NCBI RefSeq assembly: GCF_014930455.1
Contig: NZ_JAAIYO010000002.1
Location: 248,001-312,000 of the forward strand
Length of the DNA: 64,000 nt
Reading direction: 5' to 3'
Origin: Corallococcus soli
GTDB taxonomy: Bacteria; Myxococcota; Myxococcia; Myxococcales; Myxococcaceae
Shown here piece by piece: positions 1-64,000 of this stretch (its first letter is position 1; every line of letters starts with the position of its first letter). A model generated the notes under the pieces. The model was not told the DNA's origin. It worked only from the letters and a program-made list of their open reading frames with translations, and made no database searches. A program made the translations under genes and the position numbers.

Positions 1-567
1 GCGCGAGGCCGGGTCGGGGAAGGGGGCGTCATAGACGTCACGGTCGCTCGACGACAGGCCGCGCAGGACGCCGTTCGCGAGCGACCGCGCCAGGAACTCG
101 TTCTTCTCGAGCACCAGCTCCTCGCCAGTCCCCGGTGTGCGCAGCGCGCGGAACAGCCGCTCGCCCTGTGGAGGCCAGTCGCTCCAGTGCATCGGCCGGA
201 GGAACGTCTCGAACACGACCACGCCGCGCACGCGGTCCGGGTGCCGCCGCGCCCAGTCCAGGGCGAGGACACCTCCCCAGTCGTAGCCCACGAGCACGAC
301 GTCACGCAGGTCGAGCGCCGCGAACCACGCATCCAGGTACCGCGCGTGATCCGCGAAGCGATAGGGGATGTCGGGCTTGCCCGAGTGCCCCATGCCGATG
401 AGGTCGGGCGCGAGGCACCGGCCGCGGTCGGCGAGCCGTGGAATCACGTTGCGCCAGACGTGCGAGGACGTGGGGTTGCCGTGCAGGAACACGATGGGCG
501 AGCCGGCTCCGGATTCACGGTACGCGATGAACGAGTCGAGGACCTGGAGGTGCTGCACCGTGGACAT
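1..567 (-). CDS. Haloalkane dehalogenase-like alpha/beta hydrolase (C-terminus beyond left edge)
   Basis: Only the first 189 codons are in the window; the frame is open to base 1. The protein starts MSTVQHLQVLDSF. It has the oxyanion-hole motif HGNPTSS near residue 30 and the nucleophile elbow VGYDWGG near residue 94, where Asp followed by Trp is typical of haloalkane dehalogenases rather than Ser esterases. These enzymes hydrolyse carbon-halogen bonds by an Asp-His-acid triad in the cytoplasm; the His and the acid would lie in the missing part. A GGAG lies 7-8 bases before the ATG. It is divergent from a LysR regulator, so regulation by that protein is likely. It could also be an epoxide hydrolase relative; substrate is unknown. 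Confidence 0.85.
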   Translation of the reverse strand, partial: MSTVQHLQVLDSFIAYRESGAGSPIVFLHGNPTSSHVWRNVIPRLADRGRCLAPDLIGMGHSGKPDIPYRFADHARYLDAWFAALDLRDVVLVGYDWGGVLALDWARRHPDRVRGVVVFETFLRPMHWSDWPPQGERLFRALRTPGTGEELVLEKNEFLARSLANGVLRGLSSSDRDVYDAPFPDPASR

Positions 568-696
568 GGGAGTGCTCCGAGGAGGAAGGAGGGTGGGGGA
601 GTGGCACGCGATGAGCGCACCCGCGACGAGCCCGCCGAGCAACTTGTGCATGCCCGAATCATGGGTTCGACAAACCCTCCCTGGTAGTGATGGTTG

Positions 697-713
697 GTGA
701 GGTCTAACCTCAC
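697..713. promoter_or_regulatory. Palindromic operator candidate for the LysR regulator
   Basis: Perfect inverted repeat GTGAGGT-CTA-ACCTCAC with 7-base arms and a 3-base spacer, ending 5 bases before the LysR start codon and inside the divergent intergenic region. LysR proteins bind dyads of this kind, so autoregulation and control of the dehalogenase is a reasonable inference. The centre does not have the strict T-N11-A form. Confidence 0.5.
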
Positions 714-718
714 GGGCC

Positions 719-1639
719 GTGAGCAATCCCATCACCTCCCTGGACCTCAACCTCCTCGCGATGCTCCACGCCGTGCTCACCGAGGGCAGCGTGGCGCGCG
801 CGGCGAGCAGGCTCCACGTCACGCCGTCCGCGGTCAGCAACGGCCTGGCCCGCCTCCGTTCGGTGCTTGGGGATCCGCTCGTGACGCGCAAGGGGCGCGG
901 CATCGTCCCCACGCCTCGCGCGCTCGCGCTCGCGCCCGCCATCGCTCGTGGCCTGCGTGAGCTGGAGCTCGCGATCCACGAAGCCCCGTTCGAGCCGACA
1001 GGCTGCACGCGCGCCTTCACGCTCGCCGTCGCGGATGCGGGACAGCTCACCTGGGTGCCGCGCATCGTCGCGCTGATGGCCGAGGAGATGCCCAGGGCGC
1101 GCCTCTCGGTGGTGGGCATCGACTCGCTGGTCTCGCTCGGCGACCTCGCGTCGCCCCGGATCGACCTGCACATCGGTCTGGCCGGACGGGGCACGGGGCT
1201 GCACCTCCAGCCGCTGTTGGAGGAGCGCACCGTGCTCGTGGCCCGGGGAGGCCATCCCGCGCTGGGGGCACGCGTGTCCGCGCGGGTGCTTGGTACGCTC
1301 CGGCATGTCGGCGTGGAGATGGTGCCGGGCAAGGCCTTTCGTGATCTCGTCGGCGCTGCGTACGCGCGCGCGGGCATCCGTCGCGAGGTCGCGGTGACGG
1401 TGCCTTCGTTCACGGCCGCCGCGGCGGTCGTGAACGCGACGGATTTCGTCGCGACGCTGCCAGGATCACTCGTCGCCGCCCAGGGCACACGCCTGGGGGT
1501 GTGCGCCGTCAACGCACCGTTTCCGGCACACACCGTCAAGCTCGCGCTGTGCTGGCATGAGCGCACCCACGCTGACCCTGCGGCCCAATACCTGCGCGGG
1601 CTTGTCCGGCGCGCGGTCCTGGGGGCGGCAGCGAGCTGA
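719..1639 (+). CDS. LysR family transcriptional regulator
   Basis: 306 residues, normal length for LysR. The N-terminal winged helix-turn-helix spans about residues 6-65, with LDLNLLAMLHAVLTEGSV, the helix run AASRLHVTPSAVSNGLARLR and then GDPLVTRKGRG. The remainder is the periplasmic-binding-like effector domain, beginning near residue 95. The start is GTG, directly after a perfect 17-bp dyad that may be its operator. It lies divergent to the haloalkane dehalogenase gene and probably controls it and itself in response to an unknown ligand. The stop is followed by a noncoding tandem repeat. Confidence 0.93.
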   Translation: MSNPITSLDLNLLAMLHAVLTEGSVARAASRLHVTPSAVSNGLARLRSVLGDPLVTRKGRGIVPTPRALALAPAIARGLRELELAIHEAPFEPTGCTRAFTLAVADAGQLTWVPRIVALMAEEMPRARLSVVGIDSLVSLGDLASPRIDLHIGLAGRGTGLHLQPLLEERTVLVARGGHPALGARVSARVLGTLRHVGVEMVPGKAFRDLVGAAYARAGIRREVAVTVPSFTAAAAVVNATDFVATLPGSLVAAQGTRLGVCAVNAPFPAHTVKLALCWHERTHADPAAQYLRGLVRRAVLGAAAS

Positions 1640-1662
1640 CGGCCCTGGCGAGCGGTAGCAGC

Positions 1663-1857
1663 AGCCCCGGTTGTCTCCCAGGGCCGTGGGTGATGCGGAG
1701 GGGAGCGTGCCCCGGGCGGGCGGCAGCCCCGGTTGTCTCCGAGAGCCGTGGGTGATGCGGAGGGGAGCGGGCCCCCGGGCGGGCGGCAGCCCTGGTTCCT
1801 ACCAGGGGCGTGGGTGATGCGGAGAGGAGCGAGCCCCCGGAAGGGCACGGGCGGCGC
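1663..1857. repeat. Three tandem copies of a ~63-bp intergenic repeat
   Basis: Units begin at 1663, 1725 and 1788 with AGCCCCGG or AGCCCTGG and carry the common core CGTGGGTGATGCGGAG. The first two units are close to identical; the third is more diverged and ends in GGGCGGCGCC. The block fills most of the 320-base gap between the LysR gene and the convergent gene at 1959-2786. No convincing reading frame explains it. Possibly a processed-transcript hairpin array or a slippage product. Confidence 0.75.
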
Positions 1858-1958
1858 CAGCGGACGCGGACGCCGCCCCCTACCCGGGGGGGCGGGCCTG
1901 TCACGCCCCGTCACCGCGCTCCCCCGACGTCAGGCCCGCGCTCCACGAACCCTCGGGC

Positions 1959-2786
1959 TCACGGCGCGGGAGCCGCGGATGCGTTCACGAGCACGTCATG
2001 GAAGTACGCGTTCGCATACCCCAGCGGAGCGCCGCTCGCGCAGGTGGGCAGGGCGTGGGTCACGACCAGGGCCTTGTCCGGGGCGCCGGGCGAATGGGTA
2101 TCGCTCACGGCGTAGGTCCCGTACACCTCCGGCTGTGCGTCCCGCTGGAACACGAAGCGATGGTTCGCCGCATCCCACTGCACCCGCAGGGAGGCCTGCT
2201 CCCCCTGGTGGACCTTCCCCAGGTCGGCCGCGAAGAGCTGCGTCCGCCCGGCGCACGACGTGTCCCTGCACTGCTCGATGACCGCCTCCACCCGCAGCTC
2301 CTTGGAGGCGGGCAGGTCCGTGGACCTCGACACGATGCGGATGGACGCGGTGACGTCGTCGCGTGCGCTCCCACGGCTGGGCGTGCCGGCGTTGAAGAAG
2401 CGACCGGTGAGCTCCGTGGTGCTCACGGCCACCGGGCTTCCCGCGACCGCGCACCCGGTGCTCTTCGCGTTGTTCATGCGCACCTTCGCCGCGATCGCCG
2501 TCACCTGGGCGGGCTGGGTGAAGCGCAGGCCGAAGCGGCCCGCTCCGGCGTCCGCCTTGCTCATCAAGCGCAGGCGGGTGAAGGCCAGCGCCCGGACGGA
2601 GTCCACCCGGGCTCCGCTCTGGACGTGGGTCCACCGCGCGGGGTCGATGCCGCGGACCTTCGTCGCGCGAACCGGGTTGGGCTCCATCGGGTTGAAGTTG
2701 TCGTAGGGCACCATGGCTTCGACCGCGTGGGCCGTGCCTCCAAGGAGCAGCGCGACCACCGCGCACTTCAGGTTCAGGGTCTTCAT
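1959..2786 (-). CDS. Exported protein of unknown function
   Basis: 275 residues. A Sec signal peptide is clear: MKTLNLKC, then a hydrophobic stretch AVVALLLGGTAHA and a likely cleavage after AHA. The mature part is rich in beta-type sequence and has few Cys (positions near 119, 191 and 196 could form disulfides). No family is recognised. Its ATG overlaps the stop of the upstream gene as ATGA (2783-2786), so the two are translationally coupled and the protein probably works with the large secreted phosphoesterase-like protein. It ends close to the 63-bp repeat block. Confidence 0.75.
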   Translation of the reverse strand: MKTLNLKCAVVALLLGGTAHAVEAMVPYDNFNPMEPNPVRATKVRGIDPARWTHVQSGARVDSVRALAFTRLRLMSKADAGAGRFGLRFTQPAQVTAIAAKVRMNNAKSTGCAVAGSPVAVSTTELTGRFFNAGTPSRGSARDDVTASIRIVSRSTDLPASKELRVEAVIEQCRDTSCAGRTQLFAADLGKVHQGEQASLRVQWDAANHRFVFQRDAQPEVYGTYAVSDTHSPGAPDKALVVTHALPTCASGAPLGYANAYFHDVLVNASAAPAP

Positions 2787-5374
2787 GGCGCGTCCAGCTC
2801 CTTCACGTTGATGTAGTGCCGCACGCGGGCGTTGTTGCCCGTGACGGTGTCCTCGCCCTCGGTCTCCACGGTGATGCCCTTCTCGAAGCCGTTCATGAAA
2901 CTCCCCAGGAGCTCCACGTTGGTGAACCAGTCATTGGGGTTCGACTCGCCCTTCACCCGGAGCACCAACCCGGTGTTCGCGAAGAAGGTGAAGTGACCGT
3001 CCTTCTCGTCCACCGCCGTTCCGGAGCCACCCTCGGGGATGGAGTCGTAGTGGTCGTCCCCGAAGTGATCCCACTCCCAGATGGCCGACGTCATGGACGC
3101 CGTCCCGGCGAAGCCCGCGGGCAGGTCCGGGAACACGAAGGGGTTGCCGGGGCCGGTGCGCACGAACCAGTTCGGATAGATGGTCTGGCCTTCCATCTGG
3201 CTCTGGTAGGAGTTCACCAGCGTGAGGCCATTGACGCTCATCATCACGCGCGGCGTGTACCAGTCCGCGCAGCAGCCGCTCTCCGTCTCCAGGTCGGTCA
3301 CCTGCTTCACGGAGTACTCGACGCGGTGTTCCTTGGCGGGGTTGTACTTCACGGCATCCTTCACCCGCGCCAGCTCCACGCTGACGTCCACCATGGCGTG
3401 GTCTGAAAGGCATTGCTGGAGTTCATCCGGCGGGGACCCCTCGACGACGTCGGAGTCGGGGTCGAAGTGGGGATTGACGCTCGCCGTGGGCTCCTTGCGC
3501 AGCGCGAACGTGGGGAAGTCCGCCGTGTCGCCGGCAGGGGGGAACACCAGGACGTAGTCGAGCCGATCCTTGGAGCCCAGCGCGTTGCCCACGTTGTCGG
3601 AGCACGCGCTGGTCAGCCACGTCCCGGTCGCCATCGGATCCGCCCCGGAGGAGGTGCGTGCCAGGTCCCGCGCCTCGGAGAACAGGGTGTTGGCCTTCTC
3701 GAATTCGGAGCGCTGGGAGATGTCCAGGAAGCTGGGGCCCACCATGTCCTTGTAGGGCGTGAAGAGGTTGTCGTCCTCGGTGGCCTTGGGCCCCAGGGTG
3801 TTCAAGTCACCCAGCAGGAAGGCCGGCCGGTCCAGGCCGGAAGGCCAGGTTCCCTTGGGAAAGATGTCGTCGTCGCCGAGCAGGTAGGGGAAGCTGTTGG
3901 CATTCAGGGGGCCGCCCTTTCGCACCTGCTGGACGTAGGCCTTGATGTCGAAGAGCTGGTCCTCGCGTGCATCGGTGTCCGGCCCGGGCGTGTTCTCTCC
4001 CGCGTTGACGTGGGTGCAGAACACGTCAACGAATTCGCCGTAGTCGGTCCCGGTGCCCAGCCGGGGCGCGCCGGTCACGTCGGGGGTGACCACGGGCGTG
4101 GTGGCGGCGGGCGTCGCGATGCGCGCCCAGAGCACGCCCTTCGCCTGGAGGCAGTCGGCGCCGGTGCACATGTTGGAGGGGAAGTGGTGCACCCCGCCCT
4201 CGAGTATCTGCTGCGACGACAGCAACACGAGGCCGGTGCTTTCGAGGGGCGGCTGGAGCACGTCGTCGTTCAGCTCGGTGACGGCCTGCATGGGCGGCAG
4301 GGATTCAGCGGCGCGCAGCGCGTTGACCTGCTCGATGAGCTCGCCGCGTTCATGCGACATCCAGATCTCGGAGATGCAGGCGATCTCCTTCTTGAAGATC
4401 TTCTTGGCGACGGTGTCGATCTCACCCGAGCCGCCGTCATCGACCCACACGGTCGCATCCGGCATCTGCCCCACGTTCCACATCGTGAAGCTGAGCGGGA
4501 TGGCGGTCGGCTCCTTGAACTCCAGCGTCTCCCAGGTCGTGGGCAGGGTGTCGGCGGGCGCCTGGTTCGGGGTGTTGGGGAACCGCCCGCCACCCACCTT
4601 CTGCGTGGCGCCGGCCACGGAGAAGACCTCGTGGTTGATGGCGAGGCCCAGCTTGCGCACGGCCGAGGAGAGCGGCTCGCTGGCGCCGGCGGCGGCCTGG
4701 CCAGGGCGCAGCTTGATCTCCAGCTCGATGTGCACGTGGCCCGGCTCCACGCTGGGGGTCGTCACCACGGCGTGGGTGGCCCAGGCTTCGTTGGGGCCCG
4801 TCAGCACGCTCCAGCCCGCGCCGTTGCCCTTGGCCTGGGAGAGGGTGGTGAGCCCTGAAGGGCCGGTGGAGTAGCGCAGCTGGATGCGCCGGTCCTCGTC
4901 ACGGGGCGCGTTCGCGCCAGCGACCTGCTGGAGGGTGTCGTTCCGCTTCGCGTCGAGCCAGATGGTGATGAGGCCGGACGGATTCAGGACGGTTCCGTTG
5001 GCGGTCGTGGGCCGGGGGACGCGCAGACCGATGAACAGCGATTGCGAGTGGCAGGGGTTCGTCTGGACCGACGGAATCCCCGCCGCCTTGGGCCCGGTGT
5101 TGCACGCGTCCCAGGTGTAGACGGCGTTGTCGCCAACGAACAGGAAGAGCTCTCCGTTGGGCCCTCCGTTCGCGTAGTCCTGCAGCGGGAACTTCTTCCC
5201 GTCGGCGTACTCCAGCGGGGGGACCCAGCCGTCCAACGTCGGCTGGGTGCACGGCGCGCCGGGGCTGCAATGGACCTGGGCGTTCTGCGGAAGGAGCTTC
5301 GTGACGTGGGGCGCCGCGAAGGCCCCCGCGGGAACGAGGCTGGTGAGTGCCAACAGGATGGTGCCGCGATACAT
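2783..5374 (-). CDS. Secreted endonuclease/exonuclease/phosphatase-fold protein
   Basis: 863 codons counting the stop. The frame extends upstream, but the start at 5374 is chosen because GGAGG sits 5 bases before that ATG and it opens a signal peptide (MYRGTILLALTSLVPAGAFA). Regions: an N-terminal beta-sandwich-like part (about residues 25-260) with the look of a carbohydrate-binding module; a DNase I-like fold (about 300-700) with TMWNVGQMPD, the metal-site Glu in ISEIWMSHE, FCTHVNAG, the Asp/Asn motif LLGDLNTLG and the terminal SDHAMVDV; and a C-terminal beta domain with an adjacent Cys pair (GCCADWYT). Members cut nucleic acid, sphingomyelin or phosphoinositides; the substrate here is unknown. 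First gene of a two-gene operon. Confidence 0.85.
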   Translation of the reverse strand: MYRGTILLALTSLVPAGAFAAPHVTKLLPQNAQVHCSPGAPCTQPTLDGWVPPLEYADGKKFPLQDYANGGPNGELFLFVGDNAVYTWDACNTGPKAAGIPSVQTNPCHSQSLFIGLRVPRPTTANGTVLNPSGLITIWLDAKRNDTLQQVAGANAPRDEDRRIQLRYSTGPSGLTTLSQAKGNGAGWSVLTGPNEAWATHAVVTTPSVEPGHVHIELEIKLRPGQAAAGASEPLSSAVRKLGLAINHEVFSVAGATQKVGGGRFPNTPNQAPADTLPTTWETLEFKEPTAIPLSFTMWNVGQMPDATVWVDDGGSGEIDTVAKKIFKKEIACISEIWMSHERGELIEQVNALRAAESLPPMQAVTELNDDVLQPPLESTGLVLLSSQQILEGGVHHFPSNMCTGADCLQAKGVLWARIATPAATTPVVTPDVTGAPRLGTGTDYGEFVDVFCTHVNAGENTPGPDTDAREDQLFDIKAYVQQVRKGGPLNANSFPYLLGDDDIFPKGTWPSGLDRPAFLLGDLNTLGPKATEDDNLFTPYKDMVGPSFLDISQRSEFEKANTLFSEARDLARTSSGADPMATGTWLTSACSDNVGNALGSKDRLDYVLVFPPAGDTADFPTFALRKEPTASVNPHFDPDSDVVEGSPPDELQQCLSDHAMVDVSVELARVKDAVKYNPAKEHRVEYSVKQVTDLETESGCCADWYTPRVMMSVNGLTLVNSYQSQMEGQTIYPNWFVRTGPGNPFVFPDLPAGFAGTASMTSAIWEWDHFGDDHYDSIPEGGSGTAVDEKDGHFTFFANTGLVLRVKGESNPNDWFTNVELLGSFMNGFEKGITVETEGEDTVTGNNARVRHYINVKELDAP

Positions 5375-5534
5375 GAAACCTCCAGGTGATTCCCTCCCAC
5401 GGGCATGCGGTGGGTGGGATTCGTCTGGAGTCCAGTGCACCGCGTGTGCCGCGCGGCTCTCCTCGGGGAAGGCCGGTGGGAGTCCGGCAAGGCTTGCCAT
5501 GCGCGGCGGGGGTGGCCGGCAAGGCTTGCCGGCC

Positions 5535-6017
5535 TTACACCCCGCGCTCGGCGAGGGTGGCGAGCTGCTCCGTGACGGTGCCCCACCCGTCGAAGAAGCC
5601 CAGCTCCTGGTGCTTGTTCCTGTCGGCGGGGTTCGTGTGCATCACGTGCGCGAGGTACTCCGTCCCCTGCGGATGCTCCCGCAGCGTGATGCTGGCGGTC
5701 ATGAGGAGGAAGGGGGCTTCGGCGGGCCGCCATCCCCCCGTCAGGGCGTTGGTGAAGACGATCCGCTCCAGCGGGTCGACCGCGAGGAAGCACGCCGTCA
5801 GGTGCGGGACGAAGTCACCGCCGTCCTCGCTGAACCGGGTGGCGAAGGCGCCGCCGGGGCGGAGGTCCATCTCCACGACCTTGCAGCGGGCGGGGGCGGG
5901 CACCCACCATTGCTCGAAGCTCGCGGGGGTCGTCCAGGCCTTCCAGACCACCGCGCGGGGGGCCTTGATGATCCGTGAAATCGTCAGGTCGAGCTCTGGA
6001 TTGGGCGAAACGCTCAT
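5535..6017 (-). CDS. SRPBCC (AHSA1-like) ligand-binding protein
   Basis: 160 residues, the usual length. The helix-grip START/Bet v1-like fold is shown by ISRIIKAPRAVVWKAWT near the N-terminus, FEQWWVPAP, MDLRPGGAFATRF and the C-terminal helix ELGFFDGWGTVTEQLATLAE. Such proteins hold hydrophobic ligands in a cavity; no enzyme activity can be assigned. The start codon overlaps the stop of the upstream ArsR gene (ATGA at 6014-6017). ArsR plus AHSA1 pairs are a common two-gene module, so the pair is one transcript under ArsR control. Confidence 0.9.
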   Translation of the reverse strand: MSVSPNPELDLTISRIIKAPRAVVWKAWTTPASFEQWWVPAPARCKVVEMDLRPGGAFATRFSEDGGDFVPHLTACFLAVDPLERIVFTNALTGGWRPAEAPFLLMTASITLREHPQGTEYLAHVMHTNPADRNKHQELGFFDGWGTVTEQLATLAERGV

Positions 6018-6373
6018 CTGGGTTCTTCCTTGTCGTGGGCGGTGGTGACGAACTGCTCAAGCCTGTCGGTACGGCCCTCCCAGAGCGCCCGTTGCGAGGA
6101 CAGCCACCCTTCGACGGTGGCGAAGGGCTTCTTTTCAAGGGCACACGTCCGGACGCGGCCTTCCTTGTGCGTCCGGATCAATCCACTGCCTTCCAGCAGG
6201 TGGATGTGCTTCATGAAGGAGGGCAGTGCCATGTCGAAGGGCGCCGCCAGATCGCTGATGCTCGCGGGGCCCCGGCCCAGCCGCGCCAGGACGGCGCGAC
6301 GGGTGGGATCCGCGAGCGCCTGGAAGATGCCGCTCAGCTGCTCCTGATACTGTTCCTTTTGGCTAAGTATCAT
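6014..6373 (-). CDS. ArsR family transcriptional regulator
   Basis: 119 residues from the ATG at 6373. The frame is open upstream, but this start gives the normal ArsR length and opens on MILSQKEQYQ. Winged helix: IFQALADPTRRAVLARL, then SISDLAAPFDMALPSFMKHI and the wing SGLIRTHKEGRVRTC. No ArsR-type Cys metal site is visible, so it belongs to the metal-independent (SdpR/AHSA1-linked) group. A 27-base dyad covers the start codon, which points to tight autorepression. No good Shine-Dalgarno sequence precedes the ATG, so translation may be leaderless. Confidence 0.9.
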   Translation of the reverse strand: MILSQKEQYQEQLSGIFQALADPTRRAVLARLGRGPASISDLAAPFDMALPSFMKHIHLLEGSGLIRTHKEGRVRTCALEKKPFATVEGWLSSQRALWEGRTDRLEQFVTTAHDKEEPR

Positions 6374-6388
6374 GGCGGGATACTTAGC
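6362..6388. promoter_or_regulatory. ArsR operator candidate over the start codon
   Basis: Perfect inverted repeat GCTAAGTATC-ATGGCGG-GATACTTAGC, 10-base arms with a 7-base spacer, containing the ATG of the ArsR gene on the minus strand. A further TTAGC/GCTAA pair follows at about 6384-6399. The A+T-rich arms stand out from the surrounding GC-rich DNA. Dimeric ArsR repressors bind such 12-2-12-like dyads. Confidence 0.7.
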
Positions 6389-6475
6389 ACAATGGCTAAC
6401 CAATGGGTGGCCACCGACCTCCGGGCCACGGGGTGGGAGGCCATGCGCGCTCCGCATCGCCTCGGCACCCTCGGC

Positions 6476-7900
6476 TCAGGCCTTGAAGGTCATCAGGGGG
6501 CGCAGCCGCGCCACCTCCCGCACGATGTCCGCCGCCACCTGCGAGCCCACCACCGAGCCGATGGGCTTGTAGGCCGCGGGTGCTTCCTCGATGCGGCGCT
6601 CGGCCCGCATGGCGATGCAGTCCACCCCGGTGAGGCCCAGCGCCTCCTCACGGTGCTCCGCGCCACCCCGCGACATGGAGAAGCGCGAGCGTGCCCGTCC
6701 CGCCCCGTGCGAGGCCGAGGACAGGGCCCCCGCGTTGCCCAGCCCCCGCATCAGGTAGGACTCGGCCCCCATGGAGCCGGGGATGATGACCGGCTGTTCG
6801 GCCTCCGCCGGGCACGCCCCCTTGCGCGCCAGCCATCCCCCCTCCCAGGGCAGGGTGATGTTGTGCGGCACGTCGTAGACGAGCGGCGCCTCCACGTCCC
6901 CGAACAGCTCGCGCAGCGTCTGCCGCACCAGCTCCGCGAGCAGCAGCCGGTTGAGGAAGGCGTAGTTGGCCGCCGTCGCCTCCGCCTTCAGGTACTCGCG
7001 CACCTGGTCCGGATCCACGAGCGGGAAGATTCCGCTCTTCGGAAAAGGGGCGCCCGCGGGCCACGCAGCCCGGACCCGCTCCTGCCACGTCCGTCCCACG
7101 TGCTTGCCCATGTCGCGCGAGCCGGAGTGCACCATGAACGCGAGCTGTCCCTCGCGCACGCCCCAGTCCCAGGCCCGCGCGCGGTCCACCACCGCCTCCA
7201 CCCGCTGCACCTCCACGAAGTGGTTGCCCCCGCCGATGGTGGCGAGCCCCGGGTCGCGCACCACGCCCTCCCGTCGCAGCCCGGTGGGCGCCCACGACGG
7301 GTCTCCTTCGAGCGCTCCCCCCAGGTAGACGCGCGCGGACTCGCGGTCCAACTGGCCCAGGTCCGCCCGGGCCGACATGCCCAGCGGCTGCTCCTGCGTC
7401 TCCAGGAGCCAGCCCGGCAGGCCGTCGCGCAGCAGGGCCTCCAGCGCGCGCGAGCCCTGGGCCACGTCCCGCGTGCCGAAGAAGCAGTGCCCCTTCATCC
7501 GCTCGACGAAGGCGTCGCGGCGGGCGAGGAACGCGTCCACGGGGATGTCCGCGACATGCAGGCGCATGCCGCAGTTGATGTCCGTGCCCACGGCGCCGGG
7601 CACCACCATGCCCTCGGTGTGCACCACCGACCCGATGGCCACCCCGGAGTCACCGGGATGGAAGTCGGGCGTGGCGCGCACCTGCTTCACGCGCCCGCCG
7701 TTCGGATGGTGGAGCGCCGCGAGCGCGGCGAGCTGCTGGAAGGCCTTGCCCTCCACGGGCAGGTCGGGTGGGAGGAGCACCTCGGCGGCGGGGGCGTGGG
7801 GATCCGCCAGGAGTCGAACGGTGTAGACACGACCGTCGTACGTGACGTCGAGCCCCTCGCGGGCAAGCGCCCGCAGGAGCCGGTTCAATTTCGGCTGCAT
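6476..7900 (-). CDS. rtcB: RNA-splicing ligase RtcB
   Basis: 474 residues. RtcB joins RNA 2',3'-cyclic phosphate or 3'-phosphate ends to 5'-hydroxyl ends using GTP and Mn2+. Family motifs are all present: PGAVGTDINCGMR (metal Asp and Cys) near residue 102, GGGNHFVE, HSGSR, and the guanylylated histidine in SASHGAGR at about residue 398. The C-terminus SVVGSQVAADIVREVARLRP is the conserved helical end. An AGAAGG lies just before the ATG. No RtcA cyclase or sigma-54 regulator RtcR is adjacent and no -24/-12 promoter was seen, so it is a stand-alone ligase gene, divergent from the nucleotidase gene. Confidence 0.96.
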   Translation of the reverse strand: MQPKLNRLLRALAREGLDVTYDGRVYTVRLLADPHAPAAEVLLPPDLPVEGKAFQQLAALAALHHPNGGRVKQVRATPDFHPGDSGVAIGSVVHTEGMVVPGAVGTDINCGMRLHVADIPVDAFLARRDAFVERMKGHCFFGTRDVAQGSRALEALLRDGLPGWLLETQEQPLGMSARADLGQLDRESARVYLGGALEGDPSWAPTGLRREGVVRDPGLATIGGGNHFVEVQRVEAVVDRARAWDWGVREGQLAFMVHSGSRDMGKHVGRTWQERVRAAWPAGAPFPKSGIFPLVDPDQVREYLKAEATAANYAFLNRLLLAELVRQTLRELFGDVEAPLVYDVPHNITLPWEGGWLARKGACPAEAEQPVIIPGSMGAESYLMRGLGNAGALSSASHGAGRARSRFSMSRGGAEHREEALGLTGVDCIAMRAERRIEEAPAAYKPIGSVVGSQVAADIVREVARLRPLMTFKA

Positions 7901-8161
7901 GACCTTCTCGGAATCTGACCCGGTACGAAAATCCGGGGGACGTGAGCGATGGGATGAGACCTCGGGTCAGCAGCCGCGGTCGGGACGCCGGAGCGCCCGC
8001 GTGCCCTGTGACGCCCTGGCCTGGGCGCACCTGACGGAGGCAGGAAACGGGGCCTGCCTGCTGGGTGCCGCGCTAATGGGCGAGTCCTGCGGCACGCATG
8101 GCGCCGCCAGCGAATCCAGGAGCATGTCGGAGGGAGACGGTAGGGTGCTCGGCCCCGGGCT

Positions 8162-8178
8162 GTGCTGCCCGGCAGCAC
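8162..8178 (+). promoter_or_regulatory. Leader hairpin before the 5'-nucleotidase gene
   Basis: GTGCTGC-CCG-GCAGCAC forms a 7-bp stem with a 3-base loop, ending 18 bases before the ATG at 8197. It may shape the 5' untranslated region; no known riboswitch matches. The rest of the 296-base gap between rtcB and this gene shows nothing clear. Confidence 0.35.
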
Positions 8179-8196
8179 CCTTCATCGAGGTCCCTG

Positions 8197-10038
8197 ATGC
8201 GTTTTCCTGTTTCCTCGCGCACGCTGCGCACCCTGTCCCTGGTGGGCGCCTGCTCGCTGTTCGCCGCCTGTGACTCCGACGAACCGCCCGTCCCTCCGCC
8301 GCCCCCGCCGCCGCTGGACACCTCGCCGCGCACGCTGACGCTGCTGCAGACGAGCGACCTGCACACCAACATCTTCCCGTGGGACTACTTCACCGGGAAG
8401 CCGGACGCGAAGCGCGGCCTCGCCAGGGTGGCCACGCTCATCAAGCAGGAGCGCGCGAAGAACCCGGACTGCACGCTGCTCTTCGACACCGGCGACACCA
8501 TCCAGGGCTCGCCGCTCGGCACCTACTACGCCATCGTGGACAACGCGCCCAAGCACCCCATGGCCACCGCCATGAACGAGCTGGGCTATACCGCCATGGC
8601 CCTGGGCAATCACGAGTTCAACTACGGCCAGGACGTCCTCAACAAGTTCAAGAGCGAGGCGAACTTCCCCCTGCTCGGCGCGAACGTGCGCAAGAGCGCG
8701 GACGGCTCCGAGGCCTTCACCCCGTACGTGATGACCACGGTGTGCGACGTGAAGGTCGGCATCCTGGGCCTCGTGACGCCGGGCGTGGCGACGTGGGAGC
8801 GCAAGGACAACATCACCGGGCTGCGCTTCGATGACCCGGTGGAGACCGCGAAGGCCTACGTGCCGAAGATGAAGCAGGCCGGCGCGGACGTGGTGGTGGT
8901 GGCCATCCACAGCGGCCCGGACAAGCAGCCGGTGGGCAGCGCGAGCAGCCCCGAGTCGTGGCTCGCGGACTACGCGGATGCCACGAAGTGGACCGACCGG
9001 GGCAACCTCCCCGGTGAGAACGCGGCGGTGCAGATCGCCCAGCAGGTGGCGGACGTGGACGTGCTCCTCACCGGCCACACCCACCAGCCCATCCCGAAGA
9101 TGCTGCTGAAGAACCAGGATGGCCGCGAGGTCCTCCTCACGCAGCCCAACCGCTGGGGCAGCCACCTGGCCCACGTGCAGCTCAACGTCACCTGGAAGGA
9201 CGAGCGCTGGGGCGTGGAAGCCCATGACTCGCAGCTCCACGCGGTGGACGAAACGGTGGTGGAGGACGCCACCGTCAAGCAGCTCACCCAGGCCTACCAC
9301 GACACCACGGTGACCTATGTGAACCAGAAGATTGGCAGCACCACGGCGGCCTTCACGGGGGGCTTCGCGGGACGCTACGTGGACAGCGCCCTGGGGGACC
9401 TGCTCAACATCGTGCAGGAGGAGGCCGCGGAGGAGGCCGGCTTCCCCGTGGACCTGTCCGCGACCGCCCTGTTCTCCAATGACGTCGCGCTGCCGGCGGG
9501 GGACGTCACCCTGCGCGACGCCTACAGCGTCTACATCTACGACAACACGCTGTACGTGATGGAGATCAACGGCTCCATCCTCCGGCGCGCGCTGGAGATG
9601 AACACGCTGTACTTCAAGCAGCTGGACGCGGCCAACCTGCCCGCGAAGCCCGCGGACGCGAAGGCCACCACGCCCGTCGTCGCGGACTACAACTGGGACC
9701 TCTACTCGCGCATCGACTACGGCTACGACCTGACAAAGCCCGCGGGCTCCCGGCTCACGCACCTGCGCTTCCAGGGCGTGGACGTCCGGGATGACCAGGT
9801 CTTCCGCATCGCCGTCAACAACTACCGCGGCGGTGGCGGCGGCGGGTACAGCATGTTCAAGGAAGGCCGCCTGCTGTGGTCCTCCGCGGACGGGGTGCGT
9901 GACTACGTCGCGCGCTACATGCAGGCGAACCAGAACCTGTCGCCGGAGGCGGTGAACACCTGCAACTTCACGCTCCTGCCGGACCTCTACACGCCGTACT
10001 ACGGGGCCACGTTGGGCCCCGCGAAGTGCGCGCCGTGA
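8197..10038 (+). CDS. Lipoprotein 5'-nucleotidase / metallophosphoesterase
   Basis: 613 residues from the ATG at 8197 (GAGG eight bases upstream), which opens a lipoprotein signal: MRFPVSSRTLRTLSLVGACS and lipobox LFAAC. An in-frame upstream start would remove the signal from the N-terminus. The metallophosphoesterase domain has TSDLHTN, DTGDTIQGS, ALGNHEFNYG, VVAIHSG and GHTHQP, the complete two-metal set. The second half is the 5'-nucleotidase C-terminal substrate domain, with ALGDLLNIVQEEA and NNYRGGGGGGYSMF. It should hydrolyse extracellular nucleotides or 2',3'-cyclic nucleotides on the cell surface. A strong hairpin terminator follows. Confidence 0.95.
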   Translation: MRFPVSSRTLRTLSLVGACSLFAACDSDEPPVPPPPPPPLDTSPRTLTLLQTSDLHTNIFPWDYFTGKPDAKRGLARVATLIKQERAKNPDCTLLFDTGDTIQGSPLGTYYAIVDNAPKHPMATAMNELGYTAMALGNHEFNYGQDVLNKFKSEANFPLLGANVRKSADGSEAFTPYVMTTVCDVKVGILGLVTPGVATWERKDNITGLRFDDPVETAKAYVPKMKQAGADVVVVAIHSGPDKQPVGSASSPESWLADYADATKWTDRGNLPGENAAVQIAQQVADVDVLLTGHTHQPIPKMLLKNQDGREVLLTQPNRWGSHLAHVQLNVTWKDERWGVEAHDSQLHAVDETVVEDATVKQLTQAYHDTTVTYVNQKIGSTTAAFTGGFAGRYVDSALGDLLNIVQEEAAEEAGFPVDLSATALFSNDVALPAGDVTLRDAYSVYIYDNTLYVMEINGSILRRALEMNTLYFKQLDAANLPAKPADAKATTPVVADYNWDLYSRIDYGYDLTKPAGSRLTHLRFQGVDVRDDQVFRIAVNNYRGGGGGGYSMFKEGRLLWSSADGVRDYVARYMQANQNLSPEAVNTCNFTLLPDLYTPYYGATLGPAKCAP

Positions 10039-10055
10039 GGTAGCCGGGGAGAGGA

Positions 10056-10090
10056 CGTGCGTCGCGCTGGAAGCTCCAGCGCGACGCGCG
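10056..10090. terminator. Bidirectional hairpin between convergent genes
   Basis: A 13-bp perfect stem GCGTCGCGCTGGA / TCCAGCGCGACGC with loop AGC, extended by further pairs at its base. It lies between the stops of the nucleotidase (+) and the RND pump (-). There is no U tract, as is usual in very GC-rich genomes. Confidence 0.8.
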
Positions 10091-10102
10091 GACCCGCCCG
10101 TC

Positions 10103-13100
10103 TCAGTGGGGCGCCTCCACCGGGGTGAGGCCTTCGCGCACGGGGGCGGTGCGCGTCCGGGAGATGAGCAGGTAGATGGCCGGCACGAAGTAGAGGGTGA
10201 AGACCGTGCCCAGCGCCATGCCCGTCACCAGCACCAGCCCGATGCTGTTGCGCGCTGCTGCTCCGGGCCCCGCGACCAGGACGAGCGGGAAGTGGCCCGC
10301 GACGGTGGCCACGGTCGTCATCAGGATGGGACGCAGCCGCTCCGCGGCGGCCTCCTGCACCGCTTCGAGCTTCGTCCTGCCCTCCTCCTGGAGCCGGTTG
10401 GCGAAGTCGACGATGAGGATGCCGTTCTTCGCGATGAGCCCCACCAGCGTGACCAACCCCACCTGCGAGTAGATGTTGAGCGTGGTGGTGAAGCTGTCGG
10501 TGAAGTAGGGCAGGTTCGGGTTCGGCATCTTCAGGAACGTGGTGATCAACGCGCCGAAGAGGGCCAGGGGCACGGAGCCCGCCAGGATGATGAACGGATC
10601 CCTGAAGCTGTTGAACTGGGCCGCGAGCACCAGGAAGATGAGCACCACCGCGAGCATGAACGCCGGGAGGAACGTGTTGCCCTCCACGCGCAGCTGCCGG
10701 GACTCGCCCGTGTAGTCGATGCGGTAGCCCGCCGGCAGGATGCGCGTGGCCTCCGTCTCCAGGTAGGTGAGGGCCTCGTCCAGCGGACGGATGGCCACGC
10801 CGCTCAGCTTGACGGCATTGAGCTGCTGGAAGCGGTTGAGCGACCGGGGCGCCACCGTGTTGCGCAGGGTGGCGATGGACGACAGGGCCACGAGCTTGCC
10901 GTCCGGGCCGGTGACGTGCACGTCCTTGAGCTGCTCGGGGTTGAGCCGGGAGACGCGCAGCACCTGCGGGATGACCTTGTAGCTGCGGCCGGCGATGTTG
11001 AAGCGGTTGACGAAGTTGCCGCCCACCGCCGCGCCCAGGTCCTGCCCCACCGTGCCCAGGTCCAGTCCCAGCTGCGCGACCTTCTCACGGTCCACCACCA
11101 CCTCCGACTGGGGCTGGTCCAGCTTCATGTCGATGATGGGCGGGAAGGCGAACAGGCCGCTCTGCGTCGCCTTCTCCTGGAGCTGCTGCGCGAACCCCAG
11201 CAGCTCCTCCGCCTCCGCCGTGGACGCGATGATGAACTCCACCGGGAAGTTGCCACCGCCCGGGAGCGCGGAGGGCTGGATGACGAAGGTCTGGACGCCC
11301 GGCAGGACGTTCACCCGCTCCTGCGTCTCCGCCAGCACCTGCGCCGCGGAGCGCTGGCGCTTCTCCCACGGCTTCAGCGACAGGCCCCAGAACCCGCTGG
11401 CCGGGTTCATGATCTGGAAGATGAAGTCGGCCTCTGGCATCGCCAGGAGCGTCTTGCTCACCTCGCCCATGGACGGCGCGAGCTGATCCAACGTGGAGTT
11501 GGACGGGGTGCTGACGATGCCGAAGACGATGCCCTGGTCCTCCGTCGGCGCCAGCTCCGTGGGCGACTGGGTGAACATCAGGACGGCCAGCAGGCTCAGC
11601 ACCACCCACGCGGCGTAGACGGGCCCTCGCGTCCGCAACGAGCGATCCAGGCTGCGCGCGTACGCGCCCCGCAGGCGCTCGAAGGCGCGGTTGATGACCC
11701 CCGCCAGCCCCTTGTCCTCGTGGCCCGCCCGCAGCAGCGCGGCGGACATCATGGGGGAGAGCGTCAGCGCCACCACGCCCGACAGCGCCACGGCCCCGGC
11801 CAGGGTGAGCGCGAACTCCCGGAACAGCGAGCCCGTGAGCCCGCCCTGGAAGGCGATGGGCGCGTACACCGCGGCGAGCGTGAGCGTCATCGCGATGATG
11901 GGGCCCACCAGCTCCCGCGCGCTCTTGAGCGCGGCGTCCACCGGACTCAGCCCGTCGCGCAGGTGGCGCTCCACGTTCTCCACCACGACGATGGCGTCGT
12001 CCACGACCAGGCCCACCGACAGCACCACCGCGAGCAGGGTGAGCAGGTTCACCGTGAAGCCGAACATCTGCATCAGGAACACGGTGCCGATGAGCGACAC
12101 CGGGATGGCCACCACCGGCACCAGGATGGAGCGCACGGAGCCCAGGAAGAGGAAGATGACCACCACGACGATGAGCAGCGTCTCACCCAGCGTGCTCACC
12201 ACCTCGTCGATGGCGTTCTGGATGTACTCCGTCCCGTCGAAGGCGATGCTGGCTTCAATCTGCTCCGGCATCTCCCGCTGCAGCGCGCCCATCTCCTCGC
12301 GGATGCGCTGCATGACGTCCAGCGAGTTGGCGTTGGGCAGCGACCAGATGCCGACGAACACCGCCGTCTGCCCGTTGAGGGTGACGTCGTTGTCGTAGTC
12401 CTCCGCCCCCAGCACCACGTCCGCGATGTCCGACAGCCGCACCACCGCGCCGCCGTCCTTGCGGACGATGAGTTGCCGGAACTCCTCCACGGAGCGCAGG
12501 CTCGTGTTCGCGGTGAGGTTCACCTGGACCAGCGACCCCTTCGTCTGGCCCACGGCGGCCAGCGAATTGTTGCTGGCGAGCGCCTGACGGACCTGGCTGG
12601 GGCTGACGTTGAGCGCGGCCATCCGGTCCGGCTTCATCCACACCCGCATCGCGAACGTGCGCGCCCCCAGGATGTCCGCGCGCTGCACGCCCTCCACGGA
12701 GGACAGCCGGGGCTGCACCACCCGCACCAGGTAGTCGGACAGCTCGTTCTGCTGGAGGAATTCGGAGGTGAAGTTGAGGTAGGCGACGGCGAACTGGCTG
12801 TCCGCGGACTCGATGCCCATCACGGGGACCTGCGCTTCGGGCGGCAGGTCTCCGCGCACCTGGTCGACCTTGGCGCTGATCTCACTCAGGGCGCGGTTGG
12901 AGTCGTAGTTGAGCTTGAGCCGGGCGCGGACGATGGAGACGCCCTGCAGGCTCTGGGACTCCACGTAGTCGATGCCGTCCGCTGCGGCGATGGCGCGCTC
13001 CAGCGGGGTGGTGATGAAGCCGCGGACCAGCTCCGCGTTGGCGCCGACGTAGGCGGTGGTGACGGTGATGTCGGCGTTCTCGCTGCGCGGGTACTGCCGC

Positions 13101-13201
13101 ACGTTGAGCGAGCCCAGGGCCTGCAGGCCCGCGATGATGATGAGGAGGTTGACCACCAGCGCCACGACCGGGCGGCGGATGAACAGGGCGGTGAAGTTCA
13201 T
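10103..13201 (-). CDS. RND efflux pump inner-membrane transporter (HAE1 family)
   Basis: 1032 residues, full length for an AcrB/MexB-type pump. It opens MNFTALFIRRPVVALVVNLL, the typical first membrane helix. TM4 carries the proton-relay Asp pair in VGLVVDDAIVVVENVERHL. Two halves are seen, each with a large periplasmic loop, and the second membrane half has LVGLIAKNGILIVDFANRLQ. It exports hydrophobic compounds by proton antiport with a periplasmic adaptor and an outer-membrane channel. The adaptor is encoded 19 bases upstream; no TolC-like gene is in the window, so the channel must be elsewhere. Substrates are unknown. Confidence 0.96.
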   Translation of the reverse strand: MNFTALFIRRPVVALVVNLLIIIAGLQALGSLNVRQYPRSENADITVTTAYVGANAELVRGFITTPLERAIAAADGIDYVESQSLQGVSIVRARLKLNYDSNRALSEISAKVDQVRGDLPPEAQVPVMGIESADSQFAVAYLNFTSEFLQQNELSDYLVRVVQPRLSSVEGVQRADILGARTFAMRVWMKPDRMAALNVSPSQVRQALASNNSLAAVGQTKGSLVQVNLTANTSLRSVEEFRQLIVRKDGGAVVRLSDIADVVLGAEDYDNDVTLNGQTAVFVGIWSLPNANSLDVMQRIREEMGALQREMPEQIEASIAFDGTEYIQNAIDEVVSTLGETLLIVVVVIFLFLGSVRSILVPVVAIPVSLIGTVFLMQMFGFTVNLLTLLAVVLSVGLVVDDAIVVVENVERHLRDGLSPVDAALKSARELVGPIIAMTLTLAAVYAPIAFQGGLTGSLFREFALTLAGAVALSGVVALTLSPMMSAALLRAGHEDKGLAGVINRAFERLRGAYARSLDRSLRTRGPVYAAWVVLSLLAVLMFTQSPTELAPTEDQGIVFGIVSTPSNSTLDQLAPSMGEVSKTLLAMPEADFIFQIMNPASGFWGLSLKPWEKRQRSAAQVLAETQERVNVLPGVQTFVIQPSALPGGGNFPVEFIIASTAEAEELLGFAQQLQEKATQSGLFAFPPIIDMKLDQPQSEVVVDREKVAQLGLDLGTVGQDLGAAVGGNFVNRFNIAGRSYKVIPQVLRVSRLNPEQLKDVHVTGPDGKLVALSSIATLRNTVAPRSLNRFQQLNAVKLSGVAIRPLDEALTYLETEATRILPAGYRIDYTGESRQLRVEGNTFLPAFMLAVVLIFLVLAAQFNSFRDPFIILAGSVPLALFGALITTFLKMPNPNLPYFTDSFTTTLNIYSQVGLVTLVGLIAKNGILIVDFANRLQEEGRTKLEAVQEAAAERLRPILMTTVATVAGHFPLVLVAGPGAAARNSIGLVLVTGMALGTVFTLYFVPAIYLLISRTRTAPVREGLTPVEAPH

Positions 13202-13220
13202 GGTTTCGCCTTCCTCCGCC

Positions 13221-14420
13221 CTACGGGTTCACGGGCTGGGGCGCGGCCTCGACGGGCGGCGCCAGCGCGTTGTTGAGGACGACGGCCGCGCCATTCTTCA
13301 GCTTGAACACGCCGCTGCTGACCACGCTCTGCCCGGCCTTCAGGCCCGACGTCACCTCGACGAAGTCCCCCCTGCGCTCCCCCAGCCGCACGAACTGCTG
13401 CCGCGCCAGGAGGGCGGGCTTGCCCGTGGCGTCCTTGCCCTCGGAGAGGGTGAACACCGAATCGCCATAGGGGGCGAAGAGCACGGCGGTGGCGGGGATG
13501 GCCACCACCGGGTGGCTGGCCTCGGCGAGCACCTCCACGTTGGCGAACATCCCCGGCAGCAGCCGGCCGTCCGCGTTGGGGACGGTGGCGCGCATGCGCA
13601 CGTTGCGTGAGGACAGCTCCACCTCGGGGTTGATGGTGGTGAGCTCCCCCTCCCACGCGTCCGACGGGAAGACGTCCACGCGGACGCGCACCTTCTGCCC
13701 CTGCTTCACGGTGGCCAGCGCCTGCTGGGGGAGCTGGAACTCCACCAGGGCGGGGGTGATGGACTGCAGGGAGGCGATGGGGTTGCCCGGGGAGACGAGC
13801 TGCCCCAGCTCCACCTGCCGGATGCCGATGCGGCCCTCGAAGGGCGCGCGGATGACCTTCTTCGCGATGAGGGTGCGCAGGTGGGCCACCGTGGCGTCGG
13901 CCTGGACCGCCCGCGTCCGGACGGCGTCCAGCTCCGACTGGGTGTTGGCCCCCTGGGTGTGGAGCTTCTCCACGCGGGCCCGCGTCAGCCGCGCGAGCTC
14001 CGCGTCCGCCTCCGCCCCGGTCAACTGGGCCGCCTCGCTGGACGTGTCGAGCTGGACGAGCACCTGCCCCTTCTTCACCGACGCGCCGTTCTCGAAGCGG
14101 ATGTCGCTGACGACGCCCGGGAGTTCGGCGCTCAGCGTCACGCCCCGCACCGCCATCACCGTGCCGACCGCGCCCTGGCTCGCCTGCCAGCCGAAGGACT
14201 CCGCCTGGGCCGAGGTGACGGACTCGGGAGGCTGCACGAAGGCCTCCCCGTCCTGGATCATCGCGACGATCTGCGCCCCCTTGACGGCGACGAGCCCCGC
14301 GATGACCGCGAAGAGCAGCAGGACGCCGATGATCCACCGCTTGAGACGACCGGCGGGACGCGGGATGGAGAGGGGCACTTCAGGGGACGGGGCAGGGGGC
14401 GAGGCATGCATCGTGGGCAC
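13221..14420 (-). CDS. RND efflux periplasmic adaptor subunit (MFP/HlyD)
   Basis: 399 residues from a GTG; an ATG three codons later is equally possible. A membrane anchor WIIGVLLLFAVIAGLVAVKG lies near residue 28 with no lipobox, so it is anchored by a helix. Then come the split lipoyl domain (GVVSDIRFENGASVKKGQVL and APFEGRIGIRQVELGQLVSPG), a short alpha-hairpin rich in Ala and Arg between them, and beta-barrel and membrane-proximal domains (PGMFANVEVL, VVAIPATAVL). It bridges the pump to the outer-membrane channel. The pump gene follows 19 bases downstream in the same transcript. Confidence 0.94.
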   Translation of the reverse strand: MPTMHASPPAPSPEVPLSIPRPAGRLKRWIIGVLLLFAVIAGLVAVKGAQIVAMIQDGEAFVQPPESVTSAQAESFGWQASQGAVGTVMAVRGVTLSAELPGVVSDIRFENGASVKKGQVLVQLDTSSEAAQLTGAEADAELARLTRARVEKLHTQGANTQSELDAVRTRAVQADATVAHLRTLIAKKVIRAPFEGRIGIRQVELGQLVSPGNPIASLQSITPALVEFQLPQQALATVKQGQKVRVRVDVFPSDAWEGELTTINPEVELSSRNVRMRATVPNADGRLLPGMFANVEVLAEASHPVVAIPATAVLFAPYGDSVFTLSEGKDATGKPALLARQQFVRLGERRGDFVEVTSGLKAGQSVVSSGVFKLKNGAAVVLNNALAPPVEAAPQPVNP

Positions 14421-14591
14421 TCAAAAGAGCTGGATTGCGCAGCCGTGTCAGGGATTGCGCAGCGCTCTAGCCGAACCGCCCCGCGTTTGCGCTCTTGAAA
14501 TTGCGTTTTTCTTGTGACCACACCGCTCGGGTAGGAAGTGCAAGGAATTGTCCAGTGAAAACAGGATGCTCCGGTTGCGGGGACCGTCCCC

Positions 14592-14657
14592 ATGGCTCGC
14601 ACCGTCGCCTACCTGGAGGGACAGGCAGCCGGGGCGCGATTCCGGGGTGCGAGCCGT
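14592..14657 (+). ncRNA. Structured leader before the SMR gene (possible regulatory RNA)
   Basis: A 10-bp perfect stem GGCTCGCACC (14594-14603) with GGTGCGAGCC (14646-14655), lengthened by a G-U and an A-T pair, encloses two short hairpins: CCTG-GAGGGA-CAGG (14612-14625) and CCGG...CCGG (14629-14645). This makes a three-way junction ending 35 bases before the ATG. Guanidine riboswitches are known before SMR genes, but the conserved guanidine-I core was not found. Confidence 0.4.
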
Positions 14658-14692
14658 CATGCTGGCGTGTATGGGTTCAAGAGGAGAGGCCC

Positions 14693-15016
14693 ATGCTCGC
14701 GTATGTTTTCATGATTGCCGCCATCGCCAGCGAAGTCGTTGGCACGTCGCTGCTCAAGAGGACGGATGGCTTCACGCGGCTCTGGCCGTCCGTCGCGTGC
14801 CTTGGCGCCTATGCGCTGGCGTTCGTCTTCCTGTCGCGCGCCGTGAAGACGATTCCGGTGGGCATCGCCTATGCGCTGTGGTCCGGGTTGGGGACCACGG
14901 CCATCGTCATCATCGGCGCCACGTTCCTGGGAGAGCCCCTCAGCACCGTCAAGGTCCTGGGCGTAGGGCTCATCGTCGCGGGCGTTGTCGTGCTCAACCT
15001 GGGCGGCGGGCACTGA
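14693..15016 (+). CDS. Small multidrug resistance (SMR) transporter, EmrE/Qac type
   Basis: 107 residues, four membrane helices. The start at 14693 follows AGGAGAGG with correct spacing, although the frame is open far upstream. The essential Glu is in IAAIASEVVGTSLLK in TM1, and GFTRLWPS and IAYALWSGLG are those of EmrE/Qac proteins rather than of guanidinium exporters. These dimeric proteins exchange protons for cationic drugs or quaternary ammonium compounds. A folded leader RNA may control expression. Confidence 0.93.
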   Translation: MLAYVFMIAAIASEVVGTSLLKRTDGFTRLWPSVACLGAYALAFVFLSRAVKTIPVGIAYALWSGLGTTAIVIIGATFLGEPLSTVKVLGVGLIVAGVVVLNLGGGH

Positions 15017-15180
15017 GGGGAGGACCTCCGTCCTTCACGGCTTCGACCCCGACGCGAGGCTGGCCTCGCGGGCCCGCGGCGCATGGCCTACCCTGGGCCC
15101 GGGGCGAGTCCTCTTCCGCTGGCTGGGGACGGCATCGCGTCAGGCTGGGCGGAGGGGGTGGCCCCCCGGAGGAGGACCGG

Positions 15181-15675
15181 ATGCTCGCGTGCGTGGATGT
15201 GGACTACCGGCCCGACCTCACCGTGGCCGCGTGCATCCTCTTTCGCGGCTGGACGGACGCCAGGGAGGCTGGGCATTTGGTGGAGCGCGGCCCCGTCGCG
15301 GCCCCCTACGAGCCCGGTCAGTTCTACCGCCGCGAGCTTCCGCACCTGCTGCGCGTGCTCGCCGGGGTGCAGGAGCCGCTGGAGACCATCGTGGTGGATG
15401 GCTACGTGTGGCTCGGTCAGGACAAGCCGGGCCTGGGCGCCCACCTGTACGAGGCGCTCTGCCGCGCGGTGCCCATCATCGGCGTGGCCAAGACCCCCTA
15501 TGTCACCACCGGACCGGCCCTGCCCATCGTGCGCGGCCAGAGCCTGCGCCCCCTGCTCATCACCGCCATCGGCATGGAGACCGCGACCGCCGCGGAGCAC
15601 ATCCGGAGGATGCACGGCGCCTCGCGCATGCCGACGCTGCTGACCCAGGTGGACCGGCTGAGCCGCTTGTCCTGA
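15181..15675 (+). CDS. Endonuclease V-like protein, short and diverged
   Basis: 164 residues from the ATG at 15181 (GGAGGA seven bases upstream). The order of motifs is that of endonuclease V, which cuts DNA or RNA near deoxyinosine/inosine: CVDVDY (Asp6/Asp8), YRRELPHL (Glu52), VVDGYVWLGQDKPGLGAHL (Asp73), IIGVAKTPY (Lys104) and LRPLLITAIG. The last metal-site His of the family, expected in a Ser/Thr-x-GH context, appears as GMETATA with Met132. The protein is also about 50 residues shorter than typical Nfi. It may be a family offshoot with altered or no nuclease activity. Confidence 0.7.
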   Translation: MLACVDVDYRPDLTVAACILFRGWTDAREAGHLVERGPVAAPYEPGQFYRRELPHLLRVLAGVQEPLETIVVDGYVWLGQDKPGLGAHLYEALCRAVPIIGVAKTPYVTTGPALPIVRGQSLRPLLITAIGMETATAAEHIRRMHGASRMPTLLTQVDRLSRLS

Positions 15676-15688
15676 GGCGGGGCGCGCA

Positions 15689-15708
15689 CTGGTGACCATG
15701 GTCACCAG
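15689..15708. promoter_or_regulatory. Perfect 20-bp palindrome
   Basis: CTGGTGACCATGGTCACCAG is fully self-complementary with no spacer. It lies 13 bases after the stop of the endonuclease V-like gene and about 217 bases before the next start. It could be a terminator stem or the operator of a dimeric repressor for the downstream gene. Confidence 0.5.
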
Positions 15709-15924
15709 GTGGTGGATCCCGTCATCGCGCCACGCGACGCAGCGGGGGCCGAGGGATGGGGAGCGTGCGTCCCAAGCGGTTGATTTCCCAGGAAGGGTGA
15801 CACCCTGGCGGTGGGCCCCGGAGGCTGGCATGCGTCCTGCTCTGGGTCCGGGCATGCCGCGCAACGGCGGCGCCGGTTTCGCTCGCAAGGCTTGTTCCCC
15901 CTCGTCGGCCTCCCTGAGTCTGAA

Positions 15925-16944
15925 ATGTCCATCGCGCTCCCCCTCCGCTCGCCGTCCTCGCTTCCCCGTTCGAGCACCGCCGACCTCAAGCCGGTCTCCT
16001 CTCCGGCCCAGGGCGTGATGGGCTCCCCGGCGCAGCAGACCCGGAACGACCTGCGGCAGACGCTCATGACCGACTCCTTCGAACAGGCGGGCGGCATCGA
16101 GAAGACGCGGGCGCAATTGTCGGAGCTGCTGGGGGGGCTCGCGCAGTGGATGAAGTCGCTGGAGACGCAGACCCCCGGAGGGCAGGGTGGTGACCTGGGG
16201 CTCGGGTCGCAGGAACTCGCGCCCAGCCTGGGTGACGCAGTGGAGGGCGGTGCCCTGGCGTCCCTCCAGGGAGTTTCCTCGTACAGCGGTGCGGCCCAGG
16301 CCCAGCACGGGGTCGACCCGATGCATTCCAACCGCACCAGCGACGCGGGCCCTGGTTTCGGCGCGCCCTCCGCTGGGTCCACCGAGCAGGTGAGCGCGAG
16401 TGAGCCGTGGTTGGCGCGCAACAACGTCGGCTCGCCCTACAACAGCAACATGCTGCTCATCGACCCGAGCCAGAAGGGTGAATACAAGTACACGAACACG
16501 TTCACCAACAACACGGACAAGCCGCAGACCGTCACGCTCTGGAACAAGACGGGCGAGAAGGGCGGTCCGAACGACGGGCAGCACTTCGACAAGAGCACGC
16601 CGAAGACCTTCACGCTGGAGCCCGGCCAGTCACGGGTGGTGGCGTTCGACGCCAACAGCAGCGTCGCGTGGTGCGTGTCCAAGGACGGCTCGGCGAAGCC
16701 GGGCGCGAACTCCGGCCAGACCTGGGGCGAGGCGACGTTCGCGAACGCCGGCACGGGCTGGAGCGGCTACGACACCAGCCAGATCAGCCCCGCGGGCCAC
16801 AATGGCAAGATGTCCATCACGAACGATGCTGGCGGCCACACCGTCACGGAGGCCAATGCCTGGCAGACGCCTTCGGACGACCCGGCGGGCCTGGATGTCG
16901 GTGTCCCCGCCGGCCCGTTGAACCTGACCACCGTCTTCAGCTGA
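15925..16944 (+). CDS. Uncharacterised protein with beta-sandwich-like C-terminal domain
   Basis: 339 residues if started at the ATG MSIALPLRS; the frame is open upstream and no Shine-Dalgarno sequence decides the start. There is no signal peptide. The N-terminal third is Ser/Pro rich with a helical part (EKTRAQLSELLGGLAQWMKS), followed by a low-complexity linker. From about residue 155 a beta-rich domain begins (NNVGSPYNSNMLLIDPSQKG), with VTLWNKTGEKGGPNDGQHF and a single Cys in SSVAWCVSKDG. That architecture, Ser-rich helical leader plus compact beta domain, is like proteins exported without cleavable signals. No family was recognised. Confidence 0.65.
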   Translation: MSIALPLRSPSSLPRSSTADLKPVSSPAQGVMGSPAQQTRNDLRQTLMTDSFEQAGGIEKTRAQLSELLGGLAQWMKSLETQTPGGQGGDLGLGSQELAPSLGDAVEGGALASLQGVSSYSGAAQAQHGVDPMHSNRTSDAGPGFGAPSAGSTEQVSASEPWLARNNVGSPYNSNMLLIDPSQKGEYKYTNTFTNNTDKPQTVTLWNKTGEKGGPNDGQHFDKSTPKTFTLEPGQSRVVAFDANSSVAWCVSKDGSAKPGANSGQTWGEATFANAGTGWSGYDTSQISPAGHNGKMSITNDAGGHTVTEANAWQTPSDDPAGLDVGVPAGPLNLTTVFS

Positions 16945-16984
16945 TTCCGACGTCCGCCGTGCGGCCGGTCCACCGTGGGTTCGC

Positions 16985-17200
16985 CCGGATCCACGGCTCT
17001 CCTGCACCCGTGTGGAGCCCGGACTTGGAGTAGGCACGCCGGAAGTGGATCGCCTGGAACGTCGAGTGCAGGAGGATGGGCCGCTCGCCGAGCAGCAGCG
17101 GGTCCTTGGCGAGGGACAGCGCTCCTCATTCACCCAGACCTCCTTGCCGTGAATCCACACAAGGTGCGGGAGGGCCGGACTCGCGGACGGTGTCATGACG
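16985..17200 (-). pseudogene. Frame-disrupted coding remnant
   Basis: On the minus strand one frame reads PHLVWIHGKEVWVNEE, and after a one-base shift near 17130 a second reads ALSLAKDPLLLGERPILLHS, then FQAIHFRRAYSKSGLHTG. Together they look like one decayed protein, with neither a clean start nor a plausible single frame. The family was not recognised. It occupies most of the 450-base gap before the HAF-repeat lipoprotein. Confidence 0.35.
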
Positions 17201-17398
17201 GCGTCGAGCGCCGCTTCCGTGCATGTTCCCCGCATTCGCGGGGCTTCACGCATTCCGAACCGGGGCGCCCCGGTCAACTCCCGGAATCACGATGCTGTTG
17301 TATCTGAGTTGCATCTGTTGGAGTTGCTGTGACAGATTCGAGGTGCTCCGAATCCGCGTGAGTGTGTCGCTCCGCGCACGGAAACACCGGGAAACGTC

Positions 17399-18811
17399 AT
17401 GCATCCACGACCCCTCCGACTGGCCCTTCTGCTGGCCACGGCCATTCTGCTTACGAACTGCGGCTCAGAGGAGCCGGATGCGCCGGATGAGCCCGTCGTC
17501 GAGTGCTCCGGACACGGACACCTGCACGGCGACCACTGCCACTGCGACGACGGTTACGCCGCGGAAGGCCTCACCTGCATCCCCTCCGAGGAGCCCGTCG
17601 TCGAGTGCGGCGGACACGGACACCTGCACGGTGACCACTGCCATTGCGATGAGGGCTACGTGGAGGAGAACGGCACCTGTGTCATCTCGCAGGCGCCGGT
17701 GCTGGACTGTGGTGCGCATGGCCATGCCCATGGGGACCACTGCCACTGCGACGCGGGGTACGTGGAGCAGGGCGGTACCTGTGTCGCGGAGCCTCCGCCT
17801 GTCGACCCCGTCCTTCCCCGCTACACCGTCGTCCCCATCATGTATCCGGGCGGTACCGGCAGCTTCGCCCTGGAGTTGAATGACTCCGGTCAGGTCATTG
17901 GCAACGTGCGTTCGGCCGTCATCGCGGGCACGCCTCCTCCGCTCATCGCCTATCGCTGGAGCGGGGACTCCATCACCGAGCTGGGCATCCTGCCTGGCAG
18001 CAACGCCTTCAGCCGTGCGTATGGCATCAACGCGAGCGGTGTCGTCGTGGGCGAGAGCGACAACGACAAGCCCCGGGCGTTCCGCTGGGAGAACGGCGCG
18101 ATGACCGAGCTGGGCACCCTCGGGGGTGCTTCGTCCGTCGCGACCGCCATCAATGACAGCGGCGTCATCGTGGGCAGCGCCTCGAACGGTACGACCAGTC
18201 GGGCCTTTCGCTGGAGCGCTGGCGCGATGACCGACCTGGGCTCGATTGACGGGCAGGCCAACACGCTGGCTCGCGCCTGGAGCATCAACGGCGTGGGGGA
18301 TGTCGTGGGCGTCTCGAAGAACAGCCAGGGCATCACCCGGGCCACGCTCTGGACGCGCCAGGGCGGCATCGTGAACCTGGGGGCCCTGGACGTGAGCCAG
18401 GCCAGTCAGGCGTATGCCGTGAATGACGCTCAGCAGGTGGTGGGCTCCGCCGTGGTGGGCAAGACGGGCGGTGGCTCTCCCATCTACAACGCCTTCATCT
18501 GGAGCGATGGGACCATCCGCGGGCTCGGGACGCTGGGGAGCCTCCCCGCCGCCATCCACAGCGAGGCGAAGGCCCTCAACGCGTCCGGGTGGGCCGTGGG
18601 CTACGTCGGCCAGTATTACGGGAATGCCTCGTTGGGTACCGCCGCCGCTGTCCTCTGGGTCGATGAGGCCATCCACGACCTCAACACCCTGATTCCCCCG
18701 GGCAGCGGGTGGACGCTGCTGAGCGCCGAGGGCATCAACACCCGGGGCGACATCGTCGGGTTCGGTCGGCTCGATGGCGTGACCGCCGCCTTCAAGCTCG
18801 TCCGTCAGTAA
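17399..18811 (+). CDS. Lipoprotein with three His/Cys-rich EGF-like repeats and HAF repeats
   Basis: 470 residues. Signal MHPRPLRLALLLATAILLT with lipobox LLTNC. Residues 35-130 hold three near-identical units of the form ECxGHGHLHGDHCHC plus DxGYxxxG and TC: Cys spacing like a truncated EGF module, but loaded with His. From residue 140 the protein is built of HAF-type repeats (RAFRWENGAMTELGTLGG, AINDSGVIVGSA and variants; about seven), which likely form a beta-propeller. It is surface-anchored. The His/Cys units could bind metal (Zn, Cu or Ni); this is inference. A monocistronic gene. Confidence 0.88.
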   Translation: MHPRPLRLALLLATAILLTNCGSEEPDAPDEPVVECSGHGHLHGDHCHCDDGYAAEGLTCIPSEEPVVECGGHGHLHGDHCHCDEGYVEENGTCVISQAPVLDCGAHGHAHGDHCHCDAGYVEQGGTCVAEPPPVDPVLPRYTVVPIMYPGGTGSFALELNDSGQVIGNVRSAVIAGTPPPLIAYRWSGDSITELGILPGSNAFSRAYGINASGVVVGESDNDKPRAFRWENGAMTELGTLGGASSVATAINDSGVIVGSASNGTTSRAFRWSAGAMTDLGSIDGQANTLARAWSINGVGDVVGVSKNSQGITRATLWTRQGGIVNLGALDVSQASQAYAVNDAQQVVGSAVVGKTGGGSPIYNAFIWSDGTIRGLGTLGSLPAAIHSEAKALNASGWAVGYVGQYYGNASLGTAAAVLWVDEAIHDLNTLIPPGSGWTLLSAEGINTRGDIVGFGRLDGVTAAFKLVRQ

Positions 18812-18836
18812 CCGCGCCCGCGCACACCGCGCTTAG

Positions 18837-18853
18837 ATGCAATCAAGTTGCAT
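18837..18853. promoter_or_regulatory. Operator candidate before the ABC exporter operon
   Basis: ATGCAA-TCAAG-TTGCAT, a 6-base inverted repeat with a 5-base spacer in an A+T-rich patch 33 bases before the ATPase start. The form resembles sites of Fur-family regulators (TGCAA...TTGCA), so metal control is possible. The match was judged by eye. Confidence 0.45.
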
Positions 18854-18885
18854 AAGTAGGCGCCCATCCGTTATGGGGAAGCTCC

Positions 18886-19590
18886 ATGCTTGAAGCGAAG
18901 AAGCTGTCCAAACGCTACGGCGAGCACCTGGCGCTGGAGGCGCTGGACCTGTCCGTCGGACCGGGCGAGGTGTTCTGCCTGCTGGGGGCCAACGGCGCGG
19001 GGAAGACGACGACGTTGAACCTCTTCCTCGGCTTCATCACCCCCACGCAAGGGGAGGCGCGGGTCGCGGGGCTGGAGGTTCGCCACCATGAGGCGCGGGT
19101 GCGCGGGCTGCTGGCGTACGTGCCGGAGCTGGTGATGCTCTACCCCCGGCTGACGGGGCGGGAGAACCTGGCCTACTTCAACATCCTGGCGGGCCGCCCC
19201 GCGCTGTCGTCGCAGGAGTCCAGCGCGTGGCTGGCCCAGGCGGGGTTGCAGCCGGGCGCGATGGACGTCCCCGTGGGCCGCTACTCGAAGGGCATGCGGC
19301 AGAAGGTCGGCATCGCCATCGCGCTGGCGAAGGGCGCGCGGGCGCTGCTGCTGGATGAGCCCACGTCCGGGCTGGACCCGCTGGCGTCCAATGAGCTCTC
19401 CGAGCTGCTCCTGCGCCTGAGTGGGGAGGGGCTGGCGGTGCTCATGGCGACGCACGACCTGTTCCGCGCGAAGGAGTCCGGCACGCGGGTGGGCATCATG
19501 AAGTCGGGCCGGTTGGTGGAGACGCGCGCCACGCGTGAGCTGGGCCACGCGGAGCTGGAGCAGCTCTACCTGACCCACATGCGTGGCTGA
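18886..19590 (+). CDS. ABC transporter ATP-binding protein
   Basis: 234 residues. Walker A GANGAGKTTTLN near residue 38, signature YSKGMRQKVGIAIAL near 131, Walker B ALLLDEPTSGLDPLA, and the switch His in ATHDLF. It is the ATPase of an ABC-2-type exporter. The two membrane subunits follow with 10- and 14-base gaps, so the three genes form one operon. A dyad lies just upstream of the start. The C-terminus ends LYLTHMRG. Confidence 0.95.
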   Translation: MLEAKKLSKRYGEHLALEALDLSVGPGEVFCLLGANGAGKTTTLNLFLGFITPTQGEARVAGLEVRHHEARVRGLLAYVPELVMLYPRLTGRENLAYFNILAGRPALSSQESSAWLAQAGLQPGAMDVPVGRYSKGMRQKVGIAIALAKGARALLLDEPTSGLDPLASNELSELLLRLSGEGLAVLMATHDLFRAKESGTRVGIMKSGRLVETRATRELGHAELEQLYLTHMRG

Positions 19591-19600
19591 GGACGGACGA

Positions 19601-21028
19601 ATGATTCGAGCCATCGCACGCAAGGAATGGGTGGAGCTGTCGCGTGACGGGCGCTTCCGTGCAGCGGGGGCCCTGGTGTTCCTGCTGGCCACCGTGGGTG
19701 TCGCGGTGGGCGCGCTCCACGTCCGGGAGTCCCGCGCCGAGCGCGAGGCAGGTGCTCGCCTGACGCGCCAGCACTGGCTGGAGCAGGGAGAGAAGAACCC
19801 GCATTCGGCGGCCCACTACGGCGTCTGGGCCTTCAAGCCGGAGTCGCTCCTGTCCGCGTTCGACCGGGGCGTGGAGCCGTACCTGGGCGTGGCCGTCTAT
19901 CTGGAGGCCCACAAGCGGAACGCCACCCAGTACCGGCCCGCGGCGGACGCCACCGCCGTGGCCCGCTTCGGAGAGCTCACCGGCGCGGGGGTCCTCCAGC
20001 TCCTGGTGCCGCTGCTCATCATCCTGTTGACCTACTCCGCGTTCTCCGCCGAGCGGGAGCAGGGGACGCTGCGCCTGCTGCTGAGCTCCGGGGTGCGCCG
20101 CCATCAGCTCGTGTTGGGCAAGGCCCTGGGCGTGGGGCTGGCGCTGGCGGCGCTGCTGGTGCCGCTCATCGTCGTGGTCCTGGGGATGGTGGTGTGGCTG
20201 GGCGGCGGCGCGGGCCTCCCCTGGGGAGACCTGCTCGGGCGGCTGGGAGGACTGGGGCTGGGGTATGGGCTGTACCTCGCCGGCTTCGTGTTCCTGGGGC
20301 TGGCGGTCAGCGCGTGCGCGCGCACCTCTCGCGGGGCCCTGGTGGTGCTTTGGGGCGCGTGGATGGTCAACGCGCTGCTGGTGCCCCGGCTCGCGGTGGA
20401 CGCGGCGCGCGCGTGGGCGCCGGTGCCCACCGCGCAGGACTTCGCCCGGAAGCTGGCGGAGGACTACGAGCAGGGGTTGAGCGGCCATGACCCGGCGGAC
20501 CATCGCCAGGCGGCGCTCGAGCGAGAGACCCTGGCCCGCTACGGGGCGACGTCCCTGGAAACGCTCCCCGTCAACTTCCGGGGCATCGCGCTCCAGGCGG
20601 GCGAGGAGTACAGCAACCGCGTGGGAGCGCTGCGCTTTGGCGAACTGGAGGCGCGCTACCACGCGCAGGAGCGCCTGCACCGTGTCTTCGCGCCGCTGTC
20701 GCCCATGCTGGCCTTGCGGCAGTTGTCGGCGTCGCTGGCGCGGACGGACCTGTCCACGCACCTGCGCTTCGCGAGGCATGCGGAGCAATACCGGCAGGGG
20801 CTGGTGAAGCGGATGAACGACGCCGTCACGTTCCGCTCGAAGTACGGCGACATGGCCTACAAGGCGGACGCGTCCCTGTGGCGCGAGGTGCCGGAGCTGC
20901 GCCTGGAGCAGGAGCGCTTCTCGGACGCGCTCGGCTCGCAGGTGCCGGGGTTGCTCCTGCTGGGGCTCTGGTTGTCGTGGACCATGGTGTTCGCACTGCG
21001 CGCCGGCGCACGCCTGAGCGCGGTTTGA
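19601..21028 (+). CDS. ABC-2 type permease (DUF3526-like), subunit 1
   Basis: 475 residues from the ATG at 19601, chosen over a GTG at 19583 because GAGGACGG is correctly spaced. One helix near the N-terminus (AAGALVFLLATVGVAVGAL) is followed by a long extracytoplasmic segment, then a run of helices from residue about 125 (LLVPLLIILLTYSAFSAERE, with the coupling motif EREQGTLRLLLSSG). A second long soluble part with many charged residues lies before the last helix GLLLLGLWLSWTMVF. This layout is that of DUF3526 permeases found with TonB-dependent receptors. Cargo is unknown. Confidence 0.85.
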   Translation: MIRAIARKEWVELSRDGRFRAAGALVFLLATVGVAVGALHVRESRAEREAGARLTRQHWLEQGEKNPHSAAHYGVWAFKPESLLSAFDRGVEPYLGVAVYLEAHKRNATQYRPAADATAVARFGELTGAGVLQLLVPLLIILLTYSAFSAEREQGTLRLLLSSGVRRHQLVLGKALGVGLALAALLVPLIVVVLGMVVWLGGGAGLPWGDLLGRLGGLGLGYGLYLAGFVFLGLAVSACARTSRGALVVLWGAWMVNALLVPRLAVDAARAWAPVPTAQDFARKLAEDYEQGLSGHDPADHRQAALERETLARYGATSLETLPVNFRGIALQAGEEYSNRVGALRFGELEARYHAQERLHRVFAPLSPMLALRQLSASLARTDLSTHLRFARHAEQYRQGLVKRMNDAVTFRSKYGDMAYKADASLWREVPELRLEQERFSDALGSQVPGLLLLGLWLSWTMVFALRAGARLSAV

Positions 21029-21042
21029 GGCTCGAAGAGAAG

Positions 21043-22464
21043 ATGAACACGTCCCTGCTTCGACACGAGTGGTTCCTGCTCCGCAAGGACCGGATGCTCG
21101 CCTTCTCCGCCGCGCTCCTGCTCGGCCTGATGGCGTTGGGCCTCTACAACGGCTGGCGGTTCACCCGCGACCTGCGCGCGCACCAGCAGCAGCAGGTCAC
21201 GCTGGAGACGGAGCGGCGCGCCCGCCTGGCGGCGGAGGCGGAGGCCCTGCGCCAGGGGAAGGGGACGGGGGTGCCCGCCTGGAAGAGCCCGGCGATGCCG
21301 GTGCCGGTGGGCAACTCGCTCGTCCAGCCGGAGGCCCTGCTGCCTCCGGGACCGCTGGGGGCGTTCACCGTGGGGCAGATGGACCTGCTGCCGTCCGCCT
21401 ATCAGGTGTCGCTCCAGGGTCGCCTCACGGACTTCGCGCGCGACACGCTGGAGCACCCGGTGCACCTGGCCACCGGCACGTTGGACCTGTCGTTCGTGCT
21501 GCTCTACCTGTTGCCCCTGTTCGCGCTCGCGTTCTCCTTCGACCTGGTGTCGCGCGAGCGCGAGGACGGCACGCTCCGGCTGGTGCTGGTGCAGGCCACG
21601 GGGCTCCGCGGCTGGGCGCTGCGAAGGCTGGCGGTGCGCGCGGGCGTCCTGCTGGGCCTGTGCGTGCTGGCGGGCGTCGCGGGCCATGCGTTGACGGGTG
21701 GGGCAGGGGGCCTGGGGCGGCTGGTGGGCTGGCTGGCCCTGGTGGTCGGGTATGGCGCCTTCTGGTTCGTCCTGGCGCTGGCGGTGAATGCGCGGGCCCT
21801 GAGCTCCGCCACCAACGCGCTGGTGCTCGTGGGCGCGTGGCTGGTGTTGGTGGTCGTGGTGCCGGCGGCGGTGCAGCTTGGCGTGAGCGGCCTGTATCCG
21901 GTGCCGTCACGCGTGGCGCTGGTGGGGGCCACCCGGGAGGCCTCGCTGGAGGCGCAGCGGCGCGGCAGCGAGGTGCTGTCCGCCTACTTCCAGGACCACC
22001 CGGAGCTGGCGCCCAAGGGGACCCAGGTGGAGGGCTACTGGCCCACCGCGCTGGCGGTGCAGGACGAGGCGGCCCGGGCGACCGCGCCCGTGGTGGCCGC
22101 CTTCCAGTCGCAGTTGGAGCGGCAGCAGGCCGCGCTCGGCGTGCTGCGCTTCCTCTCCCCGGCGCTGGCCTTCCAGCAGGCGCTCCAGGACGTGGCGGGC
22201 ACGGGGGGGCTGCGGCACGCGCACTTCCTGCCGCAGGTCGACCGCTTCCACGCCGCGTGGCGGGACGCCCTGCTGCCGCGCGTCTTCTCGGGGGACACGC
22301 TGGGCGCCGCCGAGCATGCGCGGCTGCCCCGCTTCGCCTACGTCGAACAGCCCGGCGCGGACGTCGTGCACCAGGTCGCCCTGGGCTTCCTCGCGCTCGC
22401 GTTGCCCACGCTGCTGGTCCTGGGGCTGGGCCTGACGTGGCTGGGCCGCCCCCGCCTGTCCTGA
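21043..22464 (+). CDS. ABC-2 type permease (DUF3526-like), subunit 2
   Basis: 473 residues from the ATG at 21043 (GAAGAGAAG upstream), 14 bases after subunit 1. It has the same plan: helix MLAFSAALLLGLMALGLYNG, an extracytoplasmic segment, then LLYLLPLFALAFSFDLVSRE with EREDGTLRLVLVQATG, four more helices, a second soluble domain and a last helix near the end (FLALALPTLLVLGLGLTWLG). It is a paralogue of subunit 1, so the exporter is probably a heterodimer with one type of ATPase. Confidence 0.85.
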   Translation: MNTSLLRHEWFLLRKDRMLAFSAALLLGLMALGLYNGWRFTRDLRAHQQQQVTLETERRARLAAEAEALRQGKGTGVPAWKSPAMPVPVGNSLVQPEALLPPGPLGAFTVGQMDLLPSAYQVSLQGRLTDFARDTLEHPVHLATGTLDLSFVLLYLLPLFALAFSFDLVSREREDGTLRLVLVQATGLRGWALRRLAVRAGVLLGLCVLAGVAGHALTGGAGGLGRLVGWLALVVGYGAFWFVLALAVNARALSSATNALVLVGAWLVLVVVVPAAVQLGVSGLYPVPSRVALVGATREASLEAQRRGSEVLSAYFQDHPELAPKGTQVEGYWPTALAVQDEAARATAPVVAAFQSQLERQQAALGVLRFLSPALAFQQALQDVAGTGGLRHAHFLPQVDRFHAAWRDALLPRVFSGDTLGAAEHARLPRFAYVEQPGADVVHQVALGFLALALPTLLVLGLGLTWLGRPRLS

Positions 22465-22522
22465 AGGCCTCCAGGCAGGAGGGAGCGGCTCACGCTCGCC
22501 GTCACGGTGTCATCGTGGCGAG

Positions 22523-23278
22523 CTACTCCGAATAGTCAGACCGGGCGACGAGGCTCCAGTCGCGGTTGTACGTGTGGTACCGGGAGAACCAGCCGCTGTG
22601 GCAGCTGCCGCTGTTGCTGGCCGTGTAGCCGTAGACGAAGCCGTTGTGGACGCGGGCCTCGAGGCTGGGCGAGCCGGGGTTCTCGCAGGGCTGGCTGACG
22701 CGGACGGCCTGGTAGGCGGCCTCGGCGAGCACTTCTTCCTGGCCCTCGAAGTCGCGCAGGGAGTGGACGCGGTCCGCGGTGAAGGTGCCAATCGCGGTGG
22801 CCTGAACGCTGGCGCTCTGCGTGAGGAAGGCCTGCAGGTGGGCGAGGGTGGCGGCCTCGGAGGTGAGCGAGCCGGTGAGGCGGTGAACGGCGCCGTCATT
22901 GTCGGAGAGCGCGGCGCGGATGGCGGTGATGCCGGACGCGCCCTGGTAGACGGAGCTGTCACCCCAGGTGAAGCTGAAGGCGGTGCCGGCGGTGTAGGCG
23001 CTCAGCGCGCAGGAGCCTCCGACGCCAGCGGGCTCGACGAGGATGATCTTCCGGAGGCGGTGCTCGGGGTTCAGCAGGGCGATGCACTCGTTGCCAGCGA
23101 CGCCGTCATGGTTGGCGGCCGGGAGCACGGCCTCGACGATGTTGTAGACGCGGAACGTGGGATCCGTGGCCGACTGCTCGGTGGCCTGGAGGGTGTCCAT
23201 GTCCGCCTCCGCGCCGAGACAGCCGGCGGCGAGGGAGGCAGCGAAGAGGAGGGAAGACAGTCGGAGGGGGGTGCGCAT
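22523..23278 (-). CDS. Lipoprotein of unknown function
   Basis: 251 residues from the ATG at 23278, which begins a lipoprotein signal MRTPLRLSSLLFAASLAAGC; the longer frame would bury it. The mature part has four further Cys (ECIAL, SCALS, QPCENPG, SGSCHSG), likely in disulfides, and a C-terminus rich in Tyr/Trp (GWFSRYHTYNRDWSLVARS). No family was recognised. It is convergent with the ABC exporter operon. Confidence 0.75.
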   Translation of the reverse strand: MRTPLRLSSLLFAASLAAGCLGAEADMDTLQATEQSATDPTFRVYNIVEAVLPAANHDGVAGNECIALLNPEHRLRKIILVEPAGVGGSCALSAYTAGTAFSFTWGDSSVYQGASGITAIRAALSDNDGAVHRLTGSLTSEAATLAHLQAFLTQSASVQATAIGTFTADRVHSLRDFEGQEEVLAEAAYQAVRVSQPCENPGSPSLEARVHNGFVYGYTASNSGSCHSGWFSRYHTYNRDWSLVARSDYSE

Positions 23279-23929
23279 GGTCGTGAAGGATATCACGCCT
23301 GCTTTGCCCGGTTTCCGATCATTTCCATGTGACACCGGCCGTGACTTCGCGCCGCCTCTGGGCGCTGTCCGCTCCCTGCGTCGGCTCGGCGAAGGAGGCA
23401 TGGAGCGCGTCCATGCCACCTATGATTCGGAACCGAGAACGAAACCTCGAATGACCCCTGGCCCTGGACCCACACCTTCGCGGTCAAGAACGGCGTCCTC
23501 TACACGCAGGATCTGACCCTGGGGCGGGCCCATTGTCGCCTGGTGCAAGGTGGAGTCGCTGTGTGAGGAGAGTGCCTCGCTCAAGTGCATGGTGAGCAAT
23601 TGCGCCTGCGAGTTCACGAAGAACAAGCCTCTCATGGGACCGAAAAGCTGCTTCTTGACCAGGACGCCGCAGGCCTTGGATGAAGGCGGCGCCGCTGGAG
23701 GAGGGCTGGGCGATTGTCCAGTTCGCACAGCCCGTCAATGCATGCGCCCATCGCCACGCCTTGCTTTCGAGATGTTGCGGATGACCTGGGCTCCACCGTC
23801 AACCTATCCTCCGGACCGGGCAGGGGCTGGAGGTGAATTTCACTCAGAGTGGACTGGCGGCTGTCCATCTGCGAGAGTTCAGTGACCGGACACCGGGCGC
23901 TGTTGGCGACGCATCTTGGGGGCCGCTCA
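23279..23929. other. Gap with degraded coding traces before the toxin cassette
   Basis: About 650 bases without a sound gene. Pieces that look once-coding on the plus strand include NDPWPWTHTFAVKNGVLYTQ at about 23450-23510 and, in another frame, VAWCKVESLCEESASLKCMV and CACEFTKNKPLMGPKSC at 23535-23650. Base composition drops here relative to upstream. They may be remains of a gene belonging to the following effector cassette, broken by frameshifts. Confidence 0.4.
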
Positions 23930-25033
23930 ATGCTTCTCGTGATTCAGGCGCTTGGGATGGCAAGCCCTCTCGGAACGTTGATCCAAGGCTGCGCCGCGCT
24001 TCGGGCAGGCATCTCCCAAACCCGCCCTTCGCCCTATCTGACCCATGCCTGCGAAGGTCAGAGCCTCGGGCAACCCGTCATGACCTGCGAAGTGCCTGTC
24101 ATCACACTGGGGTTCTCGAATGTCGGGAGGTTGGCAGCCCTGGCCGCCGCAGCTCTCGAGGACCTCGGCACCCGGGCCCCCCTGTCCCGCCTGCCTCGGG
24201 ACACCCTCATCGTCCTGGCATTGCCAGATCCCTTGGAGCGCGGGTTTCCCCTCACCCCCGAGATCAAAGAGGATGAACCCCGGCGACATGAGGCCCTCGG
24301 CCGACGTGTGTTGGAGTGTGCGTTCGAGGCGGCAGGAATCTCCTGGAACGCCAAGACCTGGCACATTGCAAGTGGGGGCCACGCGGCTTTTTCCAAGGCA
24401 TTGAAAGCTGCAATGGACGCACTCGTCGAACGTCGACATGCGCACTGCCTCGTCATCGCGGTCGACAGCCTCTGTGGCCCCGATGTGCTCCCAAGGCTCC
24501 TCGAACAGCGCAGGCTCAAAATGGACGACACGCCCACAGGCTTCATTCCGGGTGAAGGCAGTGTCGCTCTCTGGCTGTCGTTAGCGCAGGAGGCGCCCCT
24601 GGTCCCGCGGGGAAAAGAGCCTCGTGTCGCCCTCCGGGCCGTCGTTCTGGGCGACGATGAGAGATTCCGGGGAGGTGATCTGCCTCCAGACGGGCGAGTG
24701 CTTGCGAAATGCGTGACCTCCGCACTCCACGCAGCCGAAGCGGATGGCGCGCGTCTCGTGCTCATCGGAGACCACAACGGTGAAGAACTTCGAGCCCGTG
24801 AGTGGGGCATGCTGATGCTCCACCTTCGAGCAGCCGGGCTGGGCCACGAACAACTCGTATCCTGGCTCCCAGCGCTCAGCTTCGGAGACACGGGCGCGGC
24901 CTCGGGCGCGCTCGGATTGTGCGCGGCTGTCAGAAGTCTGCAGCGCGGCTACAGCCCGGCCCCAACGCCAGTTGTTCTCTCCTGCTCCGACGAGGGGGCG
25001 CGCGCAGCCATCGTGGTCTCCCCGCTCCCATAA
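23930..25033 (+). CDS. Beta-ketoacyl synthase-fold protein lacking catalytic residues
   Basis: 367 residues from the ATG at 23930. Ketosynthase landmarks are present: MLLVIQALGMASPLGT at the N-terminus, DTPTGFIPGEGSVALWLS (the GEGAG-type loop), and LSFGDTGAASGALGL (the GHxxGAAG loop). The nucleophile Cys site reads ASGGHAAFSKA, the first His loop reads LIGDHNGEEL, and the second His is Asp in SFGDTGA, so the Cys-His-His triad is missing. It sits directly before an AHH toxin gene (18-base gap). Similar ketosynthase-like proteins sit in myxobacterial effector loci, where a delivery or adaptor role is suspected; this is inference. Confidence 0.75.
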   Translation: MLLVIQALGMASPLGTLIQGCAALRAGISQTRPSPYLTHACEGQSLGQPVMTCEVPVITLGFSNVGRLAALAAAALEDLGTRAPLSRLPRDTLIVLALPDPLERGFPLTPEIKEDEPRRHEALGRRVLECAFEAAGISWNAKTWHIASGGHAAFSKALKAAMDALVERRHAHCLVIAVDSLCGPDVLPRLLEQRRLKMDDTPTGFIPGEGSVALWLSLAQEAPLVPRGKEPRVALRAVVLGDDERFRGGDLPPDGRVLAKCVTSALHAAEADGARLVLIGDHNGEELRAREWGMLMLHLRAAGLGHEQLVSWLPALSFGDTGAASGALGLCAAVRSLQRGYSPAPTPVVLSCSDEGARAAIVVSPLP

Positions 25034-25051
25034 AACCCAGGAGGAACGCCC

Positions 25052-26008
25052 ATGCCGACCAGCAACAAGAGTGCAATCAAGCAAGAGCGAAAGGCAAGAG
25101 TCGGGGCAAGCAACCCACCCAAGGACAGCAAGTTCCCGGAGCTGAAGAAAGGCTATCCCGAATCCTACATCCAGGAGTTGGCTGACTCCGATTCGTTCCA
25201 CACGGATCCGAATCAGCCGGAGACCTCGCTGCTCACGAGCGGCGACTACTATTCATATCGAGGACCCCGATTCATCTTCCAGGACGGGCCACGGATGAAG
25301 GTCTACAACGACTTCAGTCGCTCGATTTTCAGCACGGCGAGTGTCCTCTTCTATTACAAGAAAGGCCATCGCGTCGCGAATGAACCGCCCCTCTATGTCA
25401 CCGCCAGCCGGGAGAGATGGCTGCGTGTGGCTGCATTTCCCGAGAAAGATGGGGCATTTCCGGGAGGACTCGGAAACTTCTACTATCTCTCTCCCAATGG
25501 CCAGAGGCATCCCTATCCATGGCAGGCGCACCACCTCATCCCTCAGTCGGTGTTTTTCGAGAAGAACTCGCCATTCGACGCCGACATGATGATGGTGTTG
25601 AAGCGCTCCTTCTACAACATCAACAATGGGCATAACATCATCATGCTGCCCGCTGATCCGAAGTACAGCCCTGTCCATCGGCTCATTGCCCATATTTCCG
25701 ATCACCCCGCCTATACCCTCCAGCTCAAAGCCCGAATGCAGGAGGTCGCCACGGAGCTCAAGAAGATCTTCAACGAGGCCAAACGTACCAAGAAACATCT
25801 TGCGCTTTTCAAGGCCATCCTGAAGGCGCTCCACACGCTCGAAGATGAGTTCTGGTCCCTCGTCATCCTTCTGAGCAATGCTGCTGCGGCCACGGCTCTT
25901 GGCGTGATCAAGGAAGAAGACATTCATGCCTACGATGGAATGATCAAGTTCTGGACGACCGACGCCAAGAGCACGAAAACCCGGCACCTCTTCGGTGTCA
26001 TTGGCTGA
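25052..26008 (+). CDS. AHH-domain nuclease toxin
   Basis: 318 residues; strong AGGAGG before the ATG. The AHH motif is WQAHHLIPQ (His160, His161), followed by the helix/loop NINNGHNIIMLP and the conserved VHRLIAHISDHPAYTLQLK. These define the HNH/Endonuclease VII-fold AHH nucleases of polymorphic toxins, which cut nucleic acid in rival cells. The N-terminal 150 residues carry no PAAR, RHS or signal sequence, so delivery depends on a partner. A helical C-terminal tail (MQEVATELKKIFNEAKRTKK onward) follows. The next two genes look like immunity genes. GC content is below that of the flanking genes. Confidence 0.88.
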   Translation: MPTSNKSAIKQERKARVGASNPPKDSKFPELKKGYPESYIQELADSDSFHTDPNQPETSLLTSGDYYSYRGPRFIFQDGPRMKVYNDFSRSIFSTASVLFYYKKGHRVANEPPLYVTASRERWLRVAAFPEKDGAFPGGLGNFYYLSPNGQRHPYPWQAHHLIPQSVFFEKNSPFDADMMMVLKRSFYNINNGHNIIMLPADPKYSPVHRLIAHISDHPAYTLQLKARMQEVATELKKIFNEAKRTKKHLALFKAILKALHTLEDEFWSLVILLSNAAAATALGVIKEEDIHAYDGMIKFWTTDAKSTKTRHLFGVIG

Positions 26009-26020
26009 AAGCCATCTTAC

Positions 26021-26608
26021 ATGAGCTACTGGGTCTTGACTCCTGCCAGCGTGAACGACGGGGCCGTGCTCGAAAAGCTGCCCATCGACAGTCCTGACAG
26101 CCCCGACTTCTTCGAAGCCATTCCGCTGGGAGACCGCTTCCCCCGGGATGGCGCCATGCGCTTTTCCAGCGACTACCCCGACTTCATCCACGTCTTTGAC
26201 TTCGTCACCAACACCCTGGGGCTGCCCATCGTCTCGGGCAGGATGGTGGATGTGCTCATCCAGTTCGGAGCGAAGCACTTTGAGTCCCTCCCTGTCACGC
26301 TGCTGGACCACAAGGGGCGCGTCGCCTCCAAGGAGCACTCCATCCTCAACGTCCTGGACATCCAGGACATCATCGACATGGAGCGGACGGACTACGTCCC
26401 CAGTCCATTCGACCCGAGTCAGATTTTCCGTATCAACCGGCTGTCGGTGAAGACGGAGGGAGTCGAGCCGGGGGCACTTCTCTTCCGTGCCCGGACTCGC
26501 ATGCGCGAAATCTTCCTCCACGCATCGCTCCATGAGGCACTCCTCTCTGCCGGAGTGACGGGGCTCAAAGCCGTCCCAGCAGAGGGCTGGAATGGGTTCG
26601 CCTTGTGA
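26021..26608 (+). CDS. Imm11/DUF1629-family immunity protein
   Basis: 195 residues, 12 bases after the toxin stop. Family marks: MSYWVLTPASVNDGAVLEKL at the start, HSILNVLDIQDIIDMERTDY in the centre, and LFRARTRMREIFLHASLHEA with VTGLKAVPAEGWN at the end. Proteins of this group are encoded beside nuclease toxins in myxobacteria and are thought to bind and block them. The stop overlaps the next start as TGATG. Confidence 0.85.
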   Translation: MSYWVLTPASVNDGAVLEKLPIDSPDSPDFFEAIPLGDRFPRDGAMRFSSDYPDFIHVFDFVTNTLGLPIVSGRMVDVLIQFGAKHFESLPVTLLDHKGRVASKEHSILNVLDIQDIIDMERTDYVPSPFDPSQIFRINRLSVKTEGVEPGALLFRARTRMREIFLHASLHEALLSAGVTGLKAVPAEGWNGFAL

Positions 26609-27144
26609 TGCGAATCGACCTGCTCTCTCTTTGTCAGCGCTCGGAGGAAGCCATCCCCTGGCTGCTCTCCCGCCTGGACCTGACGGGCAGCAGGGAGGAG
26701 ACCCTCCGGGGTTTCGAAGAGGTGTCTCTGCATTTCCATACCCTGGCTGCGGGGGCCTTGTTGGTCGAGGGAAGTCCAATAAGGTTCCGTGAGGAACTCC
26801 ACAGCGCCGCCAGTCACTGGCTCCGGTTCCTGAAGCATCAGAGAGCTCAAGAGTGGGCCCCTCCTGCTGCTTGTCGAAACAAGCCACTGCTCGGAGCCAT
26901 CCTCGCTGGCCATTGGGAGCTCGCGCACCACCTGGCAGAGGCTTCACCGGACCACTGGCAAGAGAAAGAGGAGTATGAGGACGATGCGTGCTGGGCCTTG
27001 CTCCTCCAGCAACTCGTCCTCTCCCGCGACGGTAGGGGCCCTCGACTTGACACCCTGCTTGAGCGACTCGGGGCTCTGGGGGGCGAGCTGAACGAGCATC
27101 GACAAGCATGGGTTCGCGGCCTCCTTTCGCGAGGGAGTCTCGCA
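26608..27144 (+). pseudogene. Second immunity-like gene (Imm49-like), cut by an IS66 element
   Basis: 179 codons remain from the ATG at 26608, which overlaps the previous stop. The readable protein is mostly helical, with LSRLDLTGSREETLRGF, LLGAILAGHWELAHHLAEA and LLERLGALGGELNEHRQAWV, an arrangement like Imm49-type immunity proteins. The frame runs into foreign DNA at 27145, where an IS66 end begins (GTAAGCG). The original C-terminus is lost, so the protein is probably inactive or altered. The family call is tentative. Confidence 0.6.
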
Positions 27145-28344
27145 GTAAGCGTTCAGGTGGGATGGGCGGTTGAAGAAGGAGCAGGCCAGCAGCCGACGGT
27201 AGGCCTGGCGCTCGCTGACGCGGCGTGGGGCATGGGACACGGCGTGTCGTGGCCGAGGTCGACCCCAAGGATGCGCGCATCGCGGAGCTCGAGCGTCAAG
27301 TCGAGGAACTGACTCGACTGGTGCAGGAGTTGCGGGAGCAGTTGCGGCGCAACTCGGGCAACTCGAACCGGCCACCGTCGAGCGATACGCCGGGGCAGAA
27401 GGCGGAGCGGCGCAAGCAGAGCGGGAGTGGGAAGAAGCGCGGGGGGCAGCCGGGACACAAAGGCCTGACACGCGCGCTGGTTGCCGAGGAGAAGGTGAGC
27501 GAGTTCAAGCACCTCTTCCCGTCCGCGTGTGAGAATTGCTGGACTCCCCTCTCGCCCGAAGGCGGCACGCGGGTGCGGCGCTACCAATCCGTGGAATTGC
27601 CGCCGCTCAAGGCCCACGTCACACAGTGGGTGCGCCATGGCGTGGAGTGCCCCAGGTGCCAGCATGAGACGTGGGCAAGCACCGCGCCGATTCCGACGTC
27701 GCCCTTCGGTCCGCGGCTATCCGCCGTCGTTGGCCTTTTGACGGGCGTCTACCACCTGAGTCGGCGCTCGGCGGTGAGGCTTCTGGGGGATGTGCTGGGC
27801 ATCGATATTTCTCTGGGGGCGGTGAGCGCCGTCGAGGCGCGCGTCAGCGAGGCGGTGAAGCCCGCGGTGGACGAAGCCTGGGCCCAGGTGTTGTCGGCGC
27901 CGGTGAAGCACACGGACGGCACCCAGTGGCTTGAGGGTGGCCAGGCGCGCGCGCTGTGGACCATCGCCTCGTCAATGGCCACCGTCTTCAAGATTCTGAC
28001 GGACGGCAAATCGCGGACGCTCGCAGCGCTCTTCGGCCTGAAGCTCGGTGTCCTCGTGAGCGACCGCGCCACCGCGCTGAATTTCTGGGCCATGGAAGCG
28101 CGGCAGGTGTGCTGGGCCCACCTCTTGAGGAAGGCCATTTCCTTCTCGGAGCGCGACGGGCCAGCCGGAGCGATTGGGCGCGAGTTGCTCGACTACATCG
28201 GCATCCTCTTCGACTACTGGGGACGACTCCGGAGCGGCGAATTGCAGCGGGACACGCTGCAAGGGCGCATGGCCCCGGTACGCGCCCAGGTGGAGGCCCT
28301 GCTTGAGTGCGCGGTGGCCGCGAGGCTGCCGCACGTCTCCGGCG
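27145..28344 (+). mobile_element. IS66-family element, tnpC-only type, right end lost
   Basis: The left end is set by GTAAGCGTTCAGGTGGGATG, the usual IS66 start, which interrupts the immunity-like gene. Only the transposase lies inside, with no tnpA/tnpB, as in the ISBst12 subgroup. The right part is missing: transposase homology stops at 28344 and a different sequence starts. Confidence 0.75.
27225..28344 (+). pseudogene. IS66 transposase TnpC, C-terminally truncated
   Basis: The first ~373 codons are intact: N-terminal coiled coil (RIAELERQVEELTRLVQELR), the leader NSGNSNRPPSSDTPGQK, the zinc-finger region with Cys pairs (ACENCWTPL, VECPRCQHETW), and the DDE part with VKHTDGTQWLEGG and ARQVCWAHLLRKAISFSE. 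Homology ends after AARLPHVSG; the frame then continues for about 45 codons in unrelated DNA. The catalytic Glu and C-terminus (the NNHAER-type motif) are gone, so it cannot transpose. Start may be GTG at 27225 or 27249. Confidence 0.85.
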
Positions 28345-28366
28345 GTGAGCGTCAAGGTAGATGTCG
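28345..28366 (+). repeat. Group II intron-like 5' end (22 bases)
   Basis: GTGAGCGTCAAGGTAGATGT begins exactly where IS66 transposase homology stops. The same string, with two changes, begins at 62060 where an IS3 transposase is cut, and there continues as a longer intron-like 5' region. Only about 20 bases match here. Confidence 0.45.
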
Positions 28367-28398
28367 CGTGAGAGGGTTCCCCCATGCGTCAGGGAAGA

Positions 28399-28523
28399 CG
28401 TCGTCTCGGCAGACGGGCCGAGCTGACGATGTCCTCCGCGCGCCTCGCTCGCTCGCATTGACGCAATGCCCATGGTGGCCTTGAAGCACCCATGACGCAG
28501 CGACCGAATTCTGGGTACGCACA
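28399..28523. repeat. Dispersed TGACGCA-box element, copy 1
   Basis: Starts with a hairpin (CTCGGC-AGACGG-GCCGAG) and CGCGCCTCGCTCGCTCGC, then TGACGCAATGCC, and ends with the conserved right box ATGACGCAGCGACCGAATTC then TGGGTACGCACA (28492-28523). Copies 2-4 are at 34211, 38818 and 54966, all in the same orientation. Read on the other strand the box begins TGTGCSTACCC and is followed by spaced TGCGTCA repeats, as at IS21-type ends. Confidence 0.65.
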
Positions 28524-28546
28524 CGGGGCAGGCGCCTGCGCGTCTT

Positions 28547-28581
28547 TCGGTGCGCCGCGCTCGAAGCACGCGGCGCACCGA
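28547..28581 (-). terminator. Hairpin terminator of the EGF/FG-GAP lipoprotein gene
   Basis: Perfect 13-bp stem TCGGTGCGCCGCG / CGCGGCGCACCGA with a 9-base loop, 66 bases past the stop of the minus-strand gene. On the minus strand it is followed by AAAGACG rather than a U tract. Confidence 0.7.
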
Positions 28582-28646
28582 TTCTCCTACCGAGACCGCG
28601 CTGAAATCAGGGCACACCGTCCCAGCGCGGTATCGCGGACAGCGAC

Positions 28647-31070
28647 TTAGAGTCCGTTGGGGACCACGGTCACGGTGCCGGAGCCCCTGTTGGTCAGGAT
28701 GAGATCGGCGTACCCATCCGCGTCCATGTCCGCGGTGGCGATGGCGTTGAGGCCAGGCGAGGCGCCGGTCGTGACGACGGTGCCCGCGGTGAAGCCTCCG
28801 TTGCCGTTGCCGGTCATCGGGCGGACGCCGCCCGAGGCCGCTGTCACGAGGATGTAGGCGTCGAGCTTGCCATCGCCGTTGAAGTCACCGGCCACGACGC
28901 CCAGCGCCGAGTTGGCGGCCGTATTGGTCGCGGCGGTTGACTGAGCGCCGCTCGCGAAGGTGCCGTTGCCGTTCCCTCTGAAGTAGAAGAGGAACCGGCC
29001 GGCCGCGCCGTTCGAGAGGATGTCGAGCGTGCCGTCGCCGTTGGCGTCGCCGAAGGCGATGCCCGCCGTCTGGCCGCTGGCGGAATTGCTGTAGGCGACG
29101 GGTGCGGCGAACGTGCCGTCTCCCTGGTTGATGAGGACCGACAGGCGTGCGCTGGCGGGGCTCGTCACCACGATATCGGAGAAGCCATCGCTGTTCAGGT
29201 CACGGCACGCGATGCTCGACTGAGCGCCGCCGGTGCTTTGGATGCCGATGAACGTGGGTGCGCCGAAGCTGCCCGCGCCGTTGCCGAGCAGCACGCTCAC
29301 CAGGTTCTGGGTCACGCTGGTCGTGGCGATGTCAGCCGCCCCGTCGTTGTCGAAGTCCCCGGTGCAGAGGTGGACGGAGCCTGGGGTGCCCGTGGTGAAG
29401 CTCGTCGGCGCGCCGAAGGTCCCGGGCGCGCTCGAGCCCAGGTTCTTGTAGACGCTGATGTCTCCGTTGATGAGGGGCAGGTTGGTCTGGCCGTCGACGG
29501 TGACGGCGTCGAGCCACCCGTCGCCGTCCACGTCCACGGCCACGACCGCGTTGCTGGAGAGCGAGGCGCTCCCATAGTTGACCTCCGACTGGACGCTGGC
29601 GTCGCCATTCCCCAGGAAGACGGAGAGCGAGCCAGAGGGAGTCTGGGTCGACCCGGATTCGGCATTGGCCACCAGGATGTCGAGCTTGCCGTCGCCATTC
29701 ACATCGGCGACCGCCGGGGCCAGCGGGCTGTGGTTGGCGGGGGAGCTGACCGGCGTGCCGGGGACCTGGCCGGTGGGGGCGGTCTGGCAGGTGGCGTTCG
29801 AGCATATCTGTCCCGTCGAGCACACGATGCCGCAGGCGCCGCAACTGGCTGCGTCGCTCTGAAGGTTCACCTCGCAGCCGTCGGACGAGTTCGCGTTGCA
29901 GTCCGCGAGGGTGCCGGAGCAAGACTGGCAGATGTTCCCCTCGTAGGTGGGCGCGCACTTGCAGGTGTAGCTACCCACGCCGTCGATGCAGGTGCCACCG
30001 TTCAGGCAGGGGTTTGCGGCGCACTCGTCGATGTTGGTGCAGGTCACGCCGTCGCCCTCGTACCCCGCATCGCAGGCGCAGGTGAAGGAGCCCCCGGTGT
30101 TGGTGCAGGAGGCGTTTTCGTTGCAGTTGTCGGTACCGGCGGCGCACTCGTCGATGTCGGTGCAGGTCACGCCGTCGCCCTCGTACCCCGCCGTGCAGGC
30201 GCAGGTGAAGGAGCCCGCGATGTTGGTGCAGGAGGCGTTTTCGTTGCAGTTGTCGGTACCGGCGGCGCACTCGTCGATGTCGGTGCAGGTCACGCCGTCG
30301 CCCTCGTACCCGGCATTGCAGGCGCAGGTGAAGGAGCCCGCGATGTTGGTGCAGGAGGCGTTTTCGTTGCAGTTGTCGGTACCGGCGGCGCACTCGTCGA
30401 TGTCGGTACACACTGTCGGCTGTCCCGTGCAGGTGTAGCCCGGCTCCACCTGGCAGACACTGTTACAGCCGTCTCCGGAGAGCTGGTTGTCGTCGTCACA
30501 GGTTTCGGCTCCACCAATCACCCCGTCACCACAGAAGGCTCGGATGGACGTCTCCACCGCGTCCACCTGGTAGGCCCCGAACAACGCGCCCCGCAGGCGC
30601 ACGTAGCGATAGGGGTAGTTCCCGGGGTAGCTCGCCACCGCGACATGGGTCCCCAGGCCCATGTGCAGCAGGCTGGAGCCGACCTGGGTCCCATCCGCCT
30701 TCAGGAAGTCCACCTGGGCCACCAGGAACACCGACAGGCCATGGTAATAGACGCGCAGGTCGCCGGTGCCCTCCTCGCCCTGCCCCAGGTCCAGCACCAG
30801 CGCCGAGAGCAGGGTCGGTATCGTCGCCCGCTGCCCGTCCGGTGCGCCCAGCGCCCTGTTCGGGTGGAGAACCGCCGGCGTGGTGCCCGGCGCCACCGCG
30901 TCCGCATACAAGTCCCACGGCGGCGCGAGCTCCTGGCTCACCTGCGTCAACGCCTCATCACTTCCAGGCTCTGCCCCTTCGTCGAGGGGCTCCACACCAC
31001 AAGCGCCCAGTGACAAGGCCAGTGTCACGCCCAGCCCCCACGACCACAGCACACCTTGACGGCTTCGCAT
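28647..31070 (-). CDS. Surface lipoprotein: Cys-rich repeat, EGF repeats and FG-GAP propeller
   Basis: 807 residues from the ATG at 31070 (GGGGGAG upstream), which opens [20 protein letters not shown] with lipobox LGAC; the open frame upstream is not used. Order: a beta-sandwich region (50-180) with [20 protein letters not shown]; the myxobacterial Cys-rich repeat [16 protein letters not shown]; three almost identical EGF modules [20 protein letters not shown] and a fourth, [19 protein letters not shown]; then about seven FG-GAP/VCBS units ([43 protein letters not shown]) forming a Ca-binding propeller. It is probably a surface adhesin or matrix protein. A hairpin terminator follows. Confidence 0.93.
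30028..30411. repeat. Tandem 123-bp repeat encoding EGF modules
   Basis: Three copies of a 123-base unit inside the lipoprotein gene, each coding a 41-residue EGF module. Copies differ at only a few bases (for example NAG, TAG and DAG before YEGDGV), so they arose by recent duplication and can change number by slippage or recombination. Confidence 0.85.
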
Positions 31071-31492
31071 CTTGTTTCTCCCCCAAGGAGCAGGATGGAA
31101 CCCGGAATGGACCAGCCCCCCTATGGAACGAAAGACACTATTCCTCTCACCCTCCCGTTCGGCCAGCAACATGCAAATGGCCAGCGTCCTCTGGCGACCA
31201 GCCAGAAAGCACTTGAGAACCATGGACGCAGAGTCCATGACATGCATTTGAGCGCCTCCGCGAATCAGGGGGACGATGGGGGGGCACAGCGCACCTCCGA
31301 CTGCGCCGGTGAGCCCCAGGAGCGTGGGTGCTTGGAGCCCCAAAGGCGCTGAAATGCCTTCCACGCCTTCTGCTGGAGTCCTTGCGCCGGGGCATGTCAC
31401 GAATTGATGAGGGTTCTCCATTTCAAACGACAAATGTCAGAGTGGTATGGTTGTCTCCTGCTCCCCGGAATGCCTTCCGGAAAGGAGGCACC
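31071..31492. other. Divergent intergenic region
   Basis: 422 bases between the EGF/FG-GAP lipoprotein (-) and the astacin gene (+). It must hold both promoters. An inverted repeat CATGGA-CGCAGAG-TCCATG lies at 31222-31240, midway, and could be an operator. No other gene or clear -35/-10 pair was seen. Confidence 0.4.
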
Positions 31493-32656
31493 ATGCTTCG
31501 ACGCACATGGAAGTCCGCGCTGGTTGCTCTGTTCATCCCCAGTCTGCTGCTCACCGCCTGTGGTGAGGGACTGGAGTCGCGTCCCGCCCTGGACCCGGAG
31601 ATGGCCCGAGTGCCGGCTGGCGCCCCGGTTCGCGAGGGCTACGCCTGGAACGCCGCGAGAGGGAAGCTGGTGCCAGTGAAGTACGCCGAGGTGGATGGAC
31701 TGGCCATCCTCGATGGAGACATGGTTCTCGGCACGGTGGAGGAGATGGAGGCGCGCGTGCGCGAGGTGAAGGCCCGGGGAGGTCTCGACGCCCCGGGAGT
31801 CCACGCCCAGGGCGTGGCCATCACCGGAGCAAACTATCGCTGGCCCAACTTCGAGGTGCCCTACAGCATCGACGCGGCCACACCAAACCAGGGGAGGATC
31901 ACGGACGCCATCAATCACTGGCAACAGCGTACACACCTCCGCTTCGTACAACGCACCGTGCTCAACGCGGTGCTGTACCCGGACTACGTCCACTTCCAGT
32001 CTGGCACCGGGTGCAGTGCCAACACGGGGCGAATTGGTGGCAAGCAAGGGGTGTGGATGGATGGCACCTGCAGCACGGGCAACATCATCCATGAAATCGG
32101 ACATGCGCTGGGCCTCTGGCATGAGCAGGCGCGCGAGGACCGCAATACCTACGTGCGCATACGGTACGAGAACATCCTCGCGGGCCAGGAGCACAACTTC
32201 GACCAGCAGATCGCCGACGGCGACGACCTCTTCGCCTATGACTACGGCTCCATCATGCACTACCCCCGGACGGCGTTCACGAGGAACGGGCAGACCACCG
32301 TCGAGACCCTGGGAGGGCAGGCCATCGGGCAGCGCGACGCGCTGAGCATCAGGGACGCGGCAACCGTGGCGCGTCTCTACTCGAAAACGATCTCCCTGCG
32401 CACCTCGGGCGGCTACTACCTGTGGGCCGAGGACGGCGGCGGCGGCGATTTGTATTCCACCTTCACCGAAGACCATTATTCCTGGGCGAAGTTCCGACTG
32501 GTGGACCGCAACGGCTTCGGGCTGCAATCTGGCGACCTCGTCCACCTGCAGACGCACGAAGGCAACTATGTCATGGCCGTGAACGGTTACCCTGCGAGGC
32601 CCATCCCTACTGTCCGCCCATGGCATGGCTTCCCCTGGAGGAACGATAGCCAGTGA
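31493..32656 (+). CDS. Astacin-family zinc metalloprotease, lipoprotein
   Basis: 387 residues; AAAGGAGG correctly spaced before the ATG. Signal MLRRTWKSALVALFIPSLLL and lipobox LLTAC. A propeptide-like part runs to about residue 110, then the astacin domain begins (ITGANYRWPNFEVPYSIDAA). The zinc site is complete: HEIGHALGLWHE (His200, Glu201, His204, His210), and the Met-turn is YGSIMHYP. The last ~80 residues begin a fascin-like beta-trefoil (ISLRTSGGYYLWAEDGGGGD, LVHLQTHEGNYVMAVNG), which ends abruptly and may be truncated. Likely a surface protease for prey or matrix degradation. Confidence 0.93.
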   Translation: MLRRTWKSALVALFIPSLLLTACGEGLESRPALDPEMARVPAGAPVREGYAWNAARGKLVPVKYAEVDGLAILDGDMVLGTVEEMEARVREVKARGGLDAPGVHAQGVAITGANYRWPNFEVPYSIDAATPNQGRITDAINHWQQRTHLRFVQRTVLNAVLYPDYVHFQSGTGCSANTGRIGGKQGVWMDGTCSTGNIIHEIGHALGLWHEQAREDRNTYVRIRYENILAGQEHNFDQQIADGDDLFAYDYGSIMHYPRTAFTRNGQTTVETLGGQAIGQRDALSIRDAATVARLYSKTISLRTSGGYYLWAEDGGGGDLYSTFTEDHYSWAKFRLVDRNGFGLQSGDLVHLQTHEGNYVMAVNGYPARPIPTVRPWHGFPWRNDSQ

Positions 32657-32912
32657 CTGCTGAATGCCCAGGCATGTCAAGAGTCGGGTGAACGGACCAC
32701 ATCCGGGTCAGCCAAACGGATCGCGACTTCTGAACGCTCAGGACTGGCCGCTTGCCGTCTGCCTCAGGGGAGGTGACACCGCAGTCGCCGACCGGTGTTC
32801 CTTGCGCATGAACCTTCACTCCCGGCGTTTTGAAGTCAGCCACGGTGATCCACTCGGGCAGGGGGCCTCACGAGCGTCGCCGATGCGTTCGCCCGTGGAG
32901 GACCACGGCGGA

Positions 32913-33230
32913 ATGTCCCGTGCACGGTCGAGGCTTGCCTCGCTCTCCTTCGCCCTGTGCCTCGGTCTGGCGGCCGGAGTTGTCACGGGGGGCGACGACG
33001 ATGATGCGTCTTCGACGCTGCATGTGGATCTCCAGGCCATCATTGAGGACGCCGTCTCCAAGGGTGTGACTCCGGGCGTCTCGCTGGCCGTTGCCTCCGA
33101 CGAAGGCCCGACGTGGCTGGGCGCAGCCGGTGTCGGGGACGTGGAGCGGAACCGTGCGCCGGAGGGGGGCCGGCCCGCTCCTCATCAATCTCCCGGCGAC
33201 GTGAATGAAATTCCCGGGTCCCCGTCATGA
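32913..33230 (+). pseudogene. Truncated beta-lactamase/D-Ala-carboxypeptidase-like gene
   Basis: 105 codons. After a signal peptide (LASLSFALCLGLAAGVVTGG) it reads LQAIIEDAVSKGVTPGVSLA, then DEGPTWLGAAGVGDVERN, the usual opening of serine beta-lactamase-like hydrolases. It then becomes unrelated and stops before any SxxK motif, so it is a remnant. A start at 32883 is also possible. Confidence 0.6.
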
Positions 33231-33299
33231 AGGACACAGTGCAAGGGGGCGGCGAGAGCTGCCCCTCCGCTGGAGACCTCAAAGAAAAGGGGAAGTCCC

Positions 33300-34052
33300 A
33301 TGTTCGCGGTTCGCAGTGGCTCCGAGGCTGGTCGTGCGCGTGAAAACCGTTCGTCCGCGAAGGGCAGGGGATGGGCGGCGCTCGCGCTGCTGCTCCTGCC
33401 GCTGACGGCGGCGGCGGGACCGGGCCCGAACTACCGCTGGGACGAGTCGCGCAACCGCCCCAGGCCCAACCGCTGCCACGATGCCTCGCAGTGCGACGGC
33501 GCGCGCACGTGCAGCCCCGCGGGCTGGTGTCAGGGCGATGCGCGTCCCACTCCGCCCGCTCCGCCTCCTGGGTGGTCGGAGCCGAACCCTGGCCGGGGAG
33601 AGATGCGTCCCCAACGCAGCACCTTCATCCGCAGCAAGCTCGCGGGGCTCGTCATCGACATCGAGGGGGCCAACCGCTCGCCCGGCGCGGGGCTCGTCGC
33701 ATTCCGGGCCAAGTCCAACCGCGAGGGCAATGACAACCAGATGTGGGAGCTGGTGCCCACGAAAGGCGGCTACCTCATCCGCAGCCGGCTCAACGGGCTC
33801 GTGCTCGACGTGGAGGGGGCCAACGAGGCCGCGGGAGCCCGCGTGATCACCTGGGAGGCCCACGGCGGAGTCAATCAGGTGTGGCAGCTCGTGCCCGGTC
33901 GCGTTCGCGGCACCTACTTCATCCAGAGTCGGCTCAACGGCCTGGTGCTGGATATCGAGGGCGGCAGGACGGATGGCTCGGGGCGGCTCATCACCTTCCC
34001 CATGCATCGCAAGGGGAAGGCGGACAACCAGCTCTGGCGGCTGGACGTCTGA
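33300..34052 (+). CDS. Exported RICIN-type beta-trefoil lectin-like protein
   Basis: 250 residues; AAAAGGGGAAG precedes the ATG. A signal peptide lies at about 20-42 (WAALALLLLPLTAAAGPGPN). A short Cys-containing segment (NRCHDASQCDGARTC) and a Pro linker follow, then three trefoil repeats: FIRSKLAGLVIDIEGA...NQMWELVP, LIRSRLNGLVLDVEGA...NQVWQLVP and FIQSRLNGLVLDIEGG...NQLWRLDV. Each has the QxW motif and a Leu/Val-Asp-Ile/Val-Glu sugar-site pattern. It probably binds carbohydrate at the surface or in the medium. Stand-alone gene. Confidence 0.88.
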   Translation: MFAVRSGSEAGRARENRSSAKGRGWAALALLLLPLTAAAGPGPNYRWDESRNRPRPNRCHDASQCDGARTCSPAGWCQGDARPTPPAPPPGWSEPNPGRGEMRPQRSTFIRSKLAGLVIDIEGANRSPGAGLVAFRAKSNREGNDNQMWELVPTKGGYLIRSRLNGLVLDVEGANEAAGARVITWEAHGGVNQVWQLVPGRVRGTYFIQSRLNGLVLDIEGGRTDGSGRLITFPMHRKGKADNQLWRLDV

Positions 34053-34210
34053 CCCCATCACCCCGGGGCGCAGGAAGGGCCGCGAGCCCGCGGCTGCGTG
34101 CCCATGGGGCGTTACGATGATTGGGGACTTGTAGCCTGCCATCCCCGGATGGCACGGGGTGAGGATCGCATGCGCTACTCACTCGCCGTGATACACGGTT
34201 GGCTCCAGGC

Positions 34211-34242
34211 ATGATGCTGCGACCGAAATCTGGGTAGGCTCA
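34211..34242. repeat. Dispersed TGACGCA-box element, copy 2 (right box only)
   Basis: ATGATGCTGCGACCGAAATC followed by TGGGTAGGCTCA matches the conserved right box of the dispersed element with a few changes. It lies in the 240-base gap before the sensor kinase; the left part is not recognisable. Confidence 0.55.
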
Positions 34243-34291
34243 TCGGTCAACCGCGCGCTCGAAGGGGGCTCGGCGAGCTCCTACGCTCAAC

Positions 34292-36211
34292 GTGTCCACC
34301 ATGTCCTGGCGCATCGTCTTTGTCTTCTGCCTCCTGTTGCTGCTGTCCCCCCAGGGGGTGGCCCAGGAGGCGCGTCCGGCCGGAAAGTCCGTGCTCCTGC
34401 TCATTCCCGAGGATACGGCGCTGCCCGCCATGGCGACGCTCGTCGCCAGTCTTCGCTCTACCTTGTGGGAGGCCCAGGGCGGTCCAATCACCCTGGATGT
34501 CGAGAGCCTGGATCTGGGTTGGGCCCGCGGGCCTGCCTACACACACGCCCTGCACACCTGGTATCTCGCCAAGTACCGGGAGCGCCGGCCGGATGCCATC
34601 CTCGCCTTCCGCTCCGACGCCATCCAGTTGGCCCTGCAACTGCGCCAGGAGCTGTGGCCGGAGATCCCGATGATCGTCCTTTCCGAGGACGAGCGGCTCT
34701 GGGAGCAGCAGCCTCGCCCGGAGCGGGTGGCGGGCCTCTGGCTGCATTATGACATGCGGGCCACCGCGGAGCTGGCCCTGCAACTGCTGCCCAGCACACG
34801 GAGGTTGGCGCTCGTCAACGGCTCCAGTCCCTGGGAGCGCGCTCAGCAGGAGCAGATGGTGCGAGAGCTGCAATCGCTGCTGGAGCAGCGGGGACTGGAG
34901 TTCATCGACCTGAGCAACCTGCCGCTGGCCGGGCTGCTTGAGCGCGCGAGGACCCTACCGGACGGCACCACGGTCCTCACCTTCAGCTTCATGACCGATC
35001 CCAGCGGGAGACCCTTCGTGGGGCGTGAGATCGCACGCATGTTGCTCTCCGCCAGCAATCGGCCCTGCTTCGCCCTCCATGACACCGTCCTGGGTCTGGG
35101 GTTCGTGGGCGGAGCGCTCGTCAGCTACGAGGCCGTGGGCCAACAGCTGGGCATGCTCACCTCCCGCGTGTTGCGCGGAGAGCAGGAGGAGTTCCTCGCG
35201 CCCCTGAAGCCGGCATCCGTGGACACGCTGACGGTCGATGCCCGCGCGCTGCGGCGCTGGGACATCCCCCGTGAGCGGGTGCCTCCCGGGGTGCGGCTCG
35301 CCTACGACGAGCCCACCCTCTGGGAGCGCTACCGCTGGTGGGTCCTGGGGGCCCTGATGATCAGCGGCCTGCAGGCGCTGGTGGCCGGAGGGCTCGTGGT
35401 GGAGCGCCGACGCCGCATGCGTGCCCAGGCCGAACTTCTTGAGCGCCAACGCCTGGAGAAGCTCGCGGAGCTGGAGGCACGTCGAACCCTGGATCAGCTG
35501 GCCCACGTGAGCCGGGTGGCCGCCCTGGGCGAGCTGGCAGCCTCACTGGCTCATGAACTCAACCAGCCCCTGGCCGCGATCCTCAGCAACGCCCAGGCCG
35601 CACGCCGCCTGCTGAACGCCACACCCGCGGAGCCGGATGAGCTGCGCGAGGCCCTCGGGGACATTGTCTCCGACGGCAAGCGCGCGGGCGAAGTCATTCA
35701 CCGCATGCGCATGCTGCTCAAGCGGGGGGAACCCCGGCAGGAGCTCCACTCACTCAATGACGTGGTGTGCGAGGTGGGGCGACTGCTGGTCAACGACATG
35801 CACCTGCGCGGCGCGGACCTGCACCTGGCGCTGGCTCCGTCGCTTCCCGCCGTTCAGGGGGACGGAATCCAGCTCCAACAGGTGGTGCTCAACCTGCTCA
35901 TCAACGCCATGGATGCCATGGCGGATGTCCCCGCGGGCCAGCGCCAGGTGCAGGTCCGCACCATCTCGCCAGTCCCGGGGCAGGTGGAGCTGTGCGTGCA
36001 GGACTCGGGAGGAGGGATCGAGCCGTCGCGGCTGGCCCTCATCTTCGAACCCTTCTACTCCACAAAGGAACACGGGCTGGGCATGGGGCTGTCCATCAGC
36101 CGCTCCATCGTCGAGGCGCACGGCGGACGCCTGCAAGCCGAGAGCCCTCTGGGGCAGGGGGCTCTGTTACGGTGCGTGCTTCCTGCGGCCCGCGCGGAGT
36201 CCTCGTCATGA
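34292..36211 (+). CDS. Sensor histidine kinase with ABC-substrate-binding-like sensor
   Basis: 639 residues from a GTG; an ATG three codons later is an alternative. Signal-type helix IVFVFCLLLLLSPQGVAQE, then a ~300-residue extracytoplasmic domain with the two-lobe pattern of ABC transporter sugar/nucleobase-binding proteins (KYRERRPDAILAFRSDAIQL, FALHDTVLGLGFVGGALVSY). A membrane helix WWVLGALMISGLQALVAGGL follows, then the HisKA domain with His421 in SLAHELNQPLAAILSNAQAA, and the ATPase domain with NLLINAMDAM, SGGGIEP and GLGMGLSISRSIVEAHGG. The response regulator gene overlaps its stop (ATGA). Ligand unknown. Confidence 0.93.
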   Translation: MSTMSWRIVFVFCLLLLLSPQGVAQEARPAGKSVLLLIPEDTALPAMATLVASLRSTLWEAQGGPITLDVESLDLGWARGPAYTHALHTWYLAKYRERRPDAILAFRSDAIQLALQLRQELWPEIPMIVLSEDERLWEQQPRPERVAGLWLHYDMRATAELALQLLPSTRRLALVNGSSPWERAQQEQMVRELQSLLEQRGLEFIDLSNLPLAGLLERARTLPDGTTVLTFSFMTDPSGRPFVGREIARMLLSASNRPCFALHDTVLGLGFVGGALVSYEAVGQQLGMLTSRVLRGEQEEFLAPLKPASVDTLTVDARALRRWDIPRERVPPGVRLAYDEPTLWERYRWWVLGALMISGLQALVAGGLVVERRRRMRAQAELLERQRLEKLAELEARRTLDQLAHVSRVAALGELAASLAHELNQPLAAILSNAQAARRLLNATPAEPDELREALGDIVSDGKRAGEVIHRMRMLLKRGEPRQELHSLNDVVCEVGRLLVNDMHLRGADLHLALAPSLPAVQGDGIQLQQVVLNLLINAMDAMADVPAGQRQVQVRTISPVPGQVELCVQDSGGGIEPSRLALIFEPFYSTKEHGLGMGLSISRSIVEAHGGRLQAESPLGQGALLRCVLPAARAESSS

Positions 36212-36822
36212 CGCAAGCCCCCGCCACCATCTTCCTCGTGGACGACGATGCGTCAGTGCTGCGGGGGGTGGGGCGGTTGCTGCGGGCCGCCGGCCATGTG
36301 ACGAAGCCCTTCGCCTCGCCCTCCGAGTTCCTCGCACAGCTGTCCGAGGACACGCCGGGTTGCGCCGTGCTGGACCTGCGGATGCCAGGACTGAACGGGC
36401 TGGAGCTGCAACAGGCCATGGAGTCCAAGGACTGCCACCTGCCTGTCATCTTCATCTCCGGCCACGGGGATGTGCCGGCCAGCGTCAGGGCCATGAAGGC
36501 CGGCGCCGTGGACTTCCTCCTGAAGCCCTTTGACGAGCAACAACTGCTGGGCGCCATCTCCCAGGCCTTGCTCAAGGACGCGGCGGCCCGCGCCGGCCGC
36601 GCCGAGACAGCCGCGCTGCATGCCCGCCATGCCGTCCTCACCCCCCGCGAGCGCGAGGTATGCACGCTGGTGGCCCAGGGGCTGACCAACAAGGAGGTCG
36701 CCCAGCGGCTGGGCACCACCGAGAAGACCATCAAGGTGCACCGCGCCCGCGTCATCCAGAAGCTGGATGTGGACTCCGTGGCGGAACTGGTGCGGTTCGT
36801 GGACCGGCTGGGCCAGGGCTGA
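36208..36822 (+). CDS. FixJ/NarL-type response regulator
   Basis: 204 residues. The ATG overlaps the stop of the kinase gene, so start and pairing are clear. Receiver domain: acidic pair in IFLVDDDASV, phospho-acceptor Asp56 in AVLDLRMPG, and Lys106 in FLLKPFD. Output: LuxR-type helix-turn-helix with LTPREREVCTLVAQGLTNKE and LGTTEKTIKVHRARVIQKL. The FixJ-like KPF spacing and the HisKA partner suggest direct phosphotransfer to a DNA-binding activator. Targets are not evident; the next gene is 213 bases away. Confidence 0.95.
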   Translation: MTQAPATIFLVDDDASVLRGVGRLLRAAGHVTKPFASPSEFLAQLSEDTPGCAVLDLRMPGLNGLELQQAMESKDCHLPVIFISGHGDVPASVRAMKAGAVDFLLKPFDEQQLLGAISQALLKDAAARAGRAETAALHARHAVLTPREREVCTLVAQGLTNKEVAQRLGTTEKTIKVHRARVIQKLDVDSVAELVRFVDRLGQG

Positions 36823-37035
36823 GCCCGCGTTGTGTAAGCACTAGGTCCAATATCCCTGCGCTGGCTCCCCGAGTAGAGGTGGCCGCGCAGCCGTGACCCG
36901 ATACCTGCGCTGGTTGCTGGCCGTCTGGGCCTTTCCTCTCCATGAGCCCAGAGCCTCTCTGAAGGCTGCATCGAACCCACAGCCCAGCGCTCCATGTCTC
37001 CAGCGCCATGTCGAGCGCTCCCCCGAGGAAAGTTC

Positions 37036-38793
37036 ATGTCATATTTGTTTTCGAAATGGCTCACAGGGCCAGCCACCGCATTGCGCGCCGGATTGGTGCT
37101 TGGACTGGTCGCCAGCACCCTCGCTGCTTGTCGCGACAACGACCCCAAGCCCGGCGTCCCGCCGGTGGCCCGCAACGTCACCCTTGAGACGGTGGAAGAC
37201 ACACCCCTCGAGGTGAACCTGCCGGCCAGCGGAAACGGGGCACTCACCTTCACCCTCGTCGATGCACCGGACCACGGCACGTTGAGTGAGCTCCGCGCCA
37301 ATGGCTCCATCACCTACACCCCCGACGCCGACTACAATGGCGAAGATGCGCTCATCTTTCGCGCCACCAACCGCCAGGGCCAGAGCACCCAGGGCACGGT
37401 GACCATCACCATCACCCCAGTGAATGACCCGCCCACGCTCTCCCCGGTGGCCCACCAGACCCTCGCCGAGGACAGCTCGACCGGTGACCTGGCCTTCACG
37501 CTGAGCGACGCGGAGACCCTCGCTGGCGGCCTCGTGGTCACCGCTACGTCCTCCAACACCGCCCTGGTGCCGAACGCCCCCGCGAACCTCATCTTCGGCG
37601 GCTCCGGCGCTGGCCGCACCCTCAAGGTGGTTCCCACCGCCAACGCCAGCGGCTCCACCACCATCGCCCTCTCGGTGAGCGATGGCTCCGCCACCACCTC
37701 CACCACCTTCACGGTCGACGTCACCGCGGTGAATGACGTTCCCACCATCTCCCCAGTGGCCGACCAGGGCATCACTGTGGGCAGCTCGACCGGCGAGCTG
37801 GCCTTCACCGTGGGCGACGTGGAAACCGCCGCCGACAGCCTCACGGTCATCGCCACGTCCTCCAATACCGACCTGGTGCCCAACGACCCCAGCCATCTCG
37901 TCCTCGGAGGCTCCGGCTCCAGCCGCACCCTCAACGTGGTTCCCGCCACCAGCGCCAGCGGCTCCACCACCATCACCCTCTCGGTGGGTGACGGCTCCGA
38001 CATCACCTCCACCACCTTCACGGTCGACGTCACCGGTGTTGCGAGCCTCTATTGGACGACTGCCGCCGGCTCGCTGTGGAGGGTTGACGTGAACGGCACG
38101 AATGCCGTTGAACTCGAAACCGGCCTCGGCGGGACAGCTTCCGTCGCAACCGACCCGGTAACCCGTACCGTCTTCTACACGCGCAACAGCGCCATCGTTC
38201 GAGCGGACAGTAATGGGGTGAACCCGGTCGATGTCGTGGTGAACGGAGGCTTTCCCAGCGGGCTGGCAGTTGATTCGACGAACCGCAAGCTGTACTGGTC
38301 CGACTTCAACGACAGCCGGGTCATGCGCGCCGAGCTGGATGGCAGCAATCCAACGCAGATCGTCAGCGGCATCAACAGCCCGTCTGCCATCGCGTTCGAT
38401 GTCCCGCGCGGCAAGGTGTATGTCATCAGCTACAACAATACCGCGCTCTTGCGATTCAATCTTGATGGTACCCACCCGGAGACCCTCGCTTCAGGCCTGG
38501 GCGGCCTGGGCGTGGGCCTGGCGGTCGACTCAAGCGGTGGGAAGGTCTACTACTCGACCCGAGGCAACAGCCTCTATGTCGCCGACCTGGACGGCTCCAA
38601 CGCCACCGCCCTGGTGACCAACCAGACCACGGTGCATGGGATTGCCATCGATGTCGCTGCCGGGCGGCTGTATTGGGCGGATTGGCTGGGGACCGTGATC
38701 CAGAGCGCCAAGCTGTCCGACGGCGGAGATGTCCTGACCGTGAACTCGGGCAGCGCCAGGAACCTGGGTCTGGCCTGGATGCCTGCGCCGTAG
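37036..38793 (+). CDS. Lipoprotein with Ig-like domains and a YWTD-type beta-propeller
   Basis: 585 residues from the ATG at 37036 (GAGGAAAG upstream). Signal with lipobox LAAC. Residues 45-125: a cadherin/Big-type domain (LETVEDTPLEVNLPASG, TYTPDADYNGEDALIFRATN). Two similar beta modules follow (PTLSPVAHQTLAEDSSTGDL and PTISPVADQGITVGSSTGEL). From about 345 to the end lie five or six low-density-lipoprotein-receptor class B (LY) units such as RKLYWSDFNDSRVMRAELDG and GRLYWADWLGTVIQSAKLSD, which make a six-bladed propeller. Likely a surface-exposed binding protein. Confidence 0.9.
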   Translation: MSYLFSKWLTGPATALRAGLVLGLVASTLAACRDNDPKPGVPPVARNVTLETVEDTPLEVNLPASGNGALTFTLVDAPDHGTLSELRANGSITYTPDADYNGEDALIFRATNRQGQSTQGTVTITITPVNDPPTLSPVAHQTLAEDSSTGDLAFTLSDAETLAGGLVVTATSSNTALVPNAPANLIFGGSGAGRTLKVVPTANASGSTTIALSVSDGSATTSTTFTVDVTAVNDVPTISPVADQGITVGSSTGELAFTVGDVETAADSLTVIATSSNTDLVPNDPSHLVLGGSGSSRTLNVVPATSASGSTTITLSVGDGSDITSTTFTVDVTGVASLYWTTAAGSLWRVDVNGTNAVELETGLGGTASVATDPVTRTVFYTRNSAIVRADSNGVNPVDVVVNGGFPSGLAVDSTNRKLYWSDFNDSRVMRAELDGSNPTQIVSGINSPSAIAFDVPRGKVYVISYNNTALLRFNLDGTHPETLASGLGGLGVGLAVDSSGGKVYYSTRGNSLYVADLDGSNATALVTNQTTVHGIAIDVAAGRLYWADWLGTVIQSAKLSDGGDVLTVNSGSARNLGLAWMPAP

Positions 38794-38817
38794 CCAGCCC
38801 CCTGCGCCAGGAAAGCT

Positions 38818-38942
38818 GTCGTCTCGGCGAGCGCGCCTCGCTCACTCGCCTCGACGCACTGACCGGCCCGGCCTTGACGCATCCATGACGCGGCGGCCGA
38901 GAAGGGGTTCATGACGCAGCGGCCGGATTCTGGGGAGGCACA
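38818..38942. repeat. Dispersed TGACGCA-box element, copy 3
   Basis: Shares with copy 1 GTCGTCTCGGC at the left, then CGCGCCTCGCTCACTCGCCT, TTGACGCATCCATGACGCGG, and the right box ATGACGCAGCGGCCGGATTC with TGGGGAGGCACA (38911-38942). It runs into the end of the minus-strand monooxygenase gene and supplies that gene's stop codon and last codons. Confidence 0.65.
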
Positions 38943-40405
38943 GGCCCGAACCATCGGGTCAGGGCCTCACGCAGACCCTGGTCCGTGCCCTCCCCGATCC
39001 ACGCGACGTGTCCGTCCGGTCGAATCAGCACCGCGACGGGCGCGCTGACGGCGCCGAGCACCGGGAGCTCCCACGCCCCCGTGTAGCGAGCCGCGACCCT
39101 CCGAACCCGGTCCGCCCAGGGCGTGATGTCGAGCGTGCCGGGCTCGCCCAGGTCGAGCAGCACCGGCCGCGCTTCGTGCAACAGATGGAACACGCGCCGG
39201 GGGCCGTCGGCGGTGATCAGGTCGAGGTCCGGCATGCGGCGCCCGAGCAGCGGGTGTCCGTTGCCCAGGTCGTAGTGGACGTCCAGCCCCGACATCATCG
39301 CCGCGTACTGCTTGCGAGGTCCGTCCATCCGCAGCAGCTCCGCCAGCGTCTCGCGCACGGCGTCCATCCGCGCGTCACCACGGCTCAGCGCGGTCTGCGC
39401 CAGCGTCTTCCGCAGCGCACGGGCCGCGACGGGGTGCCGCTCGGCCTGGTACGTGTCGAGCAGGTCCTCCGGCGAGACGCCGCGCACGACCTGGGCCAGC
39501 TTCCACCCCAGGTTCACGGCATCCTGCACGCCGAGGTTGAGCCCCTGTCCGCCCATCGGCGAGTGCACGTGGGCCGCGTCGCCGGCCAGGAGCACCCGCC
39601 GGTCGCGGTAGGACGCCGCCTGCCGCGTCATGTCGGTGAACCTTGAGAGGTACGTGGCGCTGCGCAGGCCGTGGTCCGTCCCGTAGAGCGCGACGAGCCC
39701 CTCGCGCAGAGCCTCCAGGGTCGGCGCGTCGCCCGTGCCGACCTGCTCCTCTCTCAGCACGACGCCCACGCGTCCGTCCTCCAGCGGGCCCATGGCATAG
39801 GTGCCCTTCTCGTCCCGGCGGATGCCGAACGTCGGCGCTCCGGTCATCTCGACCTCGGCGATGAGGTAGCTGATCGACGCGTCCCACCCCGGGAACTCGA
39901 TGCCCGCCGCCTTGCGGATGAGGCTGCGACCCCCGTCGCACCCGACGAGGTACTTCGCCCGCAGCGCACGGCCGTCGGACAGCGCGACGTCGACGCCGGT
40001 GTCGTCCTGCGCGAAGCCCGTCACCTCACATCCACGGTAGATGGGCACCGCCAGCTCGCCCACCCACTCCGCCAGGATGCGCTCGAAGCGCTCCTGCAAG
40101 AGCGCGAGCCCATGGTTGTGACGCGTCGGGAAGTCGCTGAGGTCCAGAGGCGCCTGCCCGAACGCGACGTTCTGGACCGCCTTTCCTTGCGAGACGAAGC
40201 GCTCGACGACCCCGCGTTGATCGAGCACCTCCAGGCTGCGCGCGTGCAGGCCGCGCGAGCGTGAGCCGGCGACGTCCTGACTGGCGCGCCGTTCGACGAT
40301 GGCCACGTCCACCCGCGCCAACGCCAGCTCCGCCGCCAGCATCAGCCCGGTCGGGCCCCCTCCCGCAATCACCACCGCGTGCTGTGTCACCTCGTCCGTG
40401 TGCAT
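38909..40405 (-). CDS. FAD-dependent aromatic monooxygenase (polyketide/rifampicin hydroxylase type)
   Basis: 498 residues, group A flavoprotein hydroxylase. Dinucleotide motif VVIAGGGPTGLMLAAELA near residue 11, the DG motif YLVGCDGGRSLIRKAAGIEF, and the GD motif RVLLAGDAAHVHSPMGGQGL followed by NLGVQDAVNLGWKLAQVV. The C-terminal thioredoxin-like domain (VLLDLGEPG...VLIRPDGHVAWIG) is that of phenol/polyketide hydroxylases such as those acting on anthracyclines or rifampicin. It hydroxylates aromatic substrates using NAD(P)H and O2. The last ~11 codons and the stop come from a dispersed repeat, so the native C-terminus may be replaced. No biosynthetic neighbours; substrate unknown. Confidence 0.92.
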   Translation of the reverse strand: MHTDEVTQHAVVIAGGGPTGLMLAAELALARVDVAIVERRASQDVAGSRSRGLHARSLEVLDQRGVVERFVSQGKAVQNVAFGQAPLDLSDFPTRHNHGLALLQERFERILAEWVGELAVPIYRGCEVTGFAQDDTGVDVALSDGRALRAKYLVGCDGGRSLIRKAAGIEFPGWDASISYLIAEVEMTGAPTFGIRRDEKGTYAMGPLEDGRVGVVLREEQVGTGDAPTLEALREGLVALYGTDHGLRSATYLSRFTDMTRQAASYRDRRVLLAGDAAHVHSPMGGQGLNLGVQDAVNLGWKLAQVVRGVSPEDLLDTYQAERHPVAARALRKTLAQTALSRGDARMDAVRETLAELLRMDGPRKQYAAMMSGLDVHYDLGNGHPLLGRRMPDLDLITADGPRRVFHLLHEARPVLLDLGEPGTLDITPWADRVRRVAARYTGAWELPVLGAVSAPVAVLIRPDGHVAWIGEGTDQGLREALTRWFGPVPPQNPAAAS

Positions 40406-40750
40406 CTCTCAGCCCTCCCGCTCCTGTGGGCGAAACGGACGATGGTGGAGCACGACCGGGGGGGCTTGCGGCAACACCCGGGGTCTGGCATCTGCTGACT
40501 GTGGAGAGAGCGGGGAGGGCTGCCATGGCTCCTCCAGCGACCCGTCGCGGCCCCGGAAGGCGCACTCGCCTGCCCCCGCGCGTGGCGAGCCCAGGCGCTC
40601 GCCTCCGTGACCTCCCCGAAGCCCCTCCCTGGCCGTTCGCCCCATGATGCGGGTCAGGCCAAGGTGGAGCGTGAGGTGGAGCGGGACCTCGTCTATACAC
40701 TCCGCTGGCTCTACGACCCTTCTCGGGTCGGAAAGGACGAAGTGAGGACG
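40406..40750. other. Divergent intergenic region with leader hairpin
   Basis: 345 bases between the monooxygenase (-) and the DUF2911 gene (+). A -10-like TATACA lies at about 40694-40699. A hairpin CGACCC-TTCTC-GGGTCG at 40714-40730 lies 20 bases before the DUF2911 ATG. Nothing else was recognised. Confidence 0.4.
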
Positions 40751-41599
40751 ATGAAGAACAAGCTTCTCGGCTGTATGGCCTCCGCGCTCATGACCCTGAC
40801 GGCGATGCCCGCGCTGGCTCAGCTCCAACTGCCGGCGCCGAGCCCCGCGGCGAAGGTGTCGCAGGGGGTGGGCGTCTCCGAAATCTCCGTCGAATATTCC
40901 AGCCCCGCCGTGAAGGGCCGGAAGGTCTGGGGCGAGCTGGTCCCCAACGACAAGGCGTGGCGCAGCGGCGCCAACTCGGCGACGAAGATCACCTTCAGCC
41001 ATCCCGTCACCTTCGGTGACAAGGCCGTCCCGGCCGGCTCCTACGCCATCGTCAGCCTGCCCTCGCAGAAGGGCTGGAAGGTGATGCTGAACACGGACCT
41101 GGGCCTGTGGCGGGGCGGCGCGCCCTATGACGCCTCCAAGGACGTGGCCTCGGTGAGCGCCACCACCACGGCGATCCCGGCGCGCGAGCGCCTGACGTAC
41201 CTCTTCACCGACACCACGGACACCGGCACGCGGCTGGACCTGGAGTGGGAGAAGCTGCGCGTCTCCGTGCCCATCACGGTGGACACCGCCGCCTTCGCGA
41301 AGGCCAACATCGAGCAGGCGGAGAAGGACGCGGCCAGCATGCACACGAGCGCGGCCGCCTACCTGGCGGCCACCCCCAAGGACCATGCCGCCGCGTTGAA
41401 GCACGCCGACGCGGCCGTGGCCGCCAACCCCTCCTGGTACACCCACTGGATTCGCGCGAGCGTCCTGTCGCAGGCGGGCAAGTACGCCGAGGCCCGCAAG
41501 GCCGCGCAGACCTCGTGGGACCTGGGGCAGAAGGACAAGAGCTTCTTCTACCGTGACCAGGTCGCCAAGGCGCTGGCGGAGTGGAAGAACAAGAAGTAG
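40751..41599 (+). CDS. Exported DUF2911 protein with TPR-like tail
   Basis: 282 residues from the ATG at 40751, which opens the signal MKNKLLGCMASALMTLTAMP with AQA-type cleavage; the longer frame is discarded. DUF2911 spans about residues 25-175, with QGVGVSEISVEYSSPAVKGR, WGELVPNDKAWRSGANSATK and AVPAGSYAIVSLP. The last 90 residues are helical and resemble a tetratricopeptide pair (HAAALKHADAAVAANPSWYT, SVLSQAGKYAEARKAAQTSW). Function unknown; periplasmic. Confidence 0.88.
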   Translation: MKNKLLGCMASALMTLTAMPALAQLQLPAPSPAAKVSQGVGVSEISVEYSSPAVKGRKVWGELVPNDKAWRSGANSATKITFSHPVTFGDKAVPAGSYAIVSLPSQKGWKVMLNTDLGLWRGGAPYDASKDVASVSATTTAIPARERLTYLFTDTTDTGTRLDLEWEKLRVSVPITVDTAAFAKANIEQAEKDAASMHTSAAAYLAATPKDHAAALKHADAAVAANPSWYTHWIRASVLSQAGKYAEARKAAQTSWDLGQKDKSFFYRDQVAKALAEWKNKK

Positions 41600-41621
41600 C
41601 CCGCTGCGCTCACGGGGCTCC

Positions 41622-42785
41622 TCAGCGATGGAGGGGCCCCGTCAGGAGCCGGCGGTAGAGCGCCTCGTAGCGGTCGATGGCGGGTTCCTTCTGGAAGCGC
41701 TCCAGGACCCGCGCCCGCGCGCGGCGTGAGAAGCCCTGCCAGCGCTCCGCGTCCTCGACCAGCGTGAGCACGTGCCGGGCCATGGCGGGGACATCCCCCA
41801 GCGGCGCCAGGAAGCCCGTCTCTCCGTGCGTGACGAGCTCCGGGATTCCGCCCAGGTCGCTGGCCACCACGGGAATGCCGCAGCTCAGCGCCTCCAGCGC
41901 GGCGAGCCCGAAGCTCTCCTGCTCGCTGGGGAGCAGGAAGACGTCGGAGGCGGCCACCAGCTCCTCGAAGCGGTCCTGCTTGCCGAGGAACGCGACGCGG
42001 TCCTCCAGGCCCTTCTCCCGCAGCATCCGCTCCGCGTGCGAGCGCTCCGGACCGTCTCCCACCATCACCAACCGGCAGGGCCGGTGGCGGTGGACCTCGG
42101 TGAAGATGGCGACCACGTCGACGATGCGCTTCACCGGCCGGAAGTTGGAGACGTGGATGAGCACCGGCTCGTCGTCATGCAGGGCCGGGAAGAGCGCGCG
42201 CAGGCAGGCGCGGTCGCGCACCGGGGCGTAGCGCTCGGTGTCCGCGAAGTTGGTGATGACGTCGATGGGGACGCTCTCCGGGATGTCGAAGCCCCGCCAC
42301 GTCGCGCGGCGCAGGTAGGCCGACGGCACCGTCACCGCGTCGCTGCGCAGGATGGAGAAGCGCGTGATGGGCAGGTAGCTGGGGTCGATTCCCACCAGCG
42401 TGGTGTCCGTCCCGTGCAGCGTGGTGACGACGCGCGGCGCCCGGGGGCCCAGCACCTCGCGCGCCATCCACGCGGCGGTGGCGTGCGGCACCGCGTAGTG
42501 GACGTGCAGGATGTCCAGGCGCTCGTAGCTGGCGACCTCGATCATCTTGGAGGCCAGCGCGATGGGGTAGGTGCTGGACTGCTGGAGCGCCGGGTAGTCG
42601 CTCTCCGTCACCTCGTGGAAGACGACCTTCCGGTTCGCGCCGTGGAGCCGGACCGGCAGGTCCCGGGCGATGAAGTGGACGCGGTGGCCCCGGTCCGCCA
42701 TCGCGAGGCCAATCTCCGTGGCGACCATGCCGCTGCCACCGAAGGTCGGAAAGCAGGTGATGGCCACGTTGAGCGGGGCGTTCAT
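41622..42785 (-). CDS. bshA: N-acetyl-alpha-D-glucosaminyl L-malate synthase BshA
   Basis: 387 residues, GT4 glycosyltransferase. It joins UDP-GlcNAc and L-malate, the first step of bacillithiol synthesis. BshA traits: ITCFPTFGGSGMVATEIGLA at the N-terminus, HVHYAVPHATAAWMA, TTLHGTDTTLVGIDPSY, ISNFRPVKR-like VSNFRPVKRIVDVVAIF, and the donor-site run LLPSEQESFGLAALEALSCG with Glu pair. Its start overlaps the stop of bshB1 (42782-42785), so bshC-bshB1-bshA is one coupled operon, which strongly supports the assignment over other GT4 enzymes. Confidence 0.93.
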   Translation of the reverse strand: MNAPLNVAITCFPTFGGSGMVATEIGLAMADRGHRVHFIARDLPVRLHGANRKVVFHEVTESDYPALQQSSTYPIALASKMIEVASYERLDILHVHYAVPHATAAWMAREVLGPRAPRVVTTLHGTDTTLVGIDPSYLPITRFSILRSDAVTVPSAYLRRATWRGFDIPESVPIDVITNFADTERYAPVRDRACLRALFPALHDDEPVLIHVSNFRPVKRIVDVVAIFTEVHRHRPCRLVMVGDGPERSHAERMLREKGLEDRVAFLGKQDRFEELVAASDVFLLPSEQESFGLAALEALSCGIPVVASDLGGIPELVTHGETGFLAPLGDVPAMARHVLTLVEDAERWQGFSRRARARVLERFQKEPAIDRYEALYRRLLTGPLHR

Positions 42786-43588
42786 GTGCGTGCCGGGAAG
42801 AACAGGGGCCGGGCGAAGCTATTCCTGCGGAAGTGGTCGAGCGGGTCGGCCAATCCCAGCGCCTCGCGCAGGACGTAGGGCTCGCCGTGGGTGACGCCAA
42901 TCTGCGCGCCATAGAAGCGGTCCCGGGCCTCCAGCGAGGACAGCGAGAGCGGTGAGCCCACCAGCGTGGGCGGGGCGTCCGGGCGGGGCATCACCTGGCT
43001 GGCGTAGCAGTGCACCGCGGCCAGCTTGCGCTCGTAGACGGCGGAGACGTCCACGACGAAGCCAGGCTCGGCCAGGTGCCGCAGCGGGTAGTAGAGGACC
43101 TGCCGCGGCGTGAAGGGCTCCGCGGCGGGCTCCGCGTCGAACCTGCGCACGCCCGCGAAGAAGAGGGCGCGCGTCACCAGCGCGCTGGCCGCCTCGTGGT
43201 CCGGGTGTCGCTCCTGCTCCCAGGGCACGACGACCAGCTCCGGGCGCAGGCGGCGCAGCGCCTCCACCACGCGGGCCACGGCGGCGGTGCGGGCGCGCTC
43301 GGGTTCGGGCGTGTCGAAGCCCGCCCACGGATTGAGCCAGCCGTCGGGCAGCTCCAGGTTCTCCCGGTGGGCCAGCCCCAGCGCGCGGGTGGCGGCCTGC
43401 GTCTCCTCCGCGCGGGATTGCAGCGTGCCGCGCGAGCTCTTCTCGCCGCGCGTCAGGTCCACGATGCCGGTGCGGTAGCCGAGGGCGGCCATGCTCGCCA
43501 GCAGCCCGCCGCAGAACAGCTCCACGTCATCCGGGTGGGGCCCGAAGGCGAGGACGTCGATGCCGTAGGCGGTGCCGGTCGCGCTCAT
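42782..43588 (-). CDS. bshB1: Bacillithiol biosynthesis deacetylase BshB1
   Basis: 268 residues, PIG-L/LmbE fold. It removes the acetyl group from GlcNAc-malate. Zinc-site motif FGPHPDDVE (His18, Asp20, Asp21) and the downstream His pair in [24 protein letters not shown] and LELPDGWL are BshB1-typical. Both ends overlap neighbours by four bases (ATGA), bshC upstream and bshA downstream. Confidence 0.93.
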
Positions 43589-45210
43589 GGCGTCAGGTCC
43601 TTCGAGTCACCGGAGAAGGGGACACACGCGTCCAGCACCGTCTTCGTGAAGGCGCGCGTCCCGATGCGGCAGGCGAAGTAGGGCAGCCCCAGGACGCGCT
43701 CCTGGGGTGCGTCCTCCGGGAAGAGGAACGTGCGCAGGCGGTCCACCTGTTCGGCCGCCGTGGCGTCGCGCCGGGCGAGCGCGCGGCGGTAGCGGCCCGT
43801 CAGCCGGGACACCGCGACCCGCACCGTGCCCTGGGTGCGGCGCAGCGCGTCCTGGAGGTTCGCGTCCACCGCCGACACCTGTCCGGCGACGCGCTCCAGC
43901 TCGGAGGAGAAGGCGCCGAAGAGGCGGGCCTCCAGGGCCTCGGGCGTCTCCAACGACTCCGGGGCATCCCGCGTGGCCAGCCGCGTGAGCAGCGCGTCGC
44001 GCGGCACGCTCACCTCATCTGGCTGGAGCCCCACCTTGCCCAGCCACCGGCGCGCGCGGTCATCGAGCACGCGGAAGCGGGCCCGGGGGATGGCGAGCGG
44101 CATCGGCCGGCCCGCGTGGGCGTAGAGCGGCGCCAGTTGCGCGAAGTACGCCAGTTCGCCCGGGCCGCCGACATACGCCGCCGTGGGGAGCAGGGTGTCC
44201 TGGAGGAGGGGGCGCAGCAGCGCGGACGTGGTGAAGCGCAGCGGTTCGCGCTCCAGGGCGGCGTGCAGCGCGTCCCGGGTGATGACGCCGCTGTCCGGGT
44301 GACCCACCAGCCCCCAGGCGCCCGCCTCCGTCGGATCCAGCCGGTAGCGCGGGCCATCGAGCGCATCCGGTGAGAAGAAGCTGAGCGGCGAGCCTGGGCG
44401 GACATGGACCTGCACCGTGTAGCCCGCGCGGGTGAGCGCCTCCGCGCGGGCCGCGAGCACCGCGGAGAGTGTCCCCGCTTCCTGGAGGGCGAAGCGATGT
44501 AGGGGCGCGGCCAGCGGCGCCAGCCGTGCGTCTCTCGGGTCGAGGAAGACAAGGCCCTCGTCGGCGAAGAGGGACGACAGCACGTCGGTGAAGGCTTGCG
44601 CGAGCGTGGCCTCGGGACGGTAGGCCTGCTCCAGGAGGCAGAGGAACTCCTCCGCGTGGGGTTCTGCCTTCAGCTCGGCGCGGAGGGTGGCCAGGGCGGG
44701 GAGGACGCTCGGGCCCAGGTGGCGGTGGGCGATGGGCGCTCTGGACGTTGCCGCACCCGGAAGCTCGAGCGCCAGGCGACAGGGCCCTCCGACCGGACGT
44801 GGGATGACACAGTGGTCGATCTCCGGAAGGTCGTGGTCCTCCGTCTGGAGCCAGAAGACGGGGACACAGGGCCGGCCGGTCTCTTCCTGAAGCGCGCGCG
44901 CCGTGACGATGGCGGACGCGGCTTTGTAGAGCGTGTACAGCGGGCCCAGGAAGAGGCCCATCTGCTGTCCCGTCACCACCGCCACGGTGCCGGGCTGCGC
45001 GAGCAGCGCGAGGTTTTGCTCCCGGGCGGGACTGGGCGCGAGGCGCGCGTTCTGCGCGGCAAGCACGTCCAGCAGCGCGGGCGACACCGTGCGAGACGCG
45101 GCGGCGGCCACGGCCCGGGCACGCGCTTCACGGTGCCGATAGTCGTCGGAGAGGAAGGAGAGCGCGGACGCATCTCCGCGAAGCCACGCGGCCGAGAACG
45201 AGGACGTCAC
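43585..45210 (-). CDS. bshC: Bacillithiol biosynthesis cysteine-adding enzyme BshC
   Basis: 541 residues from the GTG at 45210, the length of known BshC; the open frame reaches 45387, and an ATG at 45258 is another option. It adds Cys to GlcN-malate, the last step. Features: [40 protein letters not shown] (the nucleotide-binding HIGH-like region), [14 protein letters not shown], and a helical coiled-coil insertion near the C-terminus ([20 protein letters not shown]). The end [18 protein letters not shown] is family-like. First gene of the operon; the 142-base gap to the divergent PIG-L gene should hold both promoters. Confidence 0.92.
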
Positions 45211-45352
45211 GGCATGCCGTACTAACAGGTCGCGGCGGGCGCGCCACCGGAAGTGCATGCGCGCACGTCGCGCGCGGCCATGGCGGAGGGCGTCATCCCG
45301 GAAGGAATGCGGGCCGCGCGCAGGGAAGGGGCTTGTTGTAGGGTCCGCCCGA

Positions 45353-47836
45353 ATGCGGAACCTGCTCCTCGGAATGACGCTGGCCATGAGCCTTGGAATC
45401 GGGTCGACGGCGGTGGCGCGGCCTGCCCGGCAGCTCCACGCGGGTGAAATCGCGGCGGGCCTGAAGCGGCTCGGTGTGACGGGCAGTGTGCTCTATGTCG
45501 CGGCCCACCCGGACGACGAGAACACGCGCTTGCTCGCCTGGCTGGTGGGAGAGCGCGGCCTGCGCGCGGGCTACCTGTCCGTGACGCGCGGTGATGGCGG
45601 GCAGAACCTCATCGGCACCGAACAGGACGCCCTGCTCGGGCTCATCCGCACGCATGAGCTGCTCGCCGCGCGGAGCGTGGACGGCGCGGAGCAGTTCTTC
45701 ACGCGGGCGCGGGACTTCGGCTATTCGAAGAGCGCGGAAGAGGCGCTGCGCATCTGGGGACATGACGCGGTGCTGGCGGACGTGGTGCTCGCCATCCGGC
45801 GCTTCCAGCCGGACGTCATCATCACCCGCTTCACCACGACGCCGCCCAACCATGGCCACCACACGGCCTCCGCGCTGCTGGCGGCGGAGGCCTTCATCGC
45901 CGCCGCCGACCCGCTGCGCTTCCCGGAGCAGTTGTCGGAGGTGAAGCCGTGGAAGGCGGACCGCCTGCTGCAGAACGCCTCCTCGTGGTGGTTCAAGCCC
46001 GATGAGGACCTGTCCCGCTACGTGAAGCTGGAGGTGGGCGGCTACGACGCGCTGCTCGGGCGTTCGTGGGGCGAGGTGGCCGCGGAGAGCCGCAGCCAGC
46101 ACAAGAGCCAGGGCTTCGGCCAGGCCGCGGACCGGGGCCCCAGCGCCGAGTACTTCACGCCGCTGGCGGGGACGCTCCCGAAGCGCGACGTGTTCGAGGG
46201 GCTCGACCTCTCCTGGAAGCGTTGGAAGGGCTCGGAGGCCGTGTCCCGCGCGGTGGCTGCCGCGATGAAGGCGTTCGATGCGCGCGCCCCCCACCGCTCC
46301 CTGCCCGCGCTCGTCCGCGTCCACGAGGCGCTGAGCGCGCTGCCGGACACCCACCCGTGGAAGGCGCCCAAGCTGCGGGAGACGGAGGCGCTGATCGCCG
46401 CCTGCGCGGGGCTGTTCCTGGAGGTGCGTGCCGCCGCGCCCACGGGCATCCCGGGGCTGCCCGTGGCGTTGGACGTGGTGGCGCTGAACCGCTCGCCCGC
46501 GGGTGTCGAGTGGGTGGGGCTGACGCTGCCAGGCGAGAAGCCCGAGGCCGTGGGGAAGGCGCTGGGCGCGAACGTGCCCCTGAAGCTGTCGCGCACGGTG
46601 ACGCTGCCGGCGACGGCGCCCATCTCCACGCCCTACTGGCTCCGGGAGCCTGTCACCGGAGGGCTCTACACGCTCAAGGGCGAGGACCGCGCGCTCACCG
46701 GCCACCCGGAAGGCCCTGCCGCGCTGTCGGTGGCGTTCGAATACGCGGTCGCGGGCCGGCGCTTCCGCGCGGTGCGTCCGGTGCTCTACGCCTGGACGGA
46801 TCCGGTGCGCGGCGAGCTCTACCGTGACTTCGAGGTCGTCCCGCCCGTCACCGCCACGTTGGCGCAGGACGTGCTCATGTTCCCCAACGGCGAGTCCCGT
46901 GCCGTGCCGGTGGTGCTGGCCGCGGGGATGGACCAGGTGCCGGGCACGGTGCGGATGGTGGCGCCGCCCGGCTGGCGCGTGGAGCCCGCGTCGGTCGAGT
47001 TCAAGCTCGCGGCGCGCGGGGACGAGCGCACCGTCACCTTCCAGGTCACGCCGCCCCAGGGCTCGACGCAGGAGGGCGTCCTCTCCGTGGACGTCGACGT
47101 GGGGGACCGCGCCTGGTCGTGGCGTGCCCGCTCCGTGTCCCATCCCCACATCCCGCCGTTGACGGTGCGCCAGCCCTCCACGGCCACGGTGGTGCCGTTC
47201 TCCCTGGCCACGAAGGGCAAGCGCATTGGCTACATCCCCGGTCCGGGCGACCGCGTCGCGGAGAGCCTGAGCGCGGTGGGCTACGACGTGACCCTGCTCC
47301 CCGAGGAGCGGCTGGCCCGGGAGAAGCTGGAGCGCTTCGACGCCATCCTCGTGGGCGTGCGCGCCTTCAACGCCAACACGCACCTGACCGTCCACCGGGA
47401 GCGGCTGCTCCAGTACGTGGAGGGCGGCGGGCGGCTGGTGGTGCAGTACAACACCAACAGCCGCGTGGGGCCGCTCACGTCCTTCGTCGGGCCCTATCCG
47501 ATGGAGATTGGCCGCGACCGGGTGACGGATGAGACGGCGGTGATGACGCCGCTGCGCGCCAATGAACCGTTGCTGCGCGCGCCCAACGCGCTGACGGCCG
47601 CGGACTTCGAGGGCTGGGTGCAGGAGCGTGGCCTCTACTTCGCGTCGTCGTGGGACGCTCACTATCAGCCCGTGTTCGCCATGCACGATGCCGGCGAGGC
47701 GCCGCTCCAGGGCGCGCTGCTGGTCGCCCGTCATGGCAAGGGCACCTTCGTCTACACGGGCCTCTCTTTCTTCCGTCAGCTCCCCGCCGGGGTTCCCGGC
47801 GCCTACCGCCTGTTGGCCAACATCCTCTCTCCATGA
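45353..47836 (+). CDS. Exported PIG-L family deacetylase, multidomain
   Basis: 827 residues from the ATG at 45353, beginning a signal peptide ([20 protein letters not shown]). The PIG-L domain occupies about residues 30-300, with [28 protein letters not shown] and [18 protein letters not shown] beta-sandwich region with a NEW3-like domain follows ([20 protein letters not shown]). The C-terminal ~170 residues form a class I glutamine-amidotransferase-like part ([36 protein letters not shown]). It probably de-N-acetylates a sugar or glycan outside the cytoplasm. Divergent from the bacillithiol operon, and coupled to a small membrane protein and a symporter. Confidence 0.9.
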
Positions 47837-48012
47837 GCACCGCTCCCAACCTGACCCCCCGTGAGCCCGCCGCCGGCGCCCCCGCGCACCGGCCCGAGAT
47901 GGATGACGCGCCGCCGCTGCTGGGCTCCTGGCGCAACATCTACCTCCTGGTGCTGGGCATCTTCGTGCTGTTCGTCGCCCTGTTCTGGGCGCTCACGGAG
48001 GCGTACGCGTGA
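47833..48012 (+). CDS. Small membrane protein, symporter partner
   Basis: 59 residues. Its ATG overlaps the stop of the PIG-L gene and its stop overlaps the symporter start, so it is coupled on both sides. A Pro-rich cytoplasmic N-terminus is followed by one helix, NIYLLVLGIFVLFVALFWAL. Probably a small subunit of the symporter; no family was recognised. Confidence 0.8.
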   Translation: MSTAPNLTPREPAAGAPAHRPEMDDAPPLLGSWRNIYLLVLGIFVLFVALFWALTEAYA

Positions 48013-49721
48013 CGGGGCTCGACTGGCTGGTCCTGGGAGCGACGATTGCGTCCATCGTGGTGTGGGGCCTCTGGAAGTCCCGGGGAACGGCCACCAGCGA
48101 CGAGTACCTGCGGGGAGGCCGTGAGCTGAAGTGGCCCACCATTGGCCTGGGCGTCATGGCCACGCAGGCCAGCGCCGTCACCTTCCTCTCCGTCCCCGGG
48201 CAGGCCTACGAGGACGGGATGCGCTTCGTGCAGTTCTACTTCGGACTGCCGATCGCGATGGTCATCATCAGCGCTGTCTTCGTGCCCATCTACTACCGGC
48301 TCAACGTCATCACCGCGTACGAATACCTGGAGTCGCGATTCGACCTGAAGACGCGGCTGCTGGGCGCCTTCCTCTTCCTCATCCAGCGCGGCCTGGCCGC
48401 GGGCATCACCATCTACGCGCCGGCCATCATCCTCTCCACCATCCTTGGGTGGCCGCTGGAGCCCACGGTCATCGCCATGGGCGCGCTCGTCATCCTCTAC
48501 ACGGTGACGGGAGGCTCCAGGGCGGTGAGCCAGACGCAGAAGCAGCAGATGGTGGTGATGATGGGCGGCATGGTGGTGGCCGCCGTGGTCATCCTCTGGC
48601 GCCTGCCCGCGAACGTGTCATTCGGCAAGGCGGTGGACGTCGCCGGCGCGTTCGGCCGGATGAACGTGGTGAGCTTCGACTTCGACATGCAGGACCGCTA
48701 CAACTTCTGGTCCGGCATCACGGGCGGGCTGTTCCTGTCGCTGTCGTACTTCGGCACGGACCAGTCCCAGGTGGGCCGCTACCTGACGGGCCGCTCCATC
48801 TCCGAGAGCCGCCTGGGGCTGCTCTTCAACGGCGTGCTGAAGATCCCGATGCAGTTCTTCATCCTCTTCGTCGGGATCCTGGTCTTCGTCTTCTACCAGT
48901 TCAGCACGCCGCCGCTGCTCTTCAACGAGGCGCTGCGCACCCGCGTGCAGGGCACGCCGCAGGCGACCGAATACGCAGGGCTGGAAGCGAAGTGGGAGCA
49001 GGTCCAGTCCGGAAAGCGCGCGGAGGTGGAGCGCTACCTGTTGGCCGTCGAGTCGGGTGACGTGGCGGCTGGCGAGGCGTCACGGGCGCTGCTCCAGGGC
49101 GCGCAGCAGCAGGCGAGCGCGGTCCGCAAGGAGGCCAAGGAGATGGTGGCGCGCGCGCTTCCGGGCGCGGAGACGAAGGACTCGGACTACATCTTCATCG
49201 CCTTCGTGAAGCGCTGGTTGCCAAGCGGGCTGTTCGGGTTGCTCATCGCCGTCATCCTGTCCGCGGCCATGAGCTCCATCGCCAGCGAGCTGACGGCGTT
49301 GGGGACCACCACGACGGTGGACTTCTACCGGCGGGTGTTCAAGCCCGGCGCCTCGGACCGGCATGTGCTGGTGGCGTCCAAGCTGTTCACCGTGTTCTGG
49401 GGATTGGTCGCGGTGGCCTTCGCGACCTTCGCTTCGCTGTTGGACAACCTCATCCAGGCCATCAACATCCTGGGCTCCATCTTCTACGGCACGGTGCTGG
49501 GCATCTTCCTGGTGGCCTTCTTCGTGAAACGCGTGCGAGGCCATGCCGTGTTCGCGGCGGCCGTCATCTCCCAGGCGACGGTGATTGCCCTCTTCTTCCT
49601 CTCCGACGTGGGCTACCTCTGGTTCAACGTCATCGGCTGTGCGCTGGTGATGGTGCTGAGCCTGGTGATGCAGGGCGTCCTGCCGCGCGGCGAGACGCCA
49701 GCCCCGGCGACGGGGGCCTGA
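48009..49721 (+). CDS. Sodium:solute symporter (SSS family)
   Basis: 570 residues, GTG start overlapping the preceding stop. SSS features: SDEYLRGGRELKWPTIGLGV and MATQASAVTFLSVPGQAYED (helix 1 region), FFIFYR-like VFVPIYYRLNVITAYEYLES, and the later LSAAMSSIASELTALGTTTT containing the sodium-site Ser/Thr. About 13 helices. A soluble insert at about residues 300-385 with a coiled-coil pattern is unusual. It likely imports a sugar or sugar acid related to the PIG-L product; the substrate is inferred from context only. Confidence 0.93.
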   Translation: MTGLDWLVLGATIASIVVWGLWKSRGTATSDEYLRGGRELKWPTIGLGVMATQASAVTFLSVPGQAYEDGMRFVQFYFGLPIAMVIISAVFVPIYYRLNVITAYEYLESRFDLKTRLLGAFLFLIQRGLAAGITIYAPAIILSTILGWPLEPTVIAMGALVILYTVTGGSRAVSQTQKQQMVVMMGGMVVAAVVILWRLPANVSFGKAVDVAGAFGRMNVVSFDFDMQDRYNFWSGITGGLFLSLSYFGTDQSQVGRYLTGRSISESRLGLLFNGVLKIPMQFFILFVGILVFVFYQFSTPPLLFNEALRTRVQGTPQATEYAGLEAKWEQVQSGKRAEVERYLLAVESGDVAAGEASRALLQGAQQQASAVRKEAKEMVARALPGAETKDSDYIFIAFVKRWLPSGLFGLLIAVILSAAMSSIASELTALGTTTTVDFYRRVFKPGASDRHVLVASKLFTVFWGLVAVAFATFASLLDNLIQAINILGSIFYGTVLGIFLVAFFVKRVRGHAVFAAAVISQATVIALFFLSDVGYLWFNVIGCALVMVLSLVMQGVLPRGETPAPATGA

Positions 49722-49844
49722 GCTGCCCGGCTGAACAACTGCTGCACGTATCAGCCGCCCTCTGGGGTCTGCTTCAGCTTCGACACATGCCTCAGGACCA
49801 ATCGACCTTGCCATCCCCCCCGCCGTCCGTGCCAATCTGGCCGG

Positions 49845-52190
49845 ATGAACCGCGTCCTCCTGCTGGCCGGACTGTTGAGCCTCGTTGCGTGCAAGGGCAT
49901 CATCGAGCCAAACACCAACGACGGAGGCCCCAACAACCCCGCTGACGCCGGTGACCCCGGTGACGCCGGTGACCCCGGCGGGAACCTGGGCGCCGCGTGC
50001 GTGGTGCAGTCGGTGCTCACCAATCGCTGCGCCAGCTGTCACGGCGCGCTGCCGACCCAGGGGGCGACGCTGCCGCTGCGCACCCTGCACGACATGCGGG
50101 TGAGCTCGGCGATGGATGGGAAGCTCAGTAACGCCCAGCGCGCGCTCATCCGCATGCGCGACGACGCGTCTCCGATGCCACCGGCCCCGCATGAGCGCGC
50201 GAGCACAGCCGAGCTCGCCGCGCTCGATGCCTGGATCGGGCAGGGGATGCCCCTCTGCAGCGGCACGGACGGCCCGCCCGTGACCGTGGTGTCCGAGCCC
50301 AACCTGCTCGAACAGTCCGCGCTCTTCACCTGCACCGAAGGCGTGCGCTCGGATGCGCCAACGCGCATCCGCCGCATGAACCGGCGCGAGTTCACCCGCA
50401 ACGTCGGTGGCTCGGTCGAGCGCAGCTGGACCGGGTTCAGCTTCTACGACAACCCGCTCGATCCCAGCGCCATCGAGCAGTACAGCTCCTGGGCCACGGA
50501 CGAGACGCTGGACGAGGCCACGGTGGAGCTCTTCCTGCCGGTGGTCGGCGCGGCCGCCTCGCCGTGGACGATGAACTACCCGGACGGCAACCGGATGGAG
50601 CGCGTCTACACCAACAACCGCTTCAGCTGCATGTTCAACGACGCGAACCCGAGCGACGCCTGCAAGCGCTTCCACCTCGGCCAGATGCTCGAGTTCGGCG
50701 TCTTCTTCCGCCCGCCCACCGAGGATGAGCTCACCCGCATCACCGCCTTCGCGACCTCGGTCATCGCGCAGGAGCCGAGCAACTCCCCGCGAAACCGCGC
50801 GGACTCCATCACCCGGATCTCCAACGCTGCGTGGATGATGACTGGCGCCATGTTCCGCCGCGAGATGGGCGGCGAGCCGGCCGGCGGTCGCGTGGAACTG
50901 ACCAGCCTGGAGCTGGGCTCGCAGCTGGCCTACGCGCTTGGGGGGCGCGCGCCCTCGGCCACGCCGAGCTTCGTGTGGCCGCACTACTCCGCGCCCCTCG
51001 AGGGGCATCTGGCGGACGTGGCCATCGCCGCGAAGGATGGCTCGCTCACGCAGGATGCGACGACCACCGCCCTGATCAAGAAGCACCTGGGCGGCGTCGA
51101 CGCCAACCAGAACGGGACACCGCGCTTCGATCTGGTGCAGGACTACAACGAGGAGCAGCGCTCCAAGCGCGGGCAGTACTGGCTGGGTGACGGCGTCGCG
51201 GGCTTCTTCCGCGAGTGGCTCGGCTACGAGCATGTGTCCGCGGTGTTCAAGGAGTCCCCGGCGGCGACCTCGCGCTTCGAACTCGAGGGGCTCGGCTACA
51301 TCAGCTCGGTCTCGTACGACAACCTGCTCACCAACTTCCATCCGCTGGAGCCGACCTTCATCCAGCAGTTCGACGATCTGATCGCGCGGGTGGTCGTCGA
51401 GGATCGGGACGTGCTGGCGAACCTGCTCACCACGCGCACCTTCTACGTGCCCTCCATGCAGCACGCGGCGTACGACTCGCACAAGGGCCTCTCGCACCCC
51501 TACAACGTCAGCGAGATCCTCCCGGCGACCGTCGCGGGCCGCTGGAAGAAGCTGCCTGACGCTGAGCGCGCGGGCGTGCTGACCCACCCGGTGTGGCTGG
51601 CCGCGCACGGCGGCAACTTCGAGGACGATCCGTCCATCGTCCACCGCGGCAAGTGGGTGCGCGAGAACCTCCTGTGCGGCTTCGTCCCGCCGCTCAGCAG
51701 CGTGCAGGTGGCAGCCCAGGTCGGCGCTCACGCTGCCGACAAGAACGCGCGCCGCCGCCTGCAGGAGGCGACCGCCGGAGCGCAGTGTCAGGGCTGTCAC
51801 CGCCTGATGGATCCGCTCGGCCTGCCCTTTGAAATCTACAACCACGCGGGCTTCCTGCGCGCGCGGGATCACTCGACCAGCGGAGGCTGGACCACGCCGG
51901 ACGGAAGCTCGACGCTCACGTCGATGCCGGACCCCGCGCTGGACGGCGCGGTGCGCGACGCGGTGGAATTGAGCGAGCGCCTGGCGACCTCGCGGCACGT
52001 GAAACGCTGCTTCGTGCGACAGACCTTCCGCTACTTCATGGGCCGCCCGGAGAACCCGAGCGACGCCTGCGCGCTGACGCAGATGGAGCAGGCCTATGAC
52101 CAGAACAACGGCTCGTTCTCCAAGATGCTGACCACGCTGATGACCAGCGACACCTGGAAGACGCGGCGTCTGCCGCAGGCTGGAGAGTGA
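49845..52190 (+). CDS. DUF1592/DUF1588-type lipoprotein with c-heme motifs
   Basis: 781 residues. Signal MNRVLLLAGLLSLVACKG (lipobox LVAC), then a short DAGDPGDAGDPG repeat. A heme-binding CASCH lies near residue 63 (TNRCASCHGALP) with MPP-type axial Met downstream. The centre holds DUF1592/1595-like regions (RRMNRREFTRNVGG). The C-terminal DUF1588/1585 part has GKWVRENLLCGFVPPLSS, the second CXXCH in AQCQGCHRLMDPLGLPFEIY, and FRYFMGRPENPSDAC. These proteins pair with DUF1552 proteins in planctomycetes and myxobacteria, probably in extracytoplasmic oxidation; the reaction is unknown. The DUF1552 partner follows directly. Confidence 0.9.
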   Translation: MNRVLLLAGLLSLVACKGIIEPNTNDGGPNNPADAGDPGDAGDPGGNLGAACVVQSVLTNRCASCHGALPTQGATLPLRTLHDMRVSSAMDGKLSNAQRALIRMRDDASPMPPAPHERASTAELAALDAWIGQGMPLCSGTDGPPVTVVSEPNLLEQSALFTCTEGVRSDAPTRIRRMNRREFTRNVGGSVERSWTGFSFYDNPLDPSAIEQYSSWATDETLDEATVELFLPVVGAAASPWTMNYPDGNRMERVYTNNRFSCMFNDANPSDACKRFHLGQMLEFGVFFRPPTEDELTRITAFATSVIAQEPSNSPRNRADSITRISNAAWMMTGAMFRREMGGEPAGGRVELTSLELGSQLAYALGGRAPSATPSFVWPHYSAPLEGHLADVAIAAKDGSLTQDATTTALIKKHLGGVDANQNGTPRFDLVQDYNEEQRSKRGQYWLGDGVAGFFREWLGYEHVSAVFKESPAATSRFELEGLGYISSVSYDNLLTNFHPLEPTFIQQFDDLIARVVVEDRDVLANLLTTRTFYVPSMQHAAYDSHKGLSHPYNVSEILPATVAGRWKKLPDAERAGVLTHPVWLAAHGGNFEDDPSIVHRGKWVRENLLCGFVPPLSSVQVAAQVGAHAADKNARRRLQEATAGAQCQGCHRLMDPLGLPFEIYNHAGFLRARDHSTSGGWTTPDGSSTLTSMPDPALDGAVRDAVELSERLATSRHVKRCFVRQTFRYFMGRPENPSDACALTQMEQAYDQNNGSFSKMLTTLMTSDTWKTRRLPQAGE

Positions 52191-52195
52191 CTGCC

Positions 52196-53593
52196 ATGTT
52201 CTCGCGACGAACCGTCCTGAAGGGCATGGCCGCCGGCCTCTTCGCGCCCTACTTCCAAGACGTCTACGCCCAGTCGTCAGCGTTGCCGGCGCGCCTGGTG
52301 CTGGTCCTCGAGTGCAATGGCGTCTACCCCCGCGCGCTCCTGAGCACGGGCACCCGCGCGGCGCTGGGTGGACGCGCCAACACCTCCGACCGCCTCTTCT
52401 GGGACGCGTACAAGGACGCGCCGCTGGTGCGTGAGGGCGACGATCTCGCCAGCGCGATCAGCCTCGGGCCGCTGGCTGCGTCTTCCGGCAAGCTCGACCT
52501 GGTGAACCGCTCCGCCGTGCTGCTGGGGCTCTCGAGCCTCATCGCGGGCGGCGGGCACTCCAGCGGGACGGGCGCGCTGAGCTGCGCGGTGAACGGCGCG
52601 GGCGCGACCTTCGACGCGGTGATCGCACCTCGCCTGCGTCGTGGTGCACCGTTCGACGTGCTGCGCCTGGGCACCAGCTCCGCGCGTGTGTCGATCGTGT
52701 ACGAGACCTGCGCGCTTGGACCCCGCAAGCCCGCGGGCATCATCGTCAACCCGTCGCTCGCGTTCGACAGCACCTTCGGCTCGCTGCTCGGCGGCTCGAC
52801 GAACGGGCGCGATCGCAAGATGCTCTTTGACTTCGCGCTGGCCGACTCGCGCAAGGCGCTGGCGGAGTTCAGCGGCAACTCCAACGAGCGGCTGAAACTG
52901 GAGCGCTACCTCTCCTCGCTCGAGTCGCTGCGCACGCGGGAGGATCAGCTCGCGGGCATGGCGACCCGCGTGCGGCCCTACCTGCCGCTGGCGCCGAAGG
53001 ACAATCCGCTCATCACCGGCGCGGGCTCACCGCCCGACTCGCTGAAGTGGTTCGAGGCGCAGTTCCAGATCGCCACGGCGTCCCTGCTGGGCGGGCTGAC
53101 GAACACGGTGGTGCTGGCGACGGGCACTTCGGGCTTCGACGTGGCCTACGGCCCGGACGTGGCCGACATCCCGCGACACAGCCTGCAGCACGGCCTGGAT
53201 GCGGGGCAGAACTGGGATCGCGTCGCGGAGGTCACCCGCCGCCACGTGCAGTTGGTGGCGAACCTGGCGAGGACGCTGGCCGCCACGCCCGAGGTCGGCG
53301 CGAGCGGCTCGATGCTGGATCACACCGCGATCGTCTTCATGTCCGACAACGGTGAGCAGCACCACTCGACCTCGCGTGAGTGGCCGAAGCTCATGGTGGG
53401 CGGCAACGCGCTGGGCCTGAAAACCGACGGGCGCACGGTCGTGTATCCGAAGTACGACGCGGCCCGGAACCGGCAGGTCTCCAATCTCTTCAACACGCTC
53501 GGCCACGCGTTCGGAGATGCGGACTTCAACACCTTCGGGCAGGAGGGCAGCACGCGCATCGCGCCGGGACCGCTGAGCGAGCTGTATGGCTGA
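52196..53593 (+). CDS. Tat-exported DUF1552 protein
   Basis: 465 residues from the ATG at 52196, preferred to a GTG at 52187 because GGAG spacing is right and the Tat motif SRRTVLKG then lies at residues 3-10. The mature protein carries ECNGVYPRALLSTG, the Gly-rich SLIAGGGHSSGTGALSC, SLEYLR-like LERYLSSLESLRTREDQLAG, and the C-terminal metal/sulfatase-like VFMSDNGEQHHSTSREWPKL with GGNALGLKTDGR. Tat export fits folding with a cofactor before export. It is the usual partner of the DUF1592 protein. Confidence 0.9.
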   Translation: MFSRRTVLKGMAAGLFAPYFQDVYAQSSALPARLVLVLECNGVYPRALLSTGTRAALGGRANTSDRLFWDAYKDAPLVREGDDLASAISLGPLAASSGKLDLVNRSAVLLGLSSLIAGGGHSSGTGALSCAVNGAGATFDAVIAPRLRRGAPFDVLRLGTSSARVSIVYETCALGPRKPAGIIVNPSLAFDSTFGSLLGGSTNGRDRKMLFDFALADSRKALAEFSGNSNERLKLERYLSSLESLRTREDQLAGMATRVRPYLPLAPKDNPLITGAGSPPDSLKWFEAQFQIATASLLGGLTNTVVLATGTSGFDVAYGPDVADIPRHSLQHGLDAGQNWDRVAEVTRRHVQLVANLARTLAATPEVGASGSMLDHTAIVFMSDNGEQHHSTSREWPKLMVGGNALGLKTDGRTVVYPKYDAARNRQVSNLFNTLGHAFGDADFNTFGQEGSTRIAPGPLSELYG

Positions 53594-53831
53594 GCCGCGA
53601 GAGCGGGCTGGGCGGCTGTGACGCCACCACAGGCGCCCAACAGGACGCGGCGCGGGGCCCTCCGATGGTGGAGTGCCCGCCGCGCCGCTCGGATGCGGCG
53701 AAGTTCGCTCGATTCACCGGCGCGAGGCGCGCCACGCAAAGCGCTCGCCGCCTGCGCACAGACCGGACCCAGCGCCGGCCTGGGCCTGCTCCGGTTCGGT
53801 GGCGCTCCCGCACTTCGTGTGGACCGTAGTT

Positions 53832-54009
53832 TCAGGCGGTGAGCAGCACTCGACGATGCAGTAGGTCGAAGCTGGCGCGGCCATCCACCTGACGCTTGAG
53901 AAGCTTGAGCTTTGTGATTTGGCCCTCGGCCAGGGCGTTGCTCCAGGGAGAGGTCAGTGCGACCCGGGCGGCATCGCCGTCCTGTTCGAAGCCCTCCGCA
54001 AAGGTTTCA
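53832..54009 (-). pseudogene. ISL3-family transposase, C-terminal remnant
   Basis: About 58 codons on the minus strand read GETFAEGFEQDGDAARVALT, SPWSNALAEGQITKLKLLKR and QVDGRASFDLLHRRVLLTA, the last catalytic segment of ISL3 transposases (WSNGxxEGQxxxLKxxKRxxYGRAxxxLL). Nothing upstream continues it. The flanking 53594-53831 shows no gene. Confidence 0.8.
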
Positions 54010-54170
54010 CCGCGCGTACCCCGCGCGCACGAGCTTCGTCCAACTACGCTTCGAAGCGCCTACAGGACCGCGTTGGCCTTGCACGCTGTAAAACGCCCCG
54101 CGAGCGCACGAGTTCGCAGAACCGCCGGGCCAATGCGACGACACGCGACAACTGCCTTGATGCTCACCGT

Positions 54171-54212
54171 GCGCGCCTCGCTTACTCGCCTCGACGCGCC
54201 GATTGCGGCCCT
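54171..54212. repeat. Partial copy of the dispersed element (left part)
   Basis: GCGCGCCTCGCTTACTCGCC then TCGACGCGCCGATTGCGGCC is like the left half of copies 1 and 3. No right box follows. Probably another broken copy near the ISL3 remnant. Confidence 0.4.
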
Positions 54213-54264
54213 ATCCGTCTGATGCTCGGGTGAACCCGAGGCGGCGGCGAGACATACTGCGAGG

Positions 54265-54921
54265 ATGCGCATCGTCGCCGTCTCGGACACCCACCTCTTC
54301 CACGACGAACTCGTGATGCCCCCGGGCGACATCTTCGTCCACGCCGGCGACATGTGCCGCGCGGGGGACCTGGAAGAGCTCGCCCGGGTGGCGTCGTGGA
54401 TTCGAGGCCTGTCCTACCGTCACAAGGTCATCGTCGCGGGCAACCACGACTGGGCCTTCGCCGACTCGCCCGGAGAGGCCCGGGCGCTTCTGGGCGAGGA
54501 CGTCGTCTACCTGCAGGACGGCGAAGCCACCGTGGCGGGCCTGCGCTTCTGGGGAAGCCCCTGGCAGCCGGCATACAACGACTGGGCCTTCAACCTGCCT
54601 CGGGGCACCGCCCTCGCCAGCAAGTGGGCGGCTATCCCCGAGGGCCTCGATGTGCTCATCACCCACGGGCCTCCGGCGGGCTTCGGGGACCGCTCCTCCG
54701 TGGGGGGACGCGGCGGCTGTGCGGACCTGCGCGAGCGCGTGCTCACCGTGCGCCCTCGGCTACACCTGTTCGGCCACATCCACGACGATGGCGGGCTGTG
54801 GCGCGAAGGGGACACGTGCTTCGCCAACGTCACCACGTGGGAGTGCGAGCGCGCGCCCACCGTCCTCCAGTTCGACGCCCGGGGCGTGACAGAGGTGAGC
54901 ATCCCTCCCGCCCGGCGCTGA
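54265..54921 (+). CDS. Calcineurin-like phosphoesterase (MPPED/UPF0046 type)
   Basis: 218 residues, single domain. Metal ligands: AVSDTHLFHD, FVHAGDMCRAG, VAGNHDWAF, ITHGPPAGFGD and HLFGHIHDDGG; CADLRERVLTVRPRLHLFGH is the specific signature of the MPPED1/2-like group. No signal peptide, so cytoplasmic. These enzymes hydrolyse phosphodiesters such as cyclic nucleotides. It is bounded on both sides by IS or repeat remnants and has no operon partner. Confidence 0.93.
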   Translation: MRIVAVSDTHLFHDELVMPPGDIFVHAGDMCRAGDLEELARVASWIRGLSYRHKVIVAGNHDWAFADSPGEARALLGEDVVYLQDGEATVAGLRFWGSPWQPAYNDWAFNLPRGTALASKWAAIPEGLDVLITHGPPAGFGDRSSVGGRGGCADLRERVLTVRPRLHLFGHIHDDGGLWREGDTCFANVTTWECERAPTVLQFDARGVTEVSIPPARR

Positions 54922-54965
54922 CTCGCGCTCCTTCACTCAAGCGGGAGCGAGGACCCGCCGGCTCG

Positions 54966-55052
54966 TCATGAGAATCACTCACCGTCATGACGCGCGTTTT
55001 GACGCAGCCTTGACGCACTCATGACGCAGCGGCCGAATTTTGGGTAGGCACA
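54966..55052. repeat. Dispersed TGACGCA-box element, copy 4
   Basis: TCATGAGAATCACTCACCGT, then TCATGACGCGCG, TTTTGACGCAGCCTTGACGC, and the right box ATGACGCAGCGGCCGAATTT with TGGGTAGGCACA (55021-55052). Four spaced TGACGC units make this the clearest copy. The rest of the 54922-55226 gap shows no supported gene. Confidence 0.65.
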
Positions 55053-55226
55053 GGCGTCGAGGATCTGCTGGCCGGCCGGGTCCAACCCCTGAGTGGTATG
55101 GACCAACCGGCTGCACTCTGCCTTCGACCGCGCGGCCTCCCTGCTCCACATGCTCTCCGACGACTTGTCGAGCTGAGAGAAGTCTGCGGGGGCTCGACGC
55201 GTACTCACTCCCTGTTGCTCGCCGTG

Positions 55227-56372
55227 CTAGCGACCCTGCATGGATTCGACCCTGTCAAAGAGGGGCGCCAGCGCGCGTTCCATGGCGTTGGCGGTCGCAT
55301 CGCCGCTCTGGTTGGTGATGATGAACACCCCCAACTGATACTTCGGCACGAGGTAGAGATAGCATTGCGCGCGAGGCACGCCGCCGTGATGCACGTAGTG
55401 GGTGCCCAACTGGCTGCTCTGGCCGATGTTCCAGAAATAGCCAATGCTGAAGTCCTCCGCGAAGCGCACCAGCGGCTTGTGTGACTCTGTCACCGCGGGA
55501 TGGTTGCTCAACTGCAAGCGCAAGTACTTCACCATCTCCGGCATCGTCGCCTTCAAGGCTCCCGCCGCGCCCCAGGGCAGGAGTGGCATCGGCGTGGTGC
55601 CGACCGGGTTGTCGCTGTGGTAGCCAGGAGCCAAGCGGTTGGCGTCCTGGGCACGCAGGCGCAGCCACGTGTCGTGCATACCGGCTTCCCGCGCCAGGAA
55701 CTCCGCGAGCAACGACTCGTAGGGAGCCCCGTGGATCTTCTCGAGGGTGTGCGCGACCAACTCGGTGCCGGCGCTCGAGTAAGCATAGTCCTTGCCGAGC
55801 GGGCCCTTGATGCTGACGGTGTGCAGGTCCTGCCAGAACTGCGGCTGCCCGTAGTCCGCATAGGCGGCATTGAGCTTTGCCGGGGTGGCATGCGCAGTGA
55901 AGTCCCTCAACACCTCATTCACTTGCAGTGGCAACATCCCCGGCATGCCGCTGGTGTGTGTGACCAGATGGCGCAGACGGACCGGCCTGCCGTCTGACTG
56001 AAGGTTCGGATAGGCGGACGGCAGATACTTTTGTATCGGGTCGTCGAGGGTCGCCTTGCCTTCGAGGACAGCGTTTGCCAACAGCAGGCCGACGAAGGTC
56101 TTGCTGACCGACCCTATCTCATAGAGGGTCGAATCATCGGGCGGATTGGACTTGCCGGTCTCCAGCTCACCCCGATGCAGGATGAACTCCTCGCCGCGAT
56201 AGACCACTGCGATCGACGTTGCGTGCAGCAGTCGTGACTGCAGCAGGGTCGTCGCGGCTTGGTTCATTGCCGTGGGGATATCGCGGGCGGGTGCAGGGCC
56301 CGTCGTCTTGCAAGCGGCGAGCACCAGCATCATTCCAGCAATGGCTACGGAGCGTTTTTTCATCAGGCGCAT
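55227..56372 (-). CDS. Class C beta-lactamase-like serine hydrolase, lipoprotein
   Basis: 381 residues from the ATG at 56372; an ATG three codons on is possible. Signal MRLMKKRSVAIAGMMLVLAA with lipobox Cys21. Catalytic motifs: SVSK (Ser88, Lys91) in IGSVSKTFVGLLLANAV, the YxS/N motif in YAYSSAGTELVAHTLEK, and the HxG triad HHGGVPR. THTSGMPG also fits. This family holds AmpC beta-lactamases, D-Ala-D-Ala peptidases and esterases; resistance activity cannot be claimed from sequence. It lies downstream of the ECF41 genes with a 218-base gap. Confidence 0.88.
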   Translation of the reverse strand: MRLMKKRSVAIAGMMLVLAACKTTGPAPARDIPTAMNQAATTLLQSRLLHATSIAVVYRGEEFILHRGELETGKSNPPDDSTLYEIGSVSKTFVGLLLANAVLEGKATLDDPIQKYLPSAYPNLQSDGRPVRLRHLVTHTSGMPGMLPLQVNEVLRDFTAHATPAKLNAAYADYGQPQFWQDLHTVSIKGPLGKDYAYSSAGTELVAHTLEKIHGAPYESLLAEFLAREAGMHDTWLRLRAQDANRLAPGYHSDNPVGTTPMPLLPWGAAGALKATMPEMVKYLRLQLSNHPAVTESHKPLVRFAEDFSIGYFWNIGQSSQLGTHYVHHGGVPRAQCYLYLVPKYQLGVFIITNQSGDATANAMERALAPLFDRVESMQGR

Positions 56373-56590
56373 AAAGGGGATGGGCACTCTCGCAGGCCCC
56401 CCAGGCCGGAGCCAGGTCGAAACGGCCGTAACGGAGGATGGCACGAAACGGTTCGATTACATTCGCGTGGCACCCGTTCGGATGCAGGCGGAGTGAGGCG
56501 GACGGTCCAGGAGGGGTTGTGATGTCCGCGGATCTGGCCACGAGCTTCTGCGGTCCATCTCGCAGGGGCCGTGGTGCGTGCCGGCGCCTC

Positions 56591-57466
56591 CTACGACGCG
56601 CCCACCATCGCGCGACGGATGCCCTTCAGCTTGTCGGGGTTGCGCGTGACGTAAATGGCGACGATTCGGCCGTCCTCGATGGCGAAAGCCGTGGTCTGCA
56701 GCATTCCATCCGGATCCATCGTGACGTACGCGGGCAGGCCGTCGATGGTGCCTTTGTGCACGAGCTGCGCCGAGCCGACGGCTGGAATGCGCCACACCCG
56801 TTCGAAGAAGCGCACCAGCTTCTCTCGCCCGTAGATGGGATTGGGGACCGCCTTCGCCTTGCCTCCGCCATCGGCGTACAGAATGGCGTCCTGGGCCAGG
56901 AGTGCCTGGAGCGCCTGCGTGTCACCGCTTCGCGACGCGGCATGGAACGCCGACGCCAGCTCGTGGCCCTTCTCTTTCGTCACGGGGAAGCGGGGCCGGG
57001 CCTCCTGCACGTGGGCTCGCGCCCGGCTGGCGAGTTGGCGGCAGGCCGCAGGGGCCCGGTCGATGGTCTTCGCCACGGCCTCGAAGTCCTTGCCGAACAC
57101 GTCGTGCAGGAGGAACGCGGCCCGCTCCAGCGGAGACAGGCGCTCGAGGGCCATCATCAGGGTCAGCGTCAAGTCGTCGCCCTCCACTGTCTCGATGATG
57201 GGCTCCGGGAGCCAGGTGCCCACGTACTCCTCGCGGCGGACGCGCGCGGACTTGAGGACGTCCAGGCACAGGCGCGTCACTGTGCGGACGAGTACGGCCT
57301 CGGCGTCCCGCACGGCGTCACGGTCCGTTTGGTGCCAACGGAGGTACGCCTCCTGCACCACGTCCTCCGCCTCCGCGACGATGCCCAGCATCCGGTACGC
57401 GATGCGAAGCAGGCGGGGGCGGAGCGGGTCGAAGACGTCCGCGGGATTTGAACTAGGCGGCTTCAC
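56591..57466 (-). CDS. ECF41-family RNA polymerase sigma factor (SigJ-like)
   Basis: 291 residues. Region 2: RLLRIAYRMLGIVAEAEDVV with QEAYLRWHQTD. Region 4: LTLMMALERLSPLERAAFLL and FGKDFEAVAKTIDRAPAACR. A C-terminal SnoaL-like domain replaces an anti-sigma factor and has the ECF41 marks WLPEP (linker), DGGGKAKAVPNPIYG and the terminal NPDKLKG. In ECF41 proteins this extension both inhibits and is needed for activity. It overlaps the end of the carboxymuconolactone decarboxylase gene by 14 bases; a matching promoter lies upstream of that gene. Confidence 0.95.
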   Translation of the reverse strand: MKPPSSNPADVFDPLRPRLLRIAYRMLGIVAEAEDVVQEAYLRWHQTDRDAVRDAEAVLVRTVTRLCLDVLKSARVRREEYVGTWLPEPIIETVEGDDLTLTLMMALERLSPLERAAFLLHDVFGKDFEAVAKTIDRAPAACRQLASRARAHVQEARPRFPVTKEKGHELASAFHAASRSGDTQALQALLAQDAILYADGGGKAKAVPNPIYGREKLVRFFERVWRIPAVGSAQLVHKGTIDGLPAYVTMDPDGMLQTTAFAIEDGRIVAIYVTRNPDKLKGIRRAMVGAS

Positions 57467-57914
57467 TGCGAGGGTTCACCGGGTGCACGGCTCGGAAGCC
57501 GAGGACGAGCCGATTCGCGGTGTTGATGACACCAATCATGAGGGACAGCTTCACGATCTCCTCTTCGGTGAAGTGCGGTTTGAGCGCAGCATAATCCTCA
57601 TCCGGGGCATGGGTTGTGGCGATGAGCGTCAGGGCCTCGGTCCAGCCCAGGGCAGCGCGCTCGCGCTCGGTGTACAGCGGGGACTCACGCCACCCGTCCA
57701 GAAGGTAGATGCGCTCCTCGGTTTCTCCATGGGCGCGGGCGTCGCGGGTGTGCAGGTGGATGCAGAAGGCGCAGCCGTTGATTTGGGATGAACGGATCTT
57801 GACGAGCTCGCAGAGGCTCGGCTCCAGTCCGAGCGCCTCCACCTTCTTGCTGAAATCCAGCATGAGGTTGAGGGCGTCAGGCGCGACCGCGAAGGCATTC
57901 ATCCTGGGCTTCAT
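57453..57914 (-). CDS. Carboxymuconolactone decarboxylase-family (AhpD-like) protein
   Basis: 153 residues from the ATG at 57914 (GAGGACC upstream). AhpD-type redox core NGCAFCIHLHTRDARAHGE with the Cys-x-x-Cys and His, followed by ERIYLLDGWRESPLYTERER and ALTLIATTHAPDEDYAALKP. These proteins act as small peroxidases or disulfide reductants. The gene is the usual partner (COE) of ECF41 sigma factors and is its probable target. Confidence 0.93.
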   Translation of the reverse strand: MKPRMNAFAVAPDALNLMLDFSKKVEALGLEPSLCELVKIRSSQINGCAFCIHLHTRDARAHGETEERIYLLDGWRESPLYTERERAALGWTEALTLIATTHAPDEDYAALKPHFTEEEIVKLSLMIGVINTANRLVLGFRAVHPVNPRSEAA

Positions 57915-57959
57915 TTGTAGGTCCTCGTTTTGGGGGGCAAAGCGCCCTTCCATCCCCAG

Positions 57960-57987
57960 GACGACGCAGCCGATGCCGCGTGTGACA
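57960..57987 (-). promoter_or_regulatory. ECF41-type promoter upstream of the decarboxylase gene
   Basis: On the minus strand TGTCACA (57987-57981) is followed after 14 or 17 bases by CGTC (57966-57963 or 57963-57960), close to the published ECF41 form TGTCACA-N-CGTC. It lies about 46 bases before the ATG at 57914 and would make the operon autoregulated. Confidence 0.7.
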
Positions 57988-58191
57988 TGGCCATTTAAAA
58001 TGCCAGAAAGAACCCGGGATGCGCCCCGGACAAGGACCGTGAACGACGTACGGAAATGCCTGCCTTCGACTTCTCCACCTCAAGGAGGTCGAGCGGTTTG
58101 TCGCGGATGCCGAGCCCGGCTGACAGCAAGTGCTGTGCCAGTCGAGAGGCGTAGCTGAGACAGTGGAGTTGCCCCCGTCAAATCGGACAGC

Positions 58192-58318
58192 TCAAGGTTG
58201 AGAGTTGGCAGTACGGAACTCGCGGGGTGACTTCATCTTGAGGCCCCGGTGAGGGTGGCCGCGGTTGTAGTCGTCGAACCAGGCGGGCAACTGCGCCAGG
58301 ACATGGGCTGCCGAGCGC
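58192..58318 (-). pseudogene. IS3-family transposase, C-terminal remnant
   Basis: About 42 codons read SAAHVLAQLPAWFDDYNRGH and PHRGLKMKSPREFRTANSQP, the last part of an IS3 (IS407-type) integrase-like transposase. The element end probably lies at about 58160-58191. The upstream side is cut at the hairpin terminator of the next gene. The 57988-58191 stretch shows no gene. Confidence 0.75.
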
Positions 58319-58336
58319 GAGCTCCCAGCTCGGAAC

Positions 58337-58379
58337 AGCAAGGCCGGCCATGGGGACGTGCCCCACGACCGGCCTTGCT
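58337..58379 (-). terminator. Nested hairpin terminator
   Basis: Outer stem AGCAAGGCCGG / CCGGCCTTGCT (11 bp) and inner stem TGGGG / CCCCA, 22 bases beyond the stop of the minus-strand lipoprotein gene. Confidence 0.75.
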
Positions 58380-58400
58380 CCTCGGCGTGTCGACGCGGTC

Positions 58401-61316
58401 CTACCGCAGGGGCACGCGCTTGAGCCTGAAGGGCGAGGGGCTCTCGCTCATCGTGAAGTAGCTCGCGCCGTTGGCCTCGTACTCGATTGCCTCCCCCTGG
58501 CCCTCGGAGGTGTCGGTCAGCGTGACGGGCGTCGTGAAGACGGCCGACTCGAAGCCAAGTCCCGGCGTCGCACGGAACTCGTAGACAGTGCGGTAGGTGC
58601 GAAGGAGGAAGCGATCCGCGCATGGGTGGATCGCCGCCGCGGTCGCGGCCGAGAAGTTGGCGTCTCCGTTCAGCGGCAGCTGGATCGTGTGGACGTGGAT
58701 CAGCGTGGCCTGCACGCCTGGCGTCAGCGGCTGGGGGAACTTGTATACGCCGCTCTGCCCCGTGCCCCCGTTCTTGGTGACGACGTAGATGTCCCCGGTG
58801 GTGGGGTGCACCATCAACGACTCCGCGTCCTTCGCGCCGTCCGGATAGACGAACGGGAAGGCCTCGGCGACGAGCCCCCCCGAGGTCTGGCCGTTGGCGA
58901 GATCCGGCTCGGGCACGCGGTAGATCGTGAACGACGTGGGGCTGCCGCCCGGAGGGAAGTTGGCGCTCCACTTCCCGATGTCACCGATGAAGATGCACGA
59001 GCCGCTCGGGCAGGGCCCGGTTGCGAGGTCCTCCCAGTCGGCCGGCGTCACGTTGGTCACGTTGAACGTGCCGATCGTGCTCGCGTTGAGGGTGTTGATC
59101 GCGACGATCGCGGTGGTGTCCTCGTTGTGCACGTAGAGCGCGTTGCCGACCACGCGGCTCGCGGCCAGGCCCGAGGGCTCCACGATTTCCGGCGCGGTCA
59201 CGGTGCCCTGGAGCGTGAAGGTGCTCGCGTACGTGTCGCCGACCATGCAACTGGGGGCGTTGGCGGCGCGCAGGACGATCACGTGCGCGGTGTTGGTCTG
59301 CACGAACGCGGAGCTGCCGGAGAGGCCCGTCTGGAGGCCCGGCGCGGTGAGCGACCGGTAGGCCGCATTGAAGAGCAGTCCATTGGTGTGACCCAGGCAC
59401 GCGTCGAAGGCCTCGGTGAAGCCGAGCGGCGGCTCGATGCCGGTGGCAGGGCAGGTGGCGTCCGGCCAGACCTGTGAGCCGTACCAGACGGCGAGGCCAC
59501 CCGCGCTGCCGGTCACCACGTCGGGCACGGTGAACGACGCGGAGTCGCCGTTCTTCTGGCCTGCGTGCACGTCGATTGGCTGGATCGGATCGACGCCGCT
59601 GAAGGCCTCCACGCTCCCCGCCATGTGGGTGGTCGCGTCCAGTCCGAACGCGTAGCTCGCGGGCTCGGAGGCACCCGCGACGCGGTAGAAGATCCAGGTG
59701 CGGATGGCCCAGGCGCTCTGCTCCGAGCGCAGGAACGTCCAGCCGGCGGGCGGCGTGACGGTCGCGGAGATGTTGTTGCGCACGGTCACCCGCGCGAGGA
59801 GCGCGTCGTTGGCCTCGGTCCCCGACGGCTTGGGGATCGACAGCGAAGCGATTGACAGGCCGCTGTGGCGCGAGCTCCCACGCAACGCGACCCCCGAGGA
59901 CGGTGCGACCTCGGCGCGGCGAAGGGCGACGACCTGCGCGACGTTGGTCTCGGCGAACGTCGAGCTCCCGTTGAACGGTCCCTGGAGGCCGGCACCGGCG
60001 AGGGGCATGAAGGCGGCGTTGAAGACGAGGCCCTGGGACGAGGCCACCAAGCAGGTGTCGTAGGTCTCGGCGAAGCCCACGGGGGGCTCGATCGCCGGGG
60101 TCGGACACGCGGCGCCGGTCCACGCCTGCGCGCCGAACCAGACGGCAGCCCCGCCCGCGGTCGAGGTGCTCAGCTGCGGCGTCGTGAAGGCCGTCGAGCC
60201 GCTGTTGCTCTTGCCGGCGTGCGTGTCGATCGGGTTGGCCGGATTGACGCCCGCATACGCCACGAGGTTGCCGACGAGGTTGCTCGCGATGGAACTCTGG
60301 AACGTGTGGCTCGCGGGCTCGCTGGCGGTGGCGACGCGGACGAAGACCCAGCCGCGGATGCTCCAGGTGCTCATGTCGGTGCGCACCAGCGTCCAACCCG
60401 CAGGCGGGGTGAGCTCGGCGCCGATCTGGTTCCGGTTCGCAAGGTGCGCCAGCAGCACGTTACCGGCGGCGACGCCCGTAGGGGTCGAGAGGGTCAGGCT
60501 GGTGACCATCGTGCCGCTCGCGTGCGTGGTGCCGACGAGGGTGATCTCCCCGGTGGCCGGCGGCTGGAGGGGACGCAGCACCACCGCGTGCGTGATGTTG
60601 GTGTTGGGGAGCGTGGAGCTGCCGGTGAAGGCGGGCTGGGCACCTGCGGCCCCGAGCTCCGAGGTGGCGGCGCTGTGCAGCACGCCGCGCGACGACGAGA
60701 CGAGGCAGGTGTCGAGCTGCTCGGTGAAGCCCGTCGGAGGGGTGTGGACCGCGGGGCACGCGGCGCCTCCCCAGACCTGGGCCGAGAACCACACTGCGAG
60801 GCCGTTCGCGGACGACGTGGTGGCGACGGGCAGCGCGAGGCTCGCGCTGTTGCCATTCTTCTGGCCCACGTGCACGTCGATCGGCTGGAGCGGATCCGCG
60901 CCCGACACCGCGACCAGGGTGGCCGCCATGGAGCTGGCGAGGTCGAGGGTGAAGGTGTGACTGCTCGGCTCGGCCGCGCTGGCCACGCGGAGGAAGAGCC
61001 AGGACTTGATGGCCGAGGCGCTCTGCTCGGAGCGCAGCAGCGTCCAGCCAGCGGGCGGGGTGGCGACGGCGGTGACGGCCTCGCGATTGCTCAGCTGCAT
61101 CACCAGCACATCTCCGGCGGTCGTACCGACGGGGGTGGGGATGGAGAGGGTGGTGGTGGCCAGGCCGCTCGCGCTGGTGGTTCCTCGCACGGAGAGCGTG
61201 GAGATGCCCTGGGCCGTCGTCGCATCCTGTACGTCGTCGGGCTGCGCGAGCTCAGTCGTTCCACAGGCGGCCATCAGTAGGGCGGCCGCGAGCCACAGAC
61301 TTCGGAATGGGGTCAT
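58401..61316 (-). CDS. Lipoprotein with three repeated beta modules and a C-terminal propeller
   Basis: 971 residues from the ATG at 61316, which opens MTPFRSLWLAAALLMAACGT (lipobox); the frame upstream is open but unused. Three ~205-residue modules follow (about 38-245, 246-455, 456-660), each starting like VGTTHASGTMVTSLTLSTPT and sharing PPAGWTLLRSEQSASAIKSW, HTF, DPLQPIDVHVGQKNGNSASL, GLAVWFSAQVWGGAACPA and a GSSTFAETN-type ending. The last ~310 residues look like a beta-propeller (VEPSGLAASRVVGNALYVHN, WEDLATGPCPSGSCIFIGDI, AESLMVHPTTGDIYVVTKNG). The module is not one I can name. Surface-anchored, probably a binding protein. Confidence 0.88.
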   Translation of the reverse strand: MTPFRSLWLAAALLMAACGTTELAQPDDVQDATTAQGISTLSVRGTTSASGLATTTLSIPTPVGTTAGDVLVMQLSNREAVTAVATPPAGWTLLRSEQSASAIKSWLFLRVASAAEPSSHTFTLDLASSMAATLVAVSGADPLQPIDVHVGQKNGNSASLALPVATTSSANGLAVWFSAQVWGGAACPAVHTPPTGFTEQLDTCLVSSSRGVLHSAATSELGAAGAQPAFTGSSTLPNTNITHAVVLRPLQPPATGEITLVGTTHASGTMVTSLTLSTPTGVAAGNVLLAHLANRNQIGAELTPPAGWTLVRTDMSTWSIRGWVFVRVATASEPASHTFQSSIASNLVGNLVAYAGVNPANPIDTHAGKSNSGSTAFTTPQLSTSTAGGAAVWFGAQAWTGAACPTPAIEPPVGFAETYDTCLVASSQGLVFNAAFMPLAGAGLQGPFNGSSTFAETNVAQVVALRRAEVAPSSGVALRGSSRHSGLSIASLSIPKPSGTEANDALLARVTVRNNISATVTPPAGWTFLRSEQSAWAIRTWIFYRVAGASEPASYAFGLDATTHMAGSVEAFSGVDPIQPIDVHAGQKNGDSASFTVPDVVTGSAGGLAVWYGSQVWPDATCPATGIEPPLGFTEAFDACLGHTNGLLFNAAYRSLTAPGLQTGLSGSSAFVQTNTAHVIVLRAANAPSCMVGDTYASTFTLQGTVTAPEIVEPSGLAASRVVGNALYVHNEDTTAIVAINTLNASTIGTFNVTNVTPADWEDLATGPCPSGSCIFIGDIGKWSANFPPGGSPTSFTIYRVPEPDLANGQTSGGLVAEAFPFVYPDGAKDAESLMVHPTTGDIYVVTKNGGTGQSGVYKFPQPLTPGVQATLIHVHTIQLPLNGDANFSAATAAAIHPCADRFLLRTYRTVYEFRATPGLGFESAVFTTPVTLTDTSEGQGEAIEYEANGASYFTMSESPSPFRLKRVPLR

Positions 61317-61406
61317 GGGGTTTCGATCGGGTGTCGACTCACCGGACTGGAGGACCGGGAATCGGCCATGTGAAGGACCCCGAAGTGCGAAGCGCAATCG
61401 ACTGTC

Positions 61407-61634
61407 ATGACACGGGAAATCTGCCGTGAAATGGTCGGGATTGTCGGGTGTCATCGAAAGAAGGTGGCAGTCCTGTCCTGCGGTCACGCGGAGTACTTGG
61501 AGAACGCGAAGCCCCAAGATATCTGCGCACGGTGCAAGGGCCGAAGGGCGGTCGGCACCCCGAGGGGTGGGCCTCCAGGCAAGCCTCGTGACCGTGGCTG
61601 TGACCGGCTCGTGACGTCAGCAGAACGGTGCTGA
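61407..61634 (+). CDS. Possible small zinc-ribbon protein
   Basis: 75 codons. The part KKVAVLSCGHAEYLENAKPQ then DICARCKGRRA has a CxH...CxxC pattern like short zinc-ribbon proteins. There is no ribosome-binding site, and an internal ATG at codon 9 is equally likely. It lies in the 400-base gap between the module lipoprotein and the IS3 remnant. A hairpin GTCAGCA-GAACGG-TGCTGAC at 61616-61635 covers its end. Could be spurious. Confidence 0.35.
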   Translation: MTREICREMVGIVGCHRKKVAVLSCGHAEYLENAKPQDICARCKGRRAVGTPRGGPPGKPRDRGCDRLVTSAERC

Positions 61635-61719
61635 CATCCTGTGATCTGGAGCGTGACTGGAACTGTGGGCTTCGTCGAGCTCGTGGGGCACGAAGCCCTT
61701 GGAGGCCCTGCTCTGGGCG

Positions 61720-62059
61720 TGACCCGGTTCCGTAGACAGGTTGGTTACGCGGCCAGCCTACTCGTTGTGGCCACTCGCTCGAACTCGACGGGGCTGAGGT
61801 AGCCCAGGGCGGAGTGGCGCCGCTTCCGATTGTAGAATACCTCAATGTACTCGAGCAGTGCGCACCGTGCCTGCTCGCGCGTCTTGAAGCGGGTGACGTA
61901 GACGAGCTCCAGCTTCAATGTGGAGAAGAAGCTCTCCGCCACCGCGTTGTCCCAGCAGTTGCCTTTGCGCGACATGCTGCACTCGATGCCTCGCACTTCA
62001 AGCAGCCGGCGGTAGTCCTCGCTCGCGTATTGACTGCCGCAGGCGGAGTGATGGGGCCG
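61720..62059 (-). mobile_element. IS3-family element remnant with transposase C-terminus
   Basis: The right terminal repeat is visible as TGACCCGGTTCCGTAGACAG at 61720-61739. The transposase part (stop at 61745) reads HHSACGSQYASEDYRRLLEV, CSMSRKGNCWDNAVAESFFS and YNRKRRHSALGYLSPVEFER, the DDE catalytic end of IS3 OrfB with Asp changed to Ala in the usual HHSDRGSQY. It is cut at 62059/62060 by intron-like DNA, so it is inactive. Confidence 0.85.
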
Positions 62060-62340
62060 GTGAGTGTCAAGGTAGTTGTGTGATGCCTGGAGGAAGCCAT
62101 GGACCCGTAGGGTGAAAGTCCCGAGGCGGCAACAGGTCGAAGCCGCAGAGCTGGGGTGGCGCCGACAGGGGAGACCCCTGCGGTGAAGCCCACCGACAAA
62201 GCCCCGTCTCAGCGAGGTGAGCGAGTGCGCGGGCCGTAACGACGCGTGACTGCCCAGTCGAGGCCCCGTCAATTGATGCCTCCGGGTGCCGAGCCGCCAC
62301 AACTACGGCGAAGGCAGCAGGGCGTCCCCGCAGAATGACC
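62060..62340 (+). mobile_element. Group II intron 5' region (truncated)
   Basis: Begins GTGAGTGTCAAGGTAGTTGT exactly at the break in the IS3 transposase and continues with the intron-type run GACCCGTAGGGTGAAAGTCC and further GC-rich hairpins typical of domain I. There is no reverse transcriptase and no domain V/VI, so the 3' part is lost near 62340. A 22-base copy of its start is at 28345. The intron assignment rests on the 5' end and the GGGTGAAAGTCC motif. Confidence 0.55.
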
Positions 62341-62368
62341 GAGGGGCCGCACCCACTTCTCCGGCGCA

Positions 62369-62440
62369 CGATCCGCTTGGCCGACCCTGGGGCGATCCGC
62401 TTGGCCGACCCGGCTACGAACAGCTTGGCCGACCCGACTG
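62369..62440. repeat. Three ~24-bp direct repeats
   Basis: CGATCCGCTTGGCCGACCC at 62369 and 62393, and a third, shorter CAGCTTGGCCGACCC at 62421. They lie just past the truncated tnpB. They may belong to the end of the lost element or to an array formed by slippage. Confidence 0.6.
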
Positions 62441-62460
62441 CGATCCATTACCCCGGCCCG

Positions 62461-62565
62461 TTACAACGCCGTGCGCACCAGCGCCATGAGCCCGTCGATG
62501 GACTTGCGCATGTCCACCGGCTCGGTCGCCAGCACCACGCGCATCGACGCAGGCAGCGTGAACAC
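62461..62565 (-). pseudogene. tnpB: IS66 TnpB, N-terminal remnant
   Basis: 34 codons from a GTG at 62565: FTLPASMRVVLATEPVDMRK then SIDGLMALVRTAL and a stop at the junction with the direct repeats. The N-terminus matches IS66 OrfB; normal length is about 115. The start lies five bases after the tnpA stop, as in intact IS66 operons. Confidence 0.85.
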
Positions 62566-62569
62566 CGCC

Positions 62570-62884
62570 TCACCGCCCCAGCGCCGCGACGAGTTGCGCG
62601 ACGTACCCCACGTCGGTGCCCATGGCGAATCGCACGCGCGCTCCGCTTGCCGCCATCACCTCCAGCATGGACTCGGACGCCACGGGGCTCGTCGCCACCT
62701 GCACTGGCAACAATCGCACCGGCTCGGCTCGCGCCGTCGCGGCCCGCCGCCTCCGGTACACCCACGACTGCAGCGTGCTCAACCTCACGCCCCGAGCCAA
62801 CGCGAACTCCCGCTGCGTCTGGCCGCTGGCCTCGAACGATTCCGCGATGCGCGCCCACTCCGGCTTCTCCACCTGCTTCGACAT
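62570..62884 (-). CDS. tnpA: IS66-family accessory protein TnpA
   Basis: 104 residues from the ATG at 62884. Helix-turn-helix part: WARIAESFEASGQTQREFAL and ARGVRLSTLQSWVYRRRRA, typical of IS66 OrfA. The C-terminus (LEVMAASGARVRFAMGTDVG, VAQLVAALGR) is complete. It is followed by a truncated tnpB, and tnpC is missing, so the element is dead. Different from the tnpC-only IS66 at 27145. Confidence 0.85.
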   Translation of the reverse strand: MSKQVEKPEWARIAESFEASGQTQREFALARGVRLSTLQSWVYRRRRAATARAEPVRLLPVQVATSPVASESMLEVMAASGARVRFAMGTDVGYVAQLVAALGR

Positions 62885-62950
62885 GCCCGGAAGCGTCCGT
62901 CGCGTGCCGCGCCCCCGGCAATCCCTCACGGCACGTCGTTGGCCGGACGG

Positions 62951-63253
62951 TTACCGCGAGAGGTCCACCTTGCCGCGCAGTCCGAACTCATCCATCAGCC
63001 GCGCCTGGAGCTGTTCCCACGCGCCGGCCCGGGTCCATTCCTCCAACCTGCGCTAGGCTGTCATGCCCGACAGGCCGAACTGCTTGCGAGGCAGCATCTC
63101 CCACGGGATGCCGCTTCTGAGCACAAAGACGATGGCCTCCAGCGCCGCCCTATCGTCCGCCCGAGGACGGCCCAGCTTCTTCTTGGGCCGGGGCGGTGGT
63201 AACAAGGGAGCTACGCGCTGCCAGAAGGCGTCGGGAACGAGTTCGCGGACCAT
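62951..63253 (-). pseudogene. IS5-family transposase OrfA with internal stop
   Basis: From the ATG at 63253: MVRELVPDAFWQRVAPLLPP, PRPKKKLGRPRADDRAALEA, IVFVLRSGIPWEMLPRKQFG. In the run LSGMTA-stop-RRLEEWTRAGAW a TAG (63055-63053) replaces the expected Trp codon TGG. The frame then continues through QARLMDEFGLRGKVDLSR to a TAA at 62951. A single G-to-A change inactivated it. Confidence 0.85.
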
Positions 63254-63317
63254 ACGCCTCAACCTGGGGACGCCCCTTCCGCTCGGCCAGTCCGGCCCTG
63301 ACTTTAGTTGGTCGCTG

Positions 63318-64000
63318 TTAGCGACTCGAACGTCCGTCCGGAAAGAGATTCTCCCACTCAGCAGCGAGGAATTGATGCAGTGATGCCGCCGCCGTATAGG
63401 CAGCATAAGGTTGCCACGCATCGTTTTTGTTGTTGTCGGCGAAGTCGCATACTGACTTGAAGGCCAGGTACGGAATTTCAGGGGAGACCGTGTCGCGACA
63501 GGCACAATGCACTGCGTATGCTTCCATTTCGAGGCCGATAAGCTTGCGCCAATGCAGCTCAATGTCGTCAACCACCTTGCGGGTAGCGACGACATTGGGA
63601 CCCGAGGCGAGCGGGCCAATGACTAATTTGGGTGGCCGCTCAGGCTTGGGGCCAGCCCAATTGCGCCAGACATCATACAGCCCGCGACCGTTGGCTTGCC
63701 ACTCCTTTAGTAAGGACAAGAGCCGCGAATTGATATGGGCCGGATTGGGGTCCGGGCTGAATGCGAGCTTCTCTCCGTCATCGGTGAGTTTTCCCGAGGT
63801 GTAGTCAAACGTAATGTTTGGCGAGAGTACGTCACCGAAGCCTCCGGAGTCCACGCGGGACCCGGCTGCGATGCCTACCATTGCAACGAGCCGAGGCTTG
63901 AAGCGGAGGATCATTTTTGTGGCCAGCGCGGCAGAGGCGGGGGCGCCCATGTGGTTGGGTGCAGCCGCGATCACCTGTAGGCGTGTGCCCGCTGTGGTCG
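63318..64000 (-). CDS. Nucleoside phosphorylase-fold effector (N-terminus beyond right edge)
   Basis: At least 226 residues; the frame is open to the window end (DHSGTRLQVIAAAPNHMG). PNP/MTA-SAH nucleosidase features: LVAMVGIAAGSR, GDVLSPNITFDYTSGK, the catalytic/ribose Glu in IGLEMEAYAVHCA, and the base-binding Asp in YLAFKSVCDFADNNKNDAW, with AAYTAAASLHQFLAAEW at the end. The missing N-terminus would hold a further domain; in relatives this is a response-regulator receiver or another sensor. Such PNP domains serve as ATP-cleaving effectors in anti-phage systems (Detocs and others). Base composition is lower in GC than the rest of the window. Confidence 0.8.
   Translation of the reverse strand, partial: TTAGTRLQVIAAAPNHMGAPASAALATKMILRFKPRLVAMVGIAAGSRVDSGGFGDVLSPNITFDYTSGKLTDDGEKLAFSPDPNPAHINSRLLSLLKEWQANGRGLYDVWRNWAGPKPERPPKLVIGPLASGPNVVATRKVVDDIELHWRKLIGLEMEAYAVHCACRDTVSPEIPYLAFKSVCDFADNNKNDAWQPYAAYTAAASLHQFLAAEWENLFPDGRSSR

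Follow-up and report, generated by a model that had tools for sequence, protein, structure and literature searches.

A probable lipoprotein gene with three histidine- and cysteine-rich units

The window analysed here, a stretch of 64,000 nucleotides from Corallococcus soli, contains on its forward strand one open frame of 470 codons (17399-18811), which couples three small units rich in histidine and cysteine to a HAF-repeat beta-propeller. The frame begins with a signal peptide that leads to a probable lipidated cysteine, Cys21 (17399-17461, +), and continues through module 1 (CSGHGHLHGDHCHCDDGYAAEGLTCI, 17504-17581, +), recognised as a direct repeat and by a profile match in the search of its own genome, module 2 (CGGHGHLHGDHCHCDEGYVEENGTCV, 17606-17683, +), a direct repeat and the unit modelled with AlphaFold2, and module 3 (CGAHGHAHGDHCHCDAGYVEQGGTCV, 17708-17785, +), likewise a direct repeat. 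The first-pass annotation assigned the units to 17399-17800, but it is the gene that begins at 17399; the repeats themselves are 102-nt direct repeats starting at 17486, 17588 and 17690, and occupy 17486-17791. Each corresponds to 34 residues, and identity to the first repeat is 79% for the second and 61% for the third. Every unit contains exactly five histidines and four cysteines within 25 residues, so that the description as His- and Cys-rich holds while the earlier ranges of 5-6 and 3-4 are narrowed, and follows the pattern C-x2-H-G-H-x-H-G-D-H-C-H-C-D-x-G-Y-x6-C, which we number C1, H4, H6, H8, H11, C12, H13, C14 and C25. The sequence HGHLHGDHCHC, given previously as triplicated, is present in units 1 and 2, but unit 3 reads HGHAHGDHCHC.

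The repeats have diverged in a manner that suggests selection on the core residues of the unit, as these are constant while the underlying DNA has drifted synonymously. Pairs of units differ by 3, 6, and 8 synonymous codon changes at 12 core positions, where the lack of any amino-acid change is by construction because these positions were picked as invariant in the three units. At the remaining 14 codons the pairs differ by 3, 2, and 3 synonymous changes and by 7, 9, and 5 changes that alter the amino acid.

The propeller directly follows the units, as was noted earlier (residues 141-470; 17819-18808, +), and matches TIGR02913 in seven stretches (E 9.1e-38; 127.9 bits against a cut-off of 22.65). 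A model of the full-length protein (pLDDT 81) is predicted to adopt the propeller fold, and its structural matches are propellers in the PDB, with CylK the closest among the best 50 of 980 (Z 29.7, rmsd 3.5, 288 residues aligned). Localization at the cell surface as a lipoprotein is probable: there is a lipobox-like stretch ahead of the first cysteine, and relatives have LGGC or FAAC at this site, but the window protein reads LTNC, and asparagine at -1 is unusual under the lipobox rule. Orthologues of the gene lie at loci L031/L071 (76% identity), L069 (71%), and L034/L078 (39%). Membership in the C_rich_MXAN6577 family (NF041328; MXAN_6577) was considered and rejected, with a score of 11.4 bits against a cut-off of 100.

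The units appear to be derived from an EGF-like fold. The Pfam family EGF_Teneurin scores 24.6 bits with the whole protein and 33.7 with the module region (cut-off 24.3), and EGF_MSP1_1 (31.5 against 27) and Pvs28 (29.7 against 26) are also above cut-off in the module region. The best PDB match by sequence is a reelin EGF of identical 26-residue length (E 0.045), and the best by structure to the unit model is also a reelin EGF (E 0.36, TM 0.67), neither of which is significant alone; the top structural matches are EGF-containing chains, the best at this same E of 0.36. Aligned to the reelin EGF, the unit keeps cysteines C2, C4, C5 and C6, has leucine or alanine at the position of C3, and is missing C1. 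Canonical EGF disulfides pair 1-3, 2-4 and 5-6, and since the two missing cysteines are partners, one disulfide (C1-C3) would have been lost as a pair. The EGF-like spacing reported in the first-pass annotation thus holds as an EGF link, but each of the three window units has four cysteines rather than the canonical six; lacking the first and third EGF cysteines, it is no complete EGF domain but a derivative with four.

The AlphaFold2 model of unit 2, built on an alignment of 38 units, has a pLDDT of 92 and presents the HxH-GD-HxH segment as a hairpin; structure prediction was among the checks suggested in the first-pass annotation. In the 35-residue construct, strands are predicted at residues 10-13 and 16-19, on either side of G14-D15; in unit numbering the strands are G5-H8 and H11-C14. 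With a two-residue turn, H8/H11 and H6/H13 would be cross-strand pairs and the four histidines would lie on one face; the one-unit model contains no metal, and this facing is read from its secondary structure. Residues at the turn are as expected of two-residue turns, with GD in 52 of 68 distinct units, DG in five, DD and GS in three each, and five others once each. Two relatives that lack the histidines (L081 and L082) have VDGV and VNGI at the site of the turn, so the hairpin probably exists even without histidine.

Conservation and distribution of the unit

The first-pass annotation, which proposed that the histidines bind metal, made their conservation in homologues a test of that proposal, and they are conserved. 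Among 68 distinct short units, a set that includes three His-less relatives (L081, L082, and L092), histidine is kept at position 8 in 64, at position 13 in 63, at position 11 in 54, and at position 6 in 50. The triad HxxHxH at 8/11/13, which is HGDHCH in all three window units, is retained in 52 of the 68, and within these position 6 is H in 39, E in eight, D in two and another residue in three (H, E or D in 49 of 52); glutamate and aspartate are the commonest substitutes for histidine there. None of the 65 units with H8 or H13 has lost both H6 and H11 (Fisher p 0.055, a statistic that ignores relatedness). The search pattern skips units with other spacings, and a long-loop form (HGHIHREPEGDWCHC) found in a lipoprotein family of ~217 residues from the same bacterial family lies outside the 68. 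The earlier proposal of a metal-binding decoration of an EGF fold is supported by these comparisons of sequence.

The same histidine pattern recurs in other myxobacterial lipoproteins, where it had been suggested to look, and it does so in several architectures. Of the order's 145 genomes, 59 gave matches at E <= 1e-3 to A1, a 28-position profile of the unit, and one of these (G036) has only His-less matches (L012 and L089). In the phylum set of 195 genomes, which contains the 145, 64 match at E <= 1e-4, and among those beyond the order at least G147, G149, and G194 match through His-less units. Units joined to a HAF propeller number two (L034/L078), three (the window and L031/L071), or five (L069); other proteins are made up almost entirely of three to six units (for example, L032, L033, L035, L055, L056, L057, and L076), and six is the largest number seen among relatives. 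In some, a central domain is flanked by a unit on both sides (for example, L038, L042-L044, and L024), including proteins of Nannocystis and Enhygromyxa with the same His pattern, and the 217-aa family combines a single long-loop unit with a further domain. In the both-ends lipoproteins (L024 and L038-L045, L037 in two frames), we note that the central domain is about 180 residues long and has GGPTSP and CGTCL motifs; the two members scanned, L038 and L024, have solely EGF-type Pfam matches.

A pattern-based scan of contigs from 84,980 species gave 14 loci (L031-L044), two of which, L033 and L039, are labelled as lying outside the Myxococcota; their public records are Comamonas sp. KCTC 72670 and Candidatus Hydrogenedens. 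Because the module sequences of L033 recur at L077 and those of L039 at L075, in genomes of the family or phylum of the window, both records are probably mislabelled.

Zur-like palindromes and neighbouring genes

Two Zur-like palindromes flank the module gene. A degenerate copy (TGTATCTGAGTTGCAT, 17299-17314, +) has two mismatches and ends 85 bp before the start codon, and a perfect 17-bp box (ATGCAATCAAGTTGCAT, 18837-18853), found by sequence match and by a motif search of the genome itself, starts 26 bp past the last base of the gene and ends 33 bp before the gene for an ABC transporter ATPase. The latter matches ATGCAACNNNGTTGCAT, save T for C at position 7, and ATGCAACNNNGTTGCAT is the Zur box predicted computationally for Desulfovibrio znuABC-zur, as described in a 2004 comparison of delta-proteobacteria (PMC545781). 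The perfect box is 3' of the module gene and the copy before that gene has two mismatches, so the perfect one may serve the ABC operon only. An alignment of upstream regions places the palindrome TGCAAyNNNrTTGCA, perfect or near-perfect, before the module genes at L031, L032, L033, and L035, with a perfect 15-bp copy in the orthologous promoter of L031, and the TGTAT deviation of the 17299 copy recurs before the second module gene of the C. soli genome (L110:3246). The palindrome of the module genes is the same as the predicted Desulfovibrio Zur box, as given in PMC545781.

Upstream of 48 distinct module-bearing frames, a set that includes the four loci in which the motif was first seen (L031, L032, L033, and L035), the His-less L081, and two L037 frames that may be one gene, the palindrome occurs exactly in eight, with at most one mismatch in 20, and with at most two in 33; for eight distinct control palindromes the counts are 0, 0, and 2 to 9. 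The other 28 frames are without a box at one mismatch or fewer, and some of these sit behind a GTPase gene. Within the 9.44-Mb genome of C. soli the exact motif is found at only two places (control, 0), both of them module loci: 18837-18853 in the window, and C5:60223, ~1.6 kb ahead of the genome's one other module gene. Allowing one mismatch gives 13 places (control, 2), nine of which are at no obvious zinc gene, and two of the additional ones precede the gene for a ZigA GTPase (L111) and that for a TonB receptor (L110). The genome has two FUR-family genes.

Across 39 genomes (C. soli and relatives), the exact 17-bp form occurs at 20 places in 16 genomes (control, 0); for 12 of these a module gene lies no more than 2 kb away, three are on a different contig from the module gene, and five are elsewhere. 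Genomes G002 and G003 have module genes and lack the exact box. Among the five places elsewhere, the exact box precedes a ZigA gene at L133 and a GTP cyclohydrolase II gene at L134, and at L138:1502-3000 a perfect ATGCAAyNNNrTTGCAT box is followed by a FUR-family gene and then a ZIP-like gene (the ZIP match being below cut-off). We note that this last pair is a candidate zur-zip operon in a relative of the same order. At the other two of the five, L137 (G046) and L135 (G022), no zinc gene is linked, and the box at L135 precedes a frame for a membrane protein.

Downstream of the perfect box in the window are three transporter genes, for an ABC transporter ATPase (18886-19590, +; PF00005, E 2.9e-27), an ABC-2 permease with DUF3526 (19583-21028, +; PF12040, E 4.7e-29; PF12679, E 6e-27), and a second ABC-2 permease with DUF3526 (21043-22464, +; PF12040, E 1.1e-28), the first being ZnuG-like and the next ZnuH/I-like by gene order. 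In Caulobacter, znuGHI is described as Zur-repressed and as encoding an ABC-2 ATPase and two permeases (PMC4176598), and the segment 18886-22464 fits this make-up, with an ATPase, two ABC-2 permeases, and a box recognised by its sequence. Of 96 genomes in the family, 14 encode DUF3526, and among 14 control genomes Caulobacter alone does. Twelve of the 13 other family genomes with DUF3526 were covered by a count of boxes before the ATPase gene, and seven have one at no more than one mismatch, three of them exact, in a count made without a control motif; at L158, a COG0523-type gene lies divergent across the boxes. Three of the four genomes with HAF-fused arrays (G000, G093, G128, and G129) have DUF3526. 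However, DUF3526 ABC-2 transporters may not import zinc, and in a comparison of loci L031-L044 against the module gene and eight frames around it, only the module gene had a match, the ABC operon being among the frames that had none.

A COG0523-type GTPase, of the zinc-chaperone family and recognised by GxxGAGKTT and CICC motifs in the examined flanks, is encoded at eight of the 14 pattern-scan loci (L034, L036, L038, and L040-L044) and also near L024/L048, L045, and L046; it is absent from the examined flanks of L031, L032, L033, L035, L037, and L039. Its presence at L034 is in company with a HAF-module relative. Three such GTPases were scanned, and for each the best model is that of the zinc metallochaperone ZigA (NF038288, cut-off 600), with scores of 650 at L133, 638 at L111 of C. 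soli itself, and 587 at L034, while the CobW models are below cut-off.

The second module locus of the C. soli genome (L110) encodes four small Cys/His-bearing lipoproteins, one of which is the 217-aa module protein, together with a TonB receptor that is fused to a TonB C-terminal domain and has HAHGHG in its plug. The best NCBIfam match of the receptor is to an iron-siderophore receptor (78 against a cut-off of 925), and one of the lipoproteins scores 34.8 bits (cut-off 27) with PF11617, whose name refers to the copper-binding protein MopE. As a whole, the segment L110:2247-10999 (G000:C5), with its lipoproteins carrying HxCxH-like stretches and its Zur-like boxes, resembles a metal-uptake island.

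Probable zinc acquisition and alternative explanations

Because module genes carry Zur-type boxes and adjoin zinc-handling genes, we favour, at roughly three chances in four, the interpretation that the gene product serves zinc acquisition as a surface zinc scavenger induced by zinc starvation; it is the promoter palindromes and the neighbouring genes that point to zinc as the metal. A plausible scheme is that when zinc is scarce, Zur-type repression at the TGCAAyNNNrTTGCA boxes would be lifted and expression of the module gene would rise. The protein would then be exported and lipidated, probably at the outer membrane, and would capture zinc outside the cell. Each unit would be a reduced EGF-like fold in which disulfides C2-C4 and C5-C6 are expected and C1-C3 is lost, with the major hairpin H6-x-H8-G9-D10-H11-C12-H13 placing four histidines around a two-residue turn on one face. 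One zinc could be held per module by the HxxHxH triad of H8, H11 and H13 together with H6 (E or D in some relatives), in a PhtD-like manner, and tandem copies would multiply the zinc capacity. The propeller might act as a platform that docks a partner or ligand and from which zinc itself, or a ligand that bears it, is passed to other envelope parts such as the TonB receptor and the ABC system; the arrays would gather zinc on behalf of the TonB receptor or some other importer. In this scheme, we infer zinc binding, Zur as the regulator, the surface location, lipidation, and transfer. A broader proposal, which we consider probable although with less assurance, is that these proteins form a zinc-acquisition family of the Myxococcota in which the EGF C1-C3 disulfide was traded for a four-His hairpin site, which is deployed singly, at both ends, or in arrays of two to six, and which shares a delta-type Zur box with ZigA, the HAHGHG TonB receptor, and the DUF3526 ABC system.

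Several other explanations need to be considered. The repeats could be ordinary EGF-like repeats whose richness in histidine is a matter of chance composition spread by slippage, which does generate tandem copies; this is very hard to reconcile with the synonymous drift beneath constant core residues, and with the occurrence of the His pattern in single-unit 217-aa proteins and in the both-ends proteins of Nannocystis and Enhygromyxa, so that the way the codons differ, together with conservation in architectures that are not linked, leaves it little plausibility. A scavenger built on the same module for nickel, cobalt or copper, under a Fur-family regulator of that metal, is unlikely but deserves more weight. 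Poly-His hairpins also bind these metals, COG0523/CobW proteins serve metals other than zinc, CobW models do score on the neighbouring GTPases, albeit below cut-off, and the copper-binding-MopE motif (PF11617) is present in a lipoprotein of the second locus. Nonetheless, all three scanned GTPases fit ZigA best, two of them above cut-off, and the box is that predicted for a zinc regulator and precedes the FUR-family/ZIP-like pair and a GTP cyclohydrolase II gene.

Zur control could also be accepted without zinc binding, the module being an adhesive or ligand-binding EGF variant, made in zinc starvation, whose histidines have a structural role or contact a ligand, be it organic or a protein. Interaction with other proteins is the usual role of EGF-like domains, and not every member of a Zur regulon binds zinc, yet we regard this as rather unlikely, since conservation is concentrated on the four histidines of one hairpin, with E or D the commonest alternatives at position 6, and HxxHxH is the zinc triad described for PhtD (PMC3842936). 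Finally, the array might be a sponge for storage or detoxification, made at high zinc, as the variation in unit number among relatives, up to six, could suggest. Zur is described as normally repressing when zinc-bound, so genes under Zur-type boxes would be made at low zinc (PMC6103462), and the neighbouring genes are of the uptake type; we therefore think a sponge improbable.

Zinc scavenging remains the preferred role, and zinc-scavenging surface proteins as such are already known; what is added here to the first-pass annotation is the tie between the module and a zinc regulon. A close parallel is with the streptococcal Pht proteins, which are surface proteins of the zinc-repressor (AdcR) regulon with multiple HxxHxH motifs in short beta units, are proposed to scavenge for an uptake system, and in PhtD hold zinc by three histidines of HxxHxH and a glutamate as fourth ligand, as described in PMC3842936. 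The module differs in several respects: its triad is set within an EGF-like hairpin of four cysteines that are expected to form disulfides, the protein is that of a Gram-negative bacterium, a Zur-type box takes the place of AdcR, and the proposed fourth ligand is His, Glu or Asp at position 6. No Pht family or chain is among the listed Pfam and NCBIfam matches (E <= 10) or PDB chains (E <= 1), the HMMER filters being such that most weak matches are dropped. AztD of Paracoccus and Citrobacter, located in the periplasm or at the surface, is an exported beta-propeller protein, as the module protein is predicted to be, and is reported to hand zinc to a transporter component (PMC6689063), but its two described zinc sites are in the propeller, whereas the candidate sites of the module protein are N-terminal and its propeller is of the HAF type; AztD is not among the best 50 of 980 structurally aligned chains, which has no bearing either way. 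The Anabaena exoprotein ZepA is described as more abundant in a zur mutant and as mediating zinc uptake, and is a secreted, Zur-linked protein, as the module protein is proposed to be; its predicted site of three histidines, H-x(2-9)-H-F/Y-H, differs in spacing from HGDHCH, and the available text on ZepA mentions neither EGF-like cysteines nor tandem units (PMC10957091).

The Caulobacter Zur regulon (znuGHI/znuK and zrpX) offers a likeness in gene content, with an ABC-2 ATPase and two permeases, a TonB receptor, and a COG0523 protein; however, its box is GTTA-N5-TAAC, and the available portion of that report mentions no module protein (PMC4176598). Zinc passage across the bacterial outer membrane was described as little known when that regulon appeared (PMC4176598). 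In the open-access literature we found no publication on a myxobacterial zinc regulon or on a His-rich EGF-like module, and the components collected here, namely the box, ZigA, the TonB receptor, the ABC-2 system, and the module lipoproteins, name a candidate for such a regulon. The EGF domain is usually a protein-binding or calcium-binding unit, and here it has apparently been turned into a repeated transition-metal site. Reelin and teneurin EGF domains share with the module four of six cysteines in their spacing, GHG, and CxCDxGY, but the module is without the first and third cysteines and has four additional hairpin histidines. In this the module would have converged on the HxxHxH triads of streptococci, and nature would here provide a small template for hairpins that bind metal. 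If the zinc-scavenging role is correct, then the number of copies would set the zinc capacity of the cell surface in these predatory, social bacteria.

Elsewhere in the window, a frame at 15811-16944 (+) has an Asp f 4-like allergen domain (PF25312, E 4e-38), and one of 298 residues at 22523-23419 (-) has a signal-like start and no Pfam match. The product of 25052-26008 (+) contains an HHLIPQ stretch, which we take to resemble the AHH-type nuclease end of a polymorphic toxin, and the frame at 27225-28484 (+) is presumably that of an IS66-like transposase, possibly truncated. The frame at 28647-31433 (-) appears by eye to encode canonical six-Cys EGF repeats of the calcium-binding type (DIDEC...) followed by FG-GAP-like repeats, and its EGF repeats have no histidine decoration, providing a natural contrast to the module within the same window.
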